A DNA stretch of 64,000 nucleotides from Acidobacteriota bacterium (GCA_039683095.1 JBDKSB010000012.1:404293-468292); one strand, 5' to 3'. Counted from the first letter of the stretch, positions 1 to 64,000 are shown. Program-made: numbers and translations. Notes: generated by a model from the letters alone, not told the origin.

Positions 1-28
1 TGACCCGACTCACCGGGCGACCTATAAT
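1..28 (+). promoter_or_regulatory. sigma70-type promoter of the por operon
   Basis: A perfect -10 box TATAAT lies at 23-28. The window opens with TGACC at 1-5, which with one unseen base at position 0 would form a TTGACC-like -35 box spaced 17 nt from the -10. Transcription would start near 35, giving a leader of about 35 nt that carries the GGAGAGAGG Shine-Dalgarno before the start codon at 71. Confidence 0.7.
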
Positions 29-70
29 AGACCTTCAACCGAGACCGTCAACTGTCAAGGAGAGAGGCTC

Positions 71-613
71 ATGGTCGAAATCCGTTTCCACGGCCGGGGC
101 GGTCAGGGGACCGTCGTCGCCTCCAAGATCCTGGCCGACGCCATCGCCAAGGAGGGCAAGTGGGTCCAGGCCTACCCCGAATTCGGGGTGGAGAGACGGG
201 GTTCGCCCGTCGTCGCCTTCCTCAGGATCGACGACAAGCCCATCTATGACAAGAGCCGCATCTACACGCCCGATGACGTCGTCGTCGTCGACCCGACCCT
301 GGTCGAGGCCATCGACGTCACCGTGGGCCTCAAGCCCGGCGGCACGATCATCGTCAACAGCGACCGCCGGCCCGGGGACTTCCCCTTCTCCGGCAAGTTC
401 AACGTCCGGACGATCGACGCCACCAAGATCGCCGTCGCCCACAAGCTCGGCAATATGGCCACGCCGATCGTCAACACGGCCGTCGCCGGGGCGGTCATCA
501 AGATCCTCGGCCTGACCAAGCCCGAGTTCCTGGCCGCGGCCATCCGGGAAGGGATCGCCGTCAAGCCCGAGGACAACGTCGCGGCGGCCCAGGAAGCCTA
601 CGATAAGGCCTGA
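71..613 (+). CDS. porG: 2-oxoacid (pyruvate):ferredoxin oxidoreductase, gamma subunit
   Basis: This 180-aa protein is the gamma subunit of a four-subunit 2-oxoacid:ferredoxin oxidoreductase, which converts a 2-oxoacid plus CoA to acyl-CoA and CO2 while reducing ferredoxin in the cytoplasm. The N-terminal GRGGQGTV motif (about residues 8-15) is the hallmark of the POR/KOR gamma domain, and the length matches stand-alone PorG. It is the first gene of a gamma-delta-alpha-beta operon, the order usual for archaeal and Thermotoga-like enzymes. The Shine-Dalgarno GGAGAGAGG sits just upstream. Pyruvate is the likeliest substrate given the neighbouring subunits, but 2-oxoisovalerate is not excluded. 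Confidence 0.93.
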   Translation: MVEIRFHGRGGQGTVVASKILADAIAKEGKWVQAYPEFGVERRGSPVVAFLRIDDKPIYDKSRIYTPDDVVVVDPTLVEAIDVTVGLKPGGTIIVNSDRRPGDFPFSGKFNVRTIDATKIAVAHKLGNMATPIVNTAVAGAVIKILGLTKPEFLAAAIREGIAVKPEDNVAAAQEAYDKA

Positions 614-626
614 CGAGAGGAACGCG

Positions 627-923
627 ATGAGACCGAAGAAAGCCAAGAAGATCGTTTTCAACTCGGCCGAGGACATGCCCACCATGATCTGCTCGGTCGG
701 CTCCCAGACCCACAACCTGACCGGGGCCTGGCGGAACATCCGGCCGGAAATGGACCGGACCAAGTGCATCAAGTGCGGCATGTGCTGGAAGTTCTGCCCC
801 GAGCCCGCGATCGAGGTCGTCGGCGAGTGGCCGGTCGTGGATTACGACTACTGCAAGGGCTGCGGCATCTGCGCCGAGGAATGCCCGGCCAAGTGCATCG
901 CCATGGTGGAGGAGCGCCGATGA
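627..923 (+). CDS. porD: 2-oxoacid (pyruvate):ferredoxin oxidoreductase, delta (ferredoxin-like) subunit
   Basis: This 98-aa subunit carries the two [4Fe-4S] clusters that pass electrons from the catalytic beta subunit to ferredoxin. Two CxxCxxCxxxCP motifs are present, with cysteines at 47/50/53/57 and 76/79/82/86. Length and layout match PorD. It starts 13 nt after porG behind a GAGAGG ribosome site. Its stop codon overlaps the start of the alpha subunit (ATGA at 920-923), so the two are probably translationally coupled. Confidence 0.94.
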   Translation: MRPKKAKKIVFNSAEDMPTMICSVGSQTHNLTGAWRNIRPEMDRTKCIKCGMCWKFCPEPAIEVVGEWPVVDYDYCKGCGICAEECPAKCIAMVEERR

Positions 924-2074
924 AAAAAGTCATCATGGGCAACCACGCGCTGTCGTACGGCGCGATGCTGTCCCGGGCCCAGGTCATCTCGGCCTACCCG
1001 ATCACGCCCCAGACCCAGGTCGTCGAGCTCCTCTCGGAGATGTGCGCCGACGGCACGCTCAACGCCCAGTTCATCAAGGTCGAGTCCGAGCACTCGGCCA
1101 TGGCCTCCTGCATCGGCGCCTCGGCCGCCGGGGCGCGGGCCTTCACCGCGACCTCGTCCCAGGGGCTGGCCCTGATGCACGAGATGCTCCACTGGGCCGG
1201 CGGCGGGCGCCATCCCATCGTCATGGGCGAGGTCAACCGGTCCATGGCCCCTGGCTGGTCGATCTGGGCCGACCAGAACGACAGCCTGTCCCAGCGGGAC
1301 ACGGGCTGGATGCAGTTCTACTGCGCCTCCAACCAGGAGGTCCTGGACACGGTCATCCAGGCGTTCAAGGTCGCCGAGACGCTGATGCTCCCGGCCATGG
1401 TCATCCTCGACGCGTTCGCCCTGTCCCACACCTACGAGGTCGTCGATGTCCCGGACCAGGCCCTGGTCGACAAGTTCCTGCCGCCGTTCAAGCCGGCCAT
1501 CAAGCTGGACCCGGCGGACCCGCGGGCCTTCGGCGGCCTGACCGGGTCCGAGCACTACATGGAGCTCCGCTACAAGCTCGAGAAGGACATGGAGAAGGCC
1601 CCGGCCCTGATCGAGGAGACGGGCCGCGAATACGAGAAGCTCTTCGGCCGACGCCTCGGCCTCATCGACCCCTACCGGTGCGAGGACGCCGACTTCGTCT
1701 TCGTCACCTCGGGCACGGCCGGCTACACGGCCCGGGTGGCCGTCGACGAGCTCCGGGCCTCGGGGGTCAAGGCGGGGAACCTGCGCATGAAGCTCTTCCG
1801 CCCCTTCCCCTTCCAGGCGGTCCGCGAGGTGCTGGCCAAGGTCAAGAAGGCGGCCGTCGTCGACCGCAACTGCTCGTACGGCGCCGGCGGCATCTTTTAC
1901 CAGGAGGTCAAGTCGGCGGTCTACGGCTGGCCGGGCATGCCCCCGATCCTCGGCTACGTCACCGGGCTCGGCGGGCGCGACATCACGACCGACTCGTTCA
2001 AGGAGATCGCGGCCCACGCGGCGGCCCGGGACCGGGCCGACGAGGAGATCGTCTGGATCGGAGTCAAGAAATGA
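920..2074 (+). CDS. porA: 2-oxoacid (pyruvate):ferredoxin oxidoreductase, alpha subunit
   Basis: The 384-aa alpha subunit contains the YPITPQTQ motif near residue 26, typical of the thiamine-diphosphate pyrimidine-binding domain of 2-oxoacid:acceptor oxidoreductases, followed by the transketolase-like C-terminal domain. The reading frame stays open upstream, but the true start is the ATG at 920 overlapping the porD stop. From there the protein begins with MKKVIMGN and has the family's usual length. The alpha and beta subunits together form the catalytic core. The gene overlaps the beta subunit by ATGA (2071-2074), so this is a tightly packed operon. Confidence 0.94.
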   Translation: MKKVIMGNHALSYGAMLSRAQVISAYPITPQTQVVELLSEMCADGTLNAQFIKVESEHSAMASCIGASAAGARAFTATSSQGLALMHEMLHWAGGGRHPIVMGEVNRSMAPGWSIWADQNDSLSQRDTGWMQFYCASNQEVLDTVIQAFKVAETLMLPAMVILDAFALSHTYEVVDVPDQALVDKFLPPFKPAIKLDPADPRAFGGLTGSEHYMELRYKLEKDMEKAPALIEETGREYEKLFGRRLGLIDPYRCEDADFVFVTSGTAGYTARVAVDELRASGVKAGNLRMKLFRPFPFQAVREVLAKVKKAAVVDRNCSYGAGGIFYQEVKSAVYGWPGMPPILGYVTGLGGRDITTDSFKEIAAHAAARDRADEEIVWIGVKK

Positions 2075-2979
2075 CCCAAGAAGCCAAGAAAGATAAAAAG
2101 TTCACGATGACCCTGCCGGCCGACGAGCTGATGGCCTGCGGCCACCTGGCCTGCCAGGGCTGCGGCGCCACGCTGGCCATGCGCTACATGCTCAAGGCCG
2201 TCGGGCAGAAGGCCATCCTCTGCATCCCGGCCTGCTGCTGGGCGGTCATCGACGGGCCCTATCCCTACTCGTCCATGGACGTGCCGATCTACCACTGCGC
2301 CTTCGAGACGGCCGCCTCGACCGCGACGGGCGTCAAGGCCGGCCTGGAGATGACCGGCGACACCGGGACGACGGTCGTGGCCTGGGCCGGCGACGGCGGC
2401 ACCTTCGACATCGGCATCCAGGCCCTGTCCGGCGCGGCCGAGCGGAACGAGGACATCATCTACGTCTGCTACGACAACGAAGCCTACATGAACACGGGCA
2501 TCCAGCGCTCGTCCGCGACGCCCTTCGGCGCCTGGACCACGACGACGCCCGTCAAGCACTTCAAAAACAGGCCGAAGAAGGACATCGTGGCCATCATGGC
2601 CGCCCACAAGATCCCCTACGTCGCCACGGCCAGCGTCGCCTATCCCGAGGATTTCGTCAGGAAGATGAAGAAGGCCAAGGAGATCAAGGGGACGCGCTTC
2701 TTCCACGTCTATGCGCCCTGCCCGACGGGCTGGAAGAGCCGGCCCGACGACACGATCAAGCTGGCCCGCATGGCCGTCCAGATCGGCTATTTCCCGCTCA
2801 TCGAGATCGAGAACGGCGAGAAGACGACCCTGAACATGATGATCAAGCAGCGGAAGCCGGTCGACGAGTATCTGCGCCTCCAGGGCCGGTTCCGGCACCT
2901 GCAGCCGGAACAGGTCGCGGCCATCCAGGCCCAGATCGACACCCGCTGGGAGCACCTGCTCAGGGGCTGCACGGTCTGA
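2071..2979 (+). CDS. porB: 2-oxoacid (pyruvate):ferredoxin oxidoreductase, beta subunit
   Basis: This 302-aa beta subunit binds thiamine diphosphate and a proximal [4Fe-4S] cluster. The N-terminal CQGCG (C28, C31) supplies cluster ligands. The TPP signature begins with GDGG at about residues 107-110 and ends with the YDNEAYMN segment about 30 residues later. The PYPY and FETAAS segments resemble pyruvate-type enzymes rather than KorB. The start is the ATG overlapping the porA stop. As the last por gene it completes a functional enzyme set. Confidence 0.94.
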   Translation: MTQEAKKDKKFTMTLPADELMACGHLACQGCGATLAMRYMLKAVGQKAILCIPACCWAVIDGPYPYSSMDVPIYHCAFETAASTATGVKAGLEMTGDTGTTVVAWAGDGGTFDIGIQALSGAAERNEDIIYVCYDNEAYMNTGIQRSSATPFGAWTTTTPVKHFKNRPKKDIVAIMAAHKIPYVATASVAYPEDFVRKMKKAKEIKGTRFFHVYAPCPTGWKSRPDDTIKLARMAVQIGYFPLIEIENGEKTTLNMMIKQRKPVDEYLRLQGRFRHLQPEQVAAIQAQIDTRWEHLLRGCTV

Positions 2980-3019
2980 CGATATCGCGTTCACACGGAG
3001 CCGCCGCCGGGAGAAGAGA

Positions 3020-3529
3020 ATGGGCCAGCGCGCAAAGTGCCTTCCGATGCTTATCGTCGCCCTGGCGGTCCTGGCGGGCCCGGCGGCCTGCGCTCCGCGC
3101 GAGAGCGGCCAGGCCCCGGCCGTTCCCGCTCCGGCCTTCAAGGTCCAGGACCTCCAGGGCCGCACCCTGAGTCTCGCGGACTACAAGGGCAAAGTCCTGG
3201 TCATCAACTTCTGGGCGACCTGGTGCCCGCCCTGCCGCCGGGAGATCCCCGACTTCATCGAGGCCTACGCGGAGCTCAAGGGCCGGGGCCTCGAGATCCT
3301 CGGCCTGTCGGTCGATGACACGACCGGGCCCGACCTGCTCGATTGGATCCGCGAGAAGGGCGTCAACTATCCCGTTGCCCTGGCCACGCCCGAGATCGTC
3401 GCGGCCTACGAGCCCGGCGATTACATCCCGTCCACGATCATCGTCGACCGCAGGGGCGTCATCCGCTTCCGCCGGTCGGAGCTCATGGACAAGGCGACCC
3501 TGGTCAAGCTCTTCGAGAAGTTCGAATAG
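3020..3529 (+). CDS. TlpA/ResA-like thiol-disulfide oxidoreductase, membrane-anchored or exported
   Basis: This 169-aa protein has an N-terminal hydrophobic export signal (about residues 8-23) ending in AAC (C24), which may be a weak lipobox, although the -3 position is proline. A thioredoxin fold follows with the active-site motif WCPPC (C69, C72), then the AhpC/TSA-like strand pattern and a late IVDRRG segment. Such proteins reduce disulfides or serve cytochrome maturation outside the inner membrane. A GGGAGAAGAGA ribosome site precedes the ATG. The gene follows porB by 40 nt and could be co-transcribed. No cytochrome genes are nearby, so its partner is unknown. Confidence 0.85.
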   Translation: MGQRAKCLPMLIVALAVLAGPAACAPRESGQAPAVPAPAFKVQDLQGRTLSLADYKGKVLVINFWATWCPPCRREIPDFIEAYAELKGRGLEILGLSVDDTTGPDLLDWIREKGVNYPVALATPEIVAAYEPGDYIPSTIIVDRRGVIRFRRSELMDKATLVKLFEKFE

Positions 3530-3531
3530 GG

Positions 3532-3561
3532 TTGTCGGCGGCGGCGCCGCTGTGCCATAAT
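3532..3561 (+). promoter_or_regulatory. promoter with -10 box 6 nt before the start codon (predicted leaderless mRNA)
   Basis: TTGTCG (3532-3537) and CATAAT (3556-3561) are separated by 18 nt. Only 6 nt lie between the -10 box and the ATG at 3568, so the transcript should begin at or next to the start codon. No Shine-Dalgarno is visible. Confidence 0.55.
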
Positions 3562-3567
3562 CGGGCC

Positions 3568-4599
3568 ATGGACGGGATGCTCCAGACCCAGGCTCCGGCC
3601 GCCGGCGCATCCGAAGGCCTTCCCTTCTGGCTGCTCTGGCTGCTCCTCTGCGTCATCCTGCTGCTCGTCGCTTTCATCTTCCTCCGCGACAAGGACCTGC
3701 GCCGCCGCATCAGCGTGTTCCTCTCCGGCGCCCGCCGCCACATGACCCGGCTCCGGATCCAGGCCAAGCTGAACCGGGACAGGGAAAGGAAGGCCGCCCT
3801 TTGGCGCGAGCTGGGCAAGAAAGCCTGGGACGAGGACATCCAGGCCTCCTGCATCGACGAGGAATACCGCAAGCTGGCCGTCCTCGACGAGGAGATCGGC
3901 CGCCACCAGAAGACCTGGCACGACGTCTATTCGAGGATCGAAGTCCTCGGCCGGGAGCACGACGCCGCGGTCAAGCGGTTCCGCGAGCTCGTCGCCGAGC
4001 AGGAAGCGGCCCGCCGCCCGCACCAGGAAGAGATGCTGGCCCTGGCCCGGACGAAGCAGGCCGTCCTCGAGGCCCTCGAAGCGTCCCGGGGCGAAACCGA
4101 GGCGGCCGAGGCCCAGCTGGCCGCGGCCGGCAAGGACATCCGCCAGATCGAGGAGCATCCCCGGCTCTCGCCCGACGAGCGCGGGGCCCGCCTCGACAAG
4201 GCCCGGAACAAGGCCGCCGGCCTGGCCTCCCTCATCGGCGAGCTGCGGCGGAAGACCCCGCTTATTCAGGAAGAGCGCTGTCGCCTGGACCGCCGCCTCG
4301 AGGAGGTGGAGGCCCGGGTGCGCGCCTTCAACGCCGCCATCCAGCGCATCGACGAGGAATACCGGAACCGGCTCCAGGCCCGCGAGAAGGAGATCCGGGA
4401 GTGGCAGAAGGCCAAGGAGCGCATCCAGGACAAGATCGTCGACATCAAGCGGCTCATGGAGCCCCTGTTCGAGAGCGTCGGCCGCATCCTCGACGACGCC
4501 CGGCTCGACAAGGAGGACCTGGCCGTCCTGTATTTCCAGATCGACGGCATCGACAAGAACAGCGCCGAGCTCGAGGCGCGCCTGGAGAACCTGAAGTAG
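3568..4599 (+). CDS. membrane-anchored coiled-coil protein of unknown function
   Basis: I do not recognise a named family in this 343-aa protein. It has one strong transmembrane helix (about residues 19-39) followed by a basic stretch. The remaining roughly 290 residues are almost entirely charged, Lys/Arg/Glu/Asp-rich helix with heptad-like spacing, so a long cytoplasmic coiled coil is likely. The reading frame is open upstream, but the ATG at 3568 is chosen because it follows a -10 box by 6 nt and begins the hydrophobic segment at a sensible place. The next gene, queH, starts 10 nt after its stop, so the two probably form an operon with hypF. A scaffold or envelope role is only a guess. Confidence 0.75.
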   Translation: MDGMLQTQAPAAGASEGLPFWLLWLLLCVILLLVAFIFLRDKDLRRRISVFLSGARRHMTRLRIQAKLNRDRERKAALWRELGKKAWDEDIQASCIDEEYRKLAVLDEEIGRHQKTWHDVYSRIEVLGREHDAAVKRFRELVAEQEAARRPHQEEMLALARTKQAVLEALEASRGETEAAEAQLAAAGKDIRQIEEHPRLSPDERGARLDKARNKAAGLASLIGELRRKTPLIQEERCRLDRRLEEVEARVRAFNAAIQRIDEEYRNRLQAREKEIREWQKAKERIQDKIVDIKRLMEPLFESVGRILDDARLDKEDLAVLYFQIDGIDKNSAELEARLENLK

Positions 4600-4609
4600 C
4601 CCCGCGCCC

Positions 4610-5194
4610 ATGCCCAAGCCGCGCCTGCTCGTCCACGTCTGCTGCGCCCCCGACGCCCTCTACGTCTTCGGCCAGCTCGCGGACGCCTACGACGTGACCG
4701 GGTTCTTCTCGAACTCGAACATCCAGCCCCGCGGGGAGTACGAGCTCCGGCTCGACGAGGCCCGCCGCGTCGCGCGCCGGGCCGGCGTCCCGCTCCTCGA
4801 GGACGACTACGACCCCGGCGGCTGGACCGCCCTGACCGCCAAGTTCAAGGACGAGCCGGAGAAGGGCCGCCGCTGCGACGTCTGCTACGCCGTGCGCCTG
4901 TCCCGCACCGCGGCCCGGGCCGCCCGCGACGGCTTCGATGCCTTCACCACGGTCATGAGCCTCAGCCCCTGGAAGAAGGCCGGCGTCCTGAACCGCATGG
5001 GCCGCCAGTTCGCCGCCCGCTACGGCCTAGCCTTCCTCGAAGCGGACTTCAAGAAGAAGGACGGCTTCAAGAAGAGCTGCGAGCTCAGCCGGGCCGCCGG
5101 CCTCTACCGCCAGGATTACTGCGGCTGCGTCTACAGCCGGGACGCGGCCCGGGCCAGGGACGCGGCCCGGCGGGCCACCCGGGAGGGCGCATGA
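4610..5194 (+). CDS. queH: epoxyqueuosine reductase QueH
   Basis: QueH reduces epoxyqueuosine to queuosine, the last step of this wobble-base tRNA modification. The 194-aa protein has the DUF208/QueH signatures: an N-terminal VHVCCAP (C11, C12), the SNIQP segment, CDVCY in the middle, an SPWKK segment and the C-terminal YCGC pair. These cysteines bind the iron-sulfur cluster and second metal in the family. It is the B12-independent replacement for QueG. The last four bases overlap the hypF start (ATGA, 5191-5194), so the two are translated in tandem although their functions are not obviously linked. Confidence 0.92.
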   Translation: MPKPRLLVHVCCAPDALYVFGQLADAYDVTGFFSNSNIQPRGEYELRLDEARRVARRAGVPLLEDDYDPGGWTALTAKFKDEPEKGRRCDVCYAVRLSRTAARAARDGFDAFTTVMSLSPWKKAGVLNRMGRQFAARYGLAFLEADFKKKDGFKKSCELSRAAGLYRQDYCGCVYSRDAARARDAARRATREGA

Positions 5195-7488
5195 CCTCTC
5201 CCCGGCCCCGCGGCCGGCGCGCCGCCGCGCGCCTGACCGTCTTCGGCGTCGTCCAGGGCGTCGGCTTCCGCCCCTCCGTCTATCGCCTGGCCCTCCGCCT
5301 GGGCCTCGACGGCTGGGTCCAGAACGCCGGCACGGGCGTGGAGATCCACGTCGAGGGGCCGGCCGCCGCCGTCCGCGATTTCCCCGGCGCGCTCAGGTCG
5401 GGCCTGCCGCCCCTGGCCCGCATCGAGCGCCTCGACTCGCGCCCGGCGAGACCCGAAGGCCTCAGCGGCTTCGCGATCCGCGAGACCCGCGACGCCGCCG
5501 GGTTCGTTTTCATCTCCCCCGACATCGCCACCTGCCCGGACTGCCTCGAGGAGATCGGGACGCCCGGCGCCCGGCGCTTCCATTACGCCTTCACCAACTG
5601 CACCAACTGCGGGCCGCGCTACACCATCGTCCGCGGCCTGCCCTACGACCGGCCGCGCACGACCATGGCCGGCTTCCCCATGTGCCCGGACTGCCGCCGC
5701 GAGTACGAGGACCCGCTCGACCGCCGCCACCATGCCCAGCCGATCGCCTGCCCGGCCTGCGGGCCGCGCCTGGCCCTGATCGACGCCCGCACGGGGCGCC
5801 GGCTCGCGGGCGGCATCCCGGAGGCCGCGGCCCTCATCCGCGCCGGCCGGGTCCTGGCCGTCAAGGGCCTCGGCGGCTTCCATCTCGTCTGCGATCCGTT
5901 TAACCGCGCCGCCGTCGCCCGCCTGCGCCGGACCAAGGCCCGGCGGACCAAGCCCCTGGCCCTGATGGCCCGGGACCTGGCCGTCGTCCGCCGCTACGCC
6001 GTCGTCTCGGCGGCCGAGCGGGAGCTGCTGCTCTCGCCGCGCCGGCCCATCGTCCTCCTCGGGAAGAAGGCCGACATCCCGCTCATCGCCCCCGGCCTCG
6101 ACGAGATCGGCTTCATGCTGCCCTACACGCCCCTCCACCACCTCCTGCTCGAGCATCTCGACCTCATCGTGGCCACGAGCTCCAACGCCAAGGACGCCCC
6201 GATCGCCAAGGACGAGACGGAGGGCGTCCGCGGCCTCTGCCAGACCGTCCTGACCCACAACCGGCCCATCGCCATGCGGGCCGACGACTCCGTCGTCAAG
6301 ATCGTCCGCGGCCGGCCCCTTTTCGCCCGCCGGGCCCGGGGCTACGTTCCCGCCCCCCAGCCGGTGCCCGCGGCCCTCCGGTCCGACCGCGTCCTCGTCG
6401 CCCTCGGCGGCGAGCTCAAGGACACGATCTCCCTCTACAAGAACGGCTACGTCGTGACCAGCCAGTTCCTCGGCGACCTCGACGACTACCGTAACTTCGG
6501 CTATTTCGAGGAGACCCTGGCCCATCTCCTGCGTCTCTTCGACGCCCGGCCCGCGGCCGTCGTCTCCGACCTGCACCCGGATTTCCGGACGACGCGCTAC
6601 GCGGCCCGCCTGGGCCTGCCGCACGTCCGGGTCCAGCACCACTTCGCCCACGTCCTGGCCCCGCTCCTCGAGCACGGCCACGAGGCCCGGCGGCGCGTCC
6701 TCGGCGTGGCCCTCGACGGCTACGGCTACGGCGAGGACGGGACGGCCTGGGGCGGCGAGTTCCTGCTGGCCGATTACGACGGCTGCGAGCGCTTCGCCGC
6801 GTTCGAGGCCGCGCCCCTGCCCGGCGGCGACCTGGCCGCGCGCCAGCCCTGGCGGATGGCCCTGGCCTGGCTCGACCGGGCCTTCGACGGGGATATCCCC
6901 GATGTCGCGGCGCTCCGCCGCGTCGAGCGCCGCCGCCGGCAGGCCGTCCTGGCCATGATCCGCGGCGGCCTGCGCAGCCCGCTCGCCTCGAGCTGCGGCC
7001 GGCTGTTCGATGCCGTCTCGTTCATCGCCGGGACAGCGCCCGAGCGCCTGGAGTTCGAGGCCGAAGCCGCCATGCGCCTGGAGGCCGCCGCCGGCCGCGG
7101 CGCGGTCCGCGGCCGCTACCCGATCGATCTCCGGGACGGGGGCGCCGGCCGGCCGCTCGAGATCGGGTTCGGCGGCCTTTTCCGCGGCATCGTGCGGGAT
7201 ATCGGGCGCGGCGAGCCCGCGTCCGCCGTGTCGGCCAGGTTCCACGATTCGCTGGCTGGCCTGATCGTCCGCGTCGCCGAGGCGGCGCGGGAGGCCCGCG
7301 GGACGGAGGAGGTTTCGCTCGCCGGGGGGGTCTTCCTGAACAGGCGGCTCCTCGCGGCCGCCGAAAAGGGTCTTGAGGCCCGGGGATTCCGGGTCTTCCG
7401 GCCGCTGGCCTACTCCCCGAACGACGAATCCATCTCGCTGGGACAGATCGCCCGGGGGCTGGCCGTGATCAGGAGCGGCGGAATCTGA
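5191..7488 (+). CDS. hypF: carbamoyltransferase HypF ([NiFe]-hydrogenase maturation)
   Basis: HypF makes the cyanide ligands of [NiFe]-hydrogenases from carbamoyl phosphate. The 765-aa protein shows the full domain order. An acylphosphatase domain (about 12-100) contains GVVQGVGFRPS. Two HypF zinc fingers (CPDC, CTNC, CPDC, CPAC) lie at about 110-190, followed by a YrdC-like domain (about 200-390). The Kae1-like carbamoyltransferase domain carries the HHFAH metal-binding motif and ends with an SLAGGVFLN segment. The length is normal. No hydrogenase structural gene or other hyp gene lies in this window, so its substrate must be encoded elsewhere. Its 3' end overlaps the convergent gene by 20 nt. 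Confidence 0.95.
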   Translation: MTSPRPRGRRAAARLTVFGVVQGVGFRPSVYRLALRLGLDGWVQNAGTGVEIHVEGPAAAVRDFPGALRSGLPPLARIERLDSRPARPEGLSGFAIRETRDAAGFVFISPDIATCPDCLEEIGTPGARRFHYAFTNCTNCGPRYTIVRGLPYDRPRTTMAGFPMCPDCRREYEDPLDRRHHAQPIACPACGPRLALIDARTGRRLAGGIPEAAALIRAGRVLAVKGLGGFHLVCDPFNRAAVARLRRTKARRTKPLALMARDLAVVRRYAVVSAAERELLLSPRRPIVLLGKKADIPLIAPGLDEIGFMLPYTPLHHLLLEHLDLIVATSSNAKDAPIAKDETEGVRGLCQTVLTHNRPIAMRADDSVVKIVRGRPLFARRARGYVPAPQPVPAALRSDRVLVALGGELKDTISLYKNGYVVTSQFLGDLDDYRNFGYFEETLAHLLRLFDARPAAVVSDLHPDFRTTRYAARLGLPHVRVQHHFAHVLAPLLEHGHEARRRVLGVALDGYGYGEDGTAWGGEFLLADYDGCERFAAFEAAPLPGGDLAARQPWRMALAWLDRAFDGDIPDVAALRRVERRRRQAVLAMIRGGLRSPLASSCGRLFDAVSFIAGTAPERLEFEAEAAMRLEAAAGRGAVRGRYPIDLRDGGAGRPLEIGFGGLFRGIVRDIGRGEPASAVSARFHDSLAGLIVRVAEAAREARGTEEVSLAGGVFLNRRLLAAAEKGLEARGFRVFRPLAYSPNDESISLGQIARGLAVIRSGGI

Positions 7489-8152
7489 CGCCGCCGACGA
7501 GCGACAGGATCCCGTTCGAGACGAGGGCCGCGAGCGCCCCGCCGGCGGCGCCGAGGACGAAGCCGAAGAGGCCGCCGAAGAACGAGCAGGCGAGGCCGCC
7601 GAGCAGGTCGCCCCGGTGCTCGACGAAGAAGGCGGGGAGGCGACCGACGAAGCCGGCGAAGAGGCCCGTCACGCCGGCCAGAAGCCCCAGCAGGATGCCG
7701 GAGAAGAGCCCCAAGACGCCGAAGAACCAGACGAAGGACAGGACATCGACCGACCGGATGGAGACCAGCGCGCCGGCCGGCGCGGTGACGGCCGCGGCCT
7801 CCGCCTCGGGGCCGGGAGCGTCCGGCCGGTCCGGGCCGTCGGGGGCCGAGTCGTCGGGACGGCGGCCGCAGCGGGCGCAGAATTCGGCCTCCAGGTCGTT
7901 CTCGAAGCCGCAGGCGATGCAGATGGCCTTCTTTTCCGCGAGGGACGGGGGCCGGCGCTCGATCCATTCGCCGTTCTCGTAGGCGTACCACTTGCCGCTC
8001 TCGGCGCCGATGACCCAAAACCGCCCGTCGTTGTCCTTGATGCGCAGCTGGCGCAGGGAATCGGCGAATTCCTGGGACGTGATCTCCTGGGCCTCGAATC
8101 GCTCGCGCAGCTGGGCGAACGTCGCTTCGGCGTCGCGGAATTGGTCGGGCAT
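7469..8152 (-). CDS. zinc-ribbon membrane protein of unknown function
   Basis: This 227-aa protein begins with a predicted helical segment and a Trp-rich element (about residues 40-68) resembling the short domains that precede zinc ribbons. A zinc ribbon follows with cysteines 78/81/92/95, then an acidic, Pro/Ala-rich linker. At least three glycine-rich transmembrane helices span about residues 130-220. A strong GGAGG ribosome site precedes the ATG. The 3' end overlaps hypF on the opposite strand by 20 nt. I cannot assign a function; single-ribbon membrane proteins of this kind are common and poorly characterised. Confidence 0.8.
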   Translation of the reverse strand: MPDQFRDAEATFAQLRERFEAQEITSQEFADSLRQLRIKDNDGRFWVIGAESGKWYAYENGEWIERRPPSLAEKKAICIACGFENDLEAEFCARCGRRPDDSAPDGPDRPDAPGPEAEAAAVTAPAGALVSIRSVDVLSFVWFFGVLGLFSGILLGLLAGVTGLFAGFVGRLPAFFVEHRGDLLGGLACSFFGGLFGFVLGAAGGALAALVSNGILSLVGGVRFRRS

Positions 8153-8375
8153 GAACGCCTCCTTCGTCCTCCCGTTATCTTAACGCCACAACGTATGTCT
8201 TTTCAATGAGTTAATAACTCGCTGATAAGACAACTATTGCGGCCGCGACGAGTTTTTGTGCAATCCGTGCTATGTGCATGCAGGAACGGTTCTTGCCGCA
8301 ACGGAAGCGGCCATTTTCCACAGGTTTTCAACAGAACCTGTGAAAAAACCCCGGCCGCAAAACGGCTTTCGCCGC
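8153..8375. other. AT-rich intergenic region with DnaA-box-like inverted repeat
   Basis: The 223 nt between two minus-strand genes start with an AT-rich stretch (about 8171-8240), unusual against the GC-rich background. They then hold an inverted repeat near 8314-8347. The promoter of the zinc-ribbon gene should lie in the AT-rich part. No small ORF with family resemblance was found. Confidence 0.5.
8314..8347. repeat. inverted repeat with DnaA-box-like 9-mers
   Basis: CACAGGTT (8319-8326) and AACCTGTG (8335-8342) form an 8-bp inverted repeat with an 8-nt loop. TTTT (8314-8317) and AAAA (8344-8347) extend it past one mismatch. TTTTCCACA (8314-8322) differs from the DnaA box TTATCCACA at one base. 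TTTTCAACA (8325-8333) and minus-strand TTTTTCACA (8347-8339) differ at two. There is no T-run after the stem in either direction, so it does not look like an intrinsic terminator. Confidence 0.55.
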
Positions 8376-9314
8376 TCATCCCGTCACCCCGGGCGCGCCC
8401 TTGAGGAGATCGAGCAGTCCCGCCCCCCGGACCGGGTCGGGAACGAAGGACAGGATGAAAACCAGGGCCAAAATGACGGCCAGGATGGTCCTTTTGCGGC
8501 CGAGCGGCGCGTCCTCGTCGAGGACGGGCGGGTGGCGGAGACGCATCTTCGACCGGAACTCGAAAACGAGGATCAGCGCGGCCAGGATGAGCCAGGTCAG
8601 GTGGAAGAAAACGCCCATGACGGCGAGGAACGCGACCATGATCCGGGACAGGACCCTGGCCCGCCGGCCCAGGAGCGCATAGGCGACGTGCCCGCCGTCG
8701 AGCTGGCCGATCGGGATCAGGTTGAGGGCCGTGACCAGGAGCCCGACCCAGCCGGCGAAGCCGACGGGGTGAAGGATGATCGAGGCGCCCTCGGGCAGCC
8801 TGCCGAAGATGAGCCCGCTCAGGAGCCTGAACAGGAGCGGCTCGCCGAAGGCGATCGTGTCCGGCGTCGCGGGAACAACCCCGACCTTCGAGAAAGCCAG
8901 GCCGACGGCCAGCGCCGGAACGGCGAGGACGAACCCGGCCAGGGGGCCGTTGGCCCCGACGTCGAAGATCTGGCGCTTGAAGAGGACGGGCGCCTTGATG
9001 CGGATGAAGGCCCCGAACGTGCCCAGGAACGGCGGGCCGGGCAGGAAATAGGGCAGCGTGGCCGGAACGCCGTAGCGGCGGCAGGTCAGGTAGTGGCCGA
9101 GCTCATGGCCGACCAGGATGATCAGGAGGGCCAGGGCGTAAAGGAAGCCCGTCCCGACGACCCGCGGATCGAAAAGGCCGGGGCCGGGCCCGCCGGCCGA
9201 CGCCAGGAACGACGACGCAAAGATCAGGCCGGCGAACCAGGCCGTCAGCCCGGTCAGGCCGAAAAGCAGGGCGTGCAGCCAGGTCCTGGGACGTCCGCTC
9301 GCGGAATCGCTCAT
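8376..9314 (-). CDS. site-2 protease family (M50) membrane metalloprotease
   Basis: This 312-aa multi-pass membrane protein belongs to the intramembrane-cleaving M50 peptidases. The zinc-binding motif HELGH is at residues 70-74 inside a transmembrane helix, and the third ligand is the aspartate of GQLDGGH (D206). A cytoplasmic-loop PDZ domain as in RseP is absent, so it is closer to the compact S2P/FtsH-independent group. Substrates are unknown. The start codon has no Shine-Dalgarno and lies only 9 nt beyond the T-run of the terminator of the upstream ferredoxin gene, so expression may depend on readthrough or an overlapping promoter. Confidence 0.88.
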   Translation of the reverse strand: MSDSASGRPRTWLHALLFGLTGLTAWFAGLIFASSFLASAGGPGPGLFDPRVVGTGFLYALALLIILVGHELGHYLTCRRYGVPATLPYFLPGPPFLGTFGAFIRIKAPVLFKRQIFDVGANGPLAGFVLAVPALAVGLAFSKVGVVPATPDTIAFGEPLLFRLLSGLIFGRLPEGASIILHPVGFAGWVGLLVTALNLIPIGQLDGGHVAYALLGRRARVLSRIMVAFLAVMGVFFHLTWLILAALILVFEFRSKMRLRHPPVLDEDAPLGRKRTILAVILALVFILSFVPDPVRGAGLLDLLKGAPGVTG

Positions 9315-9323
9315 GGGTATGCG

Positions 9324-9356
9324 AAAAAAAAGAGGAGTGAAAGCGCTTCACTCCTC
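9324..9356 (-). terminator. intrinsic terminator of the ferredoxin gene
   Basis: Read on the minus strand, a 10-bp perfect stem (GAGGAGTGAA at 9356-9347 in its complementary sense, paired with 9341-9332) with a 5-nt loop is followed directly by eight T residues (9331-9324). This is a textbook Rho-independent terminator for the gene ending at 9385. Confidence 0.9.
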
Positions 9357-9384
9357 CTTCGAGATCCGTCCGATCGTCGCGGGG

Positions 9385-9689
<305 letters not shown>

Positions 9690-9700
9690 CGCCGTCCCCG

Positions 9701-10357
9701 CTATCTCCGGACCTCGAGCTTGCCGGCCTTGAGGGAGGCTTCATATCCGAAGTAGGACTGGGGAAAGTCCGTCTGGAGCTTCTTGTAGAGGTCGAGGGCC
9801 GCGGCGATCTCGCCCTTGAGCTCGTGGGTCTCGGCCAGGCGGAACAGGGCGGCATCCATCGGGTAGACCTTGGGCTTCTCGTCGACCGTCTTCTTATAGA
9901 TGGCGATGGCCTTGTCGTAATCCTTGCGGCCGACCGCGACCTGGCCCTTGAGGTCCTCGGCCTGGTAATAGAGCAGGTCCTTCGGCCCGGCCGGCATCTT
10001 GGCCAGATAGGACTCGGCCTTGGCCCAATCGCTCCTCTCGGCCCAGTGCTTGGCCAGCTCCAGGGTGGCCAGGCGGGCCGTCCGGCCCCTGGCGGCCAGC
10101 TTCTCCAGGTCGGCCAGCTTGGCCGGATCGGTCTCGGCCTCGGCCGCGACGGCGTTGACCCGGCCGATGGCTTCGCTCCGGGCGTTCCGGGCGTGGGAGC
10201 GGACGGCGAGCAACCCGACGAAGACGAGGGCCGCGACGGCGACCGCCCCGGCGACGATGAAGATCTCGCGCCGGTAGCTCTGGAAGAAGTCAACCAGCCA
10301 GCTGACGCCCTCCGCCACTTCGTCTTCCTTGAGGTGATGCCTCTCCGTTCTCTTCAT
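9701..10357 (-). CDS. membrane-anchored tetratricopeptide-repeat protein (YfgM-like)
   Basis: This 218-aa protein has a short charged N-terminus, one transmembrane helix (about residues 32-53) and a periplasmic region of helical repeats of TPR type. The layout resembles YfgM-like ancillary proteins of the secretion machinery. The reading frame extends 20 codons further upstream, but the ATG at 10357 is preferred because it has the GGGAGAG ribosome site and the region before it contains a repeat half-element. Pfam-style membership in TPR_21 is likely but not proven here. Confidence 0.8.
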   Translation of the reverse strand: MKRTERHHLKEDEVAEGVSWLVDFFQSYRREIFIVAGAVAVAALVFVGLLAVRSHARNARSEAIGRVNAVAAEAETDPAKLADLEKLAARGRTARLATLELAKHWAERSDWAKAESYLAKMPAGPKDLLYYQAEDLKGQVAVGRKDYDKAIAIYKKTVDEKPKVYPMDAALFRLAETHELKGEIAAALDLYKKLQTDFPQSYFGYEASLKAGKLEVRR

Positions 10358-10409
10358 AGTTCTCTCCCGCGGACCGAATCGAACCTCTTTTGTAGCATAT
10401 AAGAAAGGC

Positions 10410-10420
10410 GGGGTCAAACC
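10410..10420. repeat. half copy of the GGGGTCAAACC repeat family
   Basis: GGGGTCAAACC matches the left arm of the long hairpin at 32305-32356. On the minus strand it reads GGTTTGACCCC, placing a TTGACC (10417-10412) 17 nt before TACAAA (10394-10389). It may therefore supply the -35 box of the TPR gene downstream. Confidence 0.5.
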
Positions 10421-10436
10421 TCAAGAAGAGGCCGGA

Positions 10437-11735
10437 TCAGACATCGAAGGTGACGAGGCCGGTCTTGAGCCTGATCTGGTCCCGGAGGACGTCCTTGGTG
10501 ACGCGGTTCTCCTTCTCGGCCTTGATGGCCCGGAAGAGCTCGTACGAGGTCAGGAGGCCGTTGCCGTCCTTCTGGGCCTCCTCGATCTGGGGGGCCGAGA
10601 AAGGATTCGGCCGGCTCCTGGGATCGGCGCCCGAGTAATAGTTCCCGACCAGGACGGCCTTCATCCTGGTGTTGTCGAACTCCTGCATCCGGCGGCCCTT
10701 GAACTTCTGGAGCAGGGCGCACTCGTCGTCCGTGGCCCAGTTCCGGCCGCCGCGGACGAGGACGAGCATCAGGTCGCCCTTGCGCAGCCCGGCCTCGACG
10801 GCCGTGTCGGCGGGCTCGATGATCCAGACGTCCTCTTCCTTGTCCCGGATGGTGTTCTTCCAGTACTGGTCGACGTCCACGACCCGGCCCCAGCCGAGGT
10901 AGCGGAAAGCGGCCACGACGGCCTTCTTCAGGGCCTCCCCTTCCCCGTCGAGCAGCCGGTGGAACTCCTCCTGGCCGCCGTTCCGCAAATCCCTGATCTG
11001 GCGGTCATAGTCGGCCAGGGACTCTTCGAACCTCCGCTTCTCCTCGTCGCGCCTGGCCACCAGGGCCCGGAGCTCGGGGAAAACATAATCGTCGCTCTCG
11101 AGCCAATCAGTTCCGGCCTCGGCGGGGGCCTCGGCGGCGAACGGCAGCCGGTCTTTGAGCAGGTAATCGGCAACCTCGACGTTCTTCGGGCCGAACGAGG
11201 GCAGGACCATGAAATAGCCCTTGCCCCGCCGGACGATCATGGCCGCGGGGGCGCCGTCGCCCGTCTTGGCCAGGAACTCGAGCTTGCCGTCCGACGGGAT
11301 GTCCTTCTCCCAGACGCCGTCGCCGAAGGTCTCGGCCAGCAGCCGGAAGGTCCCGGCGATATGGGGCCTGTAGCGTTCGAAGGGGACATGGAACAGGGCC
11401 CGGGGATTGAAGACCACGGCCTCGGACCGGGCGGCCTGGACCTGGAGGCCCTCCACCGGGCCGATGATGCCCGCCAGCCGGGAGACATCGCCTCCGCCGA
11501 CGAAGCAGACGACCCGGACGCCCTCGCGGACGCGGCCCGGTAGCGTCTCGGGGATCCGGCCGCGATCGCCGGGCTCACCGGCCTCGCCCTCGATCTGGAA
11601 GAACACGATCTCGCTGTCGGCCGGCAGGCTGAACGGCTCGTCCCCTTCCGTCGCCCTGAGCTCGACGTCGTATTTCTCGGCGGCCAGGCGATCCCGGTCC
11701 GCGGGGTTGAAATCGACAAGCGTTATCTTGGCCAT
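10437..11735 (-). CDS. hypothetical protein with a degenerate nuclease-fold-like C-terminal domain
   Basis: I cannot name this 432-aa soluble protein. The N-terminal part (about 1-190) alternates strands and helices and could be a Rossmann-like domain. A charged helical linker (about 215-265) follows. The C-terminal segment (about 275-430) has the layout of a PD-(D/E)XK-type domain found in uncharacterised bacterial proteins: a hydrophobic strand ending in LVRGG, a helix with TDDECALLQKF, a strand with VLVGNYY and a late GLLTSYELF. The usual E-x-K of the catalytic strand is replaced, so nuclease activity is doubtful. The AAGGAG ribosome site fixes the start. Confidence 0.7.
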   Translation of the reverse strand: MAKITLVDFNPADRDRLAAEKYDVELRATEGDEPFSLPADSEIVFFQIEGEAGEPGDRGRIPETLPGRVREGVRVVCFVGGGDVSRLAGIIGPVEGLQVQAARSEAVVFNPRALFHVPFERYRPHIAGTFRLLAETFGDGVWEKDIPSDGKLEFLAKTGDGAPAAMIVRRGKGYFMVLPSFGPKNVEVADYLLKDRLPFAAEAPAEAGTDWLESDDYVFPELRALVARRDEEKRRFEESLADYDRQIRDLRNGGQEEFHRLLDGEGEALKKAVVAAFRYLGWGRVVDVDQYWKNTIRDKEEDVWIIEPADTAVEAGLRKGDLMLVLVRGGRNWATDDECALLQKFKGRRMQEFDNTRMKAVLVGNYYSGADPRSRPNPFSAPQIEEAQKDGNGLLTSYELFRAIKAEKENRVTKDVLRDQIRLKTGLVTFDV

Positions 11736-11821
11736 GGGCCGACTCCTTGCGTCAACTCCCGCCCATCATCCGGCTAGCCGTTCTCCCCGTCAATCACCCC
11801 TTCGGGTGAACCCCGGGAGGA

Positions 11822-12472
11822 TTATCGGCTCTTGCCTCTCCTCCCGCCTTTGCCCGGCTTCTCCCCCCGGTCCTTCGCCGGGCCCGCGGGCTTCGCCCTG
11901 CCTTTCCCGATCTCGCCGTTCATGGCCACGAAGCCCTGGCCGCGGCCGCGCCGGGCCATGATCTCGTCCGGAGCCAAGCCGTGGTACTCGGACATGAAGC
12001 GCAGATTGACCAGGTCGACGACCTCCCGGTCCTGCAGGGTGAGCTGCCGCCAGTCGCCGGCCCGGCCGCGCTTCAGGTAATAGCCGTAGGCGTTCCCGTA
12101 CGGCGGGCCGATCCGCTCGGGGCCGACGGGGACGAAGAAGATCTCCGGCGACAGCCCGAAGTGCAGGGCGATTTGGAACCAGGACTGCCGCTTCAGCCGC
12201 AGGTCGATGACGGCCTGGGGCCCGACCTGGGCCTTCGCCGCCAGGAAGAAGACGACGGGCAGCTCCTCGTCGCCGAGCCGGTAGCGGGTCCGGCAGTCCA
12301 CGACCAGGCGCGGGGCCACCCGATAATGGTCGCCCACCGCGAGATAGAAGTCCCGGAGCCGGCCGTCGCTGATCGAGATGCCGAGATCGACCTGCCCGGC
12401 CCGGACCGGCAGGGCGAGCGCCAGGGCCGCGAGCACGGCCGCGGCGGCTGCTGCCCATGCGTGATGTCTCAT
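11822..12472 (-). CDS. exported protein of unknown function
   Basis: This 216-aa protein has a clear Sec signal peptide (MRHHAW then an alanine/leucine-rich core, cleaved near residue 26). The mature domain of about 150 residues has no recognisable motif, and the C-terminus is Lys/Arg/Gly-rich, low-complexity and highly basic. The ATG at 12472 is chosen over one 16 codons upstream because an AGAGGTGAT ribosome site precedes it and it gives a proper signal peptide. The promoter lies between it and the divergent DUF5916 gene. The basic tail could bind nucleic acid or the cell surface, but that is inference only. Confidence 0.75.
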   Translation of the reverse strand: MRHHAWAAAAAAVLAALALALPVRAGQVDLGISISDGRLRDFYLAVGDHYRVAPRLVVDCRTRYRLGDEELPVVFFLAAKAQVGPQAVIDLRLKRQSWFQIALHFGLSPEIFFVPVGPERIGPPYGNAYGYYLKRGRAGDWRQLTLQDREVVDLVNLRFMSEYHGLAPDEIMARRGRGQGFVAMNGEIGKGRAKPAGPAKDRGEKPGKGGRRGKSR

Positions 12473-12491
12473 GATGATCACCTCTCGTCTT

Positions 12492-12520
12492 ATACTAATG
12501 TTAGTCGCGCGGCCCGGCAA
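12492..12520 (-). promoter_or_regulatory. promoter of the exported-protein gene
   Basis: On the minus strand TTGCCG (12520-12515) and TAGTAT (12497-12492) are 17 nt apart. The start site would be near 12485, leaving about 13 nt of leader with the ribosome site. Confidence 0.55.
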
Positions 12521-12623
12521 CGCCTGGAAAAAAAGGGCCCCAAACCCCAGGGAAGAAATCCCTGGCCAATCCGTCTTAACAAGCGTCCTTCAGACTTCAC
12601 GAGCCGCCCTTGGAGAATGCCGG

Positions 12624-14759
12624 ATGCCTTACCGACACCCCCTCCGTCTTATGGCCCTGCCGGTCCTCGCCGCCGTCCTGGCGCCGTCCCTGGCCGCGCA
12701 GATGCCGCTCAAGATCCTCGACGTGAGGCCGGTCGTCGCCGGGCCGCCGAGGATCGACGGCCTCATCGACGATCCCTGCTGGAAGGAAGTCCGGGCGGTC
12801 GGCGATTTCTATCAGCACGATCCGATCAACGGGGCCAGGGCTTCCGAGGCGACCCTCGTCTGGGCCGCCTTCGACCAGGATTATCTCTACTTCGCCTTCC
12901 TGATGAAGGATTCCCAGCCGCGCCGGATCTGGGCCGAGCTGACCCCGCGCAACGAGTTCGAGAACAACGACTCGATCAAGCTCATCCTCGACGCCTACAA
13001 CGACAGGCGGACGAGCCTCGAATTCGAGGTCAATCCGAAGGGCGTCCAGAAGAACTCCGTCGAGACGATCTGGAAGTCCGAGGCCGTCATGAGGCCGGAC
13101 GGCTGGAGCGCCGAGATGGCCATCCCTTTCAAGTCGCTGCGCTTCTCGTCCGCTAAGCTCGACGTCTGGGGCGTCAACTTCGAGCGCTACATCAACCGCC
13201 TCAACGAGACGGATTTCTGGACGGACGTCAAGCGGGACCTGCCCGAGCTCCAGCAGGCAGGCGAGCTCCGCGGCCTGACCGGGCTCAGGCCGGGCGGCAA
13301 CCTCGAGTTCTTTCCCTACGCCGGCGTCCGAACGTCCGAGTGGGAGGGCGAGCACGACACCAAGGCCGCGGCCGGCCTCGACGCCAAGTGGGGCATCAAG
13401 CCCAATCTTTACCTCGACGTCACGGCCAGCCCGGATTTCAGCGAGGTCGAGTCGGACCCGTTCATCTATCAGCTCTCCCCCTACGAGACCTATCTCCAGG
13501 AGCACCGGCCCTTCTTCACCGAGGGCAGCCAGTACTTCACCCTGGGCGAGAACGACGAGTATCACCACGGCGGCGTCAGCCTGTTCTATTCCCGGCGCAT
13601 CCGGAACCCCCGCGGCGCGGTCAAGCTCTCCGGCAAGACGGGCGGCCTCGGCTTCGGCATCCTCGGGGCGATCAACAAGGTGGACGTCGGCCTGGAAGAG
13701 GACCCGCGCGATTCCTATTTCGGCGTCTTCCGGGTCCAGAAGGACATCTTCAAGAATTCCCAGGTCGGCGTCTATTACGCCGGCGTGCGCGAGGGGGACG
13801 CCGGCAACCAGAACGTCGCCGTCGATTTCAACTTCAACTTCGCCGATTTCTATTACATCCGGGGCCTGGGCGCCCTGACCTACAACAAGGGGCTGCCCCG
13901 GTCCCGCAACGGCGTCTACCAGCTGAATTTCAACCGCGAGCCGGACGCCGGCCTGCAGCTCTCGGCCGGTTTCCTCCGGATCGAGGACAACGTCAGCATC
14001 AGCACGGGCTATATCGACCAGAAGGACATCCAGTCTTTCGACGCCATGATCGGCCAGGCCTGGCGCTTCAACAAGGGGCTGTTCAAGCGCATCAGCTTCG
14101 ACTTCAGCGGCGCCGTCCGCCAGGATTCCTACGGCAACCCGGCCGGCCAGGAAGGCGAGTTCTTCTTCTGGTCCGAGCTCTTCAACCGCGTGGATTTCCA
14201 CGGCGGCTTCAGCGTCGGCCGGAGCAGGTACCAGGTCCTCGGCGGCGACGACCGCCTGGCCTGGACTCCGGACTATATCCGGACTAACGGCCTGAACCTC
14301 GATATCGGCTGGGAGCGGGGCGGTTTCCTGAAGGAGATCTCGCTCGAGGGCGGCTGGGACAAGAAGGGCGTCTACAGCGAGGACTTCACGGCCGTCGTCC
14401 CCGGAACCGAGACAGAGGTCCAGGGCCAGGTCATCCTCCGGCCGCGCTCCAACCTGGAGTGGTCGGCCGAAGGCGGCTGGATCCGCCAGACCGCGGACGC
14501 GACCGGCGGCGAGGTCTTCAACGGCCTGACCTACGCGACGGCGCTCCACTACCAGCTGACGCGTAGCCTGTTCCTCAACAGCCGTTTCTTCGGCGAGACC
14601 CGGGAGAACCAGTACAGCCTCGACTTCCTTGTCGGCTACTATTTCGGGGCCGGCAACGTCGTCCAGCTGGCGCTCAAGAAAAGCGAGCGCAACGAGCTCC
14701 TCGGCCGGGTCGGCGGCTACTCCGTGACCTTGAAAGTCTCATACCTCCTCCGGATCTGA
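12624..14759 (+). CDS. DUF5916 outer-membrane protein with N-terminal CBM9-like domain
   Basis: This 711-aa exported protein starts with a signal peptide (residues about 8-27). A carbohydrate-binding family 9-like domain (about 35-225) contains the IDGLIDDPCW and DYLYFAF segments. A long C-terminal region of alternating beta strands ends in a hydrophobic strand and probably forms an outer-membrane beta barrel (DUF5916). Proteins of this type are common in Acidobacteriota, Bacteroidota and relatives and are suspected of glycan binding or uptake. The frame is open 51 codons further upstream, but the ATG at 12624 carries the GGAGA ribosome site and begins the signal peptide. A 7-bp hairpin (12547-12565) lies in the leader. 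Confidence 0.87.
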   Translation: MPYRHPLRLMALPVLAAVLAPSLAAQMPLKILDVRPVVAGPPRIDGLIDDPCWKEVRAVGDFYQHDPINGARASEATLVWAAFDQDYLYFAFLMKDSQPRRIWAELTPRNEFENNDSIKLILDAYNDRRTSLEFEVNPKGVQKNSVETIWKSEAVMRPDGWSAEMAIPFKSLRFSSAKLDVWGVNFERYINRLNETDFWTDVKRDLPELQQAGELRGLTGLRPGGNLEFFPYAGVRTSEWEGEHDTKAAAGLDAKWGIKPNLYLDVTASPDFSEVESDPFIYQLSPYETYLQEHRPFFTEGSQYFTLGENDEYHHGGVSLFYSRRIRNPRGAVKLSGKTGGLGFGILGAINKVDVGLEEDPRDSYFGVFRVQKDIFKNSQVGVYYAGVREGDAGNQNVAVDFNFNFADFYYIRGLGALTYNKGLPRSRNGVYQLNFNREPDAGLQLSAGFLRIEDNVSISTGYIDQKDIQSFDAMIGQAWRFNKGLFKRISFDFSGAVRQDSYGNPAGQEGEFFFWSELFNRVDFHGGFSVGRSRYQVLGGDDRLAWTPDYIRTNGLNLDIGWERGGFLKEISLEGGWDKKGVYSEDFTAVVPGTETEVQGQVILRPRSNLEWSAEGGWIRQTADATGGEVFNGLTYATALHYQLTRSLFLNSRFFGETRENQYSLDFLVGYYFGAGNVVQLALKKSERNELLGRVGGYSVTLKVSYLLRI

Positions 14760-14869
14760 GCCTCACCTCCGGCGATGACGGGGGACGGGCCGAATATCAC
14801 CCCCCGTTCCCTTCCTCGAGGTGATGGCCCTCCCGGACCGGTCCGGTCACAATGCCCCCTGAGGAACAC

Positions 14870-17236
14870 ATGGGCATCTTCAGTCGCGCGTCCCGGATGT
14901 CGGCGGAAACAACCGCGCCGTCGCCGCCGGCCCGCCCCGGCTTCCTGGCCGAAGCCGCGGGCCTGCCGTCCGAGGGCGCCGGGGCGGCGCCGGATCGCCG
15001 TCAGCGCCGCATCCCCTATATCTCCGAGCGCAAGAAATACGACATCCTCATCGCCGCCTCGGACCAGGCCGTCTACGATTACGACCTGGAGACCGGGGAG
15101 ATCAACTGGAGCGGCAGCTACGAGCGGGTCTTGGGCTACGACGCCGGGGACATCGGCGGGTTCGAGGAGTGGGCGGAGCGCATCCATCCGGAGGACCGCG
15201 ACCAGGTCCTCCGCCTGCTCGACGCGGGCGAAAAGAACCGGGAAGTCTTCGAGGTCGAATACCGCTTCCGCCACAAGAACGGCGGCTACCGCTGGGTCCA
15301 CGACCGCGGCTTCTTCCTGATCGAGGATGACCGGGACCTGCGGCGGATGATCGGCATGATCCACGACATCCACGACAGGAAGCAGGCCGAGCTCCTCCAG
15401 AGCGCTGTCTACAAGATCGCCCAGGCCGCCGACACGTCCGCCGGGCTGGACGACCTCTACCGGTCGGTCCACCGCATCATCGGCACCGCCATGCCGGCGG
15501 GCAACTTTTACATCGCCCTCTACGACGAGGCCCGGGGCCTCATCCGCTTCCCCTATTTCGTGGACGAGATCGACCCGCCGCCGGCCCCGGTCAAGCCCGG
15601 CAAGGGCCTGACCGAGTACGTCATCCGGACCGGCCGCTCGCTCCTCTGCGACGAGGAGACGGACCTGATCCTGCGCAACCGCGGCGAGGTCGAGATCATC
15701 GGCGCGCCGTCCACGATCTGGCTCGGCGTCCCGCTCATCGTCGACGGCAAGACGACCGGGGCCATGGTCGTCCAACATTACGGCAACCCGAACGCCTACG
15801 GCCCGGCCGAGCAGCGCATGCTCGAGTTCGTCTCCTCCCAGGTGGCCCGGTCGATCGAGCGCAAGGCGGCCGAGGAGGCCCTGCGCCGCAGCGAGCAGCG
15901 GCTGTCCCTGCACATCCAGAAAACTCCGCTGGCCGTGATCGAATGGGACACCGATTCCCGGGTCCTCCAGTGGAACGCCTCGGCCGAGCAGATCTTCGGA
16001 TACACGGCCGCGGAAGCAATCGGCCAGCACGCTTCGTTCATCCTCTCCGAAAGCGCCCTGGCCGAGGTCGACCGGAACTGGTGGGACCTCACGCACAACG
16101 CGGGCGGCGAGCAAAAAGCAAGCGAGAACGTCACCAAGGACGGCCGGATCATCATCTGCGAATGGTACAACACCTCCCTGGTCGACAGCGAAGGCCGGGT
16201 CATCGGCGTGGCCTCCCTGGCCCAGGACATCACGAAGCGCCAGCGGACGGAGCGCGCCCTGCGCGACAGCGAGGAGCTCTACCGCCGGCTCGTGGCCGCC
16301 ATCCCGGACCTGATCGTCCGGACCGATCTCGAGGGGAACATCCTCTACGCCAACGAGCTGGCCGTGCGGCTGAGCGGAACGTCAGGCGCCGGCGGCCTCG
16401 TCGGCCGCAACATCTTCTCGTTCATCGCGCCCGAGGACCTCGAGAAGGCCAGGTCCGGCGCCCGGAACTTCTACCGGGAGCGGGGGAAGCCCCAGGAGAT
16501 CGGCCTGGTCTTCGACGGCAAGCCGGCCATCAAGTTCGAGGTCGACGGCGCCATCCTCCGCAACCCCGACGGGACCCCGTACAGCGTCGTCTATCTCTGC
16601 CGGGACATCACCCAGCGCATGCAGGCCGAGGAGGATCTGCACCGGGGCCTGATCAAGCTCAGGACGACCCTGAAGGCGGCCATCGATTCGCTGGCCTCGG
16701 CCATCGAGATGCGCGACCCGTACACGGCCGGCCACCAGGAGCGGACGACCCGGCTGGCCCGGGCCATCGCCGTCGAGATGGGCCTGGACGAGGAGCGGGT
16801 CGAAGGGATCGAGATCGCCGGCATCATCCACGACATCGGCAAGCTCTACGTCCCGGCCGAGATCCTGAGCAAGCCGACCAAGCTGACCGATCTCGAATAC
16901 GGCCTGATCAAGATGCACGCCCAGGCCGGCTACACGATCCTGAGCAAGATCGACTTTCCCTGGCCGATCGCCCAGATCGTCCACCAGCACCACGAGTTCG
17001 TCAACGGCTCCGGCTATCCGCAGGGGCTCTCGGGCAAGGACATCCTGGTCGAGGCCCGCATCCTCTGCGTCGCCGACGTCGTCGAGGCCATGTCCTCGCA
17101 CCGTCCCTACCGCCCGGCCCTGGGCATCTCCCTGGCCCTCGACGAGATCACCCAGAAGAAGGGCATCCTCTTCGACCGGGAGGTCGTCGACGCCTGCCTC
17201 CGCCTCTTCCGGGAGAAGGGCTTCAAGTTCGATTGA
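14870..17236 (+). CDS. PAS-GAF-PAS-PAS sensor with HD-GYP phosphodiesterase domain
   Basis: This 788-aa cytoplasmic sensor has a PAS/PAC unit (about 45-170), a GAF domain (about 175-325), two more PAS units (about 335-580) and a C-terminal HD-GYP domain (about 600-785) expected to hydrolyse cyclic di-GMP. The HD core HDIGK, the HQHHE segment and GSGYP are present. The usual HHExxDGxGYP reads HHEFVNGSGYP, so the aspartate is asparagine. No transmembrane helix is seen. The ATG at 14870 is preferred over 14852 because it follows a GAGGA site. The HD-GYP domain is very similar to that of the shorter gene at 27995. Confidence 0.9.
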   Translation: MGIFSRASRMSAETTAPSPPARPGFLAEAAGLPSEGAGAAPDRRQRRIPYISERKKYDILIAASDQAVYDYDLETGEINWSGSYERVLGYDAGDIGGFEEWAERIHPEDRDQVLRLLDAGEKNREVFEVEYRFRHKNGGYRWVHDRGFFLIEDDRDLRRMIGMIHDIHDRKQAELLQSAVYKIAQAADTSAGLDDLYRSVHRIIGTAMPAGNFYIALYDEARGLIRFPYFVDEIDPPPAPVKPGKGLTEYVIRTGRSLLCDEETDLILRNRGEVEIIGAPSTIWLGVPLIVDGKTTGAMVVQHYGNPNAYGPAEQRMLEFVSSQVARSIERKAAEEALRRSEQRLSLHIQKTPLAVIEWDTDSRVLQWNASAEQIFGYTAAEAIGQHASFILSESALAEVDRNWWDLTHNAGGEQKASENVTKDGRIIICEWYNTSLVDSEGRVIGVASLAQDITKRQRTERALRDSEELYRRLVAAIPDLIVRTDLEGNILYANELAVRLSGTSGAGGLVGRNIFSFIAPEDLEKARSGARNFYRERGKPQEIGLVFDGKPAIKFEVDGAILRNPDGTPYSVVYLCRDITQRMQAEEDLHRGLIKLRTTLKAAIDSLASAIEMRDPYTAGHQERTTRLARAIAVEMGLDEERVEGIEIAGIIHDIGKLYVPAEILSKPTKLTDLEYGLIKMHAQAGYTILSKIDFPWPIAQIVHQHHEFVNGSGYPQGLSGKDILVEARILCVADVVEAMSSHRPYRPALGISLALDEITQKKGILFDREVVDACLRLFREKGFKFD

Positions 17237-17261
17237 CCGGGCCGCGCCGATGGGATACGAT
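17233..17261 (+). promoter_or_regulatory. promoter of the beta-lactamase-fold hydrolase gene
   Basis: TTGACC (17233-17238, overlapping the stop codon of the previous gene) and TACGAT (17256-17261) are separated by 17 nt. Transcription should start near 17268. Confidence 0.6.
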
Positions 17262-17294
17262 GCCCGGGAGATGGACAAGCCTGCCGGAGCCCTC

Positions 17295-18410
17295 ATGAGA
17301 ACGGCGATCTTCTCCCTGCTCTTCGCCCTGCCGCTCGGCCTGGCCGGCCGCGGCGGCTCGCCCGCGCCGAAGCCGAACCAGCTTGCCGACGCCCTCCTGG
17401 CCCGCCTCGGGACGCCGCGAGAGCCCGGGGCCGGGGTCATCGTCCTCCGGAACGGCCGGATCGTCTATATCGGCGCCCGCGGGGTCGCGGACATGCAGGG
17501 CATGCGGCCCATCGACGGCCGGACGGCCTTCCGCCTGGCCTCGGTCACGAAGCAGTTCACGGCCATGGCCGTCATGCTGCTCGTGCGCGACGCCAAGCTC
17601 CGCTACGAGGACACCCTGACCGGCCTTCTTCCCGGCTTCCCCGAATACGGCCGGGGCATCACCGTCCGCCACCTGCTCCAGCACACCTCGGGCCTCCCCG
17701 ATTACGAGGACCTGATGCCGCCCGCCGACCCCGCGGTCCCGGTCGAGCAGGCCCAGATCAGCGACGCCGGCGTCCTCGACCTGCTGAAGAAGCAGTCGGC
17801 GGGCTGGTTCGTGCCGGGGGCGCTCTGGCGCTACAGCAACTCGGGTTACGTCCTGCTGGGCCTCATCGTCGAGAAGGTCTCGGGCCGGTCCTTCCCGACG
17901 TTCCTGCGCGAGCGCATCTTCGCCCCGCTCAAGATGGACAACACGGTGGCCTTCGTCCGCGGCCGGAACGCCGTGCCCGACCGCGCCTTCGGCTATGCCA
18001 AGGAGGACGGCCGCTGGCGCTACGCCGACCAGAGCCCGACCTCGGCCACCCTCGGCGACGGCGGCGTTTATTCCTCGCTCTACGATCTCACGCTCTGGGA
18101 CGAAGGGCTCCGGCGCCATCTCCTGCTCAGCGAAGACGAGATGAGGCCCGCCCTGACCCCAGTGCGGGTCAAGGGCAAGGGGCCCGTCGGGCCCGACGGC
18201 CGGCCCGCCGACTACGGCTTCGGCTGGTTCCTCAACGGCTGGGAGGGCCATCCGCGGATGTGGCACTACGGCGAAACGTCCGGGTTCCGGACCTCCATCC
18301 AGCGCTTCACCGTCGACGGCTTGACGGTGATCGTCCTGGCCAACCGCGCGGACGTCGACGCCACGGGGCTGGCCCTCGACATCGCGGGATTGTTCCTGAA
18401 GGGCGAATAG
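17295..18410 (+). CDS. serine hydrolase of the beta-lactamase (class C/PBP4*) fold, exported
   Basis: This 371-aa protein has a signal peptide (about residues 1-20) followed by a class-C beta-lactamase/DD-peptidase fold. The catalytic SxxK motif is SVTK near residue 91, the YxN motif is YSNSG near residue 193, and the third box is represented by HYGETSG. This family includes esterases, D-aminopeptidases and peptidoglycan hydrolases, so antibiotic resistance should not be assumed. The ATG at 17295 is chosen because GGAGC precedes it and it starts the signal peptide. The gene converges on the PilZ gene with a GC-rich hairpin (GCGGCC/GGCCGC) between them. Confidence 0.88.
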   Translation: MRTAIFSLLFALPLGLAGRGGSPAPKPNQLADALLARLGTPREPGAGVIVLRNGRIVYIGARGVADMQGMRPIDGRTAFRLASVTKQFTAMAVMLLVRDAKLRYEDTLTGLLPGFPEYGRGITVRHLLQHTSGLPDYEDLMPPADPAVPVEQAQISDAGVLDLLKKQSAGWFVPGALWRYSNSGYVLLGLIVEKVSGRSFPTFLRERIFAPLKMDNTVAFVRGRNAVPDRAFGYAKEDGRWRYADQSPTSATLGDGGVYSSLYDLTLWDEGLRRHLLLSEDEMRPALTPVRVKGKGPVGPDGRPADYGFGWFLNGWEGHPRMWHYGETSGFRTSIQRFTVDGLTVIVLANRADVDATGLALDIAGLFLKGE

Positions 18411-18437
18411 GGCGGGACGCGGCCGGGAGGCCGCCGC

Positions 18438-18800
18438 CTAAACGATGGTCGAGGGAATGCCCTCGTTTCGGCCGTAGAGGTGACGGATCAGGGCTAGCAC
18501 CGCCTGGGAAGTCAGCTTCTGGAACTCCACCCCGATCTCGAACAAGCCCTCGCCCTTCTCTGGCCTTATCCAGCGGACGTCCCCTTCCAGGACGACGAGC
18601 TGGTCCGTGCCGCTCAGGCTGAGGCGGATCCTGAGGGTCGTTCCCGCGGGATAGGCCTTCGAGGTGACTATCCGCGCCCCGCCCGTGGACAGGTCGTAGG
18701 TGTGGGCGGCGATGCCCGCGCCCTGGTACTTGTCCACGGCGGTCCGGAGGAGGACCTCGTTCCGCTCGACGAAGCGGAGTCTCTTGCGTCGTTCGAACAT
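18438..18800 (-). CDS. PilZ-domain protein (c-di-GMP binding)
   Basis: This 120-aa protein is a single PilZ domain. The N-terminal RRKRLR supplies the RxxxR-like arginines, and DLSTGGARI matches the (D/N)xSxxG motif that contacts cyclic di-GMP. The reading frame runs 30 codons further upstream, but the ATG at 18800 has an AGGAG site and begins just before the arginine motif. With two HD-GYP proteins in the window it suggests an active c-di-GMP network. Its output partner is unknown. Confidence 0.9.
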   Translation of the reverse strand: MFERRKRLRFVERNEVLLRTAVDKYQGAGIAAHTYDLSTGGARIVTSKAYPAGTTLRIRLSLSGTDQLVVLEGDVRWIRPEKGEGLFEIGVEFQKLTSQAVLALIRHLYGRNEGIPSTIV

Positions 18801-18905
18801 GTTCCGGCTCCTGCTGCCCGGCCCCATTGTCGGTGGCCCGGGCGCCGGGGACAATCCCCCCGGAGGGTGATTCGGCCGGTGATTTCTCACCCCCGGGCGC
18901 GCCCG

Positions 18906-18934
18906 TTGACGCTCCCCGGCCGCGGTGCTATCCT
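18906..18934 (+). promoter_or_regulatory. promoter of the patatin gene
   Basis: TTGACG (18906-18911) and TATCCT (18929-18934) are 17 nt apart. The start site would be near 18941, giving a leader of only about 7 nt without a Shine-Dalgarno before the ATG at 18948. Confidence 0.65.
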
Positions 18935-18947
18935 GGGCTGACCCGCC

Positions 18948-19805
18948 ATGAAAGCCTTAAAGACCTGGGCCCTCGTTTTCATGGGCGGCGGCGCCAGGGG
19001 GCTGGCCCACGTCGGCGTCATCCGCGTCCTCGAACAGGTCGGCCTCGTCCCGGACATCGTCGCCGGCACGTCCATGGGCGGGCTGGTCGGCGGGCTCTAC
19101 GCGGCTGGCTTCTCCGCGGCCCGGCTGACGGAGATGATCAGCGGCCTGGACCTCGACGGCGGCGCCGGCGAAACGGGCCGGCACCCGCTTCTCAAACGGG
19201 CGCCGAACCTGTTCGAGTCCATGTTCCTCTCGGACACCAAGAACCGGCTTTTCACCAAGTTCGGCCTCGAGAAGGAGGACGCGATCGAGGCCTATCTGAA
19301 AAAGTGCGTCGGGAACGTCCGCATCGAGGACCTGCCGGTCCCGTTCCTCTGCAACGCCGTCGACCTGGCCTCCGGCCGCGAGATCCTGTTCACCAGGGGC
19401 AAGCTCTACCGGGCCCTGCGGGCGACGATGTCCCTTCCGGTCGTCTTCGAGCCCGTGCGCATGGGCCGGATGATCCTGGTGGACGGCGGCGTCCTCAGCA
19501 GCGCTCCGGTCGAGGCGGCCCGGGAGGCCGGGGCCGAGGTCGCCGTCCTGGTCGATATCCACAGGCCGTTGAAGCGGATGCCCCGGGAGAAGCTGCAGAA
19601 CACCTTCCATCTCATCCAGAGAACGGTCGAAGTGGCCACGGCCGCTTCCTTCTCGGAACGGGCCCGCCACGCGGATTTCGTCATCCGCATCCCGATCGAT
19701 CAGGGCGTCCTTCAGTTCTCGAGGCCGAAGGCGATCGTCGCCAAGGGCGAGCGCACCGCTCTGGCCCAGCTGGACGCCCTGAAGAAGGCCCTCGGCGCCG
19801 GCTGA
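18948..19805 (+). CDS. patatin-like phospholipase (RssA/NTE type)
   Basis: This 285-aa protein has the patatin catalytic dyad. The oxyanion-hole motif GGGARG is at residues 13-18, the nucleophile serine lies in GTSMGG (S42), and the catalytic aspartate is in DGG near residue 179. The family hydrolyses acyl ester bonds of lipids. No signal peptide or membrane helix is seen, so it is probably cytoplasmic. It ends 10 nt before the convergent gene for outer-membrane phospholipase A, placing two different lipid-acyl hydrolases side by side. Confidence 0.92.
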   Translation: MKALKTWALVFMGGGARGLAHVGVIRVLEQVGLVPDIVAGTSMGGLVGGLYAAGFSAARLTEMISGLDLDGGAGETGRHPLLKRAPNLFESMFLSDTKNRLFTKFGLEKEDAIEAYLKKCVGNVRIEDLPVPFLCNAVDLASGREILFTRGKLYRALRATMSLPVVFEPVRMGRMILVDGGVLSSAPVEAAREAGAEVAVLVDIHRPLKRMPREKLQNTFHLIQRTVEVATAASFSERARHADFVIRIPIDQGVLQFSRPKAIVAKGERTALAQLDALKKALGAG

Positions 19806-19815
19806 CGCAGGGCCG

Positions 19816-20748
19816 TCAATCCCAGTCCCGGAAGAGGAACCCGACGCCGATCCTCTGGACGCGGTGATCATAGTCGAGCATGCTCTCGCCGTAGCCCAGG
19901 AAATACTGGACGTATCCGGCGACCATGGCGAACATCGGGAAGCTCCATTCGAGCTGGACGGCCCCCCGGTTCCCGTGGAGATCCAGGTTGTCGCGGAGCA
20001 TGACCGCGAAGCGGTGCTTTTTCAGGAAATAATAGGCCCAGATCTCGCCGTGCCCCAGGTACTTGGTGATCCCGGGATTGTCGTCGTCCACGGCCTTCTC
20101 CCCCAGCCGGGCCCAGCCTTTCAGCAGGAGCGACAGGGGGCCGCGCTCGAGCCCGAGGTTGACCACGATCCGGTTCCAGCTCCGGGACAGCGGCTCCGAC
20201 TGGCCGTTCGACTGGTGGTTGAAGCCGAACTGGACGAAACGGCCCTTCAGGCCGAGGATGTCGAAGCGGGTGCGGACGTTGAACAGGACCTCCGGCTCGT
20301 AGTTCGTCTCCCGGAAGGGCGAGCTGTCGGAGAAGTTATAGAACTGCCAGAACGAGCGCTGGGTGTAGCCGACCCACAGGTCGACCGGCCCTCCGAGGAC
20401 GTCCTGCCAAAGCTTGGCCTTGAAGCTCAGCTGGAACGCGATCTCGGGCTTGACTAGGGTCTTGGCCGGGTTGACTTCCTGAAGGGGCGCCGGATTGGGC
20501 CAGGTGTTGTAGGAGAACACAAGGGCGTAGTTCGACCGGTGGAAGGTGATGCCGGGCTGGTCGGCGCGCCTGGCCGGGTCGAGCTGCCAGAGCGACGTGA
20601 AGTAGGACGGCTTCTCCTTCCCGGCGCCCGCGGCTGCGGCCGGACCGGCCTGATCCCGGGGCGCCGCGACCAAAACCTGGGCCAGGACCGCCGCGAGCCC
20701 GGCCAGGGCGGCGACGGATCGAGACAACGATCGGAGGGACAGGAACAT
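19816..20748 (-). CDS. pldA: outer-membrane phospholipase A (OMPLA)
   Basis: This 310-aa exported protein has a signal peptide and an outer-membrane beta-barrel pattern. The triad matches OMPLA exactly in spacing: the segment NHQSNGQ gives the His and the Ser two residues later, and the Asn follows 12 residues after the serine, as for H142/S144/N156 of E. coli PldA. The YTQRSFWQ segment also matches the family. It hydrolyses phospholipids that reach the outer leaflet. The ATG at 20748 is preferred over one 23 codons upstream because it begins a proper signal peptide and lies downstream of a good promoter. Confidence 0.92.
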   Translation of the reverse strand: MFLSLRSLSRSVAALAGLAAVLAQVLVAAPRDQAGPAAAAGAGKEKPSYFTSLWQLDPARRADQPGITFHRSNYALVFSYNTWPNPAPLQEVNPAKTLVKPEIAFQLSFKAKLWQDVLGGPVDLWVGYTQRSFWQFYNFSDSSPFRETNYEPEVLFNVRTRFDILGLKGRFVQFGFNHQSNGQSEPLSRSWNRIVVNLGLERGPLSLLLKGWARLGEKAVDDDNPGITKYLGHGEIWAYYFLKKHRFAVMLRDNLDLHGNRGAVQLEWSFPMFAMVAGYVQYFLGYGESMLDYDHRVQRIGVGFLFRDWD

Positions 20749-20787
20749 GGGACACCGCCTTTCCGCCCGAAACCGGGTATTAGGGAT

Positions 20788-20817
20788 TTTATAGAGCCCG
20801 GCGGCGAGGGATGTCAA
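20788..20817 (-). promoter_or_regulatory. promoter of pldA
   Basis: On the minus strand a perfect TTGACA (20817-20812) and TATAAA (20793-20788) are spaced 18 nt. Transcription would begin near 20781. Confidence 0.7.
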
Positions 20818-20838
20818 GCGGCCGTCGCCGCCGCTCTG

Positions 20839-20867
20839 TTGACATCAGCCTGGGCCCGGGTTACGCT
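20839..20867 (+). promoter_or_regulatory. promoter of the small HTH gene
   Basis: A perfect TTGACA (20839-20844) is followed after 17 nt by TACGCT (20862-20867), upstream of a GGGGA ribosome site and the ATG at 20890. Confidence 0.6.
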
Positions 20868-20889
20868 GAAATCACAGAAAGGGGACGGA

Positions 20890-21102
20890 ATGCCGGACGG
20901 GCAGGAGGAACTCCTTTCGTCCTGGAAGGAGATCGCCGCTTACCTGAAGCGCACCGTCAGGACCTGCCAGAGGCTCGAGGCGGCGATGGGTTTGCCCGTC
21001 GAGGCCCTTTACGGCGAGATGCTCGAGAAGCGGGAAAAGGTCCTCATCTCCCCGGTCATGCTGGCCGGGCCGCGGCCCTTCAGAACTTCAGCGAAAATTT
21101 GA
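20890..21102 (+). CDS. small helix-turn-helix protein (MerR/excisionase-like N-terminus), possibly truncated
   Basis: This 70-aa protein starts with SWKEIAAYLKRTVRTCQRLE, a helix-turn-helix segment well known in Acidobacteriota at the N-terminus of longer TPR- or FlgO-type proteins. Here it stops after about 70 residues and its last 23 bases overlap the 3' end of the TonB receptor gene on the other strand. A good promoter and a GGGGA ribosome site suggest it is expressed. It may be a free-standing DNA-binding protein or the remnant of a longer gene cut by rearrangement. Confidence 0.65.
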   Translation: MPDGQEELLSSWKEIAAYLKRTVRTCQRLEAAMGLPVEALYGEMLEKREKVLISPVMLAGPRPFRTSAKI

Positions 21103-23914
21103 GCTGGACCCAGCGCGGCAGCTGCCGGGCCCAGACCTGGCCGAAGAGAGGGTTGGGGCTCCCATCCGCGTTCTCGCCGTTCTTGAAGAAGGACACGGGC
21201 CGCTGGCTGTTCAGCAGGTTATAGACGTTGACCCCCAGGCCGAGCGTCGGGCCAGTCCGGAACCGGAAATCCTTCTCGGCCACCAGGTCCACGTAGGCGT
21301 GGGCCGGGGTCGTCCGCGCGCCGCGCCCCTCCGGGAAGGTCGCGCAGAAAGTCACGGCGGGGGACCAGCCCTTTTTCTCCCAATGGTAGCCGGAGAGGTA
21401 CTGGACATTGGCCGCGATGTTGACGCCGCGCGGCGCGAGCCAGGTCGCGAAGACCTTGATCACGTGGTCCACGCTGTAAGGCAGGACCCCGTACCATCCC
21501 TCGTCCCCGATCCGCCGTCCTCCCATTCCCCCGAAGAGCCATTCGTAGATCGGATGGAAGGGCGAATCCTCCGGCGTCAGCGGATGGTAGCCGATCAGGC
21601 TGGAGTCGTAATATCCCCCGAAATAAAGGTCCCAGCTCACGGCCTCGAATATGTCACCCGAGGTCGTCCCCTTGGCCCGCGACCAGGTCCAGGAGGCGTT
21701 CAGCATGAGGCGGCCCGGGACCCTTCCGTTCAGCTCGACTTCCAGGCCCCGGTAGTTCCTCCTTTTCAGCTCGAAATTCGTCAGGAGCCTCTTCATGGCC
21801 ATGGGCGCGGCCGGGTCGTACAGGGAAACGGGGTTGATCAGGTCATGGGAGCTCGAATGGATCCCCCGGACATTGAAGGCCCAGTTCGCCCCGATCTGGC
21901 GGTCGAACTCCAACAGGAACCTGTTCGTCTTGTCGGGCTTCAGCCCGGGATCGACCTCCCGGGGGGCCGTTTGTTCCAGAGTCAGCCCCCAGTTGGCGCG
22001 GTCCGCCAGCTGGGCCTGCGTCGGGTCCGCTGGGCCGACCCATTTGAAGACGCGCCGGGCGAAGAGAGGAGCGGTGTTGGCGAACGGCAGGAAGTCCGTC
22101 GAAACGGGCATGGCATAGAGGCCGTAGCCGAATTTCAGGACGTTCCGGCCGTTGCCCGCCAGGTCCCAGGCCACGGAGGCCCTGGGCTGCAGGAAGTCCC
22201 CGACGCCCCAGTTCCAGGCCCTGGCCCCGGCGTCGTTGAAGACCTGCTGGGTGTCGGTCCGCAATCCGATCATGACGGAGACGCGGCCCAGGATGACGTT
22301 GTCTTCGGCATAGAACCCGAACCCGCGCGTCGTGTTCCTCGCCTCGCCTGGGGCGCTTTCCCACAATGAGTTGGGATGGCCCGGGCTCGTCCAGGAAAGG
22401 CCGGTGCCGTTGTCGAAACCGTCGCCGGGCCACAGGTCGGCGTCGAGGCCCGTCCAATGATAGGACTCGACGTCGCTGGCGCTGTAGCGGCTCGCGCCCG
22501 CCTTGAGCTCGTGGTCCCCCCACGGTCCGAGGCTGAAATACCGGATGAGACCGACGGCCAGGTCCGTCCGCTTCAGCCGGCTGCTTTGGCCGAAGCTGGC
22601 GTTGTTCGTCTGTTGGCCGATATCCTGCCAGGAAAAGGGGGGAGGCCCGAAGTCGCCGCCGAGAGGCTGGATCCCGAACGAGTGCCTGTTCTGGCCCCAG
22701 GCCGCCGTCAGGAACGAGTTCGGCGACAGGATCCCCCTGTAATTGAGGCGGTACGAACGGCGGGTATAGTCCGACCGGGTATAGGTCTCCGGAACTCCGA
22801 CCCCTCCCGACTGGCGCAGGAGCTTGTCCAGCGTCCCGCTCAGGGACAGCGTCTGGTCCTTAAGAGGCGTCAGGGTGATCTTTCCGAGGAGATTGTTCGT
22901 GGTGACGCGCCGTTCCCCCGCCGGGACCGTCAGCCAGATGAGGGTCCGCTCGCCGGTCCTGTCGGTGTTGGCGAAGAAGTCGTCGGACGCGAAGAACCAG
23001 ATCCGGTCCTTGAAGACCGGGCCGCCCAGGTTGCCGAAACACTGCCCCAGCGACGTCTCCGGGACGGAGATGGCCGACATCTGCTCCTTTCTGCCGGCCC
23101 GCAGGCCCGCCCCCTGGATGAGCCCGCCCAGCTCGCCGTGAAAGGAGTTGCCGCCCGATCTCGTCACGATATTGACGAAGCCGCCGACGCCCTGCCCCCA
23201 CGCGGGCGAGAACCCGTCGGAAACGATCTGGACCTCTTCCCAGGCGTCGTAGTTGAGGCGGAGGCCCGGGTCGCCGTAGGCCACCCCTTTCATGGAAAGG
23301 CCGTCCACGAACCAGTTGTTCGCGCCGTTGCCCGCGCCCCGGAAGCCGGGCAGGCCGGACTCCGTCGTCAGGCCCGTGATCCAGTTCTGGTCGGCCCCGC
23401 CGGTGATGGTGTTCACCCTCACTCCGGTGACGCCCGGGGTCAGGTCGACGATCTCCGCGATCGTCCGGGCCTGGGTCGGCGCGAGGGCCAGGTCGGCGCC
23501 GCTCAATCGATAGCTCGTATCGGCCCTGGCCGCGTCGACGAGCGGATTCGAGGCGACAACCGTGACCTCCTCCCTGACGGCGGCGGGCTTGAGGACGATC
23601 GACACGGTCCGCGCCCATCCCAGCCGGACGTCGTTGCCGGTCAGGACCAGCCGCCGGAATCCGGCCAGCTCGAACGTCAGGGCGTAGGCGCCCACCGGCA
23701 GCAGCGGCATCCGGAAGCCTCCGCCCTTATCGGACAGGGCGGTCCGTGCGCCCTGAAGGTTCGGGCTCCTGGCCGTGATCGAGACGCCGGGCAAGGCCTC
23801 CCCCGCCTCGTCGGTGACCTTCCCCCGGATCTCGCCCGTCTGCTGGGCGGACAAGGTCCCGAAGAGCAGAAAGAGGGAAAGGAAAGAGATAAGGATCCTC
23901 GTCGACTTCTTCAT
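21080..23914 (-). CDS. Oar-like TonB-dependent outer-membrane receptor with carboxypeptidase-regulatory-like domain
   Basis: This 944-aa protein has a signal peptide (about 1-23) and an N-terminal carboxypeptidase-regulatory-like beta domain (about 27-110, GEIRGKVTDEAG...LPGVSI). A plug domain follows (about 125-250), with NWFVDGL and FVNIVTRSGGN. The rest is a beta barrel ending in KFSLKF, the C-terminal aromatic signature for outer-membrane insertion. Receptors of this class import oligosaccharides, peptides or other ligands using TonB energy. The ATG at 23914 is fixed by a strong GGAGG site; the open frame upstream is spurious. No SusD-like partner is adjacent. Confidence 0.92.
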   Translation of the reverse strand: MKKSTRILISFLSLFLLFGTLSAQQTGEIRGKVTDEAGEALPGVSITARSPNLQGARTALSDKGGGFRMPLLPVGAYALTFELAGFRRLVLTGNDVRLGWARTVSIVLKPAAVREEVTVVASNPLVDAARADTSYRLSGADLALAPTQARTIAEIVDLTPGVTGVRVNTITGGADQNWITGLTTESGLPGFRGAGNGANNWFVDGLSMKGVAYGDPGLRLNYDAWEEVQIVSDGFSPAWGQGVGGFVNIVTRSGGNSFHGELGGLIQGAGLRAGRKEQMSAISVPETSLGQCFGNLGGPVFKDRIWFFASDDFFANTDRTGERTLIWLTVPAGERRVTTNNLLGKITLTPLKDQTLSLSGTLDKLLRQSGGVGVPETYTRSDYTRRSYRLNYRGILSPNSFLTAAWGQNRHSFGIQPLGGDFGPPPFSWQDIGQQTNNASFGQSSRLKRTDLAVGLIRYFSLGPWGDHELKAGASRYSASDVESYHWTGLDADLWPGDGFDNGTGLSWTSPGHPNSLWESAPGEARNTTRGFGFYAEDNVILGRVSVMIGLRTDTQQVFNDAGARAWNWGVGDFLQPRASVAWDLAGNGRNVLKFGYGLYAMPVSTDFLPFANTAPLFARRVFKWVGPADPTQAQLADRANWGLTLEQTAPREVDPGLKPDKTNRFLLEFDRQIGANWAFNVRGIHSSSHDLINPVSLYDPAAPMAMKRLLTNFELKRRNYRGLEVELNGRVPGRLMLNASWTWSRAKGTTSGDIFEAVSWDLYFGGYYDSSLIGYHPLTPEDSPFHPIYEWLFGGMGGRRIGDEGWYGVLPYSVDHVIKVFATWLAPRGVNIAANVQYLSGYHWEKKGWSPAVTFCATFPEGRGARTTPAHAYVDLVAEKDFRFRTGPTLGLGVNVYNLLNSQRPVSFFKNGENADGSPNPLFGQVWARQLPRWVQLKFSLKF

Positions 23915-23986
23915 TCCGGACCTCCATCGCCGTGAAGACAATGGGACGGCACGCGGTCCGCGGTCCCCTATCAGCTTGTGACCGGG

Positions 23987-24016
23987 AAGATAGCGCGAAA
24001 CGGAGGACAAAGTCAA
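23987..24016 (-). promoter_or_regulatory. promoter of the first TonB receptor gene
   Basis: On the minus strand TTGACT (24016-24011) and TATCTT (23992-23987) are 18 nt apart. The start site would be near 23980, about 66 nt before the start codon. Confidence 0.6.
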
Positions 24017-24133
24017 AAGGCAGGTCCCCGACCGGGAGAGGGACAATCGTCCCCGCGACGGAGTCCGGAACCGGTCATCGGATCGGTCCGGGGCCGGGAG
24101 CGGCGGGCCCGCCCCCCGGCCCCGGCCGGCGGA

Positions 24134-25804
24134 TCAGCGGCGTTCGCGGGCTTCGGCCTTCCTGACCGTGGGGATCGCCGCGACGTCAAGGATGCGATTC
24201 GACCCCCACCCGGCCAGCTTCCCCCGCTGGGCGACGAAGGAGCACGCGGCGCTGAACGCGAAGTCGGGCAGCGTCCGGACGTCCTGCACCGTCATCCCCA
24301 GCACATAGACCAGGGCCAGGTAGATCTGCTCCGTGACGGTCACGCTGTAGAGCTGGTCCGGGATGATCATGGGCTTGCCCACATGCACGGTATCAAGGAG
24401 GATCTTATGCAGCGGCGGCGCGGTCGAGTCGTAGCAGAAGCGCATGCCGGAGACCTGGGGAAAGAAATCGCCGCCTTTATAGATGGTCTTCTCGAGCGCG
24501 CCCAGGATCTCGCTTCCGGTCGCGCGGAACGTGACCAGCCGCCAGGGCCGGACATAAGGCTGACCGGACGGCCTGGTCCTGAGGTTGCCGTAGCTCATCG
24601 CCCGGAAGACGTCGGCCCCGACGACCCAGCCCTTGGGCAGCGGATCGCCCATATAGGCGAACGGCTCGATGGCGATGTCGGTGCCCGTCCAGGCCCGGTA
24701 CGCGTCGGTGAACAGGTCGCCGAGAGGCGTGTCTCGCTGGGCGCAGCGGAGGTTCCAATCCATTCCGATATCATGCTGCGCCCAGGCCAGCGTCTGATGA
24801 TAGACGTCGCCATAGAGGGCGACGATCCCCGCCTTTAAGTTCTCGATCGGGGCCTGGAACGCGGGGGACGGCGGCGTCTTCGCGTCCGCGCTGAGGAGGT
24901 CGTAGTCGACCAGGTCGACCTGGCCGCCGGCGACCGACAGCCGCAGGCGCCCGACCCAGCGATAATAACTGCCAGCCGAAACGATGAGCGTGGTCCCGCC
25001 GTCCGGGCGCAGGACGGGCTCCGGCTGTTTCAGCACCGCGTTGTCGTGGCCGTTGACGATGACGTCGATGCCCGGGACGCTCCCGGCCAGCTCGCGCGCG
25101 GCATCCATACCGAAATGGGAGACGCAGATCACGACCTGGACGCCCTCTCCCCTGAGCTCGTCGACGGCCGCCTGGGCGATGGCCGGGAGGTCCGAAAGGA
25201 TCACGACGGGGGCGGGATTCGCCAGCGCGCCGTCCGGCACCGTCAGGCCGAACAACCCCACCTTCACGCCGTTGACCTCCTTGACCAGGGTGGAGCTGAC
25301 CCAGGGCAAGAGCGGATTGTCCGCCGGGATCTCGAAATTGGTCCCGAGGACGGGCACGCCCCCGCCCGGCCAGGCGTTCTGGAGGACGGTCGCCAGGGAG
25401 CCCGGCCCGAACCGGAGATCATGGTTGCCGAGGACGATGGCGTCGAGCCCCAGCGATTTCAGCATCTGGAGCTCGGGCACGCCGAGGTATTCACTGAAAA
25501 AAAGGTCGCCCTCCATGAAATCTCCCGCGAGGACGAAGATCGCGTTCGGATCCAGGGCTCTGGCCTCGGTCACCAGGGTCGCCGCCTTGGCCAGACCGCC
25601 CAGGGTCCCGCTTAAAGCCGGATCCTTGGGCCCCCAGGCCTCGAGATGCGAGTGGGTGTCGTTGACATGCAGCAGGGTGATCTGCGCCGGCTGAGCGGAC
25701 GCCCCCGGAGCCGCCGCCAGGAACAGGGCGGCGACGGCTAGCGCGATCGGGATCAGCCGGGCCAGGCCCCGCACCCTTCGCCTATTCCCTCCGCCAATGG
25801 ACAT
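24134..25804 (-). CDS. 5'-nucleotidase / UshA-type metallophosphoesterase, exported
   Basis: This 556-aa exported enzyme has a signal peptide and a calcineurin-like metallophosphatase domain. Metal ligands are in VNDTHSH, AGDFMEGD, GNHD and the later SHFGMD and NGHDN motifs. A 5'-nucleotidase C-terminal substrate-binding domain follows (about 350-540). It would remove phosphate from nucleotides or nucleotide sugars in the periplasm. A strong AAGGAGG site precedes the ATG at 25804; the frame continues 160 codons upstream into the divergent regulator gene, but that part is not a real coding sequence. A divergent 241-nt AT-rich intergenic region separates it from the winged-helix/TPR gene. Confidence 0.92.
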   Translation of the reverse strand: MSIGGGNRRRVRGLARLIPIALAVAALFLAAAPGASAQPAQITLLHVNDTHSHLEAWGPKDPALSGTLGGLAKAATLVTEARALDPNAIFVLAGDFMEGDLFFSEYLGVPELQMLKSLGLDAIVLGNHDLRFGPGSLATVLQNAWPGGGVPVLGTNFEIPADNPLLPWVSSTLVKEVNGVKVGLFGLTVPDGALANPAPVVILSDLPAIAQAAVDELRGEGVQVVICVSHFGMDAARELAGSVPGIDVIVNGHDNAVLKQPEPVLRPDGGTTLIVSAGSYYRWVGRLRLSVAGGQVDLVDYDLLSADAKTPPSPAFQAPIENLKAGIVALYGDVYHQTLAWAQHDIGMDWNLRCAQRDTPLGDLFTDAYRAWTGTDIAIEPFAYMGDPLPKGWVVGADVFRAMSYGNLRTRPSGQPYVRPWRLVTFRATGSEILGALEKTIYKGGDFFPQVSGMRFCYDSTAPPLHKILLDTVHVGKPMIIPDQLYSVTVTEQIYLALVYVLGMTVQDVRTLPDFAFSAACSFVAQRGKLAGWGSNRILDVAAIPTVRKAEARERR

Positions 25805-26045
25805 CGGTTCCTCCTTGATGGATTCCGAAAACGGGTCATTGCCCCGGTTTTCGCCCCGACTTTGGGTTTGCCGACGCTCCGAGCCACCCCACGGCCAACT
25901 AATATGGCCCGGCGGGACCGGGAGTCCATGGCATAAATATTGATTTTTCATTGCTTTTGTCATAACGTTTGGCCAAATGGGGATTCTGAATTCCTGAGGT
26001 ATGGAGGTTTGCCGCGCGCCCGTGCGGGGCGGCTCGGAGGACAAG

Positions 26046-27806
26046 GTGACGTCCAGGACGGAACCGCTTTCCTCAGGAACTGTCCTTCGGTTCGGCGAAT
26101 TCGAGGCCGATCCGGAGGCGGGTTGCCTTTCCAGGCAGGGCCGCGAGGTCCGGCTGCGCCGGCAGTTGTTCACGATCCTGTCAGTCCTGCTGGAGCACGC
26201 CGGAGAGGTCGTCACCCGGGAGGAGCTCCAGAAGCGGCTCTGGCCGGGGGACGTCGTCGTGGATTTCGAGATCAACCTCAACACGCTGATCGCCCGCCTC
26301 CGGGAGGCGCTGGGCGATTCGGCCGAGACCCCCCGCTACATCGAAACCCTGCCGAAGCGGGGCTATCGGTTCATCGCGCCGGTCGTCCGGACCGCCGCGT
26401 CCGTGCCGGTCCCGCTCAGGCGGCTCCGGCTCATCGTGCTGCCGTTCGCGGACGCGGGCGGCAGCCCCGACGAATACGTCGGCGATACGATGACGGAGGG
26501 GATCATCACAGCCCTCTGCCAAGTCGCGCCCGAGCGGCTGGCCGTGATCGCCCGCACGACGTCCATGCATTACAAGAACAGCCGTCTGGACATCGCCCAG
26601 GTAGGGCGGGAGATCGGGGCGGATTACGTCGTGGAAGGCGCCGTCCGCCGCTCGTCGGATCGGATGGCCGTGAACGTCCAGCTGATCCAGGCCGCCGACC
26701 AGACCCATGTCTACGCCGGGAAGTACGACGCCGGGATGGACGGGCTGTTCGACCTCCAGACGCGCGTCGCCGGGGACCTCGTGAAGCACATCCCGGCCGC
26801 TTCGGGCGAATCGGCCGGGACCCGTGTCCGGAAGAAGCCGACCGAAGACCCGGCGGCGTACGAGCTCTACCTCCAGGGCCGGCACCTGATATATAAGCTG
26901 AACCCACTCGACCTGGCCAAGGCCAAAGCTTGCCTGGACGAGGCGATCGCCCACGACCCGCGGTTCGCCCTGGCATACGACGCCCTCGGCGAGATCTATT
27001 GGTGGACCGCCTTCTACGGCTTCCTGCCGCCGAGGCAAGCCGGCTTCGCCGGGCTCGGGGCCGTGCTCAGGGCGCTCGAGATCGACCCGACGCTGGGCGA
27101 GAGCCACAGCCTCCTCGGTCAGTTCCGCCAGAAGCTCGACTACAACTGGCCGGAGGTGCGGCGCGAGATGGACCTGGCGCTGGAGCTGAGCCCCTCGTCG
27201 CCGCTGGTCCGGATGCGATACGCGGTCAGCGACCTGCTGCCCCACGGCCGGCTCGAAGAGGCCGTCGCCCAGGTCGAGCGCGGCCTGGAGTTCGATCCGC
27301 TCTCCTGGGAACTGCGGACGTGGCTTTCGGTGTTCCTATGGCTGGCCCGCGATTACGACCTGGCGATGCGGGAGGCGCGCTTCTCCCAGGCCCTCCAACC
27401 GGGGAACTTCATGCCCCCGTACCTGATGGCGTGCATCGCCCGGGAGAGCGGGAACGCCGGGGACGCCCTGGTCCTTCAGCGCCGGGCCGTCGAGATGTCC
27501 GGCGGCTCGCCGCAGATGCTGGGCTGGCTGGGGATGAACCTGGCCCGGGGCGGGGACGCGGCCGGGGCGCGCGCGGTGCTCGAGCGGCTCCGGACGATCG
27601 CGGCCAAGACCTATGTCCCGCCCACGAGTTTCGCCTGGGTTCACGCCGGGCTGGGGGAATTCGACGACGCGCTGGCCTGGATCGAGCGGGCGATCGACGA
27701 CCGCGACTCCTTCATCATCCCCATCAAAACCTACGCTTTCTTCGATCCGCTGCGCGCCGATCCGCGCTTCCAGGCCCTTCTGCGCAGGATGAACCTCGAG
27801 CCCTGA
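26046..27806 (+). CDS. winged-helix transcriptional regulator with C-terminal TPR domain
   Basis: This 586-aa protein begins with an OmpR/CadC-type winged-helix DNA-binding domain (about 10-100; the REELQKRLWP, NTLIARLREAL and KRGYRFI segments are characteristic). A FlgO-like alpha/beta domain (about 125-235) and tetratricopeptide repeats to the C-terminus follow. No phosphoacceptor domain or transmembrane segment is obvious. Such one-component regulators are abundant in Acidobacteriota. The GTG at 26046 is chosen because GGAGGACAAG immediately precedes it; an ATG 15 codons upstream has no ribosome site. It is transcribed divergently from the 5'-nucleotidase gene and may control it. Confidence 0.87.
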   Translation: MTSRTEPLSSGTVLRFGEFEADPEAGCLSRQGREVRLRRQLFTILSVLLEHAGEVVTREELQKRLWPGDVVVDFEINLNTLIARLREALGDSAETPRYIETLPKRGYRFIAPVVRTAASVPVPLRRLRLIVLPFADAGGSPDEYVGDTMTEGIITALCQVAPERLAVIARTTSMHYKNSRLDIAQVGREIGADYVVEGAVRRSSDRMAVNVQLIQAADQTHVYAGKYDAGMDGLFDLQTRVAGDLVKHIPAASGESAGTRVRKKPTEDPAAYELYLQGRHLIYKLNPLDLAKAKACLDEAIAHDPRFALAYDALGEIYWWTAFYGFLPPRQAGFAGLGAVLRALEIDPTLGESHSLLGQFRQKLDYNWPEVRREMDLALELSPSSPLVRMRYAVSDLLPHGRLEEAVAQVERGLEFDPLSWELRTWLSVFLWLARDYDLAMREARFSQALQPGNFMPPYLMACIARESGNAGDALVLQRRAVEMSGGSPQMLGWLGMNLARGGDAAGARAVLERLRTIAAKTYVPPTSFAWVHAGLGEFDDALAWIERAIDDRDSFIIPIKTYAFFDPLRADPRFQALLRRMNLEP

Positions 27807-27994
27807 CGAGCCTCCATTCTCTTCGCGGGCCGGCGGTCTTTCGGCCTGTTCCGCCGACTAAATCATGATGCGCAGCGGATTTTTTTGTCCCGGATGCGAA
27901 GAAAAGGCCCCGATTCGTGTCTTTATTCCAAGGACAGGACCATTAGAACGCGCTTAGCAGTCCAGTTCACAGTCCGCCTGAAGGAGAGCGCCGA

Positions 27995-29017
27995 ATGAAG
28001 AACGCAGAACTCTACAAAGGCCTGGTCGAGGACGCCGGCATCGCCATCGCCATCGACGATCAGGAAGGAAAGACCCGCTATTTCAACAGGAAATACGCCG
28101 CGATGTTCGGCTACGCCCCGGGCGAAATGACGGAGCCGTCCCTGCAAGCGCTCGTCCACCCGGACGACACGGAAACGGTCCGGAAGTACCACGAGGCCCG
28201 GGTCTCCGGCAACTACGCGCCTCCCCGGTACGAGATCAGGGGTGTCAAGAAGGACGGGTCCGTCATCTTCCTCGAGGTCGCGGCCGTCCCGCTCAGGGAC
28301 AACGACGGCATCGTGGGCACGCAAGTGTATTTTTGGGACGTCTCGGAGCGGCGCCTGCTCGAGAACAAGCTGAACAACACCCTCAGGGCCCTGCGCAAGA
28401 CGACAGGCACCATGATCCAGGTCATCGAGAGGATGCTCGAGATCAGGGACCCTTATACGGTCAATCATCAGCAGCGCGTCGCCGATCTGGCCCGGGCGAT
28501 CGCGCGGGAGATGGGATTCTCGGTGGACAGGATCGACGGGCTCCGCCTGGCCGGGCTCATCCACGACATCGGGAAGATCGCCATCCCGGCGGAGATCCTG
28601 ACGAAGCCGACCCGGCTGTCCGACGTCGAGCTCTTGCTGATCAAGGCCCATCCCCGGGTCGGCTACGATCTAATCAAGTCGATCGACATGCCCTGGCCCG
28701 TCGCCATGACGGTCCTTCAGCATCACGAGCGGCTGGACGGATCCGGCTATCCCATGGGCATATCGGGCAACGAGATCCTGCCCGAGGCGAAGATCCTGGG
28801 CGTCGCGGACGTCATCGAAGCCATGTCCTCCCACAGGCCCTATCGGCCGGCCCTGGGGATCGCCAAGGCCCTCGAGGAGATCTCGCAGAAGAGCGGCGTC
28901 CTCTACGACAAGGACGTCGTGGAGGCCTGCATCAAGGTGCTCCAGCAGAACAGCTTCGATTTCCGATTGGAGGGGACCCCCGCGCCGGGACCGGATTTCG
29001 TCAAAGAAACGCCCTGA
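27995..29017 (+). CDS. PAS-domain HD-GYP cyclic-di-GMP phosphodiesterase
   Basis: This 340-aa protein has one PAS/PAC domain (about 5-120), a short coiled linker and an HD-GYP domain (about 135-320). HDIGK, HHERLDGSGYP and the ADVIEAMSSHRPYRPALG segment are all intact, so it should degrade cyclic di-GMP. It is soluble. The catalytic domain closely resembles the C-terminal domain of the gene at 14870, suggesting paralogy. A GGAGA site precedes the ATG. The 188-nt gap upstream holds seven T residues (27880-27886) after a weak stem and no other clear signal. Confidence 0.92.
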   Translation: MKNAELYKGLVEDAGIAIAIDDQEGKTRYFNRKYAAMFGYAPGEMTEPSLQALVHPDDTETVRKYHEARVSGNYAPPRYEIRGVKKDGSVIFLEVAAVPLRDNDGIVGTQVYFWDVSERRLLENKLNNTLRALRKTTGTMIQVIERMLEIRDPYTVNHQQRVADLARAIAREMGFSVDRIDGLRLAGLIHDIGKIAIPAEILTKPTRLSDVELLLIKAHPRVGYDLIKSIDMPWPVAMTVLQHHERLDGSGYPMGISGNEILPEAKILGVADVIEAMSSHRPYRPALGIAKALEEISQKSGVLYDKDVVEACIKVLQQNSFDFRLEGTPAPGPDFVKETP

Positions 29018-29055
29018 CCGCCGCCCAGGCGGAAGGAGCCGTGAGGAAGGAAAAG

Positions 29056-29130
29056 TGCCCCTGGCCTGACTCGAACAGGCGACAAACAGATTAGGAATCT
29101 GCTGCTCTATCCATACTGAGCTACAGGGGC
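29056..29130 (-). tRNA. tRNA-Arg (anticodon CCT)
   Basis: Read on the minus strand the 75-nt sequence folds into a complete cloverleaf. The acceptor stem is GCCCCTG/CAGGGGC (7 bp) with discriminator A. The D stem is GCTC/GAGC. The anticodon stem GCAGA/TCTGT (one G-T pair) has the loop TTCCTAA. The T arm is GCCTG/CAGGC with loop TTCGAGT. The anticodon CCT (29095-29093) reads AGG codons. The 3' CCA is not encoded. A short pyrimidine-rich run follows. Confidence 0.95.
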
Positions 29131-29151
29131 ATCCTCGGACAAAGCGCCCTT

Positions 29152-29180
29152 ACTATAGCCGAATCGCCGCGCCTTTTCAA
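29152..29180 (-). promoter_or_regulatory. promoter of tRNA-Arg
   Basis: On the minus strand TTGAAA (29180-29175) and TATAGT (29157-29152) are 17 nt apart, placing the start near 29145, about 15 nt before the mature 5' end. Confidence 0.75.
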
Positions 29181-29245
29181 TGAGGCCCGGGATGCGCGAC
29201 TGGACCCATCCGGGCTGCCGGGTTTTCCGATAAGGGACTGATATT

Positions 29246-30085
29246 TCAGCGAGTTCGGCTTCCGGGCCGTCGCTGGCACCTCGGGCAGAAATGGCTCGAG
29301 CGGCCGCCGACGCGCTTCATGCGGATGGCCGCGCCGCAGGCGACGCAGGGCTCCCCCGTCCGGCCGTAGACCTTATGCGCCAATTGGAAGCCGCCCGCGT
29401 TCCCTTCGGCGTCGCGATAGTCGCGGACGGTCGAGCCGCCGGCCGCGATGGCCGCCCCGAGGATCTTCTTCATCGACCGATAGAGCCGTTCGACCGCGTC
29501 GGGCCGCAGCGAGGACGCGGGCTTCTCGGGATGGATGCGGGCGGCGAAGAGCGCCTCGTCGGCGTAGATGTTGCCGATGCCGGCGATCCGCCTCTGGTCG
29601 AGCAGGACGCTCTTGACCCGGCCTTTCCGCCCCTTGAGGATCGAGGCGAATTCCGGGAGGCTGACGGCCAGCGGCTCGGGCCCGAGGCAGGCCAGCTCGC
29701 CGCAGACGGACTCGGGGGGGCCGTCGAGGCAGAGCATGAACCCGAACTTGCGGACGTCGCGGAAACGGAGCTCGTTCCGGCCGTCGGCGAAGCGGACGGC
29801 CAGGCGGGTGTGCTTGTCGCGGGGCTCGGCCGCGCCGGCGAACAGGAACTGGCCGGTCATCTTCAGGTGAAAGACGAGCGTCCGCCCGCCTTCGATCTCG
29901 ATGAGGAGCATCTTGCCGCGGCGGCGGACGCCGAGGACGCGGCGGCCGCGCAGGGCGCCGAGCCCGTTCAGCCCGCCGGTCCTGAGCAACCGTTTATCGA
30001 GGAGATCGAGGCCGGCGATCGTCCGGCCGGCGATCCGGGGCCGGAGGGAGCGGGCGATGGTTTCGACTTCAGGGAGCTCGGGCAT
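29246..30085 (-). CDS. mutM: formamidopyrimidine-DNA glycosylase (Fpg)
   Basis: This 279-aa bifunctional glycosylase/AP lyase removes 8-oxoguanine and ring-opened purines from DNA. The mature N-terminus PELPEVE supplies the catalytic proline and glutamate. The conserved lysine is K58, the helix-two-turns-helix segment contains GIGNIYADE, and the C-terminal zinc finger CVACG...CPRC is intact. The start codon follows an extended -10 element (TGGTAGAAT, -10 at 30097-30092) by just 6 nt, so the mRNA is predicted to be leaderless. The divergent small membrane-protein gene shares the intergenic region. Confidence 0.95.
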   Translation of the reverse strand: MPELPEVETIARSLRPRIAGRTIAGLDLLDKRLLRTGGLNGLGALRGRRVLGVRRRGKMLLIEIEGGRTLVFHLKMTGQFLFAGAAEPRDKHTRLAVRFADGRNELRFRDVRKFGFMLCLDGPPESVCGELACLGPEPLAVSLPEFASILKGRKGRVKSVLLDQRRIAGIGNIYADEALFAARIHPEKPASSLRPDAVERLYRSMKKILGAAIAAGGSTVRDYRDAEGNAGGFQLAHKVYGRTGEPCVACGAAIRMKRVGGRSSHFCPRCQRRPGSRTR

Positions 30086-30099
30086 GTTCCTATTCTACC

Positions 30100-30135
30100 A
30101 AATCCATCCGCAAACTTGATTTGACGGATGGATTT
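30100..30135. promoter_or_regulatory. 11-bp inverted repeat in the divergent mutM promoter region (possible operator)
   Basis: AAATCCATCCG (30100-30110) and CGGATGGATTT (30125-30135) are perfect inverted repeats separated by 14 nt. The repeat lies between mutM and the divergent gene at 30153 and overlaps the -35/spacer regions of both predicted promoters, a good position for a shared dimeric repressor. Confidence 0.5.
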
Positions 30136-30144
30136 CATTAATAT
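30116..30144 (+). promoter_or_regulatory. promoter of the small membrane-protein pair
   Basis: TTGATT (30116-30121) and TAATAT (30139-30144) are 17 nt apart. The ATG at 30153 is 8 nt after the -10 box and has no Shine-Dalgarno, predicting a leaderless or nearly leaderless mRNA. Confidence 0.5.
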
Positions 30145-30152
30145 GCCCTCTT

Positions 30153-30521
30153 ATGAAGCTCAAGGCCATCCTCGCCATGATCCTGGGCTGGGCCGTTCCC
30201 GGCTTGGGCCACGCCCTCCGGAAGAAGTACTGGCGGGCCGTCCTGTTCTTCGTCTCGATCTTCGCCATGACCGGTCTCGGCCTGGCCATGGGCGGCCGCG
30301 TCTATCCCTTCCAGACCGACAATCCCCTGACCATCCTGGCCTTCTTCGCCGATATCGGCAACGGGCTCTTCTACATCCTGGCCCGCGTCTTCGGCTGGGG
30401 CGGCGGTGACATGGCCCGGGCCACGTTCGAGTTCGGGACCGCCTACATCGCCGGGGCGGGGCTGCTCAACTTCCTGGTCGCCATCGACGCCTACGACATC
30501 GGAGCGGGGAAGAAGTCATGA
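30153..30521 (+). CDS. small multi-pass membrane protein, unknown function
   Basis: This 122-aa protein starts with a hydrophobic helix containing a GWAVPGLGH motif, as in the short membrane proteins of the TM2/DUF6677-like type, followed by RKKYWRAVLFF and two further hydrophobic segments (about 28-48 and 90-110). It therefore has about three to four membrane spans. It overlaps the next small membrane gene by ATGA (30518-30521), and ftsE follows 40 nt later. It may be co-transcribed with the division genes, but its function is unknown. Confidence 0.75.
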   Translation: MKLKAILAMILGWAVPGLGHALRKKYWRAVLFFVSIFAMTGLGLAMGGRVYPFQTDNPLTILAFFADIGNGLFYILARVFGWGGGDMARATFEFGTAYIAGAGLLNFLVAIDAYDIGAGKKS

Positions 30522-30700
30522 TCTTCGAGAGCCTCCTCCTGTCGATGGTCGTCTACGCGTTCTTCGTCGCCCTCGTCCTGGCCCTCATCCGCCGGCCGGA
30601 CCTCAAGAGCCGCCTCCGCTACGGCCTGCTCATGTTCGCCGTGATGACCGTGGGCGCCCTGGCCTTCGGCTGGCTGATGTTCCTGTTCATCAAGAAATAG
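30518..30700 (+). CDS. 60-aa membrane protein, unknown function
   Basis: This small protein has two hydrophobic helices (about 4-23 and 35-57) joined by a basic loop (RRPDLKSR) and ends in KK. The start overlaps the previous stop (ATGA). It precedes ftsE by 40 nt. The clean two-span topology and tight coupling argue that it is real, but no family is recognised. Confidence 0.7.
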   Translation: MIFESLLLSMVVYAFFVALVLALIRRPDLKSRLRYGLLMFAVMTVGALAFGWLMFLFIKK

Positions 30701-30740
30701 ACGGCCGCCCCGCGGCGCCGCCGGCGGGGACGCCACGACC

Positions 30741-31409
30741 ATGATCGAGCTCTTTCACATCTGGAAGCAGTACCAGAAGCCGTACTGGGCCCTCTCGGAC
30801 GTCACCCTCCAGATCAACGACGGCGACTTCTATTTCATCACCGGGCCGAGCGGTTCGGGCAAGACGACGCTCCTCAAGACGATCTTCCGGGAGACCCTGC
30901 CGACGGAGGGCCAGATCCTCATCAACGGCGTCAACATCCTCAAGGTCCCCGACAGCCGGATCTACACGCTGCGCCGGACCATGGGCATCGTCTTCCAGGA
31001 CTTCAGGCTGATGTTCCACCGGAGCGTCTTCGACAACGTCGCCGTGCCGCTCCAGGTCGTCGGCGTGCCGCGCAAGGAGATCCGGCGGCGCGTCTTCGCC
31101 ACGCTCCAGAAGGTCAACCTGCACCAGAAGATGTGGGAGCTGCCGGGCCGCCTGTCCTACGGCGAGCAGCAACGCGTGGCCATCGCCCGGGCCATCGTCA
31201 ACAATCCCGAGATCATCCTGGCCGACGAGCCTACCGGGAACCTCGATCCCGAGCTGGCCTTCGAGATCGTCACCCTGTTCAAGCAGATCAACCTGCAGGG
31301 CGCGACGGTCATCATCGGCAGCCATGACCGCGAGCTCATCCGCCACTTCGGCAACAACATCCTCTTCCTGCAGAAGGGCAAGATCGTCGGCAAGGAAGCC
31401 CACGCGTGA
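30741..31409 (+). CDS. ftsE: cell division ATP-binding protein FtsE
   Basis: This 222-aa ABC ATPase has Walker A GPSGSGKT (35-42), a Q-loop in VFQDF, the signature LSYGEQQR and Walker B ILADEPTGNLD. It pairs with FtsX in the inner membrane and couples divisome assembly to peptidoglycan hydrolase activation. The length and the short linker-free form are typical of FtsE rather than LolD. The last four bases overlap ftsX (ATGA), giving coupled translation. Confidence 0.93.
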   Translation: MIELFHIWKQYQKPYWALSDVTLQINDGDFYFITGPSGSGKTTLLKTIFRETLPTEGQILINGVNILKVPDSRIYTLRRTMGIVFQDFRLMFHRSVFDNVAVPLQVVGVPRKEIRRRVFATLQKVNLHQKMWELPGRLSYGEQQRVAIARAIVNNPEIILADEPTGNLDPELAFEIVTLFKQINLQGATVIIGSHDRELIRHFGNNILFLQKGKIVGKEAHA

Positions 31410-32302
31410 TCGAGAAGCTGAAGTTCTTCCTGAACGTCACGGGCAACAACCTGTGGCAGTTCCGAACGCGCAACCTCTTCTCGGTGACCATCATCTGCCT
31501 GTCCTTTCTCACGGTCGGCATCTTCCTGTCGCTGACCAACAACCTCCGGGCCACCGCCCGCGAGCTGTCGAGCAACATGAGCGTCGTCTTCTATCTCGAC
31601 AGGGCCCTGGCGCCGGAGGCCGTGGAAGCCATCCGCCAGGAGATCTCGAGGCCGGCCTTCGTCGAAAGCGTCGGCCTGGTCTCGCCCGAACAGGCCCTGG
31701 AGCGGTTCCGGACGAACTTCCCCGACCTGGCCGACGTCGTGGCCGGGCTCAGGGGCAACCCCTTCCCGCCGTCGCTCGAGCTGCGGGTCAACGCCAAGGC
31801 GACCGCTTCCAGGGAGGTCGTGGCCTTCGTCGAGGGCATGAAGAAGCGGCCGGGCGTCACGGACGTTCTCTTCAACCAGGACTGGGTCGAGAAGATGCAG
31901 GGCTTCAGCCGGCTGGCCGGGGCCATCGGCGCCTTCCTCGGCGGCATCCTCATCCTGACCTCGTTCTTCATCATCTCCAACGTGGTCAAGCTTAACGTCT
32001 TCGCCCGCAAGAACGAGATCGAGATCCTGCGGCTCGTCGGCGGGACGAACCTGTTCATCCGCGTCCCGTTCTGGCTCGAGGGCATCACCCTGGGGCTGCT
32101 GGGCAGCCTGCTGTCCCTGGCGCTGCTCTTCGTCGTCATCCGCCTCTTCCCCGTCTACCTCGGCGCCTCCCTCGGCGCCCTGCAGCAGCTGCTCCAGTTC
32201 CGCTATCCCGACCTGACCCAGGCGCTCGCCCTTCTGGCCGGCGGCGCGGCCACGGGTTTCATCGGCAGCGCCACCTCGGTCTCGAAATTCCTGAAGGTTT
32301 AG
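31406..32302 (+). CDS. ftsX: cell division permease-like protein FtsX
   Basis: This 298-aa protein has the FtsX layout: an N-terminal transmembrane helix (about 28-48), an extracytoplasmic domain (about 50-165) and three C-terminal transmembrane helices (about 172-197, 225-252, 270-290). Conserved RKNEIEILRLVGG lies between helices 2 and 3. It transmits FtsE ATPase cycles to periplasmic cell-wall hydrolases. The hydrolase partner (EnvC or PcsB type) is not adjacent. A long REP-like hairpin begins 3 nt after its stop codon. Confidence 0.92.
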   Translation: MIEKLKFFLNVTGNNLWQFRTRNLFSVTIICLSFLTVGIFLSLTNNLRATARELSSNMSVVFYLDRALAPEAVEAIRQEISRPAFVESVGLVSPEQALERFRTNFPDLADVVAGLRGNPFPPSLELRVNAKATASREVVAFVEGMKKRPGVTDVLFNQDWVEKMQGFSRLAGAIGAFLGGILILTSFFIISNVVKLNVFARKNEIEILRLVGGTNLFIRVPFWLEGITLGLLGSLLSLALLFVVIRLFPVYLGASLGALQQLLQFRYPDLTQALALLAGGAATGFIGSATSVSKFLKV

Positions 32303-32304
32303 GA

Positions 32305-32356
32305 GGGGTCAAACCTGCTTTTTGCCCAAAAATGCGCAAAGAGCAGGTTTGACCCC
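32305..32356. repeat. REP-like palindrome, GGGGTCAAACC family
   Basis: Two 21-nt arms (32305-32325 and 32336-32356) pair perfectly except for one G-T wobble, around a 10-nt loop. The arms begin with GGGGTCAAACCTGC. No T-run follows, so it is unlike an intrinsic terminator. The outer end of the right arm contains TTGACC, used as a -35 box by the gene at 32386. The core also occurs once at 10410-10420. Confidence 0.75.
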
Positions 32357-32377
32357 CTCTGAATTTTGTCTTAGAAT
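32349..32377 (+). promoter_or_regulatory. promoter of the rodZ-like gene, -35 inside the REP-like palindrome
   Basis: TTGACC (32349-32354) lies in the right arm of the palindrome and is 17 nt from TAGAAT (32372-32377). The ATG at 32386 follows 8 nt after the -10 box with no Shine-Dalgarno, so a leaderless transcript is predicted. Confidence 0.6.
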
Positions 32378-32385
32378 CAGGGCAA

Positions 32386-33408
32386 ATGATTTCGCTGGGT
32401 CAGGCCCTCAGAGAACAGCGCGAGGCGCGCAATATCTCCCTCGAGGAGATCGCCGCGTCCACCAAGATCGTCCCCCGCTACCTCGAAGCCCTCGAGGCCG
32501 ACCGCTTGAAGGCCATGCCCGGCGGCTTCTTCATCAAGGGCATCATCCGCAGCTATGCCAAGGCCGTCGGGCTCGATCCGGAAGAGGTCCTGGCCCGCTA
32601 CCGGGCGGCCGGACTGCTCTCCGAGCCCGAGCACGTCCGGACCTCGCTCCTCCGCCGGGCGGGCAGGCCCGAGCCGGGGAACGCCCCGGCCACGCTCGAC
32701 CTGTTCCCGGCCGAGCCCTCCCTGCCGGGCGCCGAAGAGGCCGGGTCGCCGCTTGTCATCGAGGCCGCCCGCAGGCGCCGTCTCTCGCCCGCCGCGCGCA
32801 AACGGATCTTCGCCGTCGCCTGGCGGCTGGCGGCGATCCTGGCCGCCGTGGCCGTCCTCATCGTCCTCTGGTCGAACCGGACCCCCCGCCGGCCCGAGTC
32901 CCCGTCCGCCAGCCTCCCGGCCCAGATCATCCTGCCCCCGCCGCAGACGTCCGGGCCGGCGCCCGCCGCCGAAACGGCCGGCGCGCAGGCCGGTCCCCAA
33001 GCCGCTCCCGGCGTCGCCGCGCCGGGTTCCAACGCCGCCGTGCCCGTCCCCTCCGCCCAGCCCGCCGCGGAGCCGTCGGCCAAGCCCGCGGCCCCGCCGG
33101 TCTCCGAAGACGCCTGGAAGGGCGTGACGGTCGAGATCACCTTCGAGGCCGAGACCTGGATCCACGTCCAGACCGACGGCGAGCCCAAGATCGACGGCAT
33201 CTTCCCGGCCGGGGCCACGGCCACGGCGCGGGCCGACCGCGTCCTCCTTATCCATACGGGCAACGCCGGGGGATTCACGTTCCGCCTGAACGGCCGGCCG
33301 GCCAGGCGCCTCGGCCGCTCCGGCCAGGTCCTGACGGACGTCAAGATCACGCCGGAAAACATCAAGGATTTCCTCGAGGCCCCCTCCCCCGGCTCGACGG
33401 CGGGCTGA
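32386..33408 (+). CDS. rodZ: RodZ-like helix-turn-helix membrane protein (DUF4115)
   Basis: This 340-aa protein has the RodZ plan. A cytoplasmic Xre-type helix-turn-helix domain covers residues about 3-75, with LGQALREQREARN and FIKGIIRSYAKAVGLD. A basic juxtamembrane stretch and one transmembrane helix (about 147-168) follow, then a long Pro/Ala-rich linker and a C-terminal DUF4115 beta domain (about 245-330). RodZ links MreB to the cell-wall elongation machinery. MreB is not in this window, so the symbol rests on architecture. The gene follows ftsX after a palindrome and precedes recO. Confidence 0.87.
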   Translation: MISLGQALREQREARNISLEEIAASTKIVPRYLEALEADRLKAMPGGFFIKGIIRSYAKAVGLDPEEVLARYRAAGLLSEPEHVRTSLLRRAGRPEPGNAPATLDLFPAEPSLPGAEEAGSPLVIEAARRRRLSPAARKRIFAVAWRLAAILAAVAVLIVLWSNRTPRRPESPSASLPAQIILPPPQTSGPAPAAETAGAQAGPQAAPGVAAPGSNAAVPVPSAQPAAEPSAKPAAPPVSEDAWKGVTVEITFEAETWIHVQTDGEPKIDGIFPAGATATARADRVLLIHTGNAGGFTFRLNGRPARRLGRSGQVLTDVKITPENIKDFLEAPSPGSTAG

Positions 33409-33443
33409 GGCCTCCGCCCCGATGCCCTCGAGCTCCTGAAGCC

Positions 33444-34178
33444 ATGCCCACCGACCAGGCGGAAGCGATCGTCCTGCGGACCACCAACATCGGCGATCAG
33501 GACAAACTCGTCGTTTTCTTCTGCCGCGAGAAGGGCATCCTCCGCGGCGTGGCCAAGGGGGCCCGCAAGTTCGGCAACCGATTCGGCAGCAGCCTCGAGC
33601 CGATGTCCACCGTCCGCGTCTTCTATTACGAGAAGGAGCGCCGCGACCTGGTCACGGTCTCCGGCTGCGACCTCCTCGAATCCTTCTTCGAGATCCAGGC
33701 CGAGCCCGCGACGGCCTTCCTCCTGACCTATTTCGCCGAGCTCGTCGAGGAGTTCGCTCCCGCCCGGGCCCGCGAGGATGTTCTCTTCCGGCTGCTCCTG
33801 TCCGTCCTCCGCGGCCTCAAGGCGGGCGCCGACCGCGACTTCGCCGGGGCCTACTTCGAAGCCTGGTTCCTCCAGGCCAACGGCCTCCTGCCCGATCTCG
33901 CCTCGTGCCGGCGGTGCCGCAAGGCCCTGGCCGCGGGCGGCTGGCTGGGCCCGAAGAAGGACGGCGCGTACTGCCCCGGCTGCGCTCCGCTCCAGAAGGA
34001 CCCGGTCCCGGCCGGCATCCAGGAGTTCCTCCAATGGGTCCGCAGGAACCCGCCGCCGGGCGGAGGCGCTCCGCCCTTCCAGCCCGACCGGATCGCGGCC
34101 GTCCGCCGGGCCCTCCAGGCCCTGATCGTCTATCACATGGAGCGCGAGCCGCGGAGCCTGCATTTCCTCAAGACGTAG
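33444..34178 (+). CDS. recO: DNA repair protein RecO
   Basis: This 244-aa recombination mediator helps load RecA on single-stranded DNA with RecR. It shows the N-terminal OB fold (EAIVLRTTNIGDQDKLVVFF), the following LRGVAKGARK segment, and a zinc-binding CRRC...CPGC module near residues 155-182. The frame is open far upstream through rodZ, but that part is a shadow. The ATG at 33444 starts the conserved domain. It lies 35 nt after the rodZ-like gene and is probably in the same transcript. Confidence 0.92.
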   Translation: MPTDQAEAIVLRTTNIGDQDKLVVFFCREKGILRGVAKGARKFGNRFGSSLEPMSTVRVFYYEKERRDLVTVSGCDLLESFFEIQAEPATAFLLTYFAELVEEFAPARAREDVLFRLLLSVLRGLKAGADRDFAGAYFEAWFLQANGLLPDLASCRRCRKALAAGGWLGPKKDGAYCPGCAPLQKDPVPAGIQEFLQWVRRNPPPGGGAPPFQPDRIAAVRRALQALIVYHMEREPRSLHFLKT

Positions 34179-34192
34179 GGAACCCGTTTTGT

Positions 34193-34198
34193 TATAAT
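34193..34198 (+). promoter_or_regulatory. -10 element upstream of the second TonB receptor
   Basis: A perfect TATAAT lies at 34193-34198, about 70 nt before the TTG start. No convincing -35 box is present at the right distance. The leader would be about 63 nt. Confidence 0.5.
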
Positions 34199-34267
34199 GG
34201 GTGGAACCAAAATGACGAATATCGGGTTTTTCATGAGTGCGGTACCGGAGCGACTGAGGAGGCGTCA

Positions 34268-37200
34268 TTGAAAAAAGCCGCGGTAGTCCTTGCTGTATTC
34301 ATGCTCGCGCTCTCCCTGTCGGCACAGGGCCGGACGGGCGTTCTCCAGGGCCGGACCGTCGGTAAGGACGGCAAGCCGCTGGCCGGGGTCAAGGTCACCC
34401 TCTCGCGGCCCCTGGCCGCCGACTCGACCTTAACCACCGGGGCCGCGGGCGCGTTCCGCTTCCCAGCGGTCTTTCCCGCTTCGGACTACACCCTCAAGGC
34501 CGAGCTGAACGATTTTAAGACCCTCGTCCGCTCCGGGATCATCATCGAGGCCGGCGGCCGTCTGTCCTTGGATCTCGTCCTCCAGCCGGGCAAGCCCGGG
34601 GAAACGGTCAACGTGACCGCCCCCGTCCCGGCCGTCGATCCGGCCCGTTTCGCCCGGGGCGAATCCTTCGGCCCCGAGATCCTCCAAGCCCTGCCCACGA
34701 CCCGCGACCCCTGGGACGTCGTCAAGCTCGCCCCCGGCACCCTCCTCGACCGGGAGAATGTCGCCGGCAGCGAATCGGGCCTGCAGGCCCGCGTCCTGGC
34801 CAAGGGCGACTACAAGAACGGCGGGGCCGACACCTGGACGATCGACGGCATCGACGTCACGGACCCCGTCGACAGGGGCGCGTCTTCCATCCACTACGAC
34901 TTCGACGCCATCGACACGATCCAGGTCACGACCGGAGGCGCGGCCGACGTCACCCAGCAGACGGCCGGGGTCGCCGTCAACATCCTGAGCCGCCGCCCCG
35001 GCAACAGGCTCGCCGGCACGGTCCGCTTCTTCCTGACCGGCGACGCTTTCCAGTCGAGCAACCTGACGACCTCGCTCAAGTCGGCGGGCGTCTCCAACAT
35101 CAACAAGATCCAGCAGTTCCGCGACTACGGCGCCAGCGTGGGAGGGCCCGTCGTCAAGAACCGGCTCTGGCTCTGGGCCGGCTTCGGGGTCCAGGACCTG
35201 TTCGCCTATACGATCTACAACACCCAGGATCGGGTCCAGTTCCACGACTACAGCTTCAAGCTCAACGCCGAGATCCTCACCGGCAACCGGTTCGAGGCCC
35301 TGCTCACCACGAGCCAGGAAGAACGGTTCGGCATCAACGCCGACGCCGCCAAGCCCGAAGGCGACCACCGGAGGGGCCGCTACAGCCTGGGCAACCCCAT
35401 CTTCAAGCTGCAGGACGAGCAGGTCCTCGGCCAGGACCTCTACCTGTCCGCCAAGTTCACCTGGGCCAACACGGGCACGACGACCAGGCCGATGATCGAC
35501 GAGGACATGACCAACCCCGTCGTCTGGGACGTCACCAACGGTCTCTACGTCCCCTTCTCCTCGGAATACGGCCGGTCCTGGGACTACGCCGTTTCGACGC
35601 GGTCCCGGAAAGACACCCAGCTCGACGTCCGGCTCTACAGGGACAGCTTCCTCGGCCTGAGCCACGAGTTCAAGGCCGGCTTCGCGTTTACCGACAAGAA
35701 GACCACCAGCGTCTCTGGCTATCCCCAGCATTACGAGATCTTCCGGAACTTCAACGAGCCGCTCATCGACCTCGGCGAAGGCCTGGTCGTGCCGCCCGCG
35801 GCCTGGCAGCGCTTCGTCTTCAATCGCGAGAACCGCGAGATCGATCTGCTCGGGCAGGCCGCGGTCTATCTGCAGGACACCGTCACCAAGGGGCGGTTCA
35901 CCCTGCGGCTGGGCCTGCGCTACGACCACCAGAACCCGTCCCTGGGCGCGACCGGCATCGCCTCCGTCGTCTCGAGCTATACGAACATCTTCGACCAGGA
36001 CCTGATCACCGGCCTGACCAACTACCTGCCGTCCCTCACGGTCAAGGCCATCGACCCGAAGTACGAGTGGAGCAATTGGTCGCCCCGGCTCGGGCTGAGC
36101 TGGGACCTCAAGGGCGACGGAAAGACCATCCTCAGGCTATCCCTGGCCCAGTACGGCGACCTCCTGACCCCGGGCGCCAACGTCCCCCGGCCCCTGGGCC
36201 TGACCGGCGGGCTGGGCTTCTGGTGGAAGGACACGGACGCGGACGGGCTGGCCGATCCGGACGAGGCTTACTGGCAGTACTCCTCGACCTATGCCGAGAC
36301 CCCGAACCAGCTCTATGCCCTGTTCGACTCGAACGGCGTCCTGACCCCCGCGGCCGTGGCCGCGCTCGAGGGCGGGTTCGCGAGCGACGCCTATCTCGCC
36401 GGCAACTACTGGGGCTACGACTGGTCCGACAAGGAGGCCGTCAACTACGACAACCTGACGACCTTCTACCGCAGCGACATCGATCCCAACGTCAAGAGCG
36501 TCAAGACCTCGCCCCGGACGCGCGAGGTCATGCTCGGCCTCGAGAAGGAGCTCCGCCCGAACCTGGCCGCCTCGGTCACGGCTACTTACAGGCGCTACGA
36601 CAACTACGACTGGGCCAAGCTCTACTACCCGGCCGACATCTACCCCGGGACCCCGGACCTGGTCGTCGACAACACGGGGACCTGGTACGCGGCCGCCGGC
36701 ACCATCCCGGCCACGATCACGGCCGGCGACGAAACGATCGACATGGGCGACGCGGCCGGCCGGACCTGGTACCTGCCGATCGCCTCGTTCCCCGGCAGCA
36801 CGCCCTACCGGATGGTCGACAAGAGCACGAGCTACCGGGACTACATCGGCCTCGACCTGACGCTGACCAAGCGCCTGTCCAACCGCTGGTTCCTGGACTC
36901 GTCCCTGACCCTGCAGGACCAGCGCGTCCATTGGGGCAAATCGTACCTCGACCCGACCAACCAGTGGGCCCTCGACGGCAAGCCTTACGGCAACTGGTCC
37001 GACTCCTACAACGGCAAGATCTCCGCGCAGATGTTCGCCCGCTGGATCGCCAAGATCAGCGCCCTTTACCAGCTGCCCCTGGGCATCGACGCCTCGGCGA
37101 CGCTCTACGCCCGGGAGGGCTGGAAGATCCCCCACTACATCACCTTCGCCTACGAGAACAGCGAGAACTGGCCGGGGCTCTACCGGGCCAACACGATCTA

Positions 37201-37471
37201 CCTGCAGGCGGCGACCAAGGACAGCCTGCCGGCCATGGTCGAGCTCAGCTTCCGCCTCGAGAAGAGCTTCGCCGTCGGCTCCAGCCGGATGTGGATCATG
37301 GCCGACGTCTTCAACCTGCTCAACCGGGCCACGGTCAACCGGGCCACGGACGCGAACTTCGGGGTCTATTACGTCGACACGCAGACCTACGCGGCCAGCC
37401 CGTACAACCGCGTCTACAACGAGATCCTCAACCCGCGGACGATCCGGCTCGGCCTGCGGTTCGAGTTCTGA
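34268..37471 (+). CDS. Oar-like TonB-dependent outer-membrane receptor
   Basis: This 1067-aa receptor has a signal peptide, a carboxypeptidase-regulatory-like domain (about 23-110), a plug domain (about 115-245) with WTIDGIDVTD, and a large beta barrel ending in GLRFEF, an outer-membrane C-terminal signature. The start is a TTG at 34268, fixed by an AGGAGG site 5 nt upstream and by the KKAAVV signal-peptide onset. The frame stays open further upstream into recO, but this is spurious. The barrel contains an EF-hand-like DTDADGLADPDE calcium-binding-type loop. It converges on gatD with 3 nt between the stops. Confidence 0.9.
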   Translation: MKKAAVVLAVFMLALSLSAQGRTGVLQGRTVGKDGKPLAGVKVTLSRPLAADSTLTTGAAGAFRFPAVFPASDYTLKAELNDFKTLVRSGIIIEAGGRLSLDLVLQPGKPGETVNVTAPVPAVDPARFARGESFGPEILQALPTTRDPWDVVKLAPGTLLDRENVAGSESGLQARVLAKGDYKNGGADTWTIDGIDVTDPVDRGASSIHYDFDAIDTIQVTTGGAADVTQQTAGVAVNILSRRPGNRLAGTVRFFLTGDAFQSSNLTTSLKSAGVSNINKIQQFRDYGASVGGPVVKNRLWLWAGFGVQDLFAYTIYNTQDRVQFHDYSFKLNAEILTGNRFEALLTTSQEERFGINADAAKPEGDHRRGRYSLGNPIFKLQDEQVLGQDLYLSAKFTWANTGTTTRPMIDEDMTNPVVWDVTNGLYVPFSSEYGRSWDYAVSTRSRKDTQLDVRLYRDSFLGLSHEFKAGFAFTDKKTTSVSGYPQHYEIFRNFNEPLIDLGEGLVVPPAAWQRFVFNRENREIDLLGQAAVYLQDTVTKGRFTLRLGLRYDHQNPSLGATGIASVVSSYTNIFDQDLITGLTNYLPSLTVKAIDPKYEWSNWSPRLGLSWDLKGDGKTILRLSLAQYGDLLTPGANVPRPLGLTGGLGFWWKDTDADGLADPDEAYWQYSSTYAETPNQLYALFDSNGVLTPAAVAALEGGFASDAYLAGNYWGYDWSDKEAVNYDNLTTFYRSDIDPNVKSVKTSPRTREVMLGLEKELRPNLAASVTATYRRYDNYDWAKLYYPADIYPGTPDLVVDNTGTWYAAAGTIPATITAGDETIDMGDAAGRTWYLPIASFPGSTPYRMVDKSTSYRDYIGLDLTLTKRLSNRWFLDSSLTLQDQRVHWGKSYLDPTNQWALDGKPYGNWSDSYNGKISAQMFARWIAKISALYQLPLGIDASATLYAREGWKIPHYITFAYENSENWPGLYRANTIYLQAATKDSLPAMVELSFRLEKSFAVGSSRMWIMADVFNLLNRATVNRATDANFGVYYVDTQTYAASPYNRVYNEILNPRTIRLGLRFEF

Positions 37472-37474
37472 GCC

Positions 37475-38863
37475 CTATTTCTTGATGGTCGAGATGAATT
37501 CCTCGACCTCCGGGATGCCGCCCTGGAAGATGAGGTAGCCGTTCTCCGGCTCGCGCTCCGTGATCTCCCCGGCGATCGGCGTCAGCATGATCCTGCGGAC
37601 CTCCTCTAGGTCCGTCGCCTTCCCCAGGGCCCAGGCCAGCTTGACATAGGCGACCTCGGGCAGCATGTTGGCCGCCGGGATGACCCCGAGCTCCATCATG
37701 TCGCGGCCCGTGTCGTAGACGTACATCTGGACGTAGCCCCAGAGCGTCTGGACGGTCATGAAGACGGCCACGCCCTTGTCCCGGGCCCGCTTGAGGGCGG
37801 GGTAGAGCGGCTTGTTGACGTGGCCGAGGCCGGTCCCGGCGATGACGATGCCGCGGTAGCCGTTGTCGACGAGCGAGTCGATGATGTCCGGCTTCATGTT
37901 CGGGTAGTAATAAACGATGGAGACCCGATCGTCGAACGAGGTGTCGATCCTGACGTTCCGGTCGGCCCGGCGGCGCTTGTAGTCGTGGCGCAGGGGCGTG
38001 ATCTTCTCGCGGCTGACCATGGCGATGGGGATGTCGCCGATCGTCCGGAAGGTCGAGCGGTAGCTCGAGTGCATCTTGCGGACTCGCGTTCCGCGGTGGA
38101 GGAGCCCGTACATGTCCGAGGTCGGCCCGAACATGCAGACCATGACCTCGGCGATGTCGCTCTCGGCCGCCGTCTTGACGCTGTGCATCAGGTTGAGCGC
38201 GGCGTCGGACGAGGGCCGGTCCGAGGAGCGCTGGGACCCGACCATGACGATGGGCACCGGCGGATCCTGGACCATGAACGACAGGATGGCCGCGGTGTGG
38301 TGCATGGTGTCCGTGCCGTGGCCGATGACGATGCCCTGGACGCCCTTCTCGATCTCGCGGCCGATGGCCCGGGCCGTGGCGATGTACTGCTCGGGGCCCA
38401 TGTTCTCGCTGAAGACGCCGAACAGCTTCTCGGTCTCGAGGTTGCAGATGTCGGCCAGCTCGGGCACCGAGCCGTAGAGCTCGCCCGGCGAGAAGGCCGG
38501 GATGACGGCGCCGGTCCGGTAGTCGAGCCGGCTGGCGATCGTGCCGCCGGTGCCGAGGAGCTTGACCCTGGGCTTGGCCGGATCGAAGGGGAAGTCCTTC
38601 TCGGGGATCTTGTAGTGGGCCTCCTTGCGGCCGCTGATCGTGATGGCCTCGACCGAGCGGGCCGCCAGGCCGATGTTGTAGCCCGAGCGGAGCTTGATGA
38701 CGATGTGGTTCGGGTCGGCCGTCTCCGAGCGGGGCAGGATGATGCCGGTGTATGTGCCGCGGGAGGTCCTGATCTCGACATCGCTCCAGACCAGGGCCCC
38801 GAAGTTCCGGAGCGTGGACAGGGCCTCGCCCCGGTAGCCTTTGTAGTCGTCGTTCGCGGCCAT
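37475..38863 (-). CDS. gatD: glutamyl-tRNA(Gln) amidotransferase subunit D (asparaginase-like)
   Basis: GatD supplies ammonia from glutamine or asparagine to GatE for conversion of Glu-tRNA(Gln) to Gln-tRNA(Gln). The 462-aa protein has a GatD-specific N-terminal domain (about 1-75) and an L-asparaginase-fold domain. The catalytic threonines and acid are in LGTGGTIAS and GHGTDTMHHTA, and SQRSSDRPSSD follows. The N-terminal extension separates it from ordinary asparaginases. The start at 38863 overlaps the gatE stop as TGATG; an alternative ATG at 38869 has poorer ribosome-site spacing. GatDE is known as the archaeal enzyme, so its presence here is remarkable. Confidence 0.9.
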   Translation of the reverse strand: MAANDDYKGYRGEALSTLRNFGALVWSDVEIRTSRGTYTGIILPRSETADPNHIVIKLRSGYNIGLAARSVEAITISGRKEAHYKIPEKDFPFDPAKPRVKLLGTGGTIASRLDYRTGAVIPAFSPGELYGSVPELADICNLETEKLFGVFSENMGPEQYIATARAIGREIEKGVQGIVIGHGTDTMHHTAAILSFMVQDPPVPIVMVGSQRSSDRPSSDAALNLMHSVKTAAESDIAEVMVCMFGPTSDMYGLLHRGTRVRKMHSSYRSTFRTIGDIPIAMVSREKITPLRHDYKRRRADRNVRIDTSFDDRVSIVYYYPNMKPDIIDSLVDNGYRGIVIAGTGLGHVNKPLYPALKRARDKGVAVFMTVQTLWGYVQMYVYDTGRDMMELGVIPAANMLPEVAYVKLAWALGKATDLEEVRRIMLTPIAGEITEREPENGYLIFQGGIPEVEEFISTIKK

Positions 38864-40791
38864 CAGCATGTCCCTTCGGCGGCGTCGGTGACCCGCTCGA
38901 GGACGGCCGCGCCTTCGACGCGGCCGCGCAGCGCGGTCATGACCAGGCCCATGAGGATGTGGGCCTTTCTTTCGGGGTTGTGGACCTTCATCGACCGCAG
39001 GACGGCGTTGGAGTCCGCGACCTGGGCGTAGATCTCCTCTTCGGTCGCCGGCCGGACCTCGCCTGTCTCCGGCAGGGCCCCGCCGGCGGCGACCCGCTCC
39101 ATCAGGGCGAAGACGCCGTCGCGCGAGATCCTCCGGTCCCGGAACAGGGCCAGGATCCGGCGCAGCGCGTCCTCGGTGAGCAGGGCCGTGTTGCGCCCGT
39201 TCGACCTGAGGCGCTTGGGGAACTGGACCAGGGCCACCGCGGCGGCGGTCGGGTCGAGACCCCAGTCCCTGACCAGGACCTCGAACAGGCCGGCCTCGCG
39301 GGAGACGGCCAGGGGCTCGACGACGTCGGCGGGCAGGCCGAGCTCCCGGTACCAGGCCTCGCGGGTCCAGATGGGAACGGGCAGGCCCCGGCGGATGCGC
39401 GCCAGGCGGTCTTCCGTGACCTGCTTGGGCGGCAGGTCGGTGTCCGGGTACATCCGGTCCGGGCCGGGCAGGATGCGCTCGAAGCCGTTGGTGCCGTCCC
39501 GTAGGGCCTGGCGCGTCTCGGAGGGGACGCCGATCACGGCCTCGCGGGCCCGGATGACGATCTCCTGGACCGCGGTCTTGACGTCCCCGGCCGGGCCCCA
39601 GACGACGACCACGGTGTCGTCCCCGGTCGCGCGAACGGCCTTGCGCACGGCCTCCCAGCGGGAGCTGGAGAGCGTTTCCGAGAGGCTGTCGGAATGGATG
39701 ATGTTGGGCAGCTTGGTCAGGCAGGCGACGACGCGGACACGGTCGGAGATCTCGCGGGAGAAGCGGGTGTTCGTCTGGGTCTGCCAGCTGAGCAGCTCGC
39801 GGAAGCCGCGCAGGACGACCGCCGAGGCCGCGGCGCCGCCGTCGATGGCGTCGCGGATGGGCTGGTAGCTCGTCTTCTGCAGGACCCGGGTGACGTCCTC
39901 CGACCCGGACTGGAACGTCTCGGAGGTGATGCCGCGGCCGCGGAGCTCCTCGCGCAGGCGGAGGAGGTTCCACTGGCGCATGGCCTCCTGATAGGTCAGG
40001 AGCGGGATGCGCGGGATGCGCGGCACGCCCTTGATCTCGATGCGGGTCCCGCCCCGGACGCTGACGTTGACGTCCTCGCGGGCGGCGCCCATGCCGGTCC
40101 GGACCTGGCCGGTGCTGCGGACGAGCCGGCGCAGGATCTGGGCTACCTCGGCCGCCTCCTGCGGCGTGCGCATGTCGGGGCCGGTCACGGTCTCGATGAG
40201 GGGCATGCCCAGGCGGTCGGTCAGGTAGACGCGGCGGTGGCCGACGTCGCTGACCTCGCGGCAGGCATCCTCCTCGAGGCCGAGCTGGACGATGGAGATG
40301 CGGCGGTCCCGGTAAGGGATCCATCCGTTGACGCCGACGATGGTCGTCCGCTGGAAGCCGGTCGGGATGCTGCCGTCGAGGTACTGCTTGCGGGCGATAT
40401 GGAGCTCGTCGACCAGGTTCAGGCTGTAGAGCATGGCGACGCCGAGGGCGATGTCGAGGGCCTGCTCGTCGATCATGAACGGCGGCGTGTCGTCCATCTC
40501 GTAGGTGCAGACGGTCTCCCGGTTGATCCGGTAGATGATCTCCTTCCTGGTCTTGAACTCCATCAGGGCCGTGCCGTCGTACTCGCCGAGCTCGGACAGG
40601 GTCGGCCGCATGTGGCGCAGGATCTCGGCGTCGTATCGGTCGCTGTAGCGGCCGGCCGGGCAGCGGCAGAACAGCTTCTTGGCCGTCAGGAGCTGCTGGT
40701 GGATCTCGAGGCCGGAGCGGAAGCCGATTTCGGCGTAGTCGGCTTCGGACATCTCGGCGAAGGGCTTGAACTGGTATCGATAATCGCTCAT
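38863..40791 (-). CDS. gatE: glutamyl-tRNA(Gln) amidotransferase subunit E
   Basis: GatE is the kinase/transamidase subunit that activates and amidates glutamate on tRNA(Gln). The 642-aa protein shows the GatB/GatE cradle (GLEIHQQLLTAKKLFCRCP near residue 28, LTDRLGMPLIETVTGPDM, KGVPRIPRIPLLTYQEA). Its length of about 640 residues leaves room for the AspRS-like insertion that distinguishes GatE from bacterial GatB (about 480). A helical YqeY-like tail follows. It starts from an extended -10 promoter and is followed immediately by gatD. No gatCAB genes are in the window. Confidence 0.92.
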   Translation of the reverse strand: MSDYRYQFKPFAEMSEADYAEIGFRSGLEIHQQLLTAKKLFCRCPAGRYSDRYDAEILRHMRPTLSELGEYDGTALMEFKTRKEIIYRINRETVCTYEMDDTPPFMIDEQALDIALGVAMLYSLNLVDELHIARKQYLDGSIPTGFQRTTIVGVNGWIPYRDRRISIVQLGLEEDACREVSDVGHRRVYLTDRLGMPLIETVTGPDMRTPQEAAEVAQILRRLVRSTGQVRTGMGAAREDVNVSVRGGTRIEIKGVPRIPRIPLLTYQEAMRQWNLLRLREELRGRGITSETFQSGSEDVTRVLQKTSYQPIRDAIDGGAAASAVVLRGFRELLSWQTQTNTRFSREISDRVRVVACLTKLPNIIHSDSLSETLSSSRWEAVRKAVRATGDDTVVVVWGPAGDVKTAVQEIVIRAREAVIGVPSETRQALRDGTNGFERILPGPDRMYPDTDLPPKQVTEDRLARIRRGLPVPIWTREAWYRELGLPADVVEPLAVSREAGLFEVLVRDWGLDPTAAAVALVQFPKRLRSNGRNTALLTEDALRRILALFRDRRISRDGVFALMERVAAGGALPETGEVRPATEEEIYAQVADSNAVLRSMKVHNPERKAHILMGLVMTALRGRVEGAAVLERVTDAAEGTC

Positions 40792-40826
40792 GAGTCCGGT
40801 CCGATCCGTTGCGGGTCAGAAGCGGC

Positions 40827-40835
40827 ATTATACCA
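40827..40835 (-). promoter_or_regulatory. extended -10 promoter of gatE-gatD
   Basis: On the minus strand TGGTATAAT (40835-40827) is an extended -10 with a perfect TATAAT. No -35 box is evident, which is usual for extended -10 promoters. The start would be near 40820, about 29 nt before the gatE ATG. Confidence 0.65.
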
Positions 40836-40955
40836 CAAACGCAGGGTTGATTTTTGCCCGGACTTGTGCCAAATTACCGTTTTCCGGGGCGCCAGGGAGC
40901 CGTTCCGACGGGCCCTCCGGGCGCCTTTCCATCTCGTTATCAAGAGGAGACGAGG

Positions 40956-43289
<2,334 letters not shown>

Positions 43290-43295
43290 ATAAAA

Positions 43296-43362
43296 GGGGG
43301 ACATGATACCCGTTTCCTATTTTCAACAGGGCAGGAAAAAGGGTATCATGTCCCCCATTTTT
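43296..43362 (+). terminator. REP-like palindrome, GGGGGACATGATACC family, probable terminator of hppA
   Basis: GGGGGACATGATACCC (43296-43311) and its exact complement (43341-43356) form a 16-bp stem around a 29-nt loop that can pair further. The stem is preceded by AAAA and followed by ATTTTTCT, so it fits an intrinsic terminator for hppA. A related half-element occurs at 48286-48309. Confidence 0.75.
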
Positions 43363-43412
43363 CTGTCTCGTTCCCGTTTCCCATTCCTTCGATCCGCGCC
43401 GGCACGGATCGC

Positions 43413-43441
43413 TTGACAACTTCCGTTCGCCCCGGTATCGT
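43413..43441 (+). promoter_or_regulatory. promoter of the glycoside-hydrolase-like gene
   Basis: A perfect TTGACA (43413-43418) is followed after 17 nt by TATCGT (43436-43441). The start near 43448 leaves about 24 nt of leader with a GAGGTGA site before the ATG at 43472. Confidence 0.75.
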
Positions 43442-43471
43442 CCCCTGGACGACGACCCGAGGTGAAAGAAG

Positions 43472-46400
43472 ATGCCGATCCGACAGATCCTTTTTTCGTT
43501 CAGCTTGTCCAAGATCGCCGCGGAGATCGCCTTAGGGTTCGTCGCGCTTGTCCCGGTGGCCCTGGCCGCCGCCGGCCAGACCGGGGAACCGCGATACGGC
43601 GTCGGGACATGGGACCCCGAATCGGGGCTGGGGAATCACCGGGCCGTGATCCATGTCGCCGCCCCCGCGGCCGTGCCCGGGGCGAAGGGCGCCGGACGGC
43701 CGCCGGCTGCGGTCGCCCCGGCCAGGCCGGCCCTGGCCCGCGTCGTCATCCCCTGGCGGCGGCCCGACCTCGAGCCGGAGAAAAAGAACGTCATCGTCAT
43801 CGACGCCTCGACCGGCGAGCGCGTCGTCAAGGTCCTGCCGGTCAGGATCGGCCGCGAGGCGGCGGACCTCCTCTTCGAGCCCCGGACCGTGCCAGGCGAT
43901 TATTATTTCTACTTCCTGCCCTACAAGTCCGAAGGCCGCAAGAACTATCCCAACGTCAGGTATGATCCTCCCGACTGGTCCGCGGACCCGGCCCTGGCGG
44001 CGCGGGCGGCCGCCCTGCGCGCGAGCGGCGCCCCCCCGGCCGGGGAGGCGGCCGCCGAGGGCCTGCTCCCGGCCGAGACCGTCGAGATCCAGTCGGCCGA
44101 CGCGTTCAGCGCCTTCACGCCGATGGAAAGGATCGCCACGGCCGAGGAGACGCGGGCGCTCCTGGCCGCTCATCCCGCCGCGCCCTATCTCCTCTTCCCG
44201 GAGGACCGGTCGCTCTCGATCCGCATGACCGGCGATCTCCCCGGGCGCTGGGCCGCGTCCGGTCCCGCCGGCGTGATCCGGGGACGGGCCGCCCGCGGCG
44301 AATATTTCACCTTCCAGATCGGCGCCTGGGCCGCGCGCGAGCCCATCGCCGATCTAGACGTCCGCTTCTCGGACCTCGTCCGGACGCCGGCCACGGCCGC
44401 CGACGGCTCGCCCGTCGCGCCCTCCGTCATTCCCGGAAAAGGCATGACCTGCATCAACAAGGGCGGCGCCGGCTGGGACGGCGCTCCGTTCACGAAAGCC
44501 GTGCCGGTCGCCAAGGGCCGGGTCCAGGCCCTCTGGTGCGGCGTTCCCGTGCCGCCCGGGATCCGGCCGGGCGTCTTCAAGGGCGCAGTGACGGTCGCGC
44601 CGTCCGGCCTGCCGGAGACCGTCCTGGCCTTAGAGCTGACGGTCACGGACGAGACCCTCGCCGACAGCGGCGACGGCGATCCTTCCCGCCTGACCCGCCT
44701 CCGCTGGCTCGACTCGACCCTGGCCCAGGACGACGGCATCGTTCCGCCCTACACGGCCATGACGATCGATCGCCTCACGGTCGGCTGCCTCGGGCGCGCC
44801 GTGGCCATCGGCCGCGACGGCCTCCCGTCCCGGATCCGGAGCTACTTCGCGCCGGAGATGACCCGCCTCCAGGCGAAGCCCGTCGACGTGACGGCCGGCC
44901 CGATCCGGCTCCGCGTCCTCGACGAGGACGGCCGGGAGCACAACTGGAAGCCGAGCGTCATCGGCCCGCGGCTGGCCCGGCGCGGCCCCGGGGCCGTAGT
45001 CTGGGAAGCCGACAACTGCAACGGCGACTTTCTCCTGAAGGTCCAGGCCCGGATGGAGTTCGACGGCTTCGTCGACTACAAGGTCTCGGTCACGGCCCGG
45101 CGCGACATGGCCGTGTCGGACATCCGGCTCGAGGTGCCGTGGCGGGAGGCGAGCGCGACCCACATGATGGGGCTCGGCTTCAAGGGCGGCCTTCGTCCCG
45201 CGAGCTACGACTGGGCCTGGGACCAGAAGAAGAACCAGGACGCCCTCTGGATCGGAACGGTCAACGCCGGGATGCAGGTCGGGTTGCGGGCCGAGAACTA
45301 CTCGCGGCCCCTCAACACGAATTTCTACCTGTCCAAGCCCCTGAACATGCCGCCGTCGTGGTGGAACGAGGGCCGCGGCGCGGTCACGGTCCGGAGCGGG
45401 GGCCGGGACGGCGCCGCCCCGGGGACGGTCGTCATGGCCGCCGCGTCCGGGCCGCGCCGGCTCCGCGTCGGCGAGACGCTCCACTTCGACTTCACCCTGC
45501 TCATCACCCCGTTCAAGCCGATCACGCCGGCCGCGCACTTCCGCGAGCGCTACTTCCACGCCTTCGAGCCGCTCGACAAGGTCGCCGCGGCCGGGGCCAA
45601 CGTCGTCAACGTCCACCACGCCAACGACATCAACCCCTACATCAACTACCCGTTCCTCCGCGCGCCCGAGATGAAAGCCTACATCGACGACGCCCACCGG
45701 CGCGGCTTCAAGGTCAAGATCTACGACACCGTGCGCGAGCTGTCGAACCGGGCGCCGGAGATCTTCGCCCTGCGCAGCCTGGGGCGCGAGATCTTCACGG
45801 CGGGGCCGGGCGGCGGCTACTCCTGGCTCCAGGAGCACCTCGGCTGCGACTACATCGCCGCCTGGTTCGTGCCCCAGCTCAAGGACGCGGCGGTCATCAA
45901 CAGCGGCATGTCGCGCTGGCACAACTACTACATCGAGGGCCTCGACTGGCTGGCCCGCAACGTCGGCATCGACGGGCTCTACCTGGACGACGTCGCCTTC
46001 GACCGGACGACGATGAAGCGCGTCCGCAAGGTCCTCGACCGGAACAGGCCCGGGGCGCTCATCGACCTCCACAGCGCCAACCAGTACAACGTCCGCGACG
46101 GCTTCGCCTCGAGCGCCAACCTCTACCTCGAGCACTTCCCCTTCCTCGACCGGCTCTGGTTCGGCGAGTATTTCGACTACAACGGCAGCGGCCCCGATTA
46201 CTGGCTGGTCGAGATGTCGGGCATCCCCTTCGGGCTGATGGGCGAGATGCTCCAGGACGGCGGCAACCCCTGGCGCGGCATGGTCTTCGGCATGACGGCG
46301 CGGCTGCCCTGGGCGGGCGACCCGCGGCCGCTCTGGAAGGCCTGGGACGAGTTCGGGATCGCCGGGAGCGAGATGATCGGCTGGTGGGTCGCGGGGAGCC

Positions 46401-46690
46401 CTGTGAAGACCGGGACGAAGGACGTCCTGGCGACGTGCTTCGTCAGGCGCGGCCAGGCAAGGACGACGGCCGTCCCGGCCAGGAGCGCGACGATGGTCGC
46501 TCTGGCATCCTGGGCCAAGGAGCCCGTCGACGCGCGTCTCTCGATCGACTGGAAGGCGCTCGGCCTCGACCCGAAGAAGGCCAGGCTCATCGCCCCGGCC
46601 ATCGACAAGTTCCAGGGGGTAGCGGCGTTCAGGCCCGGCGACCCGATCCGCGTCGAGCCCGGCAAGGGCCTGCTCCTCATCCTCCGCTAG
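43472..46690 (+). CDS. secreted glycoside-hydrolase-like protein (DUF6067-type TIM-barrel)
   Basis: This 1072-aa protein carries an N-terminal hydrophobic export signal (about 15-34). Beta-rich domains follow (about 100-400), including GEYFTFQIGAWA and a GVPVPPGIRPGVFKGAVTV segment of the kind preceding GH123/DUF4091 catalytic domains. A probable TIM barrel lies C-terminally (about 690-960), with HHANDINPYINYPF, GLDWLARNVGIDGLYLDD and HSANQYN. The GLYLDD acidic pair is a candidate catalytic site. Substrate is unknown. A strong promoter and a ribosome site precede it. Its 3' end overlaps the convergent esterase gene by 14 nt. Confidence 0.78.
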   Translation: MPIRQILFSFSLSKIAAEIALGFVALVPVALAAAGQTGEPRYGVGTWDPESGLGNHRAVIHVAAPAAVPGAKGAGRPPAAVAPARPALARVVIPWRRPDLEPEKKNVIVIDASTGERVVKVLPVRIGREAADLLFEPRTVPGDYYFYFLPYKSEGRKNYPNVRYDPPDWSADPALAARAAALRASGAPPAGEAAAEGLLPAETVEIQSADAFSAFTPMERIATAEETRALLAAHPAAPYLLFPEDRSLSIRMTGDLPGRWAASGPAGVIRGRAARGEYFTFQIGAWAAREPIADLDVRFSDLVRTPATAADGSPVAPSVIPGKGMTCINKGGAGWDGAPFTKAVPVAKGRVQALWCGVPVPPGIRPGVFKGAVTVAPSGLPETVLALELTVTDETLADSGDGDPSRLTRLRWLDSTLAQDDGIVPPYTAMTIDRLTVGCLGRAVAIGRDGLPSRIRSYFAPEMTRLQAKPVDVTAGPIRLRVLDEDGREHNWKPSVIGPRLARRGPGAVVWEADNCNGDFLLKVQARMEFDGFVDYKVSVTARRDMAVSDIRLEVPWREASATHMMGLGFKGGLRPASYDWAWDQKKNQDALWIGTVNAGMQVGLRAENYSRPLNTNFYLSKPLNMPPSWWNEGRGAVTVRSGGRDGAAPGTVVMAAASGPRRLRVGETLHFDFTLLITPFKPITPAAHFRERYFHAFEPLDKVAAAGANVVNVHHANDINPYINYPFLRAPEMKAYIDDAHRRGFKVKIYDTVRELSNRAPEIFALRSLGREIFTAGPGGGYSWLQEHLGCDYIAAWFVPQLKDAAVINSGMSRWHNYYIEGLDWLARNVGIDGLYLDDVAFDRTTMKRVRKVLDRNRPGALIDLHSANQYNVRDGFASSANLYLEHFPFLDRLWFGEYFDYNGSGPDYWLVEMSGIPFGLMGEMLQDGGNPWRGMVFGMTARLPWAGDPRPLWKAWDEFGIAGSEMIGWWVAGSPVKTGTKDVLATCFVRRGQARTTAVPARSATMVALASWAKEPVDARLSIDWKALGLDPKKARLIAPAIDKFQGVAAFRPGDPIRVEPGKGLLLILR

Positions 46691-48194
46691 CCGCCGCCGG
46701 GAAGAGCCTGACGACGAGAAGGTCGTCCCCGGCCCCGGCCGAAAGGCCGCGGGATCTCCGGACCCGCTCCAGGAGCGCCTGGAACGCGGCCGTGGGCCGG
46801 ATCGGATCCAGATCCTTATCGGTCTCGAGGACCCCGAGGTTGGCGAACCCCTTGTCCACCGCCGCGGCCAGGTGCCGCAAGGCCAGCGCCTTATCGCCCG
46901 CCCGCGCGGCCACGCACGAACGGTCGTAATAGAGGCCGCTCTCCATGGACAGCCCCTCTTCGCAGGCGGCGATGGCCAGGTCGAGATAGGCGCCGGACCG
47001 GATCATGTCGCCCTTGCCGTAGAGCTCCAGGGCCCGGGTCCGGGCGGCGGAGCAGAGATCGTAAAGGCGCCGGGAAGCCGAGGCGCGGTCCTCGATCGCG
47101 CCCTTCCCTTTCGCGGCTTTCTTCAAGAAGCGAACGCCCGTCTCCAGCAGCACCTCCGGCACGGCCGACGGGCCGCCCGTCTCGGCGTCCTCGATGGCTC
47201 CGACGGCGCGGCTGAATTCCTTCCGGAATTCGGCGTCCTTCCGGTCGCGCTTCCTCTCGGCCTCTAGGAACAGCCCGTAGTCCCTGCTCGCCTTGAGCCT
47301 CTCGAGGCGGGCGGGGAGTTCCGCGAGACCGGCGATGTCCAAGCCCATCCCCGCGGCCAGGCGCATGGCGGCCTCCAGCCTGTCGGCGGCCCAGAAGACC
47401 CGCCGCGCCGCCTCGAGCGTCCCGGCTTCCTCGAGATCGCCGCGGATGAAGGCGGCCGCGCGCTCCCGGTTCGGCGGCCGGAGTCCCCGCTTCATCGCCG
47501 TGATCTCCATCCAGCCGACGGCCAGGGCGCAGGACGCCGGGTCCGGCCAAACGTGGGGACCGTCGAAATAATGGAACCGGTGCGGGATGCCGGACGGGTC
47601 GAGCGCCCGGTCAAGCCCCTTCATCTCGCCGTAGTTGAAGTCCCGCAGGCCCGCCAGGCCGAAATAGGCGGCGGCTCCGAGCTTCCCGGGCTCGATCCCC
47701 GCGGAGAGCCCGGCCCCGCAGCCTATGATCCCGGCGATGGGGCGGCCGACGACGGCGGGAAAGACCGACGCGACGCGGGCCCCGCCGGAGAATCCGGAGG
47801 CGTAGACGCGCTTTTCGTCGATGGGCACCCTTTGCCGCACATCGGTCCAGAGGGCCAGGGCGGCGCGGACGCTCGCTTCCATGGGGCCGTTCCTCGAATC
47901 GTTGGACGCGGCCAAAATCCAGCCGTACCGCTCGGCGGCGTCCCGGAAGGCCTCGATCGCCGCCGCGCCCCGGGCGCCGGGATCGAAGAGGACGAGGACG
48001 GGCCAGGTCTTGCGGGGATCGAACGAGGACGGCAGATAGAGCGCGTAGCTGCGGGCGGGATCGGCCAGGCAGTCGATTTTCGCGACGAACCGGCCCGCGG
48101 AGGACGCTTGGCCGCGGGCGGGAGGCGGGATCAGGGCCGAGGCAGCAGCGGCGAGGAGGGCCGCTACAGCGGAAAGACGCTTCGGGTGCGACAT
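46677..48194 (-). CDS. exported alpha/beta-hydrolase (esterase/polyhydroxybutyrate-depolymerase-like)
   Basis: This 505-aa protein has a signal peptide (about 1-28) and an alpha/beta-hydrolase domain (about 40-255). The nucleophile motif is GFSGG (near residue 134) and a GPHVWP segment supplies the likely catalytic histidine. The C-terminal half (about 256-490) is helical and TPR-like, ending with LRHLAAAVDKGF, typical of TPR-appended esterases in this group. Substrate is unknown. The gene has its own promoter and an AAAGGA ribosome site. It lies between the glycoside-hydrolase-like and sialidase-like genes, suggesting a shared role in polymer use. Confidence 0.82.
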   Translation of the reverse strand: MSHPKRLSAVAALLAAAASALIPPPARGQASSAGRFVAKIDCLADPARSYALYLPSSFDPRKTWPVLVLFDPGARGAAAIEAFRDAAERYGWILAASNDSRNGPMEASVRAALALWTDVRQRVPIDEKRVYASGFSGGARVASVFPAVVGRPIAGIIGCGAGLSAGIEPGKLGAAAYFGLAGLRDFNYGEMKGLDRALDPSGIPHRFHYFDGPHVWPDPASCALAVGWMEITAMKRGLRPPNRERAAAFIRGDLEEAGTLEAARRVFWAADRLEAAMRLAAGMGLDIAGLAELPARLERLKASRDYGLFLEAERKRDRKDAEFRKEFSRAVGAIEDAETGGPSAVPEVLLETGVRFLKKAAKGKGAIEDRASASRRLYDLCSAARTRALELYGKGDMIRSGAYLDLAIAACEEGLSMESGLYYDRSCVAARAGDKALALRHLAAAVDKGFANLGVLETDKDLDPIRPTAAFQALLERVRRSRGLSAGAGDDLLVVRLFPAAASGG

Positions 48195-48215
48195 CCCGGT
48201 CCTTTCGGCGCTCTC

Positions 48216-48245
48216 ATTCTAGATCAGGCGCTCCATGGCGTCCAA
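48216..48245 (-). promoter_or_regulatory. promoter of the exported alpha/beta-hydrolase gene
   Basis: On the minus strand TTGGAC (48245-48240) and TAGAAT (48221-48216) are 18 nt apart, with transcription starting near 48209 and the ATG at 48194. Confidence 0.45.
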
Positions 48246-48285
48246 TCCGGGGCAACGGGCGGCCGGGCTCGAAAAAGCGGAAATA

Positions 48286-48309
48286 GGTATTGTGTCCCCC
48301 ATTTTTTTT
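48286..48309. repeat. half copy of the GGGGGACA(T/C)(G/A)ATACC repeat family
   Basis: GGTATTGTGTCCCCCATTTTTT matches the right arm of the palindrome at 43296-43362 with two substitutions and the same ATTTTT extension. The complementary left arm is missing. It overlaps the stop codon of the sialidase-like gene. Confidence 0.6.
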
Positions 48310-49483
48310 AATGGGACAGGCGGTCGAGCTCCTCGAGCTTCAGCCGGACGCTCATGATGTAGGGCGGCTCGCCGGCCGTCCAGTGCCCGTACGTCGTGAC
48401 GACGAAGGTGCCGTCCGGCAGGACCTCGACGCCGGGATAAGAGCAGTCGGCGCCCTCGGTGTTGTCCATGAGCCGGACGCGGTACTGGCCTTCGCGGCCC
48501 TTGACGATGTCGTCGAACGTGCCGACCCAGGCCACCCAATCGCCTCTCGTCGGGCTCTCGTGGGTCATGTCGCGGAAGGAAACGAGCAACCGCCCGTCCG
48601 GGGCGTACTTCCCGGTGTGGCGGTCGCCGGTCAGGGCGCCGGGCAGCTCGCGCGGCGCGCTCCAGGTCGCGCCCTCGTCCTTCGAGAAGATGACGTACGA
48701 ATTGCGCTTGCGGCTTTCCTCGCGCAGGAGGACGGCCAGGGTCCGGCCGTCGGGAGAACGGATGACCCCCGGCTCGCAGAGCTGGACCTCGGACGACGCG
48801 CAGACCGCCTTGGGGAAGGACCAGGTCAGCCCGCCGTCCTCCGAGAACGTCGCGTAGAGCGTGAAGACGACCGGGTCCTTCTGATGGGACTCCGTGGCGA
48901 AGAACCGTCCGTCATCATGGAACATGGCCATGTAGCGGCCGCGGCCGAACGGCTTCCGCTCGACCAGGGACGACATGACCACGACCCCGCCCCAATCCCC
49001 GGCCGGGGCGAGCGGCGTCCAGGTCGCGCCGTCGTCCTCCGAGACCGCCAGGCGCGCCGGGTAGAGGCCGGACCAGACGATGAGCCTCTTCTTGCCGTCC
49101 GGACCGACGACGCGGTGGATGGTCGGCGTCTCGAGCGAGGTGGCCCAATTCTCAGGCACCGGCAGACGGGTGCTCCAGGTCAGGCCGCCGTCGGCGCTCC
49201 GCTTCATGACGATGGCGCCCCGGCCGTGGCCCTTGGGATAGACGGTAATGATGGTCTTGCCGTCCTCGAGCAGGACGGTCGTCGGGTGGCCAAGGTACTG
49301 GCCCGGCTCGCGGTCGACCACAACCTGCCGTTCGGCCTGCCCGGCCAGATCGATGAGCGGGATGGAATAGCCGCGGGACACGGAGACGCGCGGCTTCTCC
49401 TTCCCGGAGCTGGCCGGCAAACCCGCGACCAGGACGAACCCCGCGGCGGCGAGAGCGACGACTTTCCACATGCTTGCCTTCAC
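48308..49483 (-). CDS. exported sialidase-like (BNR/Asp-box) protein
   Basis: This roughly 391-aa protein has a signal peptide and a six-bladed-propeller sialidase fold. At least four Asp boxes (S-x-D-x-G-x-T-W) are visible: SADGGLTW, SEDDGATW, SEDGGLTW and SKDEGATW. It probably cleaves or binds terminal sugars outside the cytoplasm, though many such proteins are not true sialidases. The ATG at 49489 abuts the GAGGAGG site with no spacing; the GTG two codons later (49483) has the correct 6-nt distance and is taken as the start. Confidence 0.83.
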   Translation of the reverse strand: MKASMWKVVALAAAGFVLVAGLPASSGKEKPRVSVSRGYSIPLIDLAGQAERQVVVDREPGQYLGHPTTVLLEDGKTIITVYPKGHGRGAIVMKRSADGGLTWSTRLPVPENWATSLETPTIHRVVGPDGKKRLIVWSGLYPARLAVSEDDGATWTPLAPAGDWGGVVVMSSLVERKPFGRGRYMAMFHDDGRFFATESHQKDPVVFTLYATFSEDGGLTWSFPKAVCASSEVQLCEPGVIRSPDGRTLAVLLREESRKRNSYVIFSKDEGATWSAPRELPGALTGDRHTGKYAPDGRLLVSFRDMTHESPTRGDWVAWVGTFDDIVKGREGQYRVRLMDNTEGADCSYPGVEVLPDGTFVVTTYGHWTAGEPPYIMSVRLKLEELDRLSH

Positions 49484-49496
49484 CGTCATCCTCCTC

Positions 49497-50192
49497 TCAA
49501 TCGAAGAGCTTCATCAGCCAGCGATGGAGCGGCGCGACCGGCGCGAAGCGCGCGAAGCAGTAATCGACGAATTCCTCCCCGAAGAACTCCGGCGGCACCC
49601 TGGCCTCGAAGCTCGCGTACAGCCCTTTGTGCTTGAGCAGCTCGGCGTTGCGGTGGCCCGGGTCGAGGCCGGCCGGGACGCGCTTGTAGTGCGACCCTTC
49701 GACCGCGCAGCCCGGGATGGCCCGGAGCGCGTTCACGATCCTGGCGATCTCCGCCCCGCGCCGCGGGTCGGCCACGGCCTTCCGGTAGCGGCCGAGCAGG
49801 GCGTCGGGGATCATGTACATCCCGCCGCCGAGCGTGAGGTCGGGCGGTTCGAGACCGACGTAGTAGCCCGCCGACTCCATCCGGGAGCGGGCCCGGTCCC
49901 AGAAGTAGATGCCGAGGTTCGTCTTGTAAGGCCTCGGATCCAGGCTGAAGCGCGTGTCGCGGTTGATGCGGAAGATCGACTTGTTGACCGCGGGGACGGC
50001 CACGATCCCCGGGACGATCGCCTTCAGCCTTTCCCCCATGGCCGGGACGAAGAGCCTGGCCGGGGCCAGGACGTGGGCCTCGTAGGTCGCCCGGTTCTCC
50101 TCGAACCAGGCCCTGTTGTTGTTCTCCCGGAGCTCCGCATAGAACCGCACGGTCTCCCGGGTGAATCCCGTGAACACGGCCTCTTCGCTCAT
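49497..50192 (-). CDS. DUF2461 family protein
   Basis: This 231-aa soluble protein matches the DUF2461 (TIGR02453) family. The N-terminal FYAELRENNNRAWFEENR, the NRDTRFSLDPRPYKTN segment and GGGMYMIP are all characteristic. The biochemical role of the family is not established. It lies 13 nt upstream of the sialidase-like gene and may share its transcript. Confidence 0.88.
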   Translation of the reverse strand: MSEEAVFTGFTRETVRFYAELRENNNRAWFEENRATYEAHVLAPARLFVPAMGERLKAIVPGIVAVPAVNKSIFRINRDTRFSLDPRPYKTNLGIYFWDRARSRMESAGYYVGLEPPDLTLGGGMYMIPDALLGRYRKAVADPRRGAEIARIVNALRAIPGCAVEGSHYKRVPAGLDPGHRNAELLKHKGLYASFEARVPPEFFGEEFVDYCFARFAPVAPLHRWLMKLFD

Positions 50193-50221
50193 GCCGGCCT
50201 CCAGGCGGCTATTTTACCAGA

Positions 50222-50251
50222 TTGCGAGGGGCGAAGCCGCTGTGGTATAGA
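50222..50251 (+). promoter_or_regulatory. promoter of the stand-alone PAS protein
   Basis: TTGCGA (50222-50227) and TATAGA (50246-50251, preceded by TGG) are 18 nt apart. The start is near 50258, next to the GGAAGGAG ribosome site. Confidence 0.55.
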
Positions 50252-50269
50252 AGCGGGGAAGGAGCCGTC

Positions 50270-50623
50270 ATGAGCCTGAACGAATGGGTCGGGGAATTTC
50301 CCGTCGCGGTCACGGTCTGCGACGCCGAGGGACGGATCATCGAGATGAACGGCCGGTCGCGCGAGGTCTTCGCCGCCGACGGCGGGGAGAAGCTCATCGG
50401 GGCGAACGTCCTCGACTGCCACCCCGAGCCCAGCCGGTCGAAGCTGGCCGGGATGATGGCCGACCGGAAGGCCAACGCCTACACCATCCGGAAGAACGGC
50501 CTGAAGAAGCTGATCTACCAGGCGCCCTGGTATAAGGACGGCGCCTACGCCGGATTCGTCGAGCTGTCGCTCGAGATCCCCTGGGACATGCCCCACTTCG
50601 ACCGGGACAGGAGCCGATCTTAG
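50270..50623 (+). CDS. stand-alone PAS-domain protein
   Basis: This 117-aa protein is a single PAS fold: VAVTVCDAEGRIIEMN starts the domain and a LDCHPEP segment and a late FVELSLEIP strand follow. There is no output domain, so it may sense a small ligand or redox state and act through a partner. The ATG at 50270 has a GGAG site. It converges on the TRAP transporter genes with 14 nt between them. Confidence 0.85.
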   Translation: MSLNEWVGEFPVAVTVCDAEGRIIEMNGRSREVFAADGGEKLIGANVLDCHPEPSRSKLAGMMADRKANAYTIRKNGLKKLIYQAPWYKDGAYAGFVELSLEIPWDMPHFDRDRSRS

Positions 50624-50637
50624 GCTCGATCCGTCCT

Positions 50638-52485
50638 TCAGAGCAGCGCGGTGGTCAGGAAGGGGACGTAGGTTATCAGCAGGACGGCCGCCAGCTCGAT
50701 CGCCAGATAGACCAGGACGTCCCGGTAGACGCGCGATATCGGCTCCTCGAACCTGTAGGACGCGAGGTAGAGGTTCAGGCCTACGGGCGGGGTCAGGTAG
50801 CCCAGCTCCAGGTTGGCCAGGAAGATGATGCCCAGGTGGACCGGGTGGATGTGGAAGAGGTTGCCCAGCGGGATGATGAGCGGCACGACGACGAGGATGG
50901 CCGAGTAGATGTCCATGAAGCAGCCGACGACGAGCAGGGCCAGGTTGAGCAGCAGCAGGAAGACGATCGGCGATGAGGTCGTGGCCGCGACCCAGTCGCT
51001 CAGCCGCTGGGGGATCTGGGCGTCGATGATGTAGTAGGACAGGCCGTTGGCCAGGGCCATGATGATGAGCACGCCGCCGATGATCGGCACGGCGCGCAGG
51101 AAGATCCGGGGCATGTCCCTGATCCTCAGGTCCTTCTTGATGAACGTCTCCACGATCCAGACATAGAGCAGCGTGGCCGCGGCGCTTTCCTGCAGGCTGA
51201 CGATCCCCCCGAAATAGAGGCCGAAGACGAGAAGCGGCAACAGGAGCTCCCAGAAGGACTCGCGGAGGGCCGCCGCGGCCTCCCGGAGCTTCAGCGGGTG
51301 CCGCGGCAGGCCGTGCTTACAGGAATAGAAGATGCCGACGGCGATGACGGACACGACCAGGAACGCGCCCGGCAGAAAGCCCCCCACGAACATGTCCTTG
51401 ATGCTCGTCCCGGCGATCACGCCGTAGATGATGACAGGCAGGCTGGGCGGGAAGAGCAGACCGATGCTGCCGGAAGCCGTCAGCAGGCCGACCGTGAAGC
51501 GCTTGGGATAGCCGGCCTTCTCGAGGATGACGGCCAGGAGGCCGCCCAGGGCCAGGATGGTCACGCCCGAAGCGCCGGTGAAAGTCGTGAAAAAAGCGCA
51601 GACGATGACGGCCATGACGGTCAGCCCGCCCGGGAACCAGCCGAACGCGGCCTGGAAGAACCGGACCATCCTCTCCCCCGCCTTGCTCTCGGACAGGAAG
51701 AAGCCGACCGCGGCGAAAAGCGGGATGGCCGGGATGGCGCTCCCGGTCAGGACGGCGTAGGCCTGGTTGGGGACGATCTCGAGCGGCGAACCGCCCTTGA
51801 CGAAAAGGAGGAAGCCGATGCCGCCGAGGACGACGAAGATGGGCAGCCCGAAGAACGCCGCGGCGATGAGGACAAGGATCAGGGGACCGGCGACCCCCGT
51901 TGCCGCGGGCCGCAGGAACGCGGCCGCCGCCGCGAGCGCCGGCACGGCCTTCGCCCCGCCGGCCGTCAGCAGCTGGACGAGCGGCTCGAAGCCGAGAAGG
52001 AGCCCCAGGACGGCGGCCGCGGCCGCCGCGGCCGGACGGACGCTTTTCTTCCCGATCGCGGCGATGAACCGGACGCTCATGGCCAGGAAGCCGGCGGCCA
52101 TGACCAGGACGACCAGGCGCTTCGGCAGAAGGCCGACCCGGTCCGCCGCAGTGAAGGCGTTCCGGGCGAACGACAGGGCGCTCAGTCCGAAGGCCAGGCT
52201 CAGCGCCGAGGCCAGGGCGGCGGTGACCGCGTCGGCGAGCGCCCGGACCCGCTCCGGCAGGAACATCCCCGTGGCCAGGGCCAGGTGCTTCTTCTCCCGC
52301 GAGGTAATGGCCGCGGCGACGAAGGCGGCCACGAGCACGAGATGCTCGATATAGGCGCCGGAGTTCTTGATCCCGGTGTTGAAGGCCTTGCGGGCCACGG
52401 CCTCGGCGATCAGCATGCCGGCCAGGGCGAAGACGGCCAGGACGGCGAGCGAGTCCTCGGCGGCGCGGGCGAGCCTATTGGCCAT
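50638..52485 (-). CDS. TRAP transporter fused small/large permease (DctQM)
   Basis: This 615-aa inner-membrane protein joins the four-helix DctQ-type small subunit (about residues 1-165) to the DctM-type large subunit (about 190-610), which forms the substrate channel. Conserved DctM segments such as PNQAYAVLTGSAIPAIPLFAAVGF, TGASGVTILALGG and SIGLLFPPSLP are present. It imports an organic acid or related solute using an ion gradient. The ATG at 52485 overlaps the upstream solute-receptor gene by 11 nt. The fused form and neighbouring TatT gene match the TPAT organisation of Treponema pallidum. Confidence 0.9.
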   Translation of the reverse strand: MANRLARAAEDSLAVLAVFALAGMLIAEAVARKAFNTGIKNSGAYIEHLVLVAAFVAAAITSREKKHLALATGMFLPERVRALADAVTAALASALSLAFGLSALSFARNAFTAADRVGLLPKRLVVLVMAAGFLAMSVRFIAAIGKKSVRPAAAAAAAVLGLLLGFEPLVQLLTAGGAKAVPALAAAAAFLRPAATGVAGPLILVLIAAAFFGLPIFVVLGGIGFLLFVKGGSPLEIVPNQAYAVLTGSAIPAIPLFAAVGFFLSESKAGERMVRFFQAAFGWFPGGLTVMAVIVCAFFTTFTGASGVTILALGGLLAVILEKAGYPKRFTVGLLTASGSIGLLFPPSLPVIIYGVIAGTSIKDMFVGGFLPGAFLVVSVIAVGIFYSCKHGLPRHPLKLREAAAALRESFWELLLPLLVFGLYFGGIVSLQESAAATLLYVWIVETFIKKDLRIRDMPRIFLRAVPIIGGVLIIMALANGLSYYIIDAQIPQRLSDWVAATTSSPIVFLLLLNLALLVVGCFMDIYSAILVVVPLIIPLGNLFHIHPVHLGIIFLANLELGYLTPPVGLNLYLASYRFEEPISRVYRDVLVYLAIELAAVLLITYVPFLTTALL

Positions 52486-53509
52486 GGGTCTTGCGATAGT
52501 CCCTGACGCAGCCGACAACCTGGTCGTAGGCATCTTTGGAGAAGACCGGGCCGACGAGTCCCTGGACCGCCCGGTCGGCGGCCGTCCGCCATTTGGCCAT
52601 GGCCTCGGGCGAGGGCTCGTGGACGACCAGGCCGTTGTCCTTCATCATCTTGACGGCGTCGGCCTCGAGCCGCATCGTTTCGTCGTAGAGGCCCTGCGCC
52701 GCCCGGCCGACGGCGGCCAGGAACGGCTCGCGCAGCCCGGCCGGCACGGACGCCCAGGCCTTGGCGCTGAGGATCAGCCCGCCGACGAGGGGGGCCAGGG
52801 AGGGGGAGAGCATATGCGGAGCCAGGGCGAAGAACTGGCCGGAGCCGGCGAGGAGCGCCGGAAGGTAGAGGGCCGTCACGGCGCCGCTCTGGAGCTCGAC
52901 CATGAGGTCGGTGTTATCGCTGGCCACGGCCTCGTAACCCATCTTTTTCCAGACCTGCTCGATCTCCGGGAAGTCGGCCGTCACGTTGATCTTGAGCCTC
53001 TTCAGGTCGTCGGGCTCGAGGACCGGCGTCTTGGAGAAGAAGTTGACCCAGCCGGCCAGGGTCCAGAGCATCACCTTGAAGCCGTCCCGCTCGAGGGTTT
53101 CCTCGAAGGACGGCTTCAGGCGGTCGAAAACGGCGTTGAACTCCTCCCGGCTGTGGAAGAGGAAGGGGATGCAGAGGACGGTCAGGGAGTGGTCGATCTT
53201 GGCCAGTCCCATCGACGAAAAGATGCCGCCCTGGATGACGCCCAGGCGCATCTTTCGGATCATGTCCTGCTCGCTCCCGGCGATGCTGCCGGGATAGATC
53301 TTGACCTGGACGGCGCCGCCCGAGAGCGCCTCCCAGTCGTTGGCCACCTGCTGCAGGGCCTTGTCCCACGGCGAACGGCTGGGGGCGATGCTGGCGATCT
53401 TGAGGACGATAGCCCCCGAAGCGGCGGAGCCGGGCGGCGCCGGGGCGGCCGGCGCTCCGGACAGGGCCAGCGCCGCCAACGCCAGCGCGGCTGAGATCGG
53501 CCTGATCAT
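52475..53509 (-). CDS. TRAP transporter periplasmic solute receptor (DctP family)
   Basis: This 344-aa exported protein has a signal peptide and the DctP fold. Conserved segments include APSRSPWDKALQ, EQDMIRKMRLGVIQGG and ELQSGAV. The substrate-contacting arginine region around KRLKINV is partly altered compared with C4-dicarboxylate receptors, so the ligand may differ. The start overlaps the stop of the upstream TatT-like gene (ATGA, 53506-53509), and the downstream permease overlaps its end, giving one tightly coupled operon. Confidence 0.9.
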   Translation of the reverse strand: MIRPISAALALAALALSGAPAAPAPPGSAASGAIVLKIASIAPSRSPWDKALQQVANDWEALSGGAVQVKIYPGSIAGSEQDMIRKMRLGVIQGGIFSSMGLAKIDHSLTVLCIPFLFHSREEFNAVFDRLKPSFEETLERDGFKVMLWTLAGWVNFFSKTPVLEPDDLKRLKINVTADFPEIEQVWKKMGYEAVASDNTDLMVELQSGAVTALYLPALLAGSGQFFALAPHMLSPSLAPLVGGLILSAKAWASVPAGLREPFLAAVGRAAQGLYDETMRLEADAVKMMKDNGLVVHEPSPEAMAKWRTAADRAVQGLVGPVFSKDAYDQVVGCVRDYRKTHGQ

Positions 53510-54477
53510 GGCCGCTCCATTTCGATGAAGAAATCGTCGATGTGGGCCAGGAGCCAGCGGGCCTTGCGCCGGTTGAGCGTGTTGGACAGGCGGTGGGCCG
53601 GGTCGCTCTCGGGGTCGAAGGCCAGGACCCGGCCGACCAGGTCCTTGAATTCGGCGGCATTCTGCTCCTTGACGCAGACCGTCGTGGCCAGGGCCAGGAG
53701 GGACGAGGTGTCGGTCTTGCCGGCCAGGGCCTGGGCCCTGGCGAAGTGCTCGCGGGCCTTGGCCGGGTCGCCGCCGAGGTAATCGGGGAGAGAGCCGTAA
53801 TAGCTGATATAGAAGGAATCGAGGGAGCCGTGGCCGTAGTCCGGTTCGAGCTCGGCGACCCGCTCGATCATGGCCCGCGTCTGGGGCACGGTCTGGCCGA
53901 GGGTCATGTCGAAGGGGTCAACCGAGAACGCGGCCAGCCAGCCGAGCGCCGTCCAGTAGAGGAGCGTCGCGTCCTCCCGGCTGAAGCGGGCCATGGCTTC
54001 CCCGTATTTCCGTTCCTTGAGCTGGGCCCGCAGGGCCGGGTTCTTCTTCTCCAGGGAGACGAAAAGGATGTCGCGGCCGCGGAGGTAGAGGTTCTTGGCC
54101 CTGGCCAGGAGATATTCCTTCGTCTCCATCTCGCTGCGGGGCGTCGTGTCGGCCGGCGTCTCGACGAAGGCGCTGGCGTACATGATGTACAGGCTGCCGG
54201 TGCGGAGGCGCAGCCCGGCGTGGTTCGGCAGGGACGCCAGGAGCGACTCGTAGAGCTTGATGGCGAAGGGCAGGGCCTGGCCGACGAGGTCGGGATCGTT
54301 GTCCGAGCTGAAGACATCGGACGAGGACGGGCCGGAGAGCATGCCGGCCACTTTCCTCAGGGCCAGCTTCTCGATGGAGCAGGCGCCGAGGAGGACGGTC
54401 AGGGCCAGGGCCACGGCGGCGGCCGCTGGCGCCGGCCGCTCCCCCGCGTTCGAAGCCCCCGGCTCGCCCGTTCGCAT
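53506..54477 (-). CDS. TatT-like TPR lipoprotein of a TRAP transporter
   Basis: This 323-aa protein is a predicted lipoprotein (lipobox LLGAC, cysteine 33) with helical repeats resembling TatT (Tp0956), the trimeric TPR accessory of TPAT-type TRAP transporters. Segments such as LGQTVPQTRAMIERVAELEP and LPDYLGGDPAKAREHFARA match the family. TatT is thought to dock with the solute receptor in the periplasm and help hand over hydrophobic or unusual ligands. It is the first gene of the tatT-dctP-dctQM operon and has a good promoter. Confidence 0.88.
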   Translation of the reverse strand: MRTGEPGASNAGERPAPAAAAVALALTVLLGACSIEKLALRKVAGMLSGPSSSDVFSSDNDPDLVGQALPFAIKLYESLLASLPNHAGLRLRTGSLYIMYASAFVETPADTTPRSEMETKEYLLARAKNLYLRGRDILFVSLEKKNPALRAQLKERKYGEAMARFSREDATLLYWTALGWLAAFSVDPFDMTLGQTVPQTRAMIERVAELEPDYGHGSLDSFYISYYGSLPDYLGGDPAKAREHFARAQALAGKTDTSSLLALATTVCVKEQNAAEFKDLVGRVLAFDPESDPAHRLSNTLNRRKARWLLAHIDDFFIEMERP

Positions 54478-54532
54478 GGACGGCTCCTGAAACCGTTATG
54501 CTTCCTGGAACAACCCCGTTCCCAACGAAATA

Positions 54533-54561
54533 AGGATAGGCCCGCGGCGGTCGTTAGTCAA
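54533..54561 (-). promoter_or_regulatory. promoter of the tatT-dctP-dctQM operon
   Basis: On the minus strand TTGACT (54561-54556) and TATCCT (54538-54533) are 17 nt apart. The start is near 54526, leaving about 49 nt of leader with an AGGAG site. Confidence 0.7.
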
Positions 54562-54611
54562 ATGGGGGCGGGGCGGAGGACCGGGCGCCGCCCTGGGAAG
54601 GGGAACGGGGC

Positions 54612-56006
54612 TCAGGCCTTCGGACGCGAGGCCCGGCGGAACAGGCAATAGATCGGGATGCCGGCCAGGGCCGTGGCGATGGCCACCAGGGACTCGGCCG
54701 GCTGGCGCAGGAACGACAAGACGAGGACGGCCGCGCCGACAACGAGATAGACGGCCGGGGCGACGGGATAGCCCGGCAGCTTGACGACGCTCCGGCCGGT
54801 GCGCCTGAGCTTGAAGACGCCGAGCACGGCCAGCAGCGGGAAGATGCCGAGCGAAAAGCCCATGTAGGTCAGGAGCTGCTGGAACGTGCCGAAGAGGACC
54901 ATGACGGCGGCGATCCCGCCCTGGAGGAGGATCGACCGGGTCGGGACGCCGGACTTCGGGTCGACCAAGGCGATGGACTTGAAGAAGATGCCGTCCCGGG
55001 CCATCGAGAAGTAGACGCGCGGCCCGAGGATGAGGTAGGCGCTGAGCGAAGAGAAGAGGGCGAACGAGATCAGGAGCGAGAGGACGGTCCCGGCCGACTG
55101 GCCGAAAAGGTTCCCGGCGGCCAGGCCGGCCACCGAGATGACGCCCTCCATCTGGGCCGGCGGGATGGCGTAGACGTAAAAGAGATTGAGAGCGGCGTAG
55201 AGGACCATGACCACGGCCGTCCCCAGGATGAGCGAGCGGGGCAGGTTGCGCGACGGGTCGCGGACCTCCGATCCGACGTAGGCCGAGGCGTTCCAGCCGC
55301 TGTAGGCGAACATGATCCACATCAGCGACAGGCCCAGCGTCTTTATCCCGGCGAAATCGAAGCGGAAGGGCGCCGCGGCGGCGAGGTGGGCCAAGCTTCC
55401 CCGGCCGAAGGCGAAGCCGGCGCCGACAAGGCCGACGATGAGCAGTATCTTCAGCCCGGTCAGCCCGTTCTGGACCCGGGCCCCGGCTTCGAGGCCGCGG
55501 GTGTGGATGAAGGTGAAAACGGCGATGATCATGATGGCATAGAGCTTCTTCATGATCATCGCTTCGCCCGCTCCCGGAAAGAGACCTGGCGTGAGCAGGC
55601 CGGGAAAGGCCCGGGTCAGATACTCCGAGAAGCCGATGGCCGAGGCGGCGATGGGCGCGGAGAAGCCGACGAAGAACGAGACCCAGCCGGCCATGAAGCC
55701 GAGGACGGGATGATATAGGCGGGCCAGGAAGACATACTCGCCGCCGGCGTGAGGGATGGCCGCTCCGAGCTCGCCGTAGCTCAGGGCGCCGCAGAGCGCG
55801 ACCAGGCCGCCGACGAGCCAGAGGGCCAGCATGACGACGGAGTTGTGGAGGTCGCCCATCAACAGGCCCGAGGTCGTGAAGATGCCGGCCCCGATCATGT
55901 TGGCGATGACGATGTTGGTCAGGGGGAAGAGGCCGAGCTTGCGCTCCAGGCCGTTGGCGGAGGGGACGGACACGGCATCGCAGGCCTGGGTCGGAGCGCT
56001 GTTCAC
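54612..56006 (-). CDS. APC-family amino-acid permease
   Basis: This 464-aa protein has about 12 hydrophobic helices and the APC signature GAGIFTTSG near residue 40 in the first helix, followed by the GGEYVFL segment of helix 3. It probably exchanges or imports amino acids. The annotated start is a GTG at 56006 with a GAGAGG site 8 nt upstream. It has its own promoter and is not obviously linked to its neighbours. Confidence 0.9.
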   Translation of the reverse strand: MNSAPTQACDAVSVPSANGLERKLGLFPLTNIVIANMIGAGIFTTSGLLMGDLHNSVVMLALWLVGGLVALCGALSYGELGAAIPHAGGEYVFLARLYHPVLGFMAGWVSFFVGFSAPIAASAIGFSEYLTRAFPGLLTPGLFPGAGEAMIMKKLYAIMIIAVFTFIHTRGLEAGARVQNGLTGLKILLIVGLVGAGFAFGRGSLAHLAAAAPFRFDFAGIKTLGLSLMWIMFAYSGWNASAYVGSEVRDPSRNLPRSLILGTAVVMVLYAALNLFYVYAIPPAQMEGVISVAGLAAGNLFGQSAGTVLSLLISFALFSSLSAYLILGPRVYFSMARDGIFFKSIALVDPKSGVPTRSILLQGGIAAVMVLFGTFQQLLTYMGFSLGIFPLLAVLGVFKLRRTGRSVVKLPGYPVAPAVYLVVGAAVLVLSFLRQPAESLVAIATALAGIPIYCLFRRASRPKA

Positions 56007-56035
56007 TTTTTTGCCTCTCTGGACGCGGAGCCTTT

Positions 56036-56064
56036 ACTTTATCCGGGGCGCCTGTCCCTGTCAA
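56036..56064 (-). promoter_or_regulatory. promoter of the APC permease gene
   Basis: On the minus strand a perfect TTGACA (56064-56059) and TAAAGT (56041-56036) are 17 nt apart. Transcription should start near 56029, about 23 nt before the GTG. Confidence 0.75.
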
Positions 56065-56103
56065 ACCTGAGGATAGGAGGTGGACAAGGTCCCTTCTTTT
56101 CTT

Positions 56104-58644
56104 CTAAGCGCCCGGGCCGCCGTCCGCGTTCCCGCCGGAGGTCCGCCGCCGTTTCCTGCCGAACCGGCTGGCGATCAGGGCCAGGACGAACAAGGGCCCG
56201 TAGAACGCCGCGGCGACCGAGGCGAAGCCGACGTTGCCGCCCCTGAGCAGCTGGACGCCCCAGCCGAGCTGGTCGTCGTCGACGAGGTAGGTCCAGGTCG
56301 ACGACGGCCCCTTCAGGCCCGCCGCTTCGAGATCGACGGGCCCCCCGCGGGCAATGATAGGCCGGAGCGTCGTTTCGATCGCGTCCCGGATCCGGCCTTC
56401 GAGCCCCAGGAAGGCGTCCGTCGCCGCCTTCTGGTACTCCAGGAGCGGCTCCAGCCGGCCGATGGAGACGAGATGGATGCCCTCGCGGAGATCGGCCAGC
56501 CAGGCCAGGTGATCGGCCCAGACCGCGTCGATCTGGACGAGCGCCGCCCGCCGCGCCGCCCTGTCGAACGCCTCAGCGCCCAGCCTGGCCGCCCCGGCCT
56601 CGCGGAGCTCCGGCGACGTCGGGAAGGGGGCGCCCTCCGGGTCCTCCCCCGCCGGCCCGAAGGCGGCGTCCCGCCAGCCGGCGACGATGCGCCGCTGCGT
56701 TTCGGCCAGCGTCGAATAATCCCAGAGCGCGCGGCGGATGTCCAGGTTGCGGCCTTCGATGACCCTCTGGCCGTGGAGGATGTCCCGGCGCAGGAGGCCG
56801 CTCTCGACCGGCGCGTTCTGCCGCTCGAGCCCGTGGCGGGCGAAGAGCCGGCCGGCGAGGCCGTAGCGCTCGAAGACGTCGTCCTCGAGGCTGATAAAGA
56901 ACCGGGACGAGCCGGGATCGCCCTGGCGCCCGGCCCGGCCTCGGAGCTGGTCGTCGATGCGCCGGCTCTCGTGGCGGTTCGTGCCGATGACGTAGAGGCC
57001 GCCCAGGGCCGCCACCCGGTCGCGTTCGCGCTCGTCGGGGCCGCCGAGCCTGATGTCCGTGCCGCGGCCGGCCATGTTGGTCGAGATGGTCAGGGCCCCG
57101 GGGGCGCCGGCCCGGGCGACGATCTCCGCCTCGGCCTCGTCGTTCTTGGCGTTGAGGACGTTGCACGCGAGCCCGGCGGCGGCGAGGGCGGCGGCCAGCT
57201 CCTCGGACTCCCTGACGCTGGCCGTGCCGACCAGGACGGGCCGGCCGGAGGCGCGGGCCCCGGCGATCTCGCGGACGAGGGCGGCGACCTTGGCGGCCTT
57301 GTGGCTGAAAACGACGTCGGCCAGGTCGCGGCGCACGCACGGCCTGTGGGGCGGGACGACGACGACGCCCATTCCGTAGAATTCCCTGAGCTCGCGCGCC
57401 GACGGCGCGGCCGTGGCCGTCATGCCGCATAGCGTCGGGTAGAGCCGGAAGAAGTGCTGCAGGGTGATCGACCCGAGGATGCGGCTCCCGGCGCCGCGGT
57501 CCACGCCTTCCTTGGCCTCGACCGCGGCCTGCAGGCCGTCGGGCCAATGGCGCTTGTCCATGACCCGGCCGGTGAACTCGTCGACGATCTCGACGCGGCC
57601 GCCGCGGACGACGTAGTCGACGTCGCGCTCGAGCAGGACCTGGGCGTGAAGCGCGCAATGGACGGCGGCCAGGAGCGTCTCGTTCCCGGCGGCGAACAGG
57701 TCGCCGCGGCCGAGGAGGGATTCGACCCGGCGGAGTCCCGCGTCCGTCGGAAAGACGCTGGCGTTCGCGGCGTCGGTCTCGAAGTCCCGGCCCCGCTCGA
57801 GGCCGCGCACGATCGAGGCCAGCCGGGACGCGTCCGCCGCGGCCGCCGCCGCGGTCCCGGAGATGACCAGCGGGATGCGCGCCTCGTCGATGAGGATGGA
57901 GTCGGCCTCGTCGAGGATGGCGGCCGCGAAGGGGCGATGAACGAGTTCGTCCGGCTCGAGCGCCAGACGGTCGCGCAGATAATCGAACCCGGCCTCCTTG
58001 GCCGTGGCGTAGGCTACATCGCAGGCGTAGGCCGTCCGCTTGGCCGGCTTGTCCTGGCCTTCCTGGACGGCCCCGACCGACAGGCCGAGGAGCCGGTAGG
58101 CCGGACCCATCCAGGCGGCGTCGCGGCGGGCCAGGTAATCGTTGAAGGTCAGGACATGGACGGGCCGGCCGGAGAGAGCGAAGAAGGCGGCGGCGAACAC
58201 GGCGGCCAGGGTCTTGCCCTCGCCCGTCGGCAGCTGGGCGACGTTCCCGTCGGCCATGGCCAGGGCGGCGACGACCTGGACGTCGTGGGCGGCCAGGCCG
58301 ACGGCCCGGCGGGCGGCCTCGACGGCCAGGGCGAAAGCTTCGACGCCGGCCCCGTCGAAAGCCTCCCGGGCCGGCCTTCCCCTCGCGGCCAACGGCTCCG
58401 AGAGGAGCGGGCGGAGGGCGGCCGCCCGCCTGGCGATCTCGGCGTCGGGGATGCCGGCCAGGCCTAGGCGATCGGCCAGGCCGCGCATCCTCAGGACGGT
58501 CCGCTCGTAGCCGGCCAGATCCGTTTCGACCGGACAGCCGCGGAACCTGTTGAAGGCCGCCGCGAGCCGGGCCGAAAAAGCGTGCGGCCGGCGGCCGGGT
58601 CGTGTCGGCCGCCCGGACGGGCCGGCCGTGTTGGTCTCGATCAT
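56104..58644 (-). CDS. atypical SecA-like translocation ATPase with C-terminal membrane helix
   Basis: This 846-aa protein has the SecA motor. Walker A LPTGEGKT ends at residue 145, Walker B ILDEADSILIDEA lies near 244, and the helicase motifs TSTNMAGRGTDIRLGG-type (here ISTNMAGRGTDI) and QLRGRAGRQGDPG are intact. The protein-crosslinking region and helical scaffold are recognisable. It differs from housekeeping SecA by an Arg/Pro-rich N-terminal extension, the absence of the C-terminal zinc-binding CxC...CH/CC motif, and a hydrophobic helix near residues 808-828 followed by a basic tail. It may be a specialised SecA2. A GAGGAGG site precedes the ATG. Confidence 0.88.
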   Translation of the reverse strand: MIETNTAGPSGRPTRPGRRPHAFSARLAAAFNRFRGCPVETDLAGYERTVLRMRGLADRLGLAGIPDAEIARRAAALRPLLSEPLAARGRPAREAFDGAGVEAFALAVEAARRAVGLAAHDVQVVAALAMADGNVAQLPTGEGKTLAAVFAAAFFALSGRPVHVLTFNDYLARRDAAWMGPAYRLLGLSVGAVQEGQDKPAKRTAYACDVAYATAKEAGFDYLRDRLALEPDELVHRPFAAAILDEADSILIDEARIPLVISGTAAAAAADASRLASIVRGLERGRDFETDAANASVFPTDAGLRRVESLLGRGDLFAAGNETLLAAVHCALHAQVLLERDVDYVVRGGRVEIVDEFTGRVMDKRHWPDGLQAAVEAKEGVDRGAGSRILGSITLQHFFRLYPTLCGMTATAAPSARELREFYGMGVVVVPPHRPCVRRDLADVVFSHKAAKVAALVREIAGARASGRPVLVGTASVRESEELAAALAAAGLACNVLNAKNDEAEAEIVARAGAPGALTISTNMAGRGTDIRLGGPDERERDRVAALGGLYVIGTNRHESRRIDDQLRGRAGRQGDPGSSRFFISLEDDVFERYGLAGRLFARHGLERQNAPVESGLLRRDILHGQRVIEGRNLDIRRALWDYSTLAETQRRIVAGWRDAAFGPAGEDPEGAPFPTSPELREAGAARLGAEAFDRAARRAALVQIDAVWADHLAWLADLREGIHLVSIGRLEPLLEYQKAATDAFLGLEGRIRDAIETTLRPIIARGGPVDLEAAGLKGPSSTWTYLVDDDQLGWGVQLLRGGNVGFASVAAAFYGPLFVLALIASRFGRKRRRTSGGNADGGPGA

Positions 58645-58704
58645 GATGGTCCTCCTCGACAGTTCAGGGGGTCTCTCGACGCGACGCGGAGACGGACGAG
58701 GAGG

Positions 58705-58890
58705 TCAGCGGGGCGGGCTTCGGAGGAGGGCGGGACCGGCGGGCCGACGGAGGGCGGCGGACTCGCGGCACGGCTCGCCGCGCGGCCGGGCCGCGAGGAG
58801 GGCGCCGAAGACGAAGAAAGCGACAACGAAAGGCAGAGGCAGGAAGAGGACTGCCAGGATCAGGAACGGTACGGCGAACCGCGCGGCCAA
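58705..58890 (-). CDS. small hydrophobic protein upstream of the SecA-like gene
   Basis: This 61-aa protein starts with TTG at 58890 behind a GGGAG site. Residues about 4-34 form a long hydrophobic stretch able to span the membrane once or twice, followed by an Arg/Pro-rich tail. It lies 60 nt upstream of the SecA-like gene in the same direction and downstream of a strong promoter, so the two are probably co-transcribed. No family is recognised. A partner role for the SecA-like protein is an inference from position only. Confidence 0.6.
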   Translation of the reverse strand: MAARFAVPFLILAVLFLPLPFVVAFFVFGALLAARPRGEPCRESAALRRPAGPALLRSPPR

Positions 58891-58917
58891 CGCTTCTCCC
58901 TTTCTTTATCTTTTGAT

Positions 58918-58946
58918 ATCTTAACTTGCCCATGCCCGTACGTCAA
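58918..58946 (-). promoter_or_regulatory. promoter of the small-protein/SecA-like operon
   Basis: On the minus strand TTGACG (58946-58941) and TAAGAT (58923-58918) are 17 nt apart. It is back to back with the plus-strand promoter at 58962. Confidence 0.7.
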
Positions 58947-58961
58947 CCGGCAAGTCCCCTC

Positions 58962-58990
58962 TTGACAACCGCCCTCCCCGACCTCATGCT
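58962..58990 (+). promoter_or_regulatory. promoter of the VWFA-related gene (predicted leaderless mRNA)
   Basis: A perfect TTGACA (58962-58967) is followed after 17 nt by CATGCT (58985-58990). The ATG at 58997 comes 6 nt after the -10 box and has no Shine-Dalgarno, so the start codon should be at or next to the 5' end. Confidence 0.6.
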
Positions 58991-58996
58991 TGAGCG

Positions 58997-61162
58997 ATGA
59001 AACTCCCCCGAAGGGCTCCCGCCGCGGTTCGGGCCGCGGTCCTGGTCCTCGCCGTCGCCGGGCTCGCCGCGCCGCAGGATATCGTGCCCGTGTCGCCCCA
59101 AGACCGGCAGGCGCCGGCCAAACCCCTCCGGTACGAGCTGGCCGTCGTGCTCAAGCTCGTTCCCGTCCACGTCACCGACAAGAAGGGGAACCCGATCCTC
59201 GACCTGACCCGGGAGGAGTTCACGGTCGCCGACAACGGTCAGCCCGTGACCATCACGGAATTCGAGCGTCACGCCCTCTCCCCCGCCGCGGCCGCAGGCG
59301 GCGGCGACGCCGGGCCCGGGGCCGCGGTCGAACCCGCGCCGGCCTCCTCCCCGGCCGTCCGCCCGGCCGCGCGGAAGTTCTTCCTGTTCTTCGATTTCGC
59401 CTACAACAACGTCCGCGGCATCCTGAAGGCCCGGACCGCCGCCCTTCATTTCCTGGACACGGCCGTCCGGGCCGAGGACGAGGTGGCCGTCCTGACCTAC
59501 TCGGCCGTCGGCGGCCTGGCCTTCCACGAATACCTGACCCCGGACCACGCCAAGGTCCGCCGGGTCGTGGAGAAGATCGGCCATGCCGACGTCAAGGGCC
59601 GGGCGACCGAGATCGAGGACTCCTACTGGCGGCTCGTCCAGGAGAGCGGCGGGTCGTTCGCCCTCGGCTTCAAGGCCGAGTCCGAGGCGAACCGCCAGGA
59701 ATCGCGGGGCATGGCCCTGCAGTACATGCAGAAGATGGCCGCCCTGGCCCGGGCCCTGCGGCTGGTCGACGGGGAGAAGAGCTTCATCCTGTTCTCGACC
59801 GGCATCCCGAACTCGTTGATCTACGGTTACGCGTCGGGGAACGTCTTCAACCGGTCCGACGTCGGCCGCGCCTCCGGGGACGACGCCCTGCGGCGGCAGA
59901 ACGAGGCCATGTACAGGGAGTTCGGCGCCTCGGGCTGCTCCTTCTACGCCTTCGACACGCGGGAGTCGGCCAAGGAGGCCGCCCTCTTCACCTACGACGA
60001 GGAGACCTTCGCCATGGGCAGCCGGGCCATGACCACGGCCATCGACCCCACGTTCATCTTCAAGGACGACAAGGCGACCGGCCTCAACTCGCTCAAGCGC
60101 TTCAGCGACCTGACCGGCGGGAAGTTCTATTCGAACATCAACATGTACGAGAAGAATATCGGCCAGGTCGGAGACTTGACCGGGACCTATTACGTCCTCG
60201 GGTACTCAGTCAACGAGCAGTGGAACGGCCAGTTCCACGAGGTCAAGGTCGAGGTCAGGCGCAAGGGCTGCGAGGTCCGGGCCCAGACCGGGTACTTCGA
60301 TCCCAAGCCTTATGCCCAGTACTCCGACCTCGAGAAGCAGATCCATCTCTTCGACCTGGCCCTGAACGAGAGGTCCTTCTCGCGCCTGCCGGTCAGCGTG
60401 CCGATGACGGCGCTGGCTTCGGCCGCGGAAGGCGTCTCGCGCCTGGCCCTGCTGGCCCGGCTGCCGGGCGAGGTCACGGCCAGGTTCGCAGGCCGCCGTG
60501 TCGAGTTCGTGGCCCTGTTCTTCGACGCCGCCGGCGACCTCGCTGGTATCGTCCGGGAGGAGAGGGACCTGGCGCCGATGCGGGGACGGGAGATGGCCTT
60601 CGCCGCGGGATCGGCGCTCGCGCCCGGCGACTACGGCTGCCGGCTGGTCATACGGGACATGGAATCGGGCCTGAGCGCGGTGGCGTCGGCCAAGGCCGTG
60701 CTGGGCCGGCCGCAGCCGGCCGGGCTCGAGCTCGGGACGCCGCTCGTCCTCGAGGCCCGGGCCGGCTGCCCGCTCGTCTGCGCCGCGGCCGGGAAAGGCC
60801 GGGATCCGTTCCCCTGGGCCGACCTCTACGATTACGACAGCTCGATCTACGCGCCGGTGCTGGCGGGCGAGGCCCCGGCGGCCGCGGCCGGCCTGACGGT
60901 CGTCGTCCCTTGCGCCGGGCCGGGCGGCGGGACGCCGGCCGACTTGGCCGTGAAGGCCACCCTGATCGACGCCTCTAACGGACGGCAGACGCCCGTCCCC
61001 GTCACCATCTCCGGCCGGGCCCCGCGAGGGCCCCTCGAGGTCCTGACGCTGGGCCTGGCGACGGCCGGCCTCGCGCCCGGCGAGTACTATCTCCATCTGT
61101 ACGCGGGAGACAAGGCCTCCGGCTCGCTCGGGCACGCGTTCACGGCGCTCTCCCTCCGCTAG
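58997..61162 (+). CDS. exported VWFA-related (acidobacterial-type) protein
   Basis: This 721-aa protein has a signal peptide (about 1-27), a short beta domain with VHVTDKKGNPILDLTREEFTVADNG, the hallmark of the 'VWFA-related Acidobacterial domain', and a von Willebrand A-like domain (about 120-430). The metal-ion-dependent adhesion site is degenerate: FFDFAYN stands where DxSxS would be. The C-terminal part (about 440-721) is beta-rich without known motifs. Such proteins occur in many copies in Acidobacteriota and relatives; their role is unknown, perhaps adhesion or protein assembly at the surface. Confidence 0.88.
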   Translation: MKLPRRAPAAVRAAVLVLAVAGLAAPQDIVPVSPQDRQAPAKPLRYELAVVLKLVPVHVTDKKGNPILDLTREEFTVADNGQPVTITEFERHALSPAAAAGGGDAGPGAAVEPAPASSPAVRPAARKFFLFFDFAYNNVRGILKARTAALHFLDTAVRAEDEVAVLTYSAVGGLAFHEYLTPDHAKVRRVVEKIGHADVKGRATEIEDSYWRLVQESGGSFALGFKAESEANRQESRGMALQYMQKMAALARALRLVDGEKSFILFSTGIPNSLIYGYASGNVFNRSDVGRASGDDALRRQNEAMYREFGASGCSFYAFDTRESAKEAALFTYDEETFAMGSRAMTTAIDPTFIFKDDKATGLNSLKRFSDLTGGKFYSNINMYEKNIGQVGDLTGTYYVLGYSVNEQWNGQFHEVKVEVRRKGCEVRAQTGYFDPKPYAQYSDLEKQIHLFDLALNERSFSRLPVSVPMTALASAAEGVSRLALLARLPGEVTARFAGRRVEFVALFFDAAGDLAGIVREERDLAPMRGREMAFAAGSALAPGDYGCRLVIRDMESGLSAVASAKAVLGRPQPAGLELGTPLVLEARAGCPLVCAAAGKGRDPFPWADLYDYDSSIYAPVLAGEAPAAAAGLTVVVPCAGPGGGTPADLAVKATLIDASNGRQTPVPVTISGRAPRGPLEVLTLGLATAGLAPGEYYLHLYAGDKASGSLGHAFTALSLR

Positions 61163-61479
61163 CTCAAAAGGCTCTTCTCCCATCACCAGGCATCCCTCTC
61201 GCGGCGGCGATGGGCATCGCCTCGAAGATCCCCGTCCGTGGAGAGGGGACCCGCGGAGCGGGGGGAACCGGACGACTGGTTCCCGGGGGGCCGGGGAGCA
61301 AGAGGCGATACCCTGAGCCAAGCCGAAGAGAGGGACTCCCCGGAACCGGCAAAAGAACCTCTGGAAGGAGGCGTTTCTTTCGATTGAAATCTCTTCCGGT
61401 TTTTCCCATAATGGAGCGGCATTGAACACGCATCTCCGAAGCACCATGATCGCCGCGCCGGCCGGGGAGCCTGTCTGCG
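61163..61479. other. 317-nt intergenic region with GC-rich hairpins and the potABC promoter
   Basis: No convincing gene is seen; the small frames here lack ribosome sites and family resemblance. Two stable hairpins stand out. GGGAACC/GGTTCCC (61263-61269 with 61278-61284) is the first. CCGGGGAG/CTCCCCGG (61291-61298 with 61336-61343) is the second. GGAACCGG occurs twice (61264-61271 and 61342-61349), so the middle GGTTCC could pair with either copy. The promoter for the transporter operon lies after these structures. Confidence 0.5.
61384..61412 (+). promoter_or_regulatory. promoter of the potABC operon
   Basis: TTGAAA (61384-61389) and CATAAT (61407-61412) are 17 nt apart. Transcription should start near 61419, giving a leader of about 61 nt before the TTG start of potA. 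Confidence 0.6.
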
Positions 61480-62628
61480 TTGGCTGAGTTCCTCGAGTTC
61501 CGCGGGGTCGCCAAGCGCTTCGGGGCCATCCAGGCTGTCGACGGCGTCTCCCTCGAGATCCGGAAGGGCGAGTTCTTCTCACTCCTCGGCCCGAGCGGCT
61601 GCGGCAAGACGACCATGCTGCGCCTGGCGGCCGGCTTCGAGCAGCCGGACGCTGGCCGCGTCTTTCTCGACGGCCGTGACATCACCGGCCTGCCTCCGGA
61701 CAAGCGCAAGGTCAACACCATCTTCCAGAGCTACGCCCTGTTCCCCCACCTGACCGTCCGCGACAACATCGGCTTCGGCCTGGCCATCGCCAGGCGGCCG
61801 AAGAAGGAGATCCGGGCCGAGGTCGACCGGATGCTCGAGCTCATCCGCATGGCCGACCAGGCCGAGAAGAAGCCGGCCCAGCTTTCCGGCGGGCAGAAAC
61901 AGCGGGTGGCCGTGGCCCGGGCCCTGGTCAACAAGCCCGACGTCCTGCTCCTCGACGAGCCGCTGGCCGCGCTCGACCTCAAGCTCCGGCAGAAGATGCT
62001 CATCGAGCTCGATCTCATCCACGACGAGGTCGGCATCACCTTCCTCTACGTCACCCACGACCAGGCCGAGGCCATGAGCCTGAGCGACCGGATCGCGGTC
62101 ATGAACGGCGGCCGCATCGAGCAGACCGGCGCCCCGGCCGAGATCTACGAGTCGCCCCGGACGAGCTTCGTCGCGGCCTTCATCGGCGACACGAACTTCC
62201 TCGAGGGCCGGGTCCGCGAGTGCCTCGACGGCGAGTACTGCCGCCTGGCCATCGCCGGCCTGCCGGAGATCGTCTCGTTCAACGACAAGGCCATCCAGCC
62301 GGGACAGCCCATCTTCCTCAGCATCCGGCCGGAGAAGATCCACATCTCCCATGACCGGCCCGAGGACAAGCCCCGGCGCAACTTCGTCCCGGCCGTCGTC
62401 GAGGACGTCATCTACCTCGGCTCGAACACCAAGTACTGGGTCAGGGCGAACGGCTACCGGATCCAGGTCCTGCGGCAGCACGACCGCTATTTCCTGGACG
62501 AGAAGCCCATCCGCTGGAAGGACGAATGCTGGATCTGGTGGCACGCCGACGACGGCTTCATGCTCGACCACTTCCGCAAGGACGACGAGGGCCTGCTGGC
62601 CGTGCCGCCGCAGCGCGTCGGCGATTGA
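61480..62628 (+). CDS. potA: spermidine/putrescine-type ABC transporter ATP-binding protein
   Basis: This 382-aa ATPase has Walker A GPSGCGKTT (37-45), the signature LSGGQKQR, Walker B LLLDEPLAALD and the switch histidine in VTHDQ. A C-terminal TOBE-type regulatory domain (about 245-370) follows. It drives import by the two permeases encoded next. The start is a TTG at 61480 with a GGGGAG site upstream; no ATG start fits the conserved N-terminus better. The permease pair and family signatures make polyamine uptake the likeliest function, though related iron or thiamine importers are possible. Confidence 0.88.
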   Translation: MAEFLEFRGVAKRFGAIQAVDGVSLEIRKGEFFSLLGPSGCGKTTMLRLAAGFEQPDAGRVFLDGRDITGLPPDKRKVNTIFQSYALFPHLTVRDNIGFGLAIARRPKKEIRAEVDRMLELIRMADQAEKKPAQLSGGQKQRVAVARALVNKPDVLLLDEPLAALDLKLRQKMLIELDLIHDEVGITFLYVTHDQAEAMSLSDRIAVMNGGRIEQTGAPAEIYESPRTSFVAAFIGDTNFLEGRVRECLDGEYCRLAIAGLPEIVSFNDKAIQPGQPIFLSIRPEKIHISHDRPEDKPRRNFVPAVVEDVIYLGSNTKYWVRANGYRIQVLRQHDRYFLDEKPIRWKDECWIWWHADDGFMLDHFRKDDEGLLAVPPQRVGD

Positions 62629-62632
62629 GACG

Positions 62633-63496
62633 ATGAAGCGGCGCACGGAATGGCTGGTCAGCCTGCCGACGGTCGCCTGGCTGGGCCTGTTCGTCGTCAT
62701 CCCCACCCTGCTCGTGTTCGTCATCGCCTTCCGGCCGTCCAATCCCTACGGGGGCATCGGCCGCGGCTGGACGCTGGAGACCGTACGGGCCCTGGCCGCG
62801 CCGGGCACGCTTGTCATTGCCTGGCGGACGCTCTGGATGAGCCTGCTGACGACGGCGATCTCCCTCGTCCTGGCCCTGCCGGCCGGCTACACCATCGCCC
62901 GGGCCCCGGCCCGCTGGCGGAACCGCCTCCTGCTTCTCGTCATCGTACCCTTCTGGACGAGCTTCCTCGTCCGCGTCTTCGCCTGGCGGTCGCTCCTCCA
63001 CCCCGACGGGCCGGTCAAGAGGGCCCTGGCGGCGCTCGGCCTCGTCGGGCCGCAGGCGACCCTGCTCTACCATCCGGCGGCGGTCGTCCTGGTCATGGTC
63101 TACACCTTCCTGCCATTCACCATCCTGCCGATCTACGCCGCCGCGGAGAAGTTCGATTTCCGGCTGGTCGAGGCCGCCCGGGATCTCGGGGCCCGGCCGT
63201 TTCAGGCCTTCCGCAAGGTCTTCCTGCCGGGCATCCGGCGGGGCGTCGTGACCGCAGTGCTCGTCGTCTTCGTCCCGGCCCTGGGCTCGTACATCATCCC
63301 CGACCTCGTCGGCGGCCCGTCCAGCGAGATGATAGGCAACAAGATCGCCCAGCGGGTCTTCAGCGACCGCAACCTGCCCCTGGCCAGCGCCGTCTCGGCC
63401 GTCCTGGTCCTGGCCGTGCTGGCCCCGCTCGCGGCCATCCTCGCCCTCCAGCGCAAGGGCAAGAAGTCCGACATCGTCATCGGGGAGGCGCCGTGA
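62633..63496 (+). CDS. potB: spermidine/putrescine-type ABC transporter permease PotB
   Basis: This 287-aa inner-membrane permease has about six helices and the ABC-permease EAA loop (EAARDLGARPFQAFRKVFLPG, near residues 180-200) that docks on the ATPase. The length fits PotB. The ATG at 62633 lies 4 nt after the potA stop, and the frame before it is a shadow of potA. It overlaps the potC start by GTGA (63493-63496). Confidence 0.9.
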   Translation: MKRRTEWLVSLPTVAWLGLFVVIPTLLVFVIAFRPSNPYGGIGRGWTLETVRALAAPGTLVIAWRTLWMSLLTTAISLVLALPAGYTIARAPARWRNRLLLLVIVPFWTSFLVRVFAWRSLLHPDGPVKRALAALGLVGPQATLLYHPAAVVLVMVYTFLPFTILPIYAAAEKFDFRLVEAARDLGARPFQAFRKVFLPGIRRGVVTAVLVVFVPALGSYIIPDLVGGPSSEMIGNKIAQRVFSDRNLPLASAVSAVLVLAVLAPLAAILALQRKGKKSDIVIGEAP

Positions 63497-64000
63497 AGCG
63501 AAGCCGCTTCCCGATCGCCGTCACGGCGCTCGTCCTGGCCTTCCTCTACCTGCCGATCCTCATCCTGGTCGCCAACTCCTTCAACCCGGCCCGCTTCTCC
63601 AGCCGCTGGGAGGGTTTCTCGCTCGTCTGGTACGCCCGGCTCTTCCACTCGCCCGAGATCTGGGAGGCGGTGCGGAACACGCTGATCATCGCGGTGTCGG
63701 CCACCGCGGTCTCCGTCACGCTGGGGACGATGGCCGCCTACGCTCTCCACCGCTGGGCCGCGAGCCGGCTGCAGCGCCTCCATTACACCCTGATCTACCA
63801 GCCCCTGGTCGTGCCCGAGATCCTGATGGGCATCAGCCTGCTCATGGCCTTCGTCGCCGTCGGCCTGCCGCTGGGCCTGTTCACGATCTTCCTGGCCCAT
63901 GTCACCTTTTGCGTCAGCTACGTGGCCATGACCGTGCTCGGCCGGCTCCAGGACTTCGATTTCTCGGTCATCGAGGCCGCCCGCGACCTCGGGGCCAGCC
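63493..64000 (+). CDS. potC: spermidine/putrescine-type ABC transporter permease PotC (partial, cut by window end)
   Basis: The reading frame begins with GTG at 63493, overlapping the potB stop, and runs open to the window end (169 complete codons). It shows an N-terminal transmembrane helix (FLYLPILILVANSF), further helices, and the start of the EAA loop (EAARDLGAS) at the edge. This matches PotC. The remaining C-terminus and any potD solute-binding gene lie outside the window. Confidence 0.88.
   Translation, partial: MKRSRFPIAVTALVLAFLYLPILILVANSFNPARFSSRWEGFSLVWYARLFHSPEIWEAVRNTLIIAVSATAVSVTLGTMAAYALHRWAASRLQRLHYTLIYQPLVVPEILMGISLLMAFVAVGLPLGLFTIFLAHVTFCVSYVAMTVLGRLQDFDFSVIEAARDLGAS

Follow-up and report, generated by a model that had tools for sequence, protein, structure and literature searches.

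A complete gene pair for an archaeal-type GatDE amidotransferase is present in an Acidobacteriota genome that has GlnRS and lacks GatCAB. The pair lies on the minus strand of a 64,000-nucleotide stretch of DNA (the window; GCA_039683095.1, JBDKSB010000012.1:404293-468292), and the positions of its features are counted from the first letter of the window. It is read tentatively, with a confidence somewhat short of even, as a functional bacterial GatDE that serves as an accessory enzyme on Glu-tRNA(Gln) beside GlnRS.

The gatED locus and its products

The gatE gene (40791..38863, minus strand) encodes a 642-aa Glu-tRNA(Gln) amidotransferase subunit E, the kinase/transamidase subunit, identified by NCBIfam, Pfam and AlphaFold. 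The gatD gene (38863..37475, minus strand) encodes a 462-aa subunit D, the asparaginase-like glutaminase, identified by NCBIfam and the GatD_N domain. gatE comes first and overlaps gatD by one base, so that the gatE stop and the gatD start codon together read TGATG, and the length of 462 aa is counted from the ATG within this overlap. The 1117-aa frame given by the ORF caller at 37475-40828 is the gatD frame extended back to an earlier start. The initial annotation had claimed a complete, overlapping pair behind an extended -10 promoter. The pair itself was confirmed, as both proteins passed the curated cut-offs and have intact catalytic motifs. The promoter claim stood in part: a perfect extended -10 element, TGGTATAAT, lies 5' of gatE (40835..40827, minus strand), but the two-hexamer sigma-70 scan gave zero sites in the gatED region, so the putative promoter is a direct sequence match only. 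The surroundings of the pair are clearly bacterial, as first described. Five further genomes of the genus also have gatE next to hppA, one of them on a 1.32-Mb contig, and their hppA is 89–92% identical over the part compared. A chimeric contig, which had been named as a possible objection, is therefore unlikely.

GatE scored 531 bits against NF003107 (cut-off 456) and 455 bits against TIGR00134 (cut-off 319.6), and the Pfam domains GatB_N (PF02934, 160 bits) and GatB_Yqey (PF02637, 29.8 bits, cut-off 27) were found in it. The best score of the GatB equivalog models on GatE was 129.7 bits, far under the cut-off of 338. The possibility that the protein is the GatB of GatCAB was ruled out by these scores and by a tree that places it outside GatB. 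GatD scored 519 bits against NF003217 (cut-off 310) and 517 bits against TIGR02153 (over the cut-off), and its domains are GatD_N (PF18195, 49.6 bits), PF00710 and PF17763. The window protein has the catalytic T, T-D and K motifs (GTGGTIAS, HGTDT and RKMH), as do 84 of 94 bacterial GatD; the exceptions are mostly truncated sequences. In GatD of Ignavibacteriota (loci L072, L073 and L076), HGTDV replaces HGTDT just after the catalytic T-D. MurT/GatD of Gram-positive cell walls is a separate protein family that acts on lipid II and has only the name GatD in common with this subunit. NCBI models would assign the names GatD and GatE, so the genes have probably been annotated yet not discussed, and no report of bacterial GatDE was found in the open-access literature.

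The AlphaFold model of GatE (mean pLDDT 89) gave its best alignments with the archaeal GatDE structures 2d6f (Z 39) and 1zq1 (Z 35), and the closest solved structures to GatD are 1zq1_A and 2d6f_A. An AspRS-type insertion (GAD) domain is predicted at residues ~290–420 of GatE (39532..39924, minus strand), where the modelled fold resembles the AspRS insertion domain with Z 11–14; the Pfam sequence model gave 14.1 bits, under its cut-off of 23.4. The C-terminal tRNA-binding tail (GatB_Yqey, residues ~490–640; 38872..39324, minus strand) is assigned by Pfam and by the YqeY fold modelled for residues 580–638 (Z 8.7). On the modelled structure, the pair is filed as GatDE. It has the same subunits, domain order, catalytic residues, fold and gene adjacency as the archaeal GatDE of Pyrococcus abyssi (1zq1) and Methanothermobacter thermautotrophicus (2d6f). 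In contrast to the archaeal enzymes, bacterial GatE has diverged GAD and tail sequences and, in a tree with three archaeal sequences, forms a sister clade across long branches, and the host of the window pair has GlnRS and bacterial tRNA-Gln. GatE and the GatB of bacterial GatCAB have a common kinase domain, YqeY-type tail and chemistry, whereas GatE has the AspRS-type insertion and its partner is the asparaginase-like GatD rather than GatA and GatC.

Gln-tRNA machinery of the host genome

The source genome is 3.29 Mb in size and 95% complete, and absences were judged by family searches over the whole genome. No GatA was found (zero GatA-family matches), nor any GatB or YqeY, the sole GatB_Yqey match being the GatE of the window. 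The absence of GatCAB, which the initial annotation had raised as a possibility, was thus borne out. A full-length GlnRS is encoded at G000:C12:323801-325387 (724.7 bits, cut-off 425.8). Its active site is canonical, with all the Gln-recognition residues of the E. coli enzyme kept (R30, D66, Y211, H215, C229 and Q255), and these residues are likewise complete in GlnRS of other GatE carriers. A relaxed amino-acid pocket in GlnRS was considered and rejected, because the same canonical residues are present with and without GatE (36 GlnRS). The gene forms an operon with gltX (G000:C12 ~323771-326813; locus L044 1272-4314, minus strand) with an 8-base overlap. In two genomes, of which only one has GatE, a tRNA-Gln(CUG) gene lies less than about 400 bases from glnS (L054/L233 in G013 and L053/L228 in G351). 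AsnRS is also present in the source genome.

The genome has one GluRS, a bacterial protein of 433 aa in which the residue matching E. coli R350 is arginine. Arginine at the equivalent R358 of the T. thermophilus enzyme is taken here to mark a discriminating GluRS, and by this one-residue rule the GluRS of the genome is predicted to be of the discriminating type. The rule held in a control set of six GlnRS-less genomes of the phylum, which must mischarge tRNA-Gln: all six have a GluRS that carries this arginine and another that lacks it. The 433-aa GluRS lacks a zinc/CP1 stretch of about 45 residues found in E. coli GluRS, and the same short GluRS occurs in four other genomes (G072, G264, G304 and G351). 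Two tRNA-Gln genes were found (UUG and CUG), both with U1-A72 and G73, which is the bacterial type. The archaeal tRNA-Gln pattern is A1-U72 and A73, and archaeal GatDE reads A1-U72 and the D-loop (PMC9499178).

It had been proposed that this lineage, if devoid of GatCAB, would make Gln-tRNA in the archaeal way, with corresponding consequences for its GluRS and tRNA(Gln). These expectations were not supported, since the cell has a direct route through GlnRS, its GluRS is predicted to be discriminating and its tRNA-Gln genes carry U1-A72 and G73. Because of the canonical GlnRS, the predicted type of the GluRS and the bacterial tRNA-Gln, GatDE is not the sole route to Gln-tRNA in this genome. The defining features of the archaeal Gln-tRNA pathway, namely no GlnRS, a non-discriminating GluRS and A1-U72/A73 tRNA-Gln, were tested and not found, and the window pair is therefore not a member of that pathway.

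Distribution of GatDE and its association with GlnRS

In the phylum, GatE was over the cut-off in 50 of 396 genomes and a clear GatE was present in 58 (about 14%), as tallied by hand from the result tables. In Planctomycetota, 13 of 149 genomes were over the cut-off and about 20 (13%) had a clear GatE. One planctomycete with GatDE and GatB and without GlnRS has a short frame (G406:C1:3598641-3598940) that resembles the C-terminal end of GlnRS only. A scan of GTDB contigs gave at least 572 GatE relatives. The 80 best of these belong to Bacteroidota, Ignavibacteriota, Planctomycetota, Calditrichota, Myxococcota, Fermentibacterota, Krumholzibacteriota, Gemmatimonadota, Zixiibacteriota and others. 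gatE was paired with gatD in 94 of the 111 loci examined, and the order was nearly always E-D. Clustering of the flanks of 80 loci gave no conserved third partner gene above 3–4 loci per family. The sole flank gene of metabolic interest was glnA, found beside gatED in three of the 80 loci and in three phyla: directly upstream of gatE in Krumholzibacteriota and Fermentibacterota (L087 and L123), and downstream of gatD in an Aminicenantes member (L116). This adjacency hints at a link to glutamine metabolism, though three loci in 80 could be chance.

Within the phylum, GlnRS was present in 54 of the 58 GatE genomes, two of the 54 as fragments. The four GatE genomes without GlnRS are 75–84% complete, and all GatE genomes that are at least 85% complete have GlnRS. 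About 149 genomes of the phylum have no GlnRS, and GatE occurs in only four of them. The association between GatE and GlnRS gave P = 1e-8 in the Fisher test and P = 5e-7 in a within-family exact test, both on hand tallies in which genomes inside families are non-independent. In the family of the window genome, GatE without GatB is found in the genera that have GlnRS, and GatB without GatE in the sister genus that lacks it. Across phyla, GlnRS was found in 45 of 50 GatE genomes (one a partial gene), which is weaker evidence because many of those phyla may carry GlnRS throughout. Three of the remaining five genomes have GatB, and neither enzyme was found in the other two, which may be incomplete. 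GatDE was never the sole Gln-tRNA route in any clearly complete genome examined.

Phylogeny and selection

In a tree rooted with GatB, 61 bacterial GatE formed one clade beside three archaeal GatE (SH-aLRT 99 and 98), one of the three being a seemingly frameshifted fragment from Natrinema (L260). The window protein fell on the GatE side of the root; a placement with GatB, which would have spoken against the initial annotation, was not seen. With three archaeal sequences only in the tree, bacterial GatE may have originated from within archaea. The L260 gene lies unannotated on a megaplasmid of Natrinema thermotolerans, and with its broken frame it is probably a pseudogene. GatE of the window clusters with that of Ignavibacteriota, Bacteroidota and Calditrichota, and GatE of Acidobacteriota takes about seven separate places in the tree, so the gene moves between bacteria. 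GlnRS of Aminicenantia forms a single clade of 10, in a reading of the tree that leaves out the G043 row, whereas GatE of Aminicenantia falls in several places. The two trees disagree, and GatDE therefore joined GlnRS lineages repeatedly. The conflict between the trees also led to the rejection of GatDE and GlnRS as one travelling cassette. GatDE is scattered over many phyla, and in the tree the bacterial GatE stand apart as one clade, a pattern that does not fit the single ancient transfer or lineage-specific replacement first suggested.

Within the genus, dN/dS was 0.11–0.18 for GatD and 0.10–0.20 for the catalytic domain of GatE, compared with 0.19–0.25 for GlnRS of the same genomes, and it was 0.33–0.55 for the GatE tail. 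gatED is under purifying selection. Between phyla, GatD is 65–85% identical and the E-D order is preserved. The mean identity of bacterial GatE was 66% in the catalytic domain, 37% in the GAD insert and 21% in the tail, which is the fastest-evolving part. The same three regions gave 58, 58 and 36% for two archaeal GatE, and four GatB taken for comparison gave 51% versus 28% in the tail. Part of the looseness of the GatE tail is normal for the fold. At 36 positions, nearly all in the catalytic domain, bacterial GatE is at least 95% conserved and unlike both archaeal sequences compared, while the core invariant residues are common to bacterial and archaeal GatE.

Possible roles of GatDE beside GlnRS

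In the established chemistry of GatDE, GatD hydrolyses glutamine, and GatE phosphorylates and amidates Glu-tRNA(Gln). In the proposed accessory role, GatD would free ammonia from glutamine or asparagine, and GatE would phosphorylate the tRNA-bound glutamyl group and then amidate it to give Gln-tRNA(Gln). The Glu-tRNA(Gln) could arise through GluRS mischarging tRNA-Gln or through GlnRS using glutamate, and GatDE would repair it, perhaps mainly under glutamine scarcity. GatDE might also act as a second route to Gln-tRNA, or as a supply when GlnRS is limited. Repair would be the likeliest of these roles, because GlnRS already makes Gln-tRNA(Gln). It is possible, with a little more reserve than for the window pair itself, that bacterial GatDE is a separate family of Glu-tRNA(Gln) repair enzymes beside GlnRS, working by chemical repair and not by hydrolysis; its hosts would then be the first bacteria with both Gln-tRNA routes. 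Bdellovibrio-type bacteria, with AsnRS, GatCAB and a non-discriminating AspRS, likewise have a direct synthetase and a transamidase together, although there the two routes lead to Asn-tRNA and the window pair concerns Gln (PMC4206432).

Several findings stand against the accessory role. A non-discriminating GluRS, the expected supplier of Glu-tRNA(Gln), was not seen in the genome and occurs in three of 23 GatE genomes. The U1-A72/G73 tRNA-Gln differs from the A1-U72 and D-loop preference of archaeal GatDE (PMC9499178), and the tRNA-binding tail of GatE is poorly conserved, though GatB tails are too. With no evident source of Glu-tRNA(Gln), which is the weak point of the repair reading, a changed substrate becomes a serious rival, even if an unlikely one overall. 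The enzyme would then act on another glutamyl- or aspartyl-tRNA or on a tRNA-independent acceptor, with a conserved core and drifting tRNA-recognition parts. The 36 bacteria-specific positions and the far lower conservation of GAD and tail are consistent with such a change. However, the GatE model retains the folds of both regions, the core invariant residues are those of archaeal GatE, and the association with GlnRS suggests a function in tRNA-Gln metabolism.

A rescue role for GatDE, acting on Glu-tRNA(Gln) from a non-discriminating GluRS retained from before the gain of GlnRS, is quite unlikely. Three genomes (G375, G312 and G242) do combine a GluRS without the arginine (G, Y, H) with GlnRS and GatDE. 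On the other side, 20 of the 23 GatE genomes surveyed have only arginine, in a survey that included second GluRS copies for part of the genomes, and the non-arginine copy in each of the six GlnRS-less controls is as the rule predicts. An archaeal arrangement, with GatDE in place of GatCAB as the chief source of Gln-tRNA, is improbable: the absence of GatCAB and the intact GatDE would agree with it, but the canonical GlnRS here and in nearly all GatE genomes of the phylum, the predicted discriminating GluRS and the bacterial tRNA-Gln do not. The patchy distribution would suit a leftover of transfer that is neutral or in decay, yet this is very improbable for a pair with an intact co-transcribed arrangement across phyla, such high GatD identity and low dN/dS. 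A tRNA-dependent supply of glutamine in cells without glutamine synthetase is hardly credible: its whole case is an analogy with Bdellovibrio, where Asn synthesis is tRNA-dependent (PMC4206432), and the genome has two glutamine synthetase genes and nearly all GatE relatives have at least one.

Implications

GatDE has been described in reviews as exclusively archaeal, and the absence of GlnRS from archaea has been explained by the co-evolution of GatDE with archaeal tRNA-Gln (PMC9499178, PMC8762117). A bacterial GatDE that is widespread, nearly always accompanied by GlnRS and, if active, working on bacterial tRNA-Gln breaks both the archaea-only and the co-evolution statements. It also bears on the inference of GatDE in the last common ancestor, and makes the repair of mischarged Glu-tRNA(Gln) by cells a testable question.
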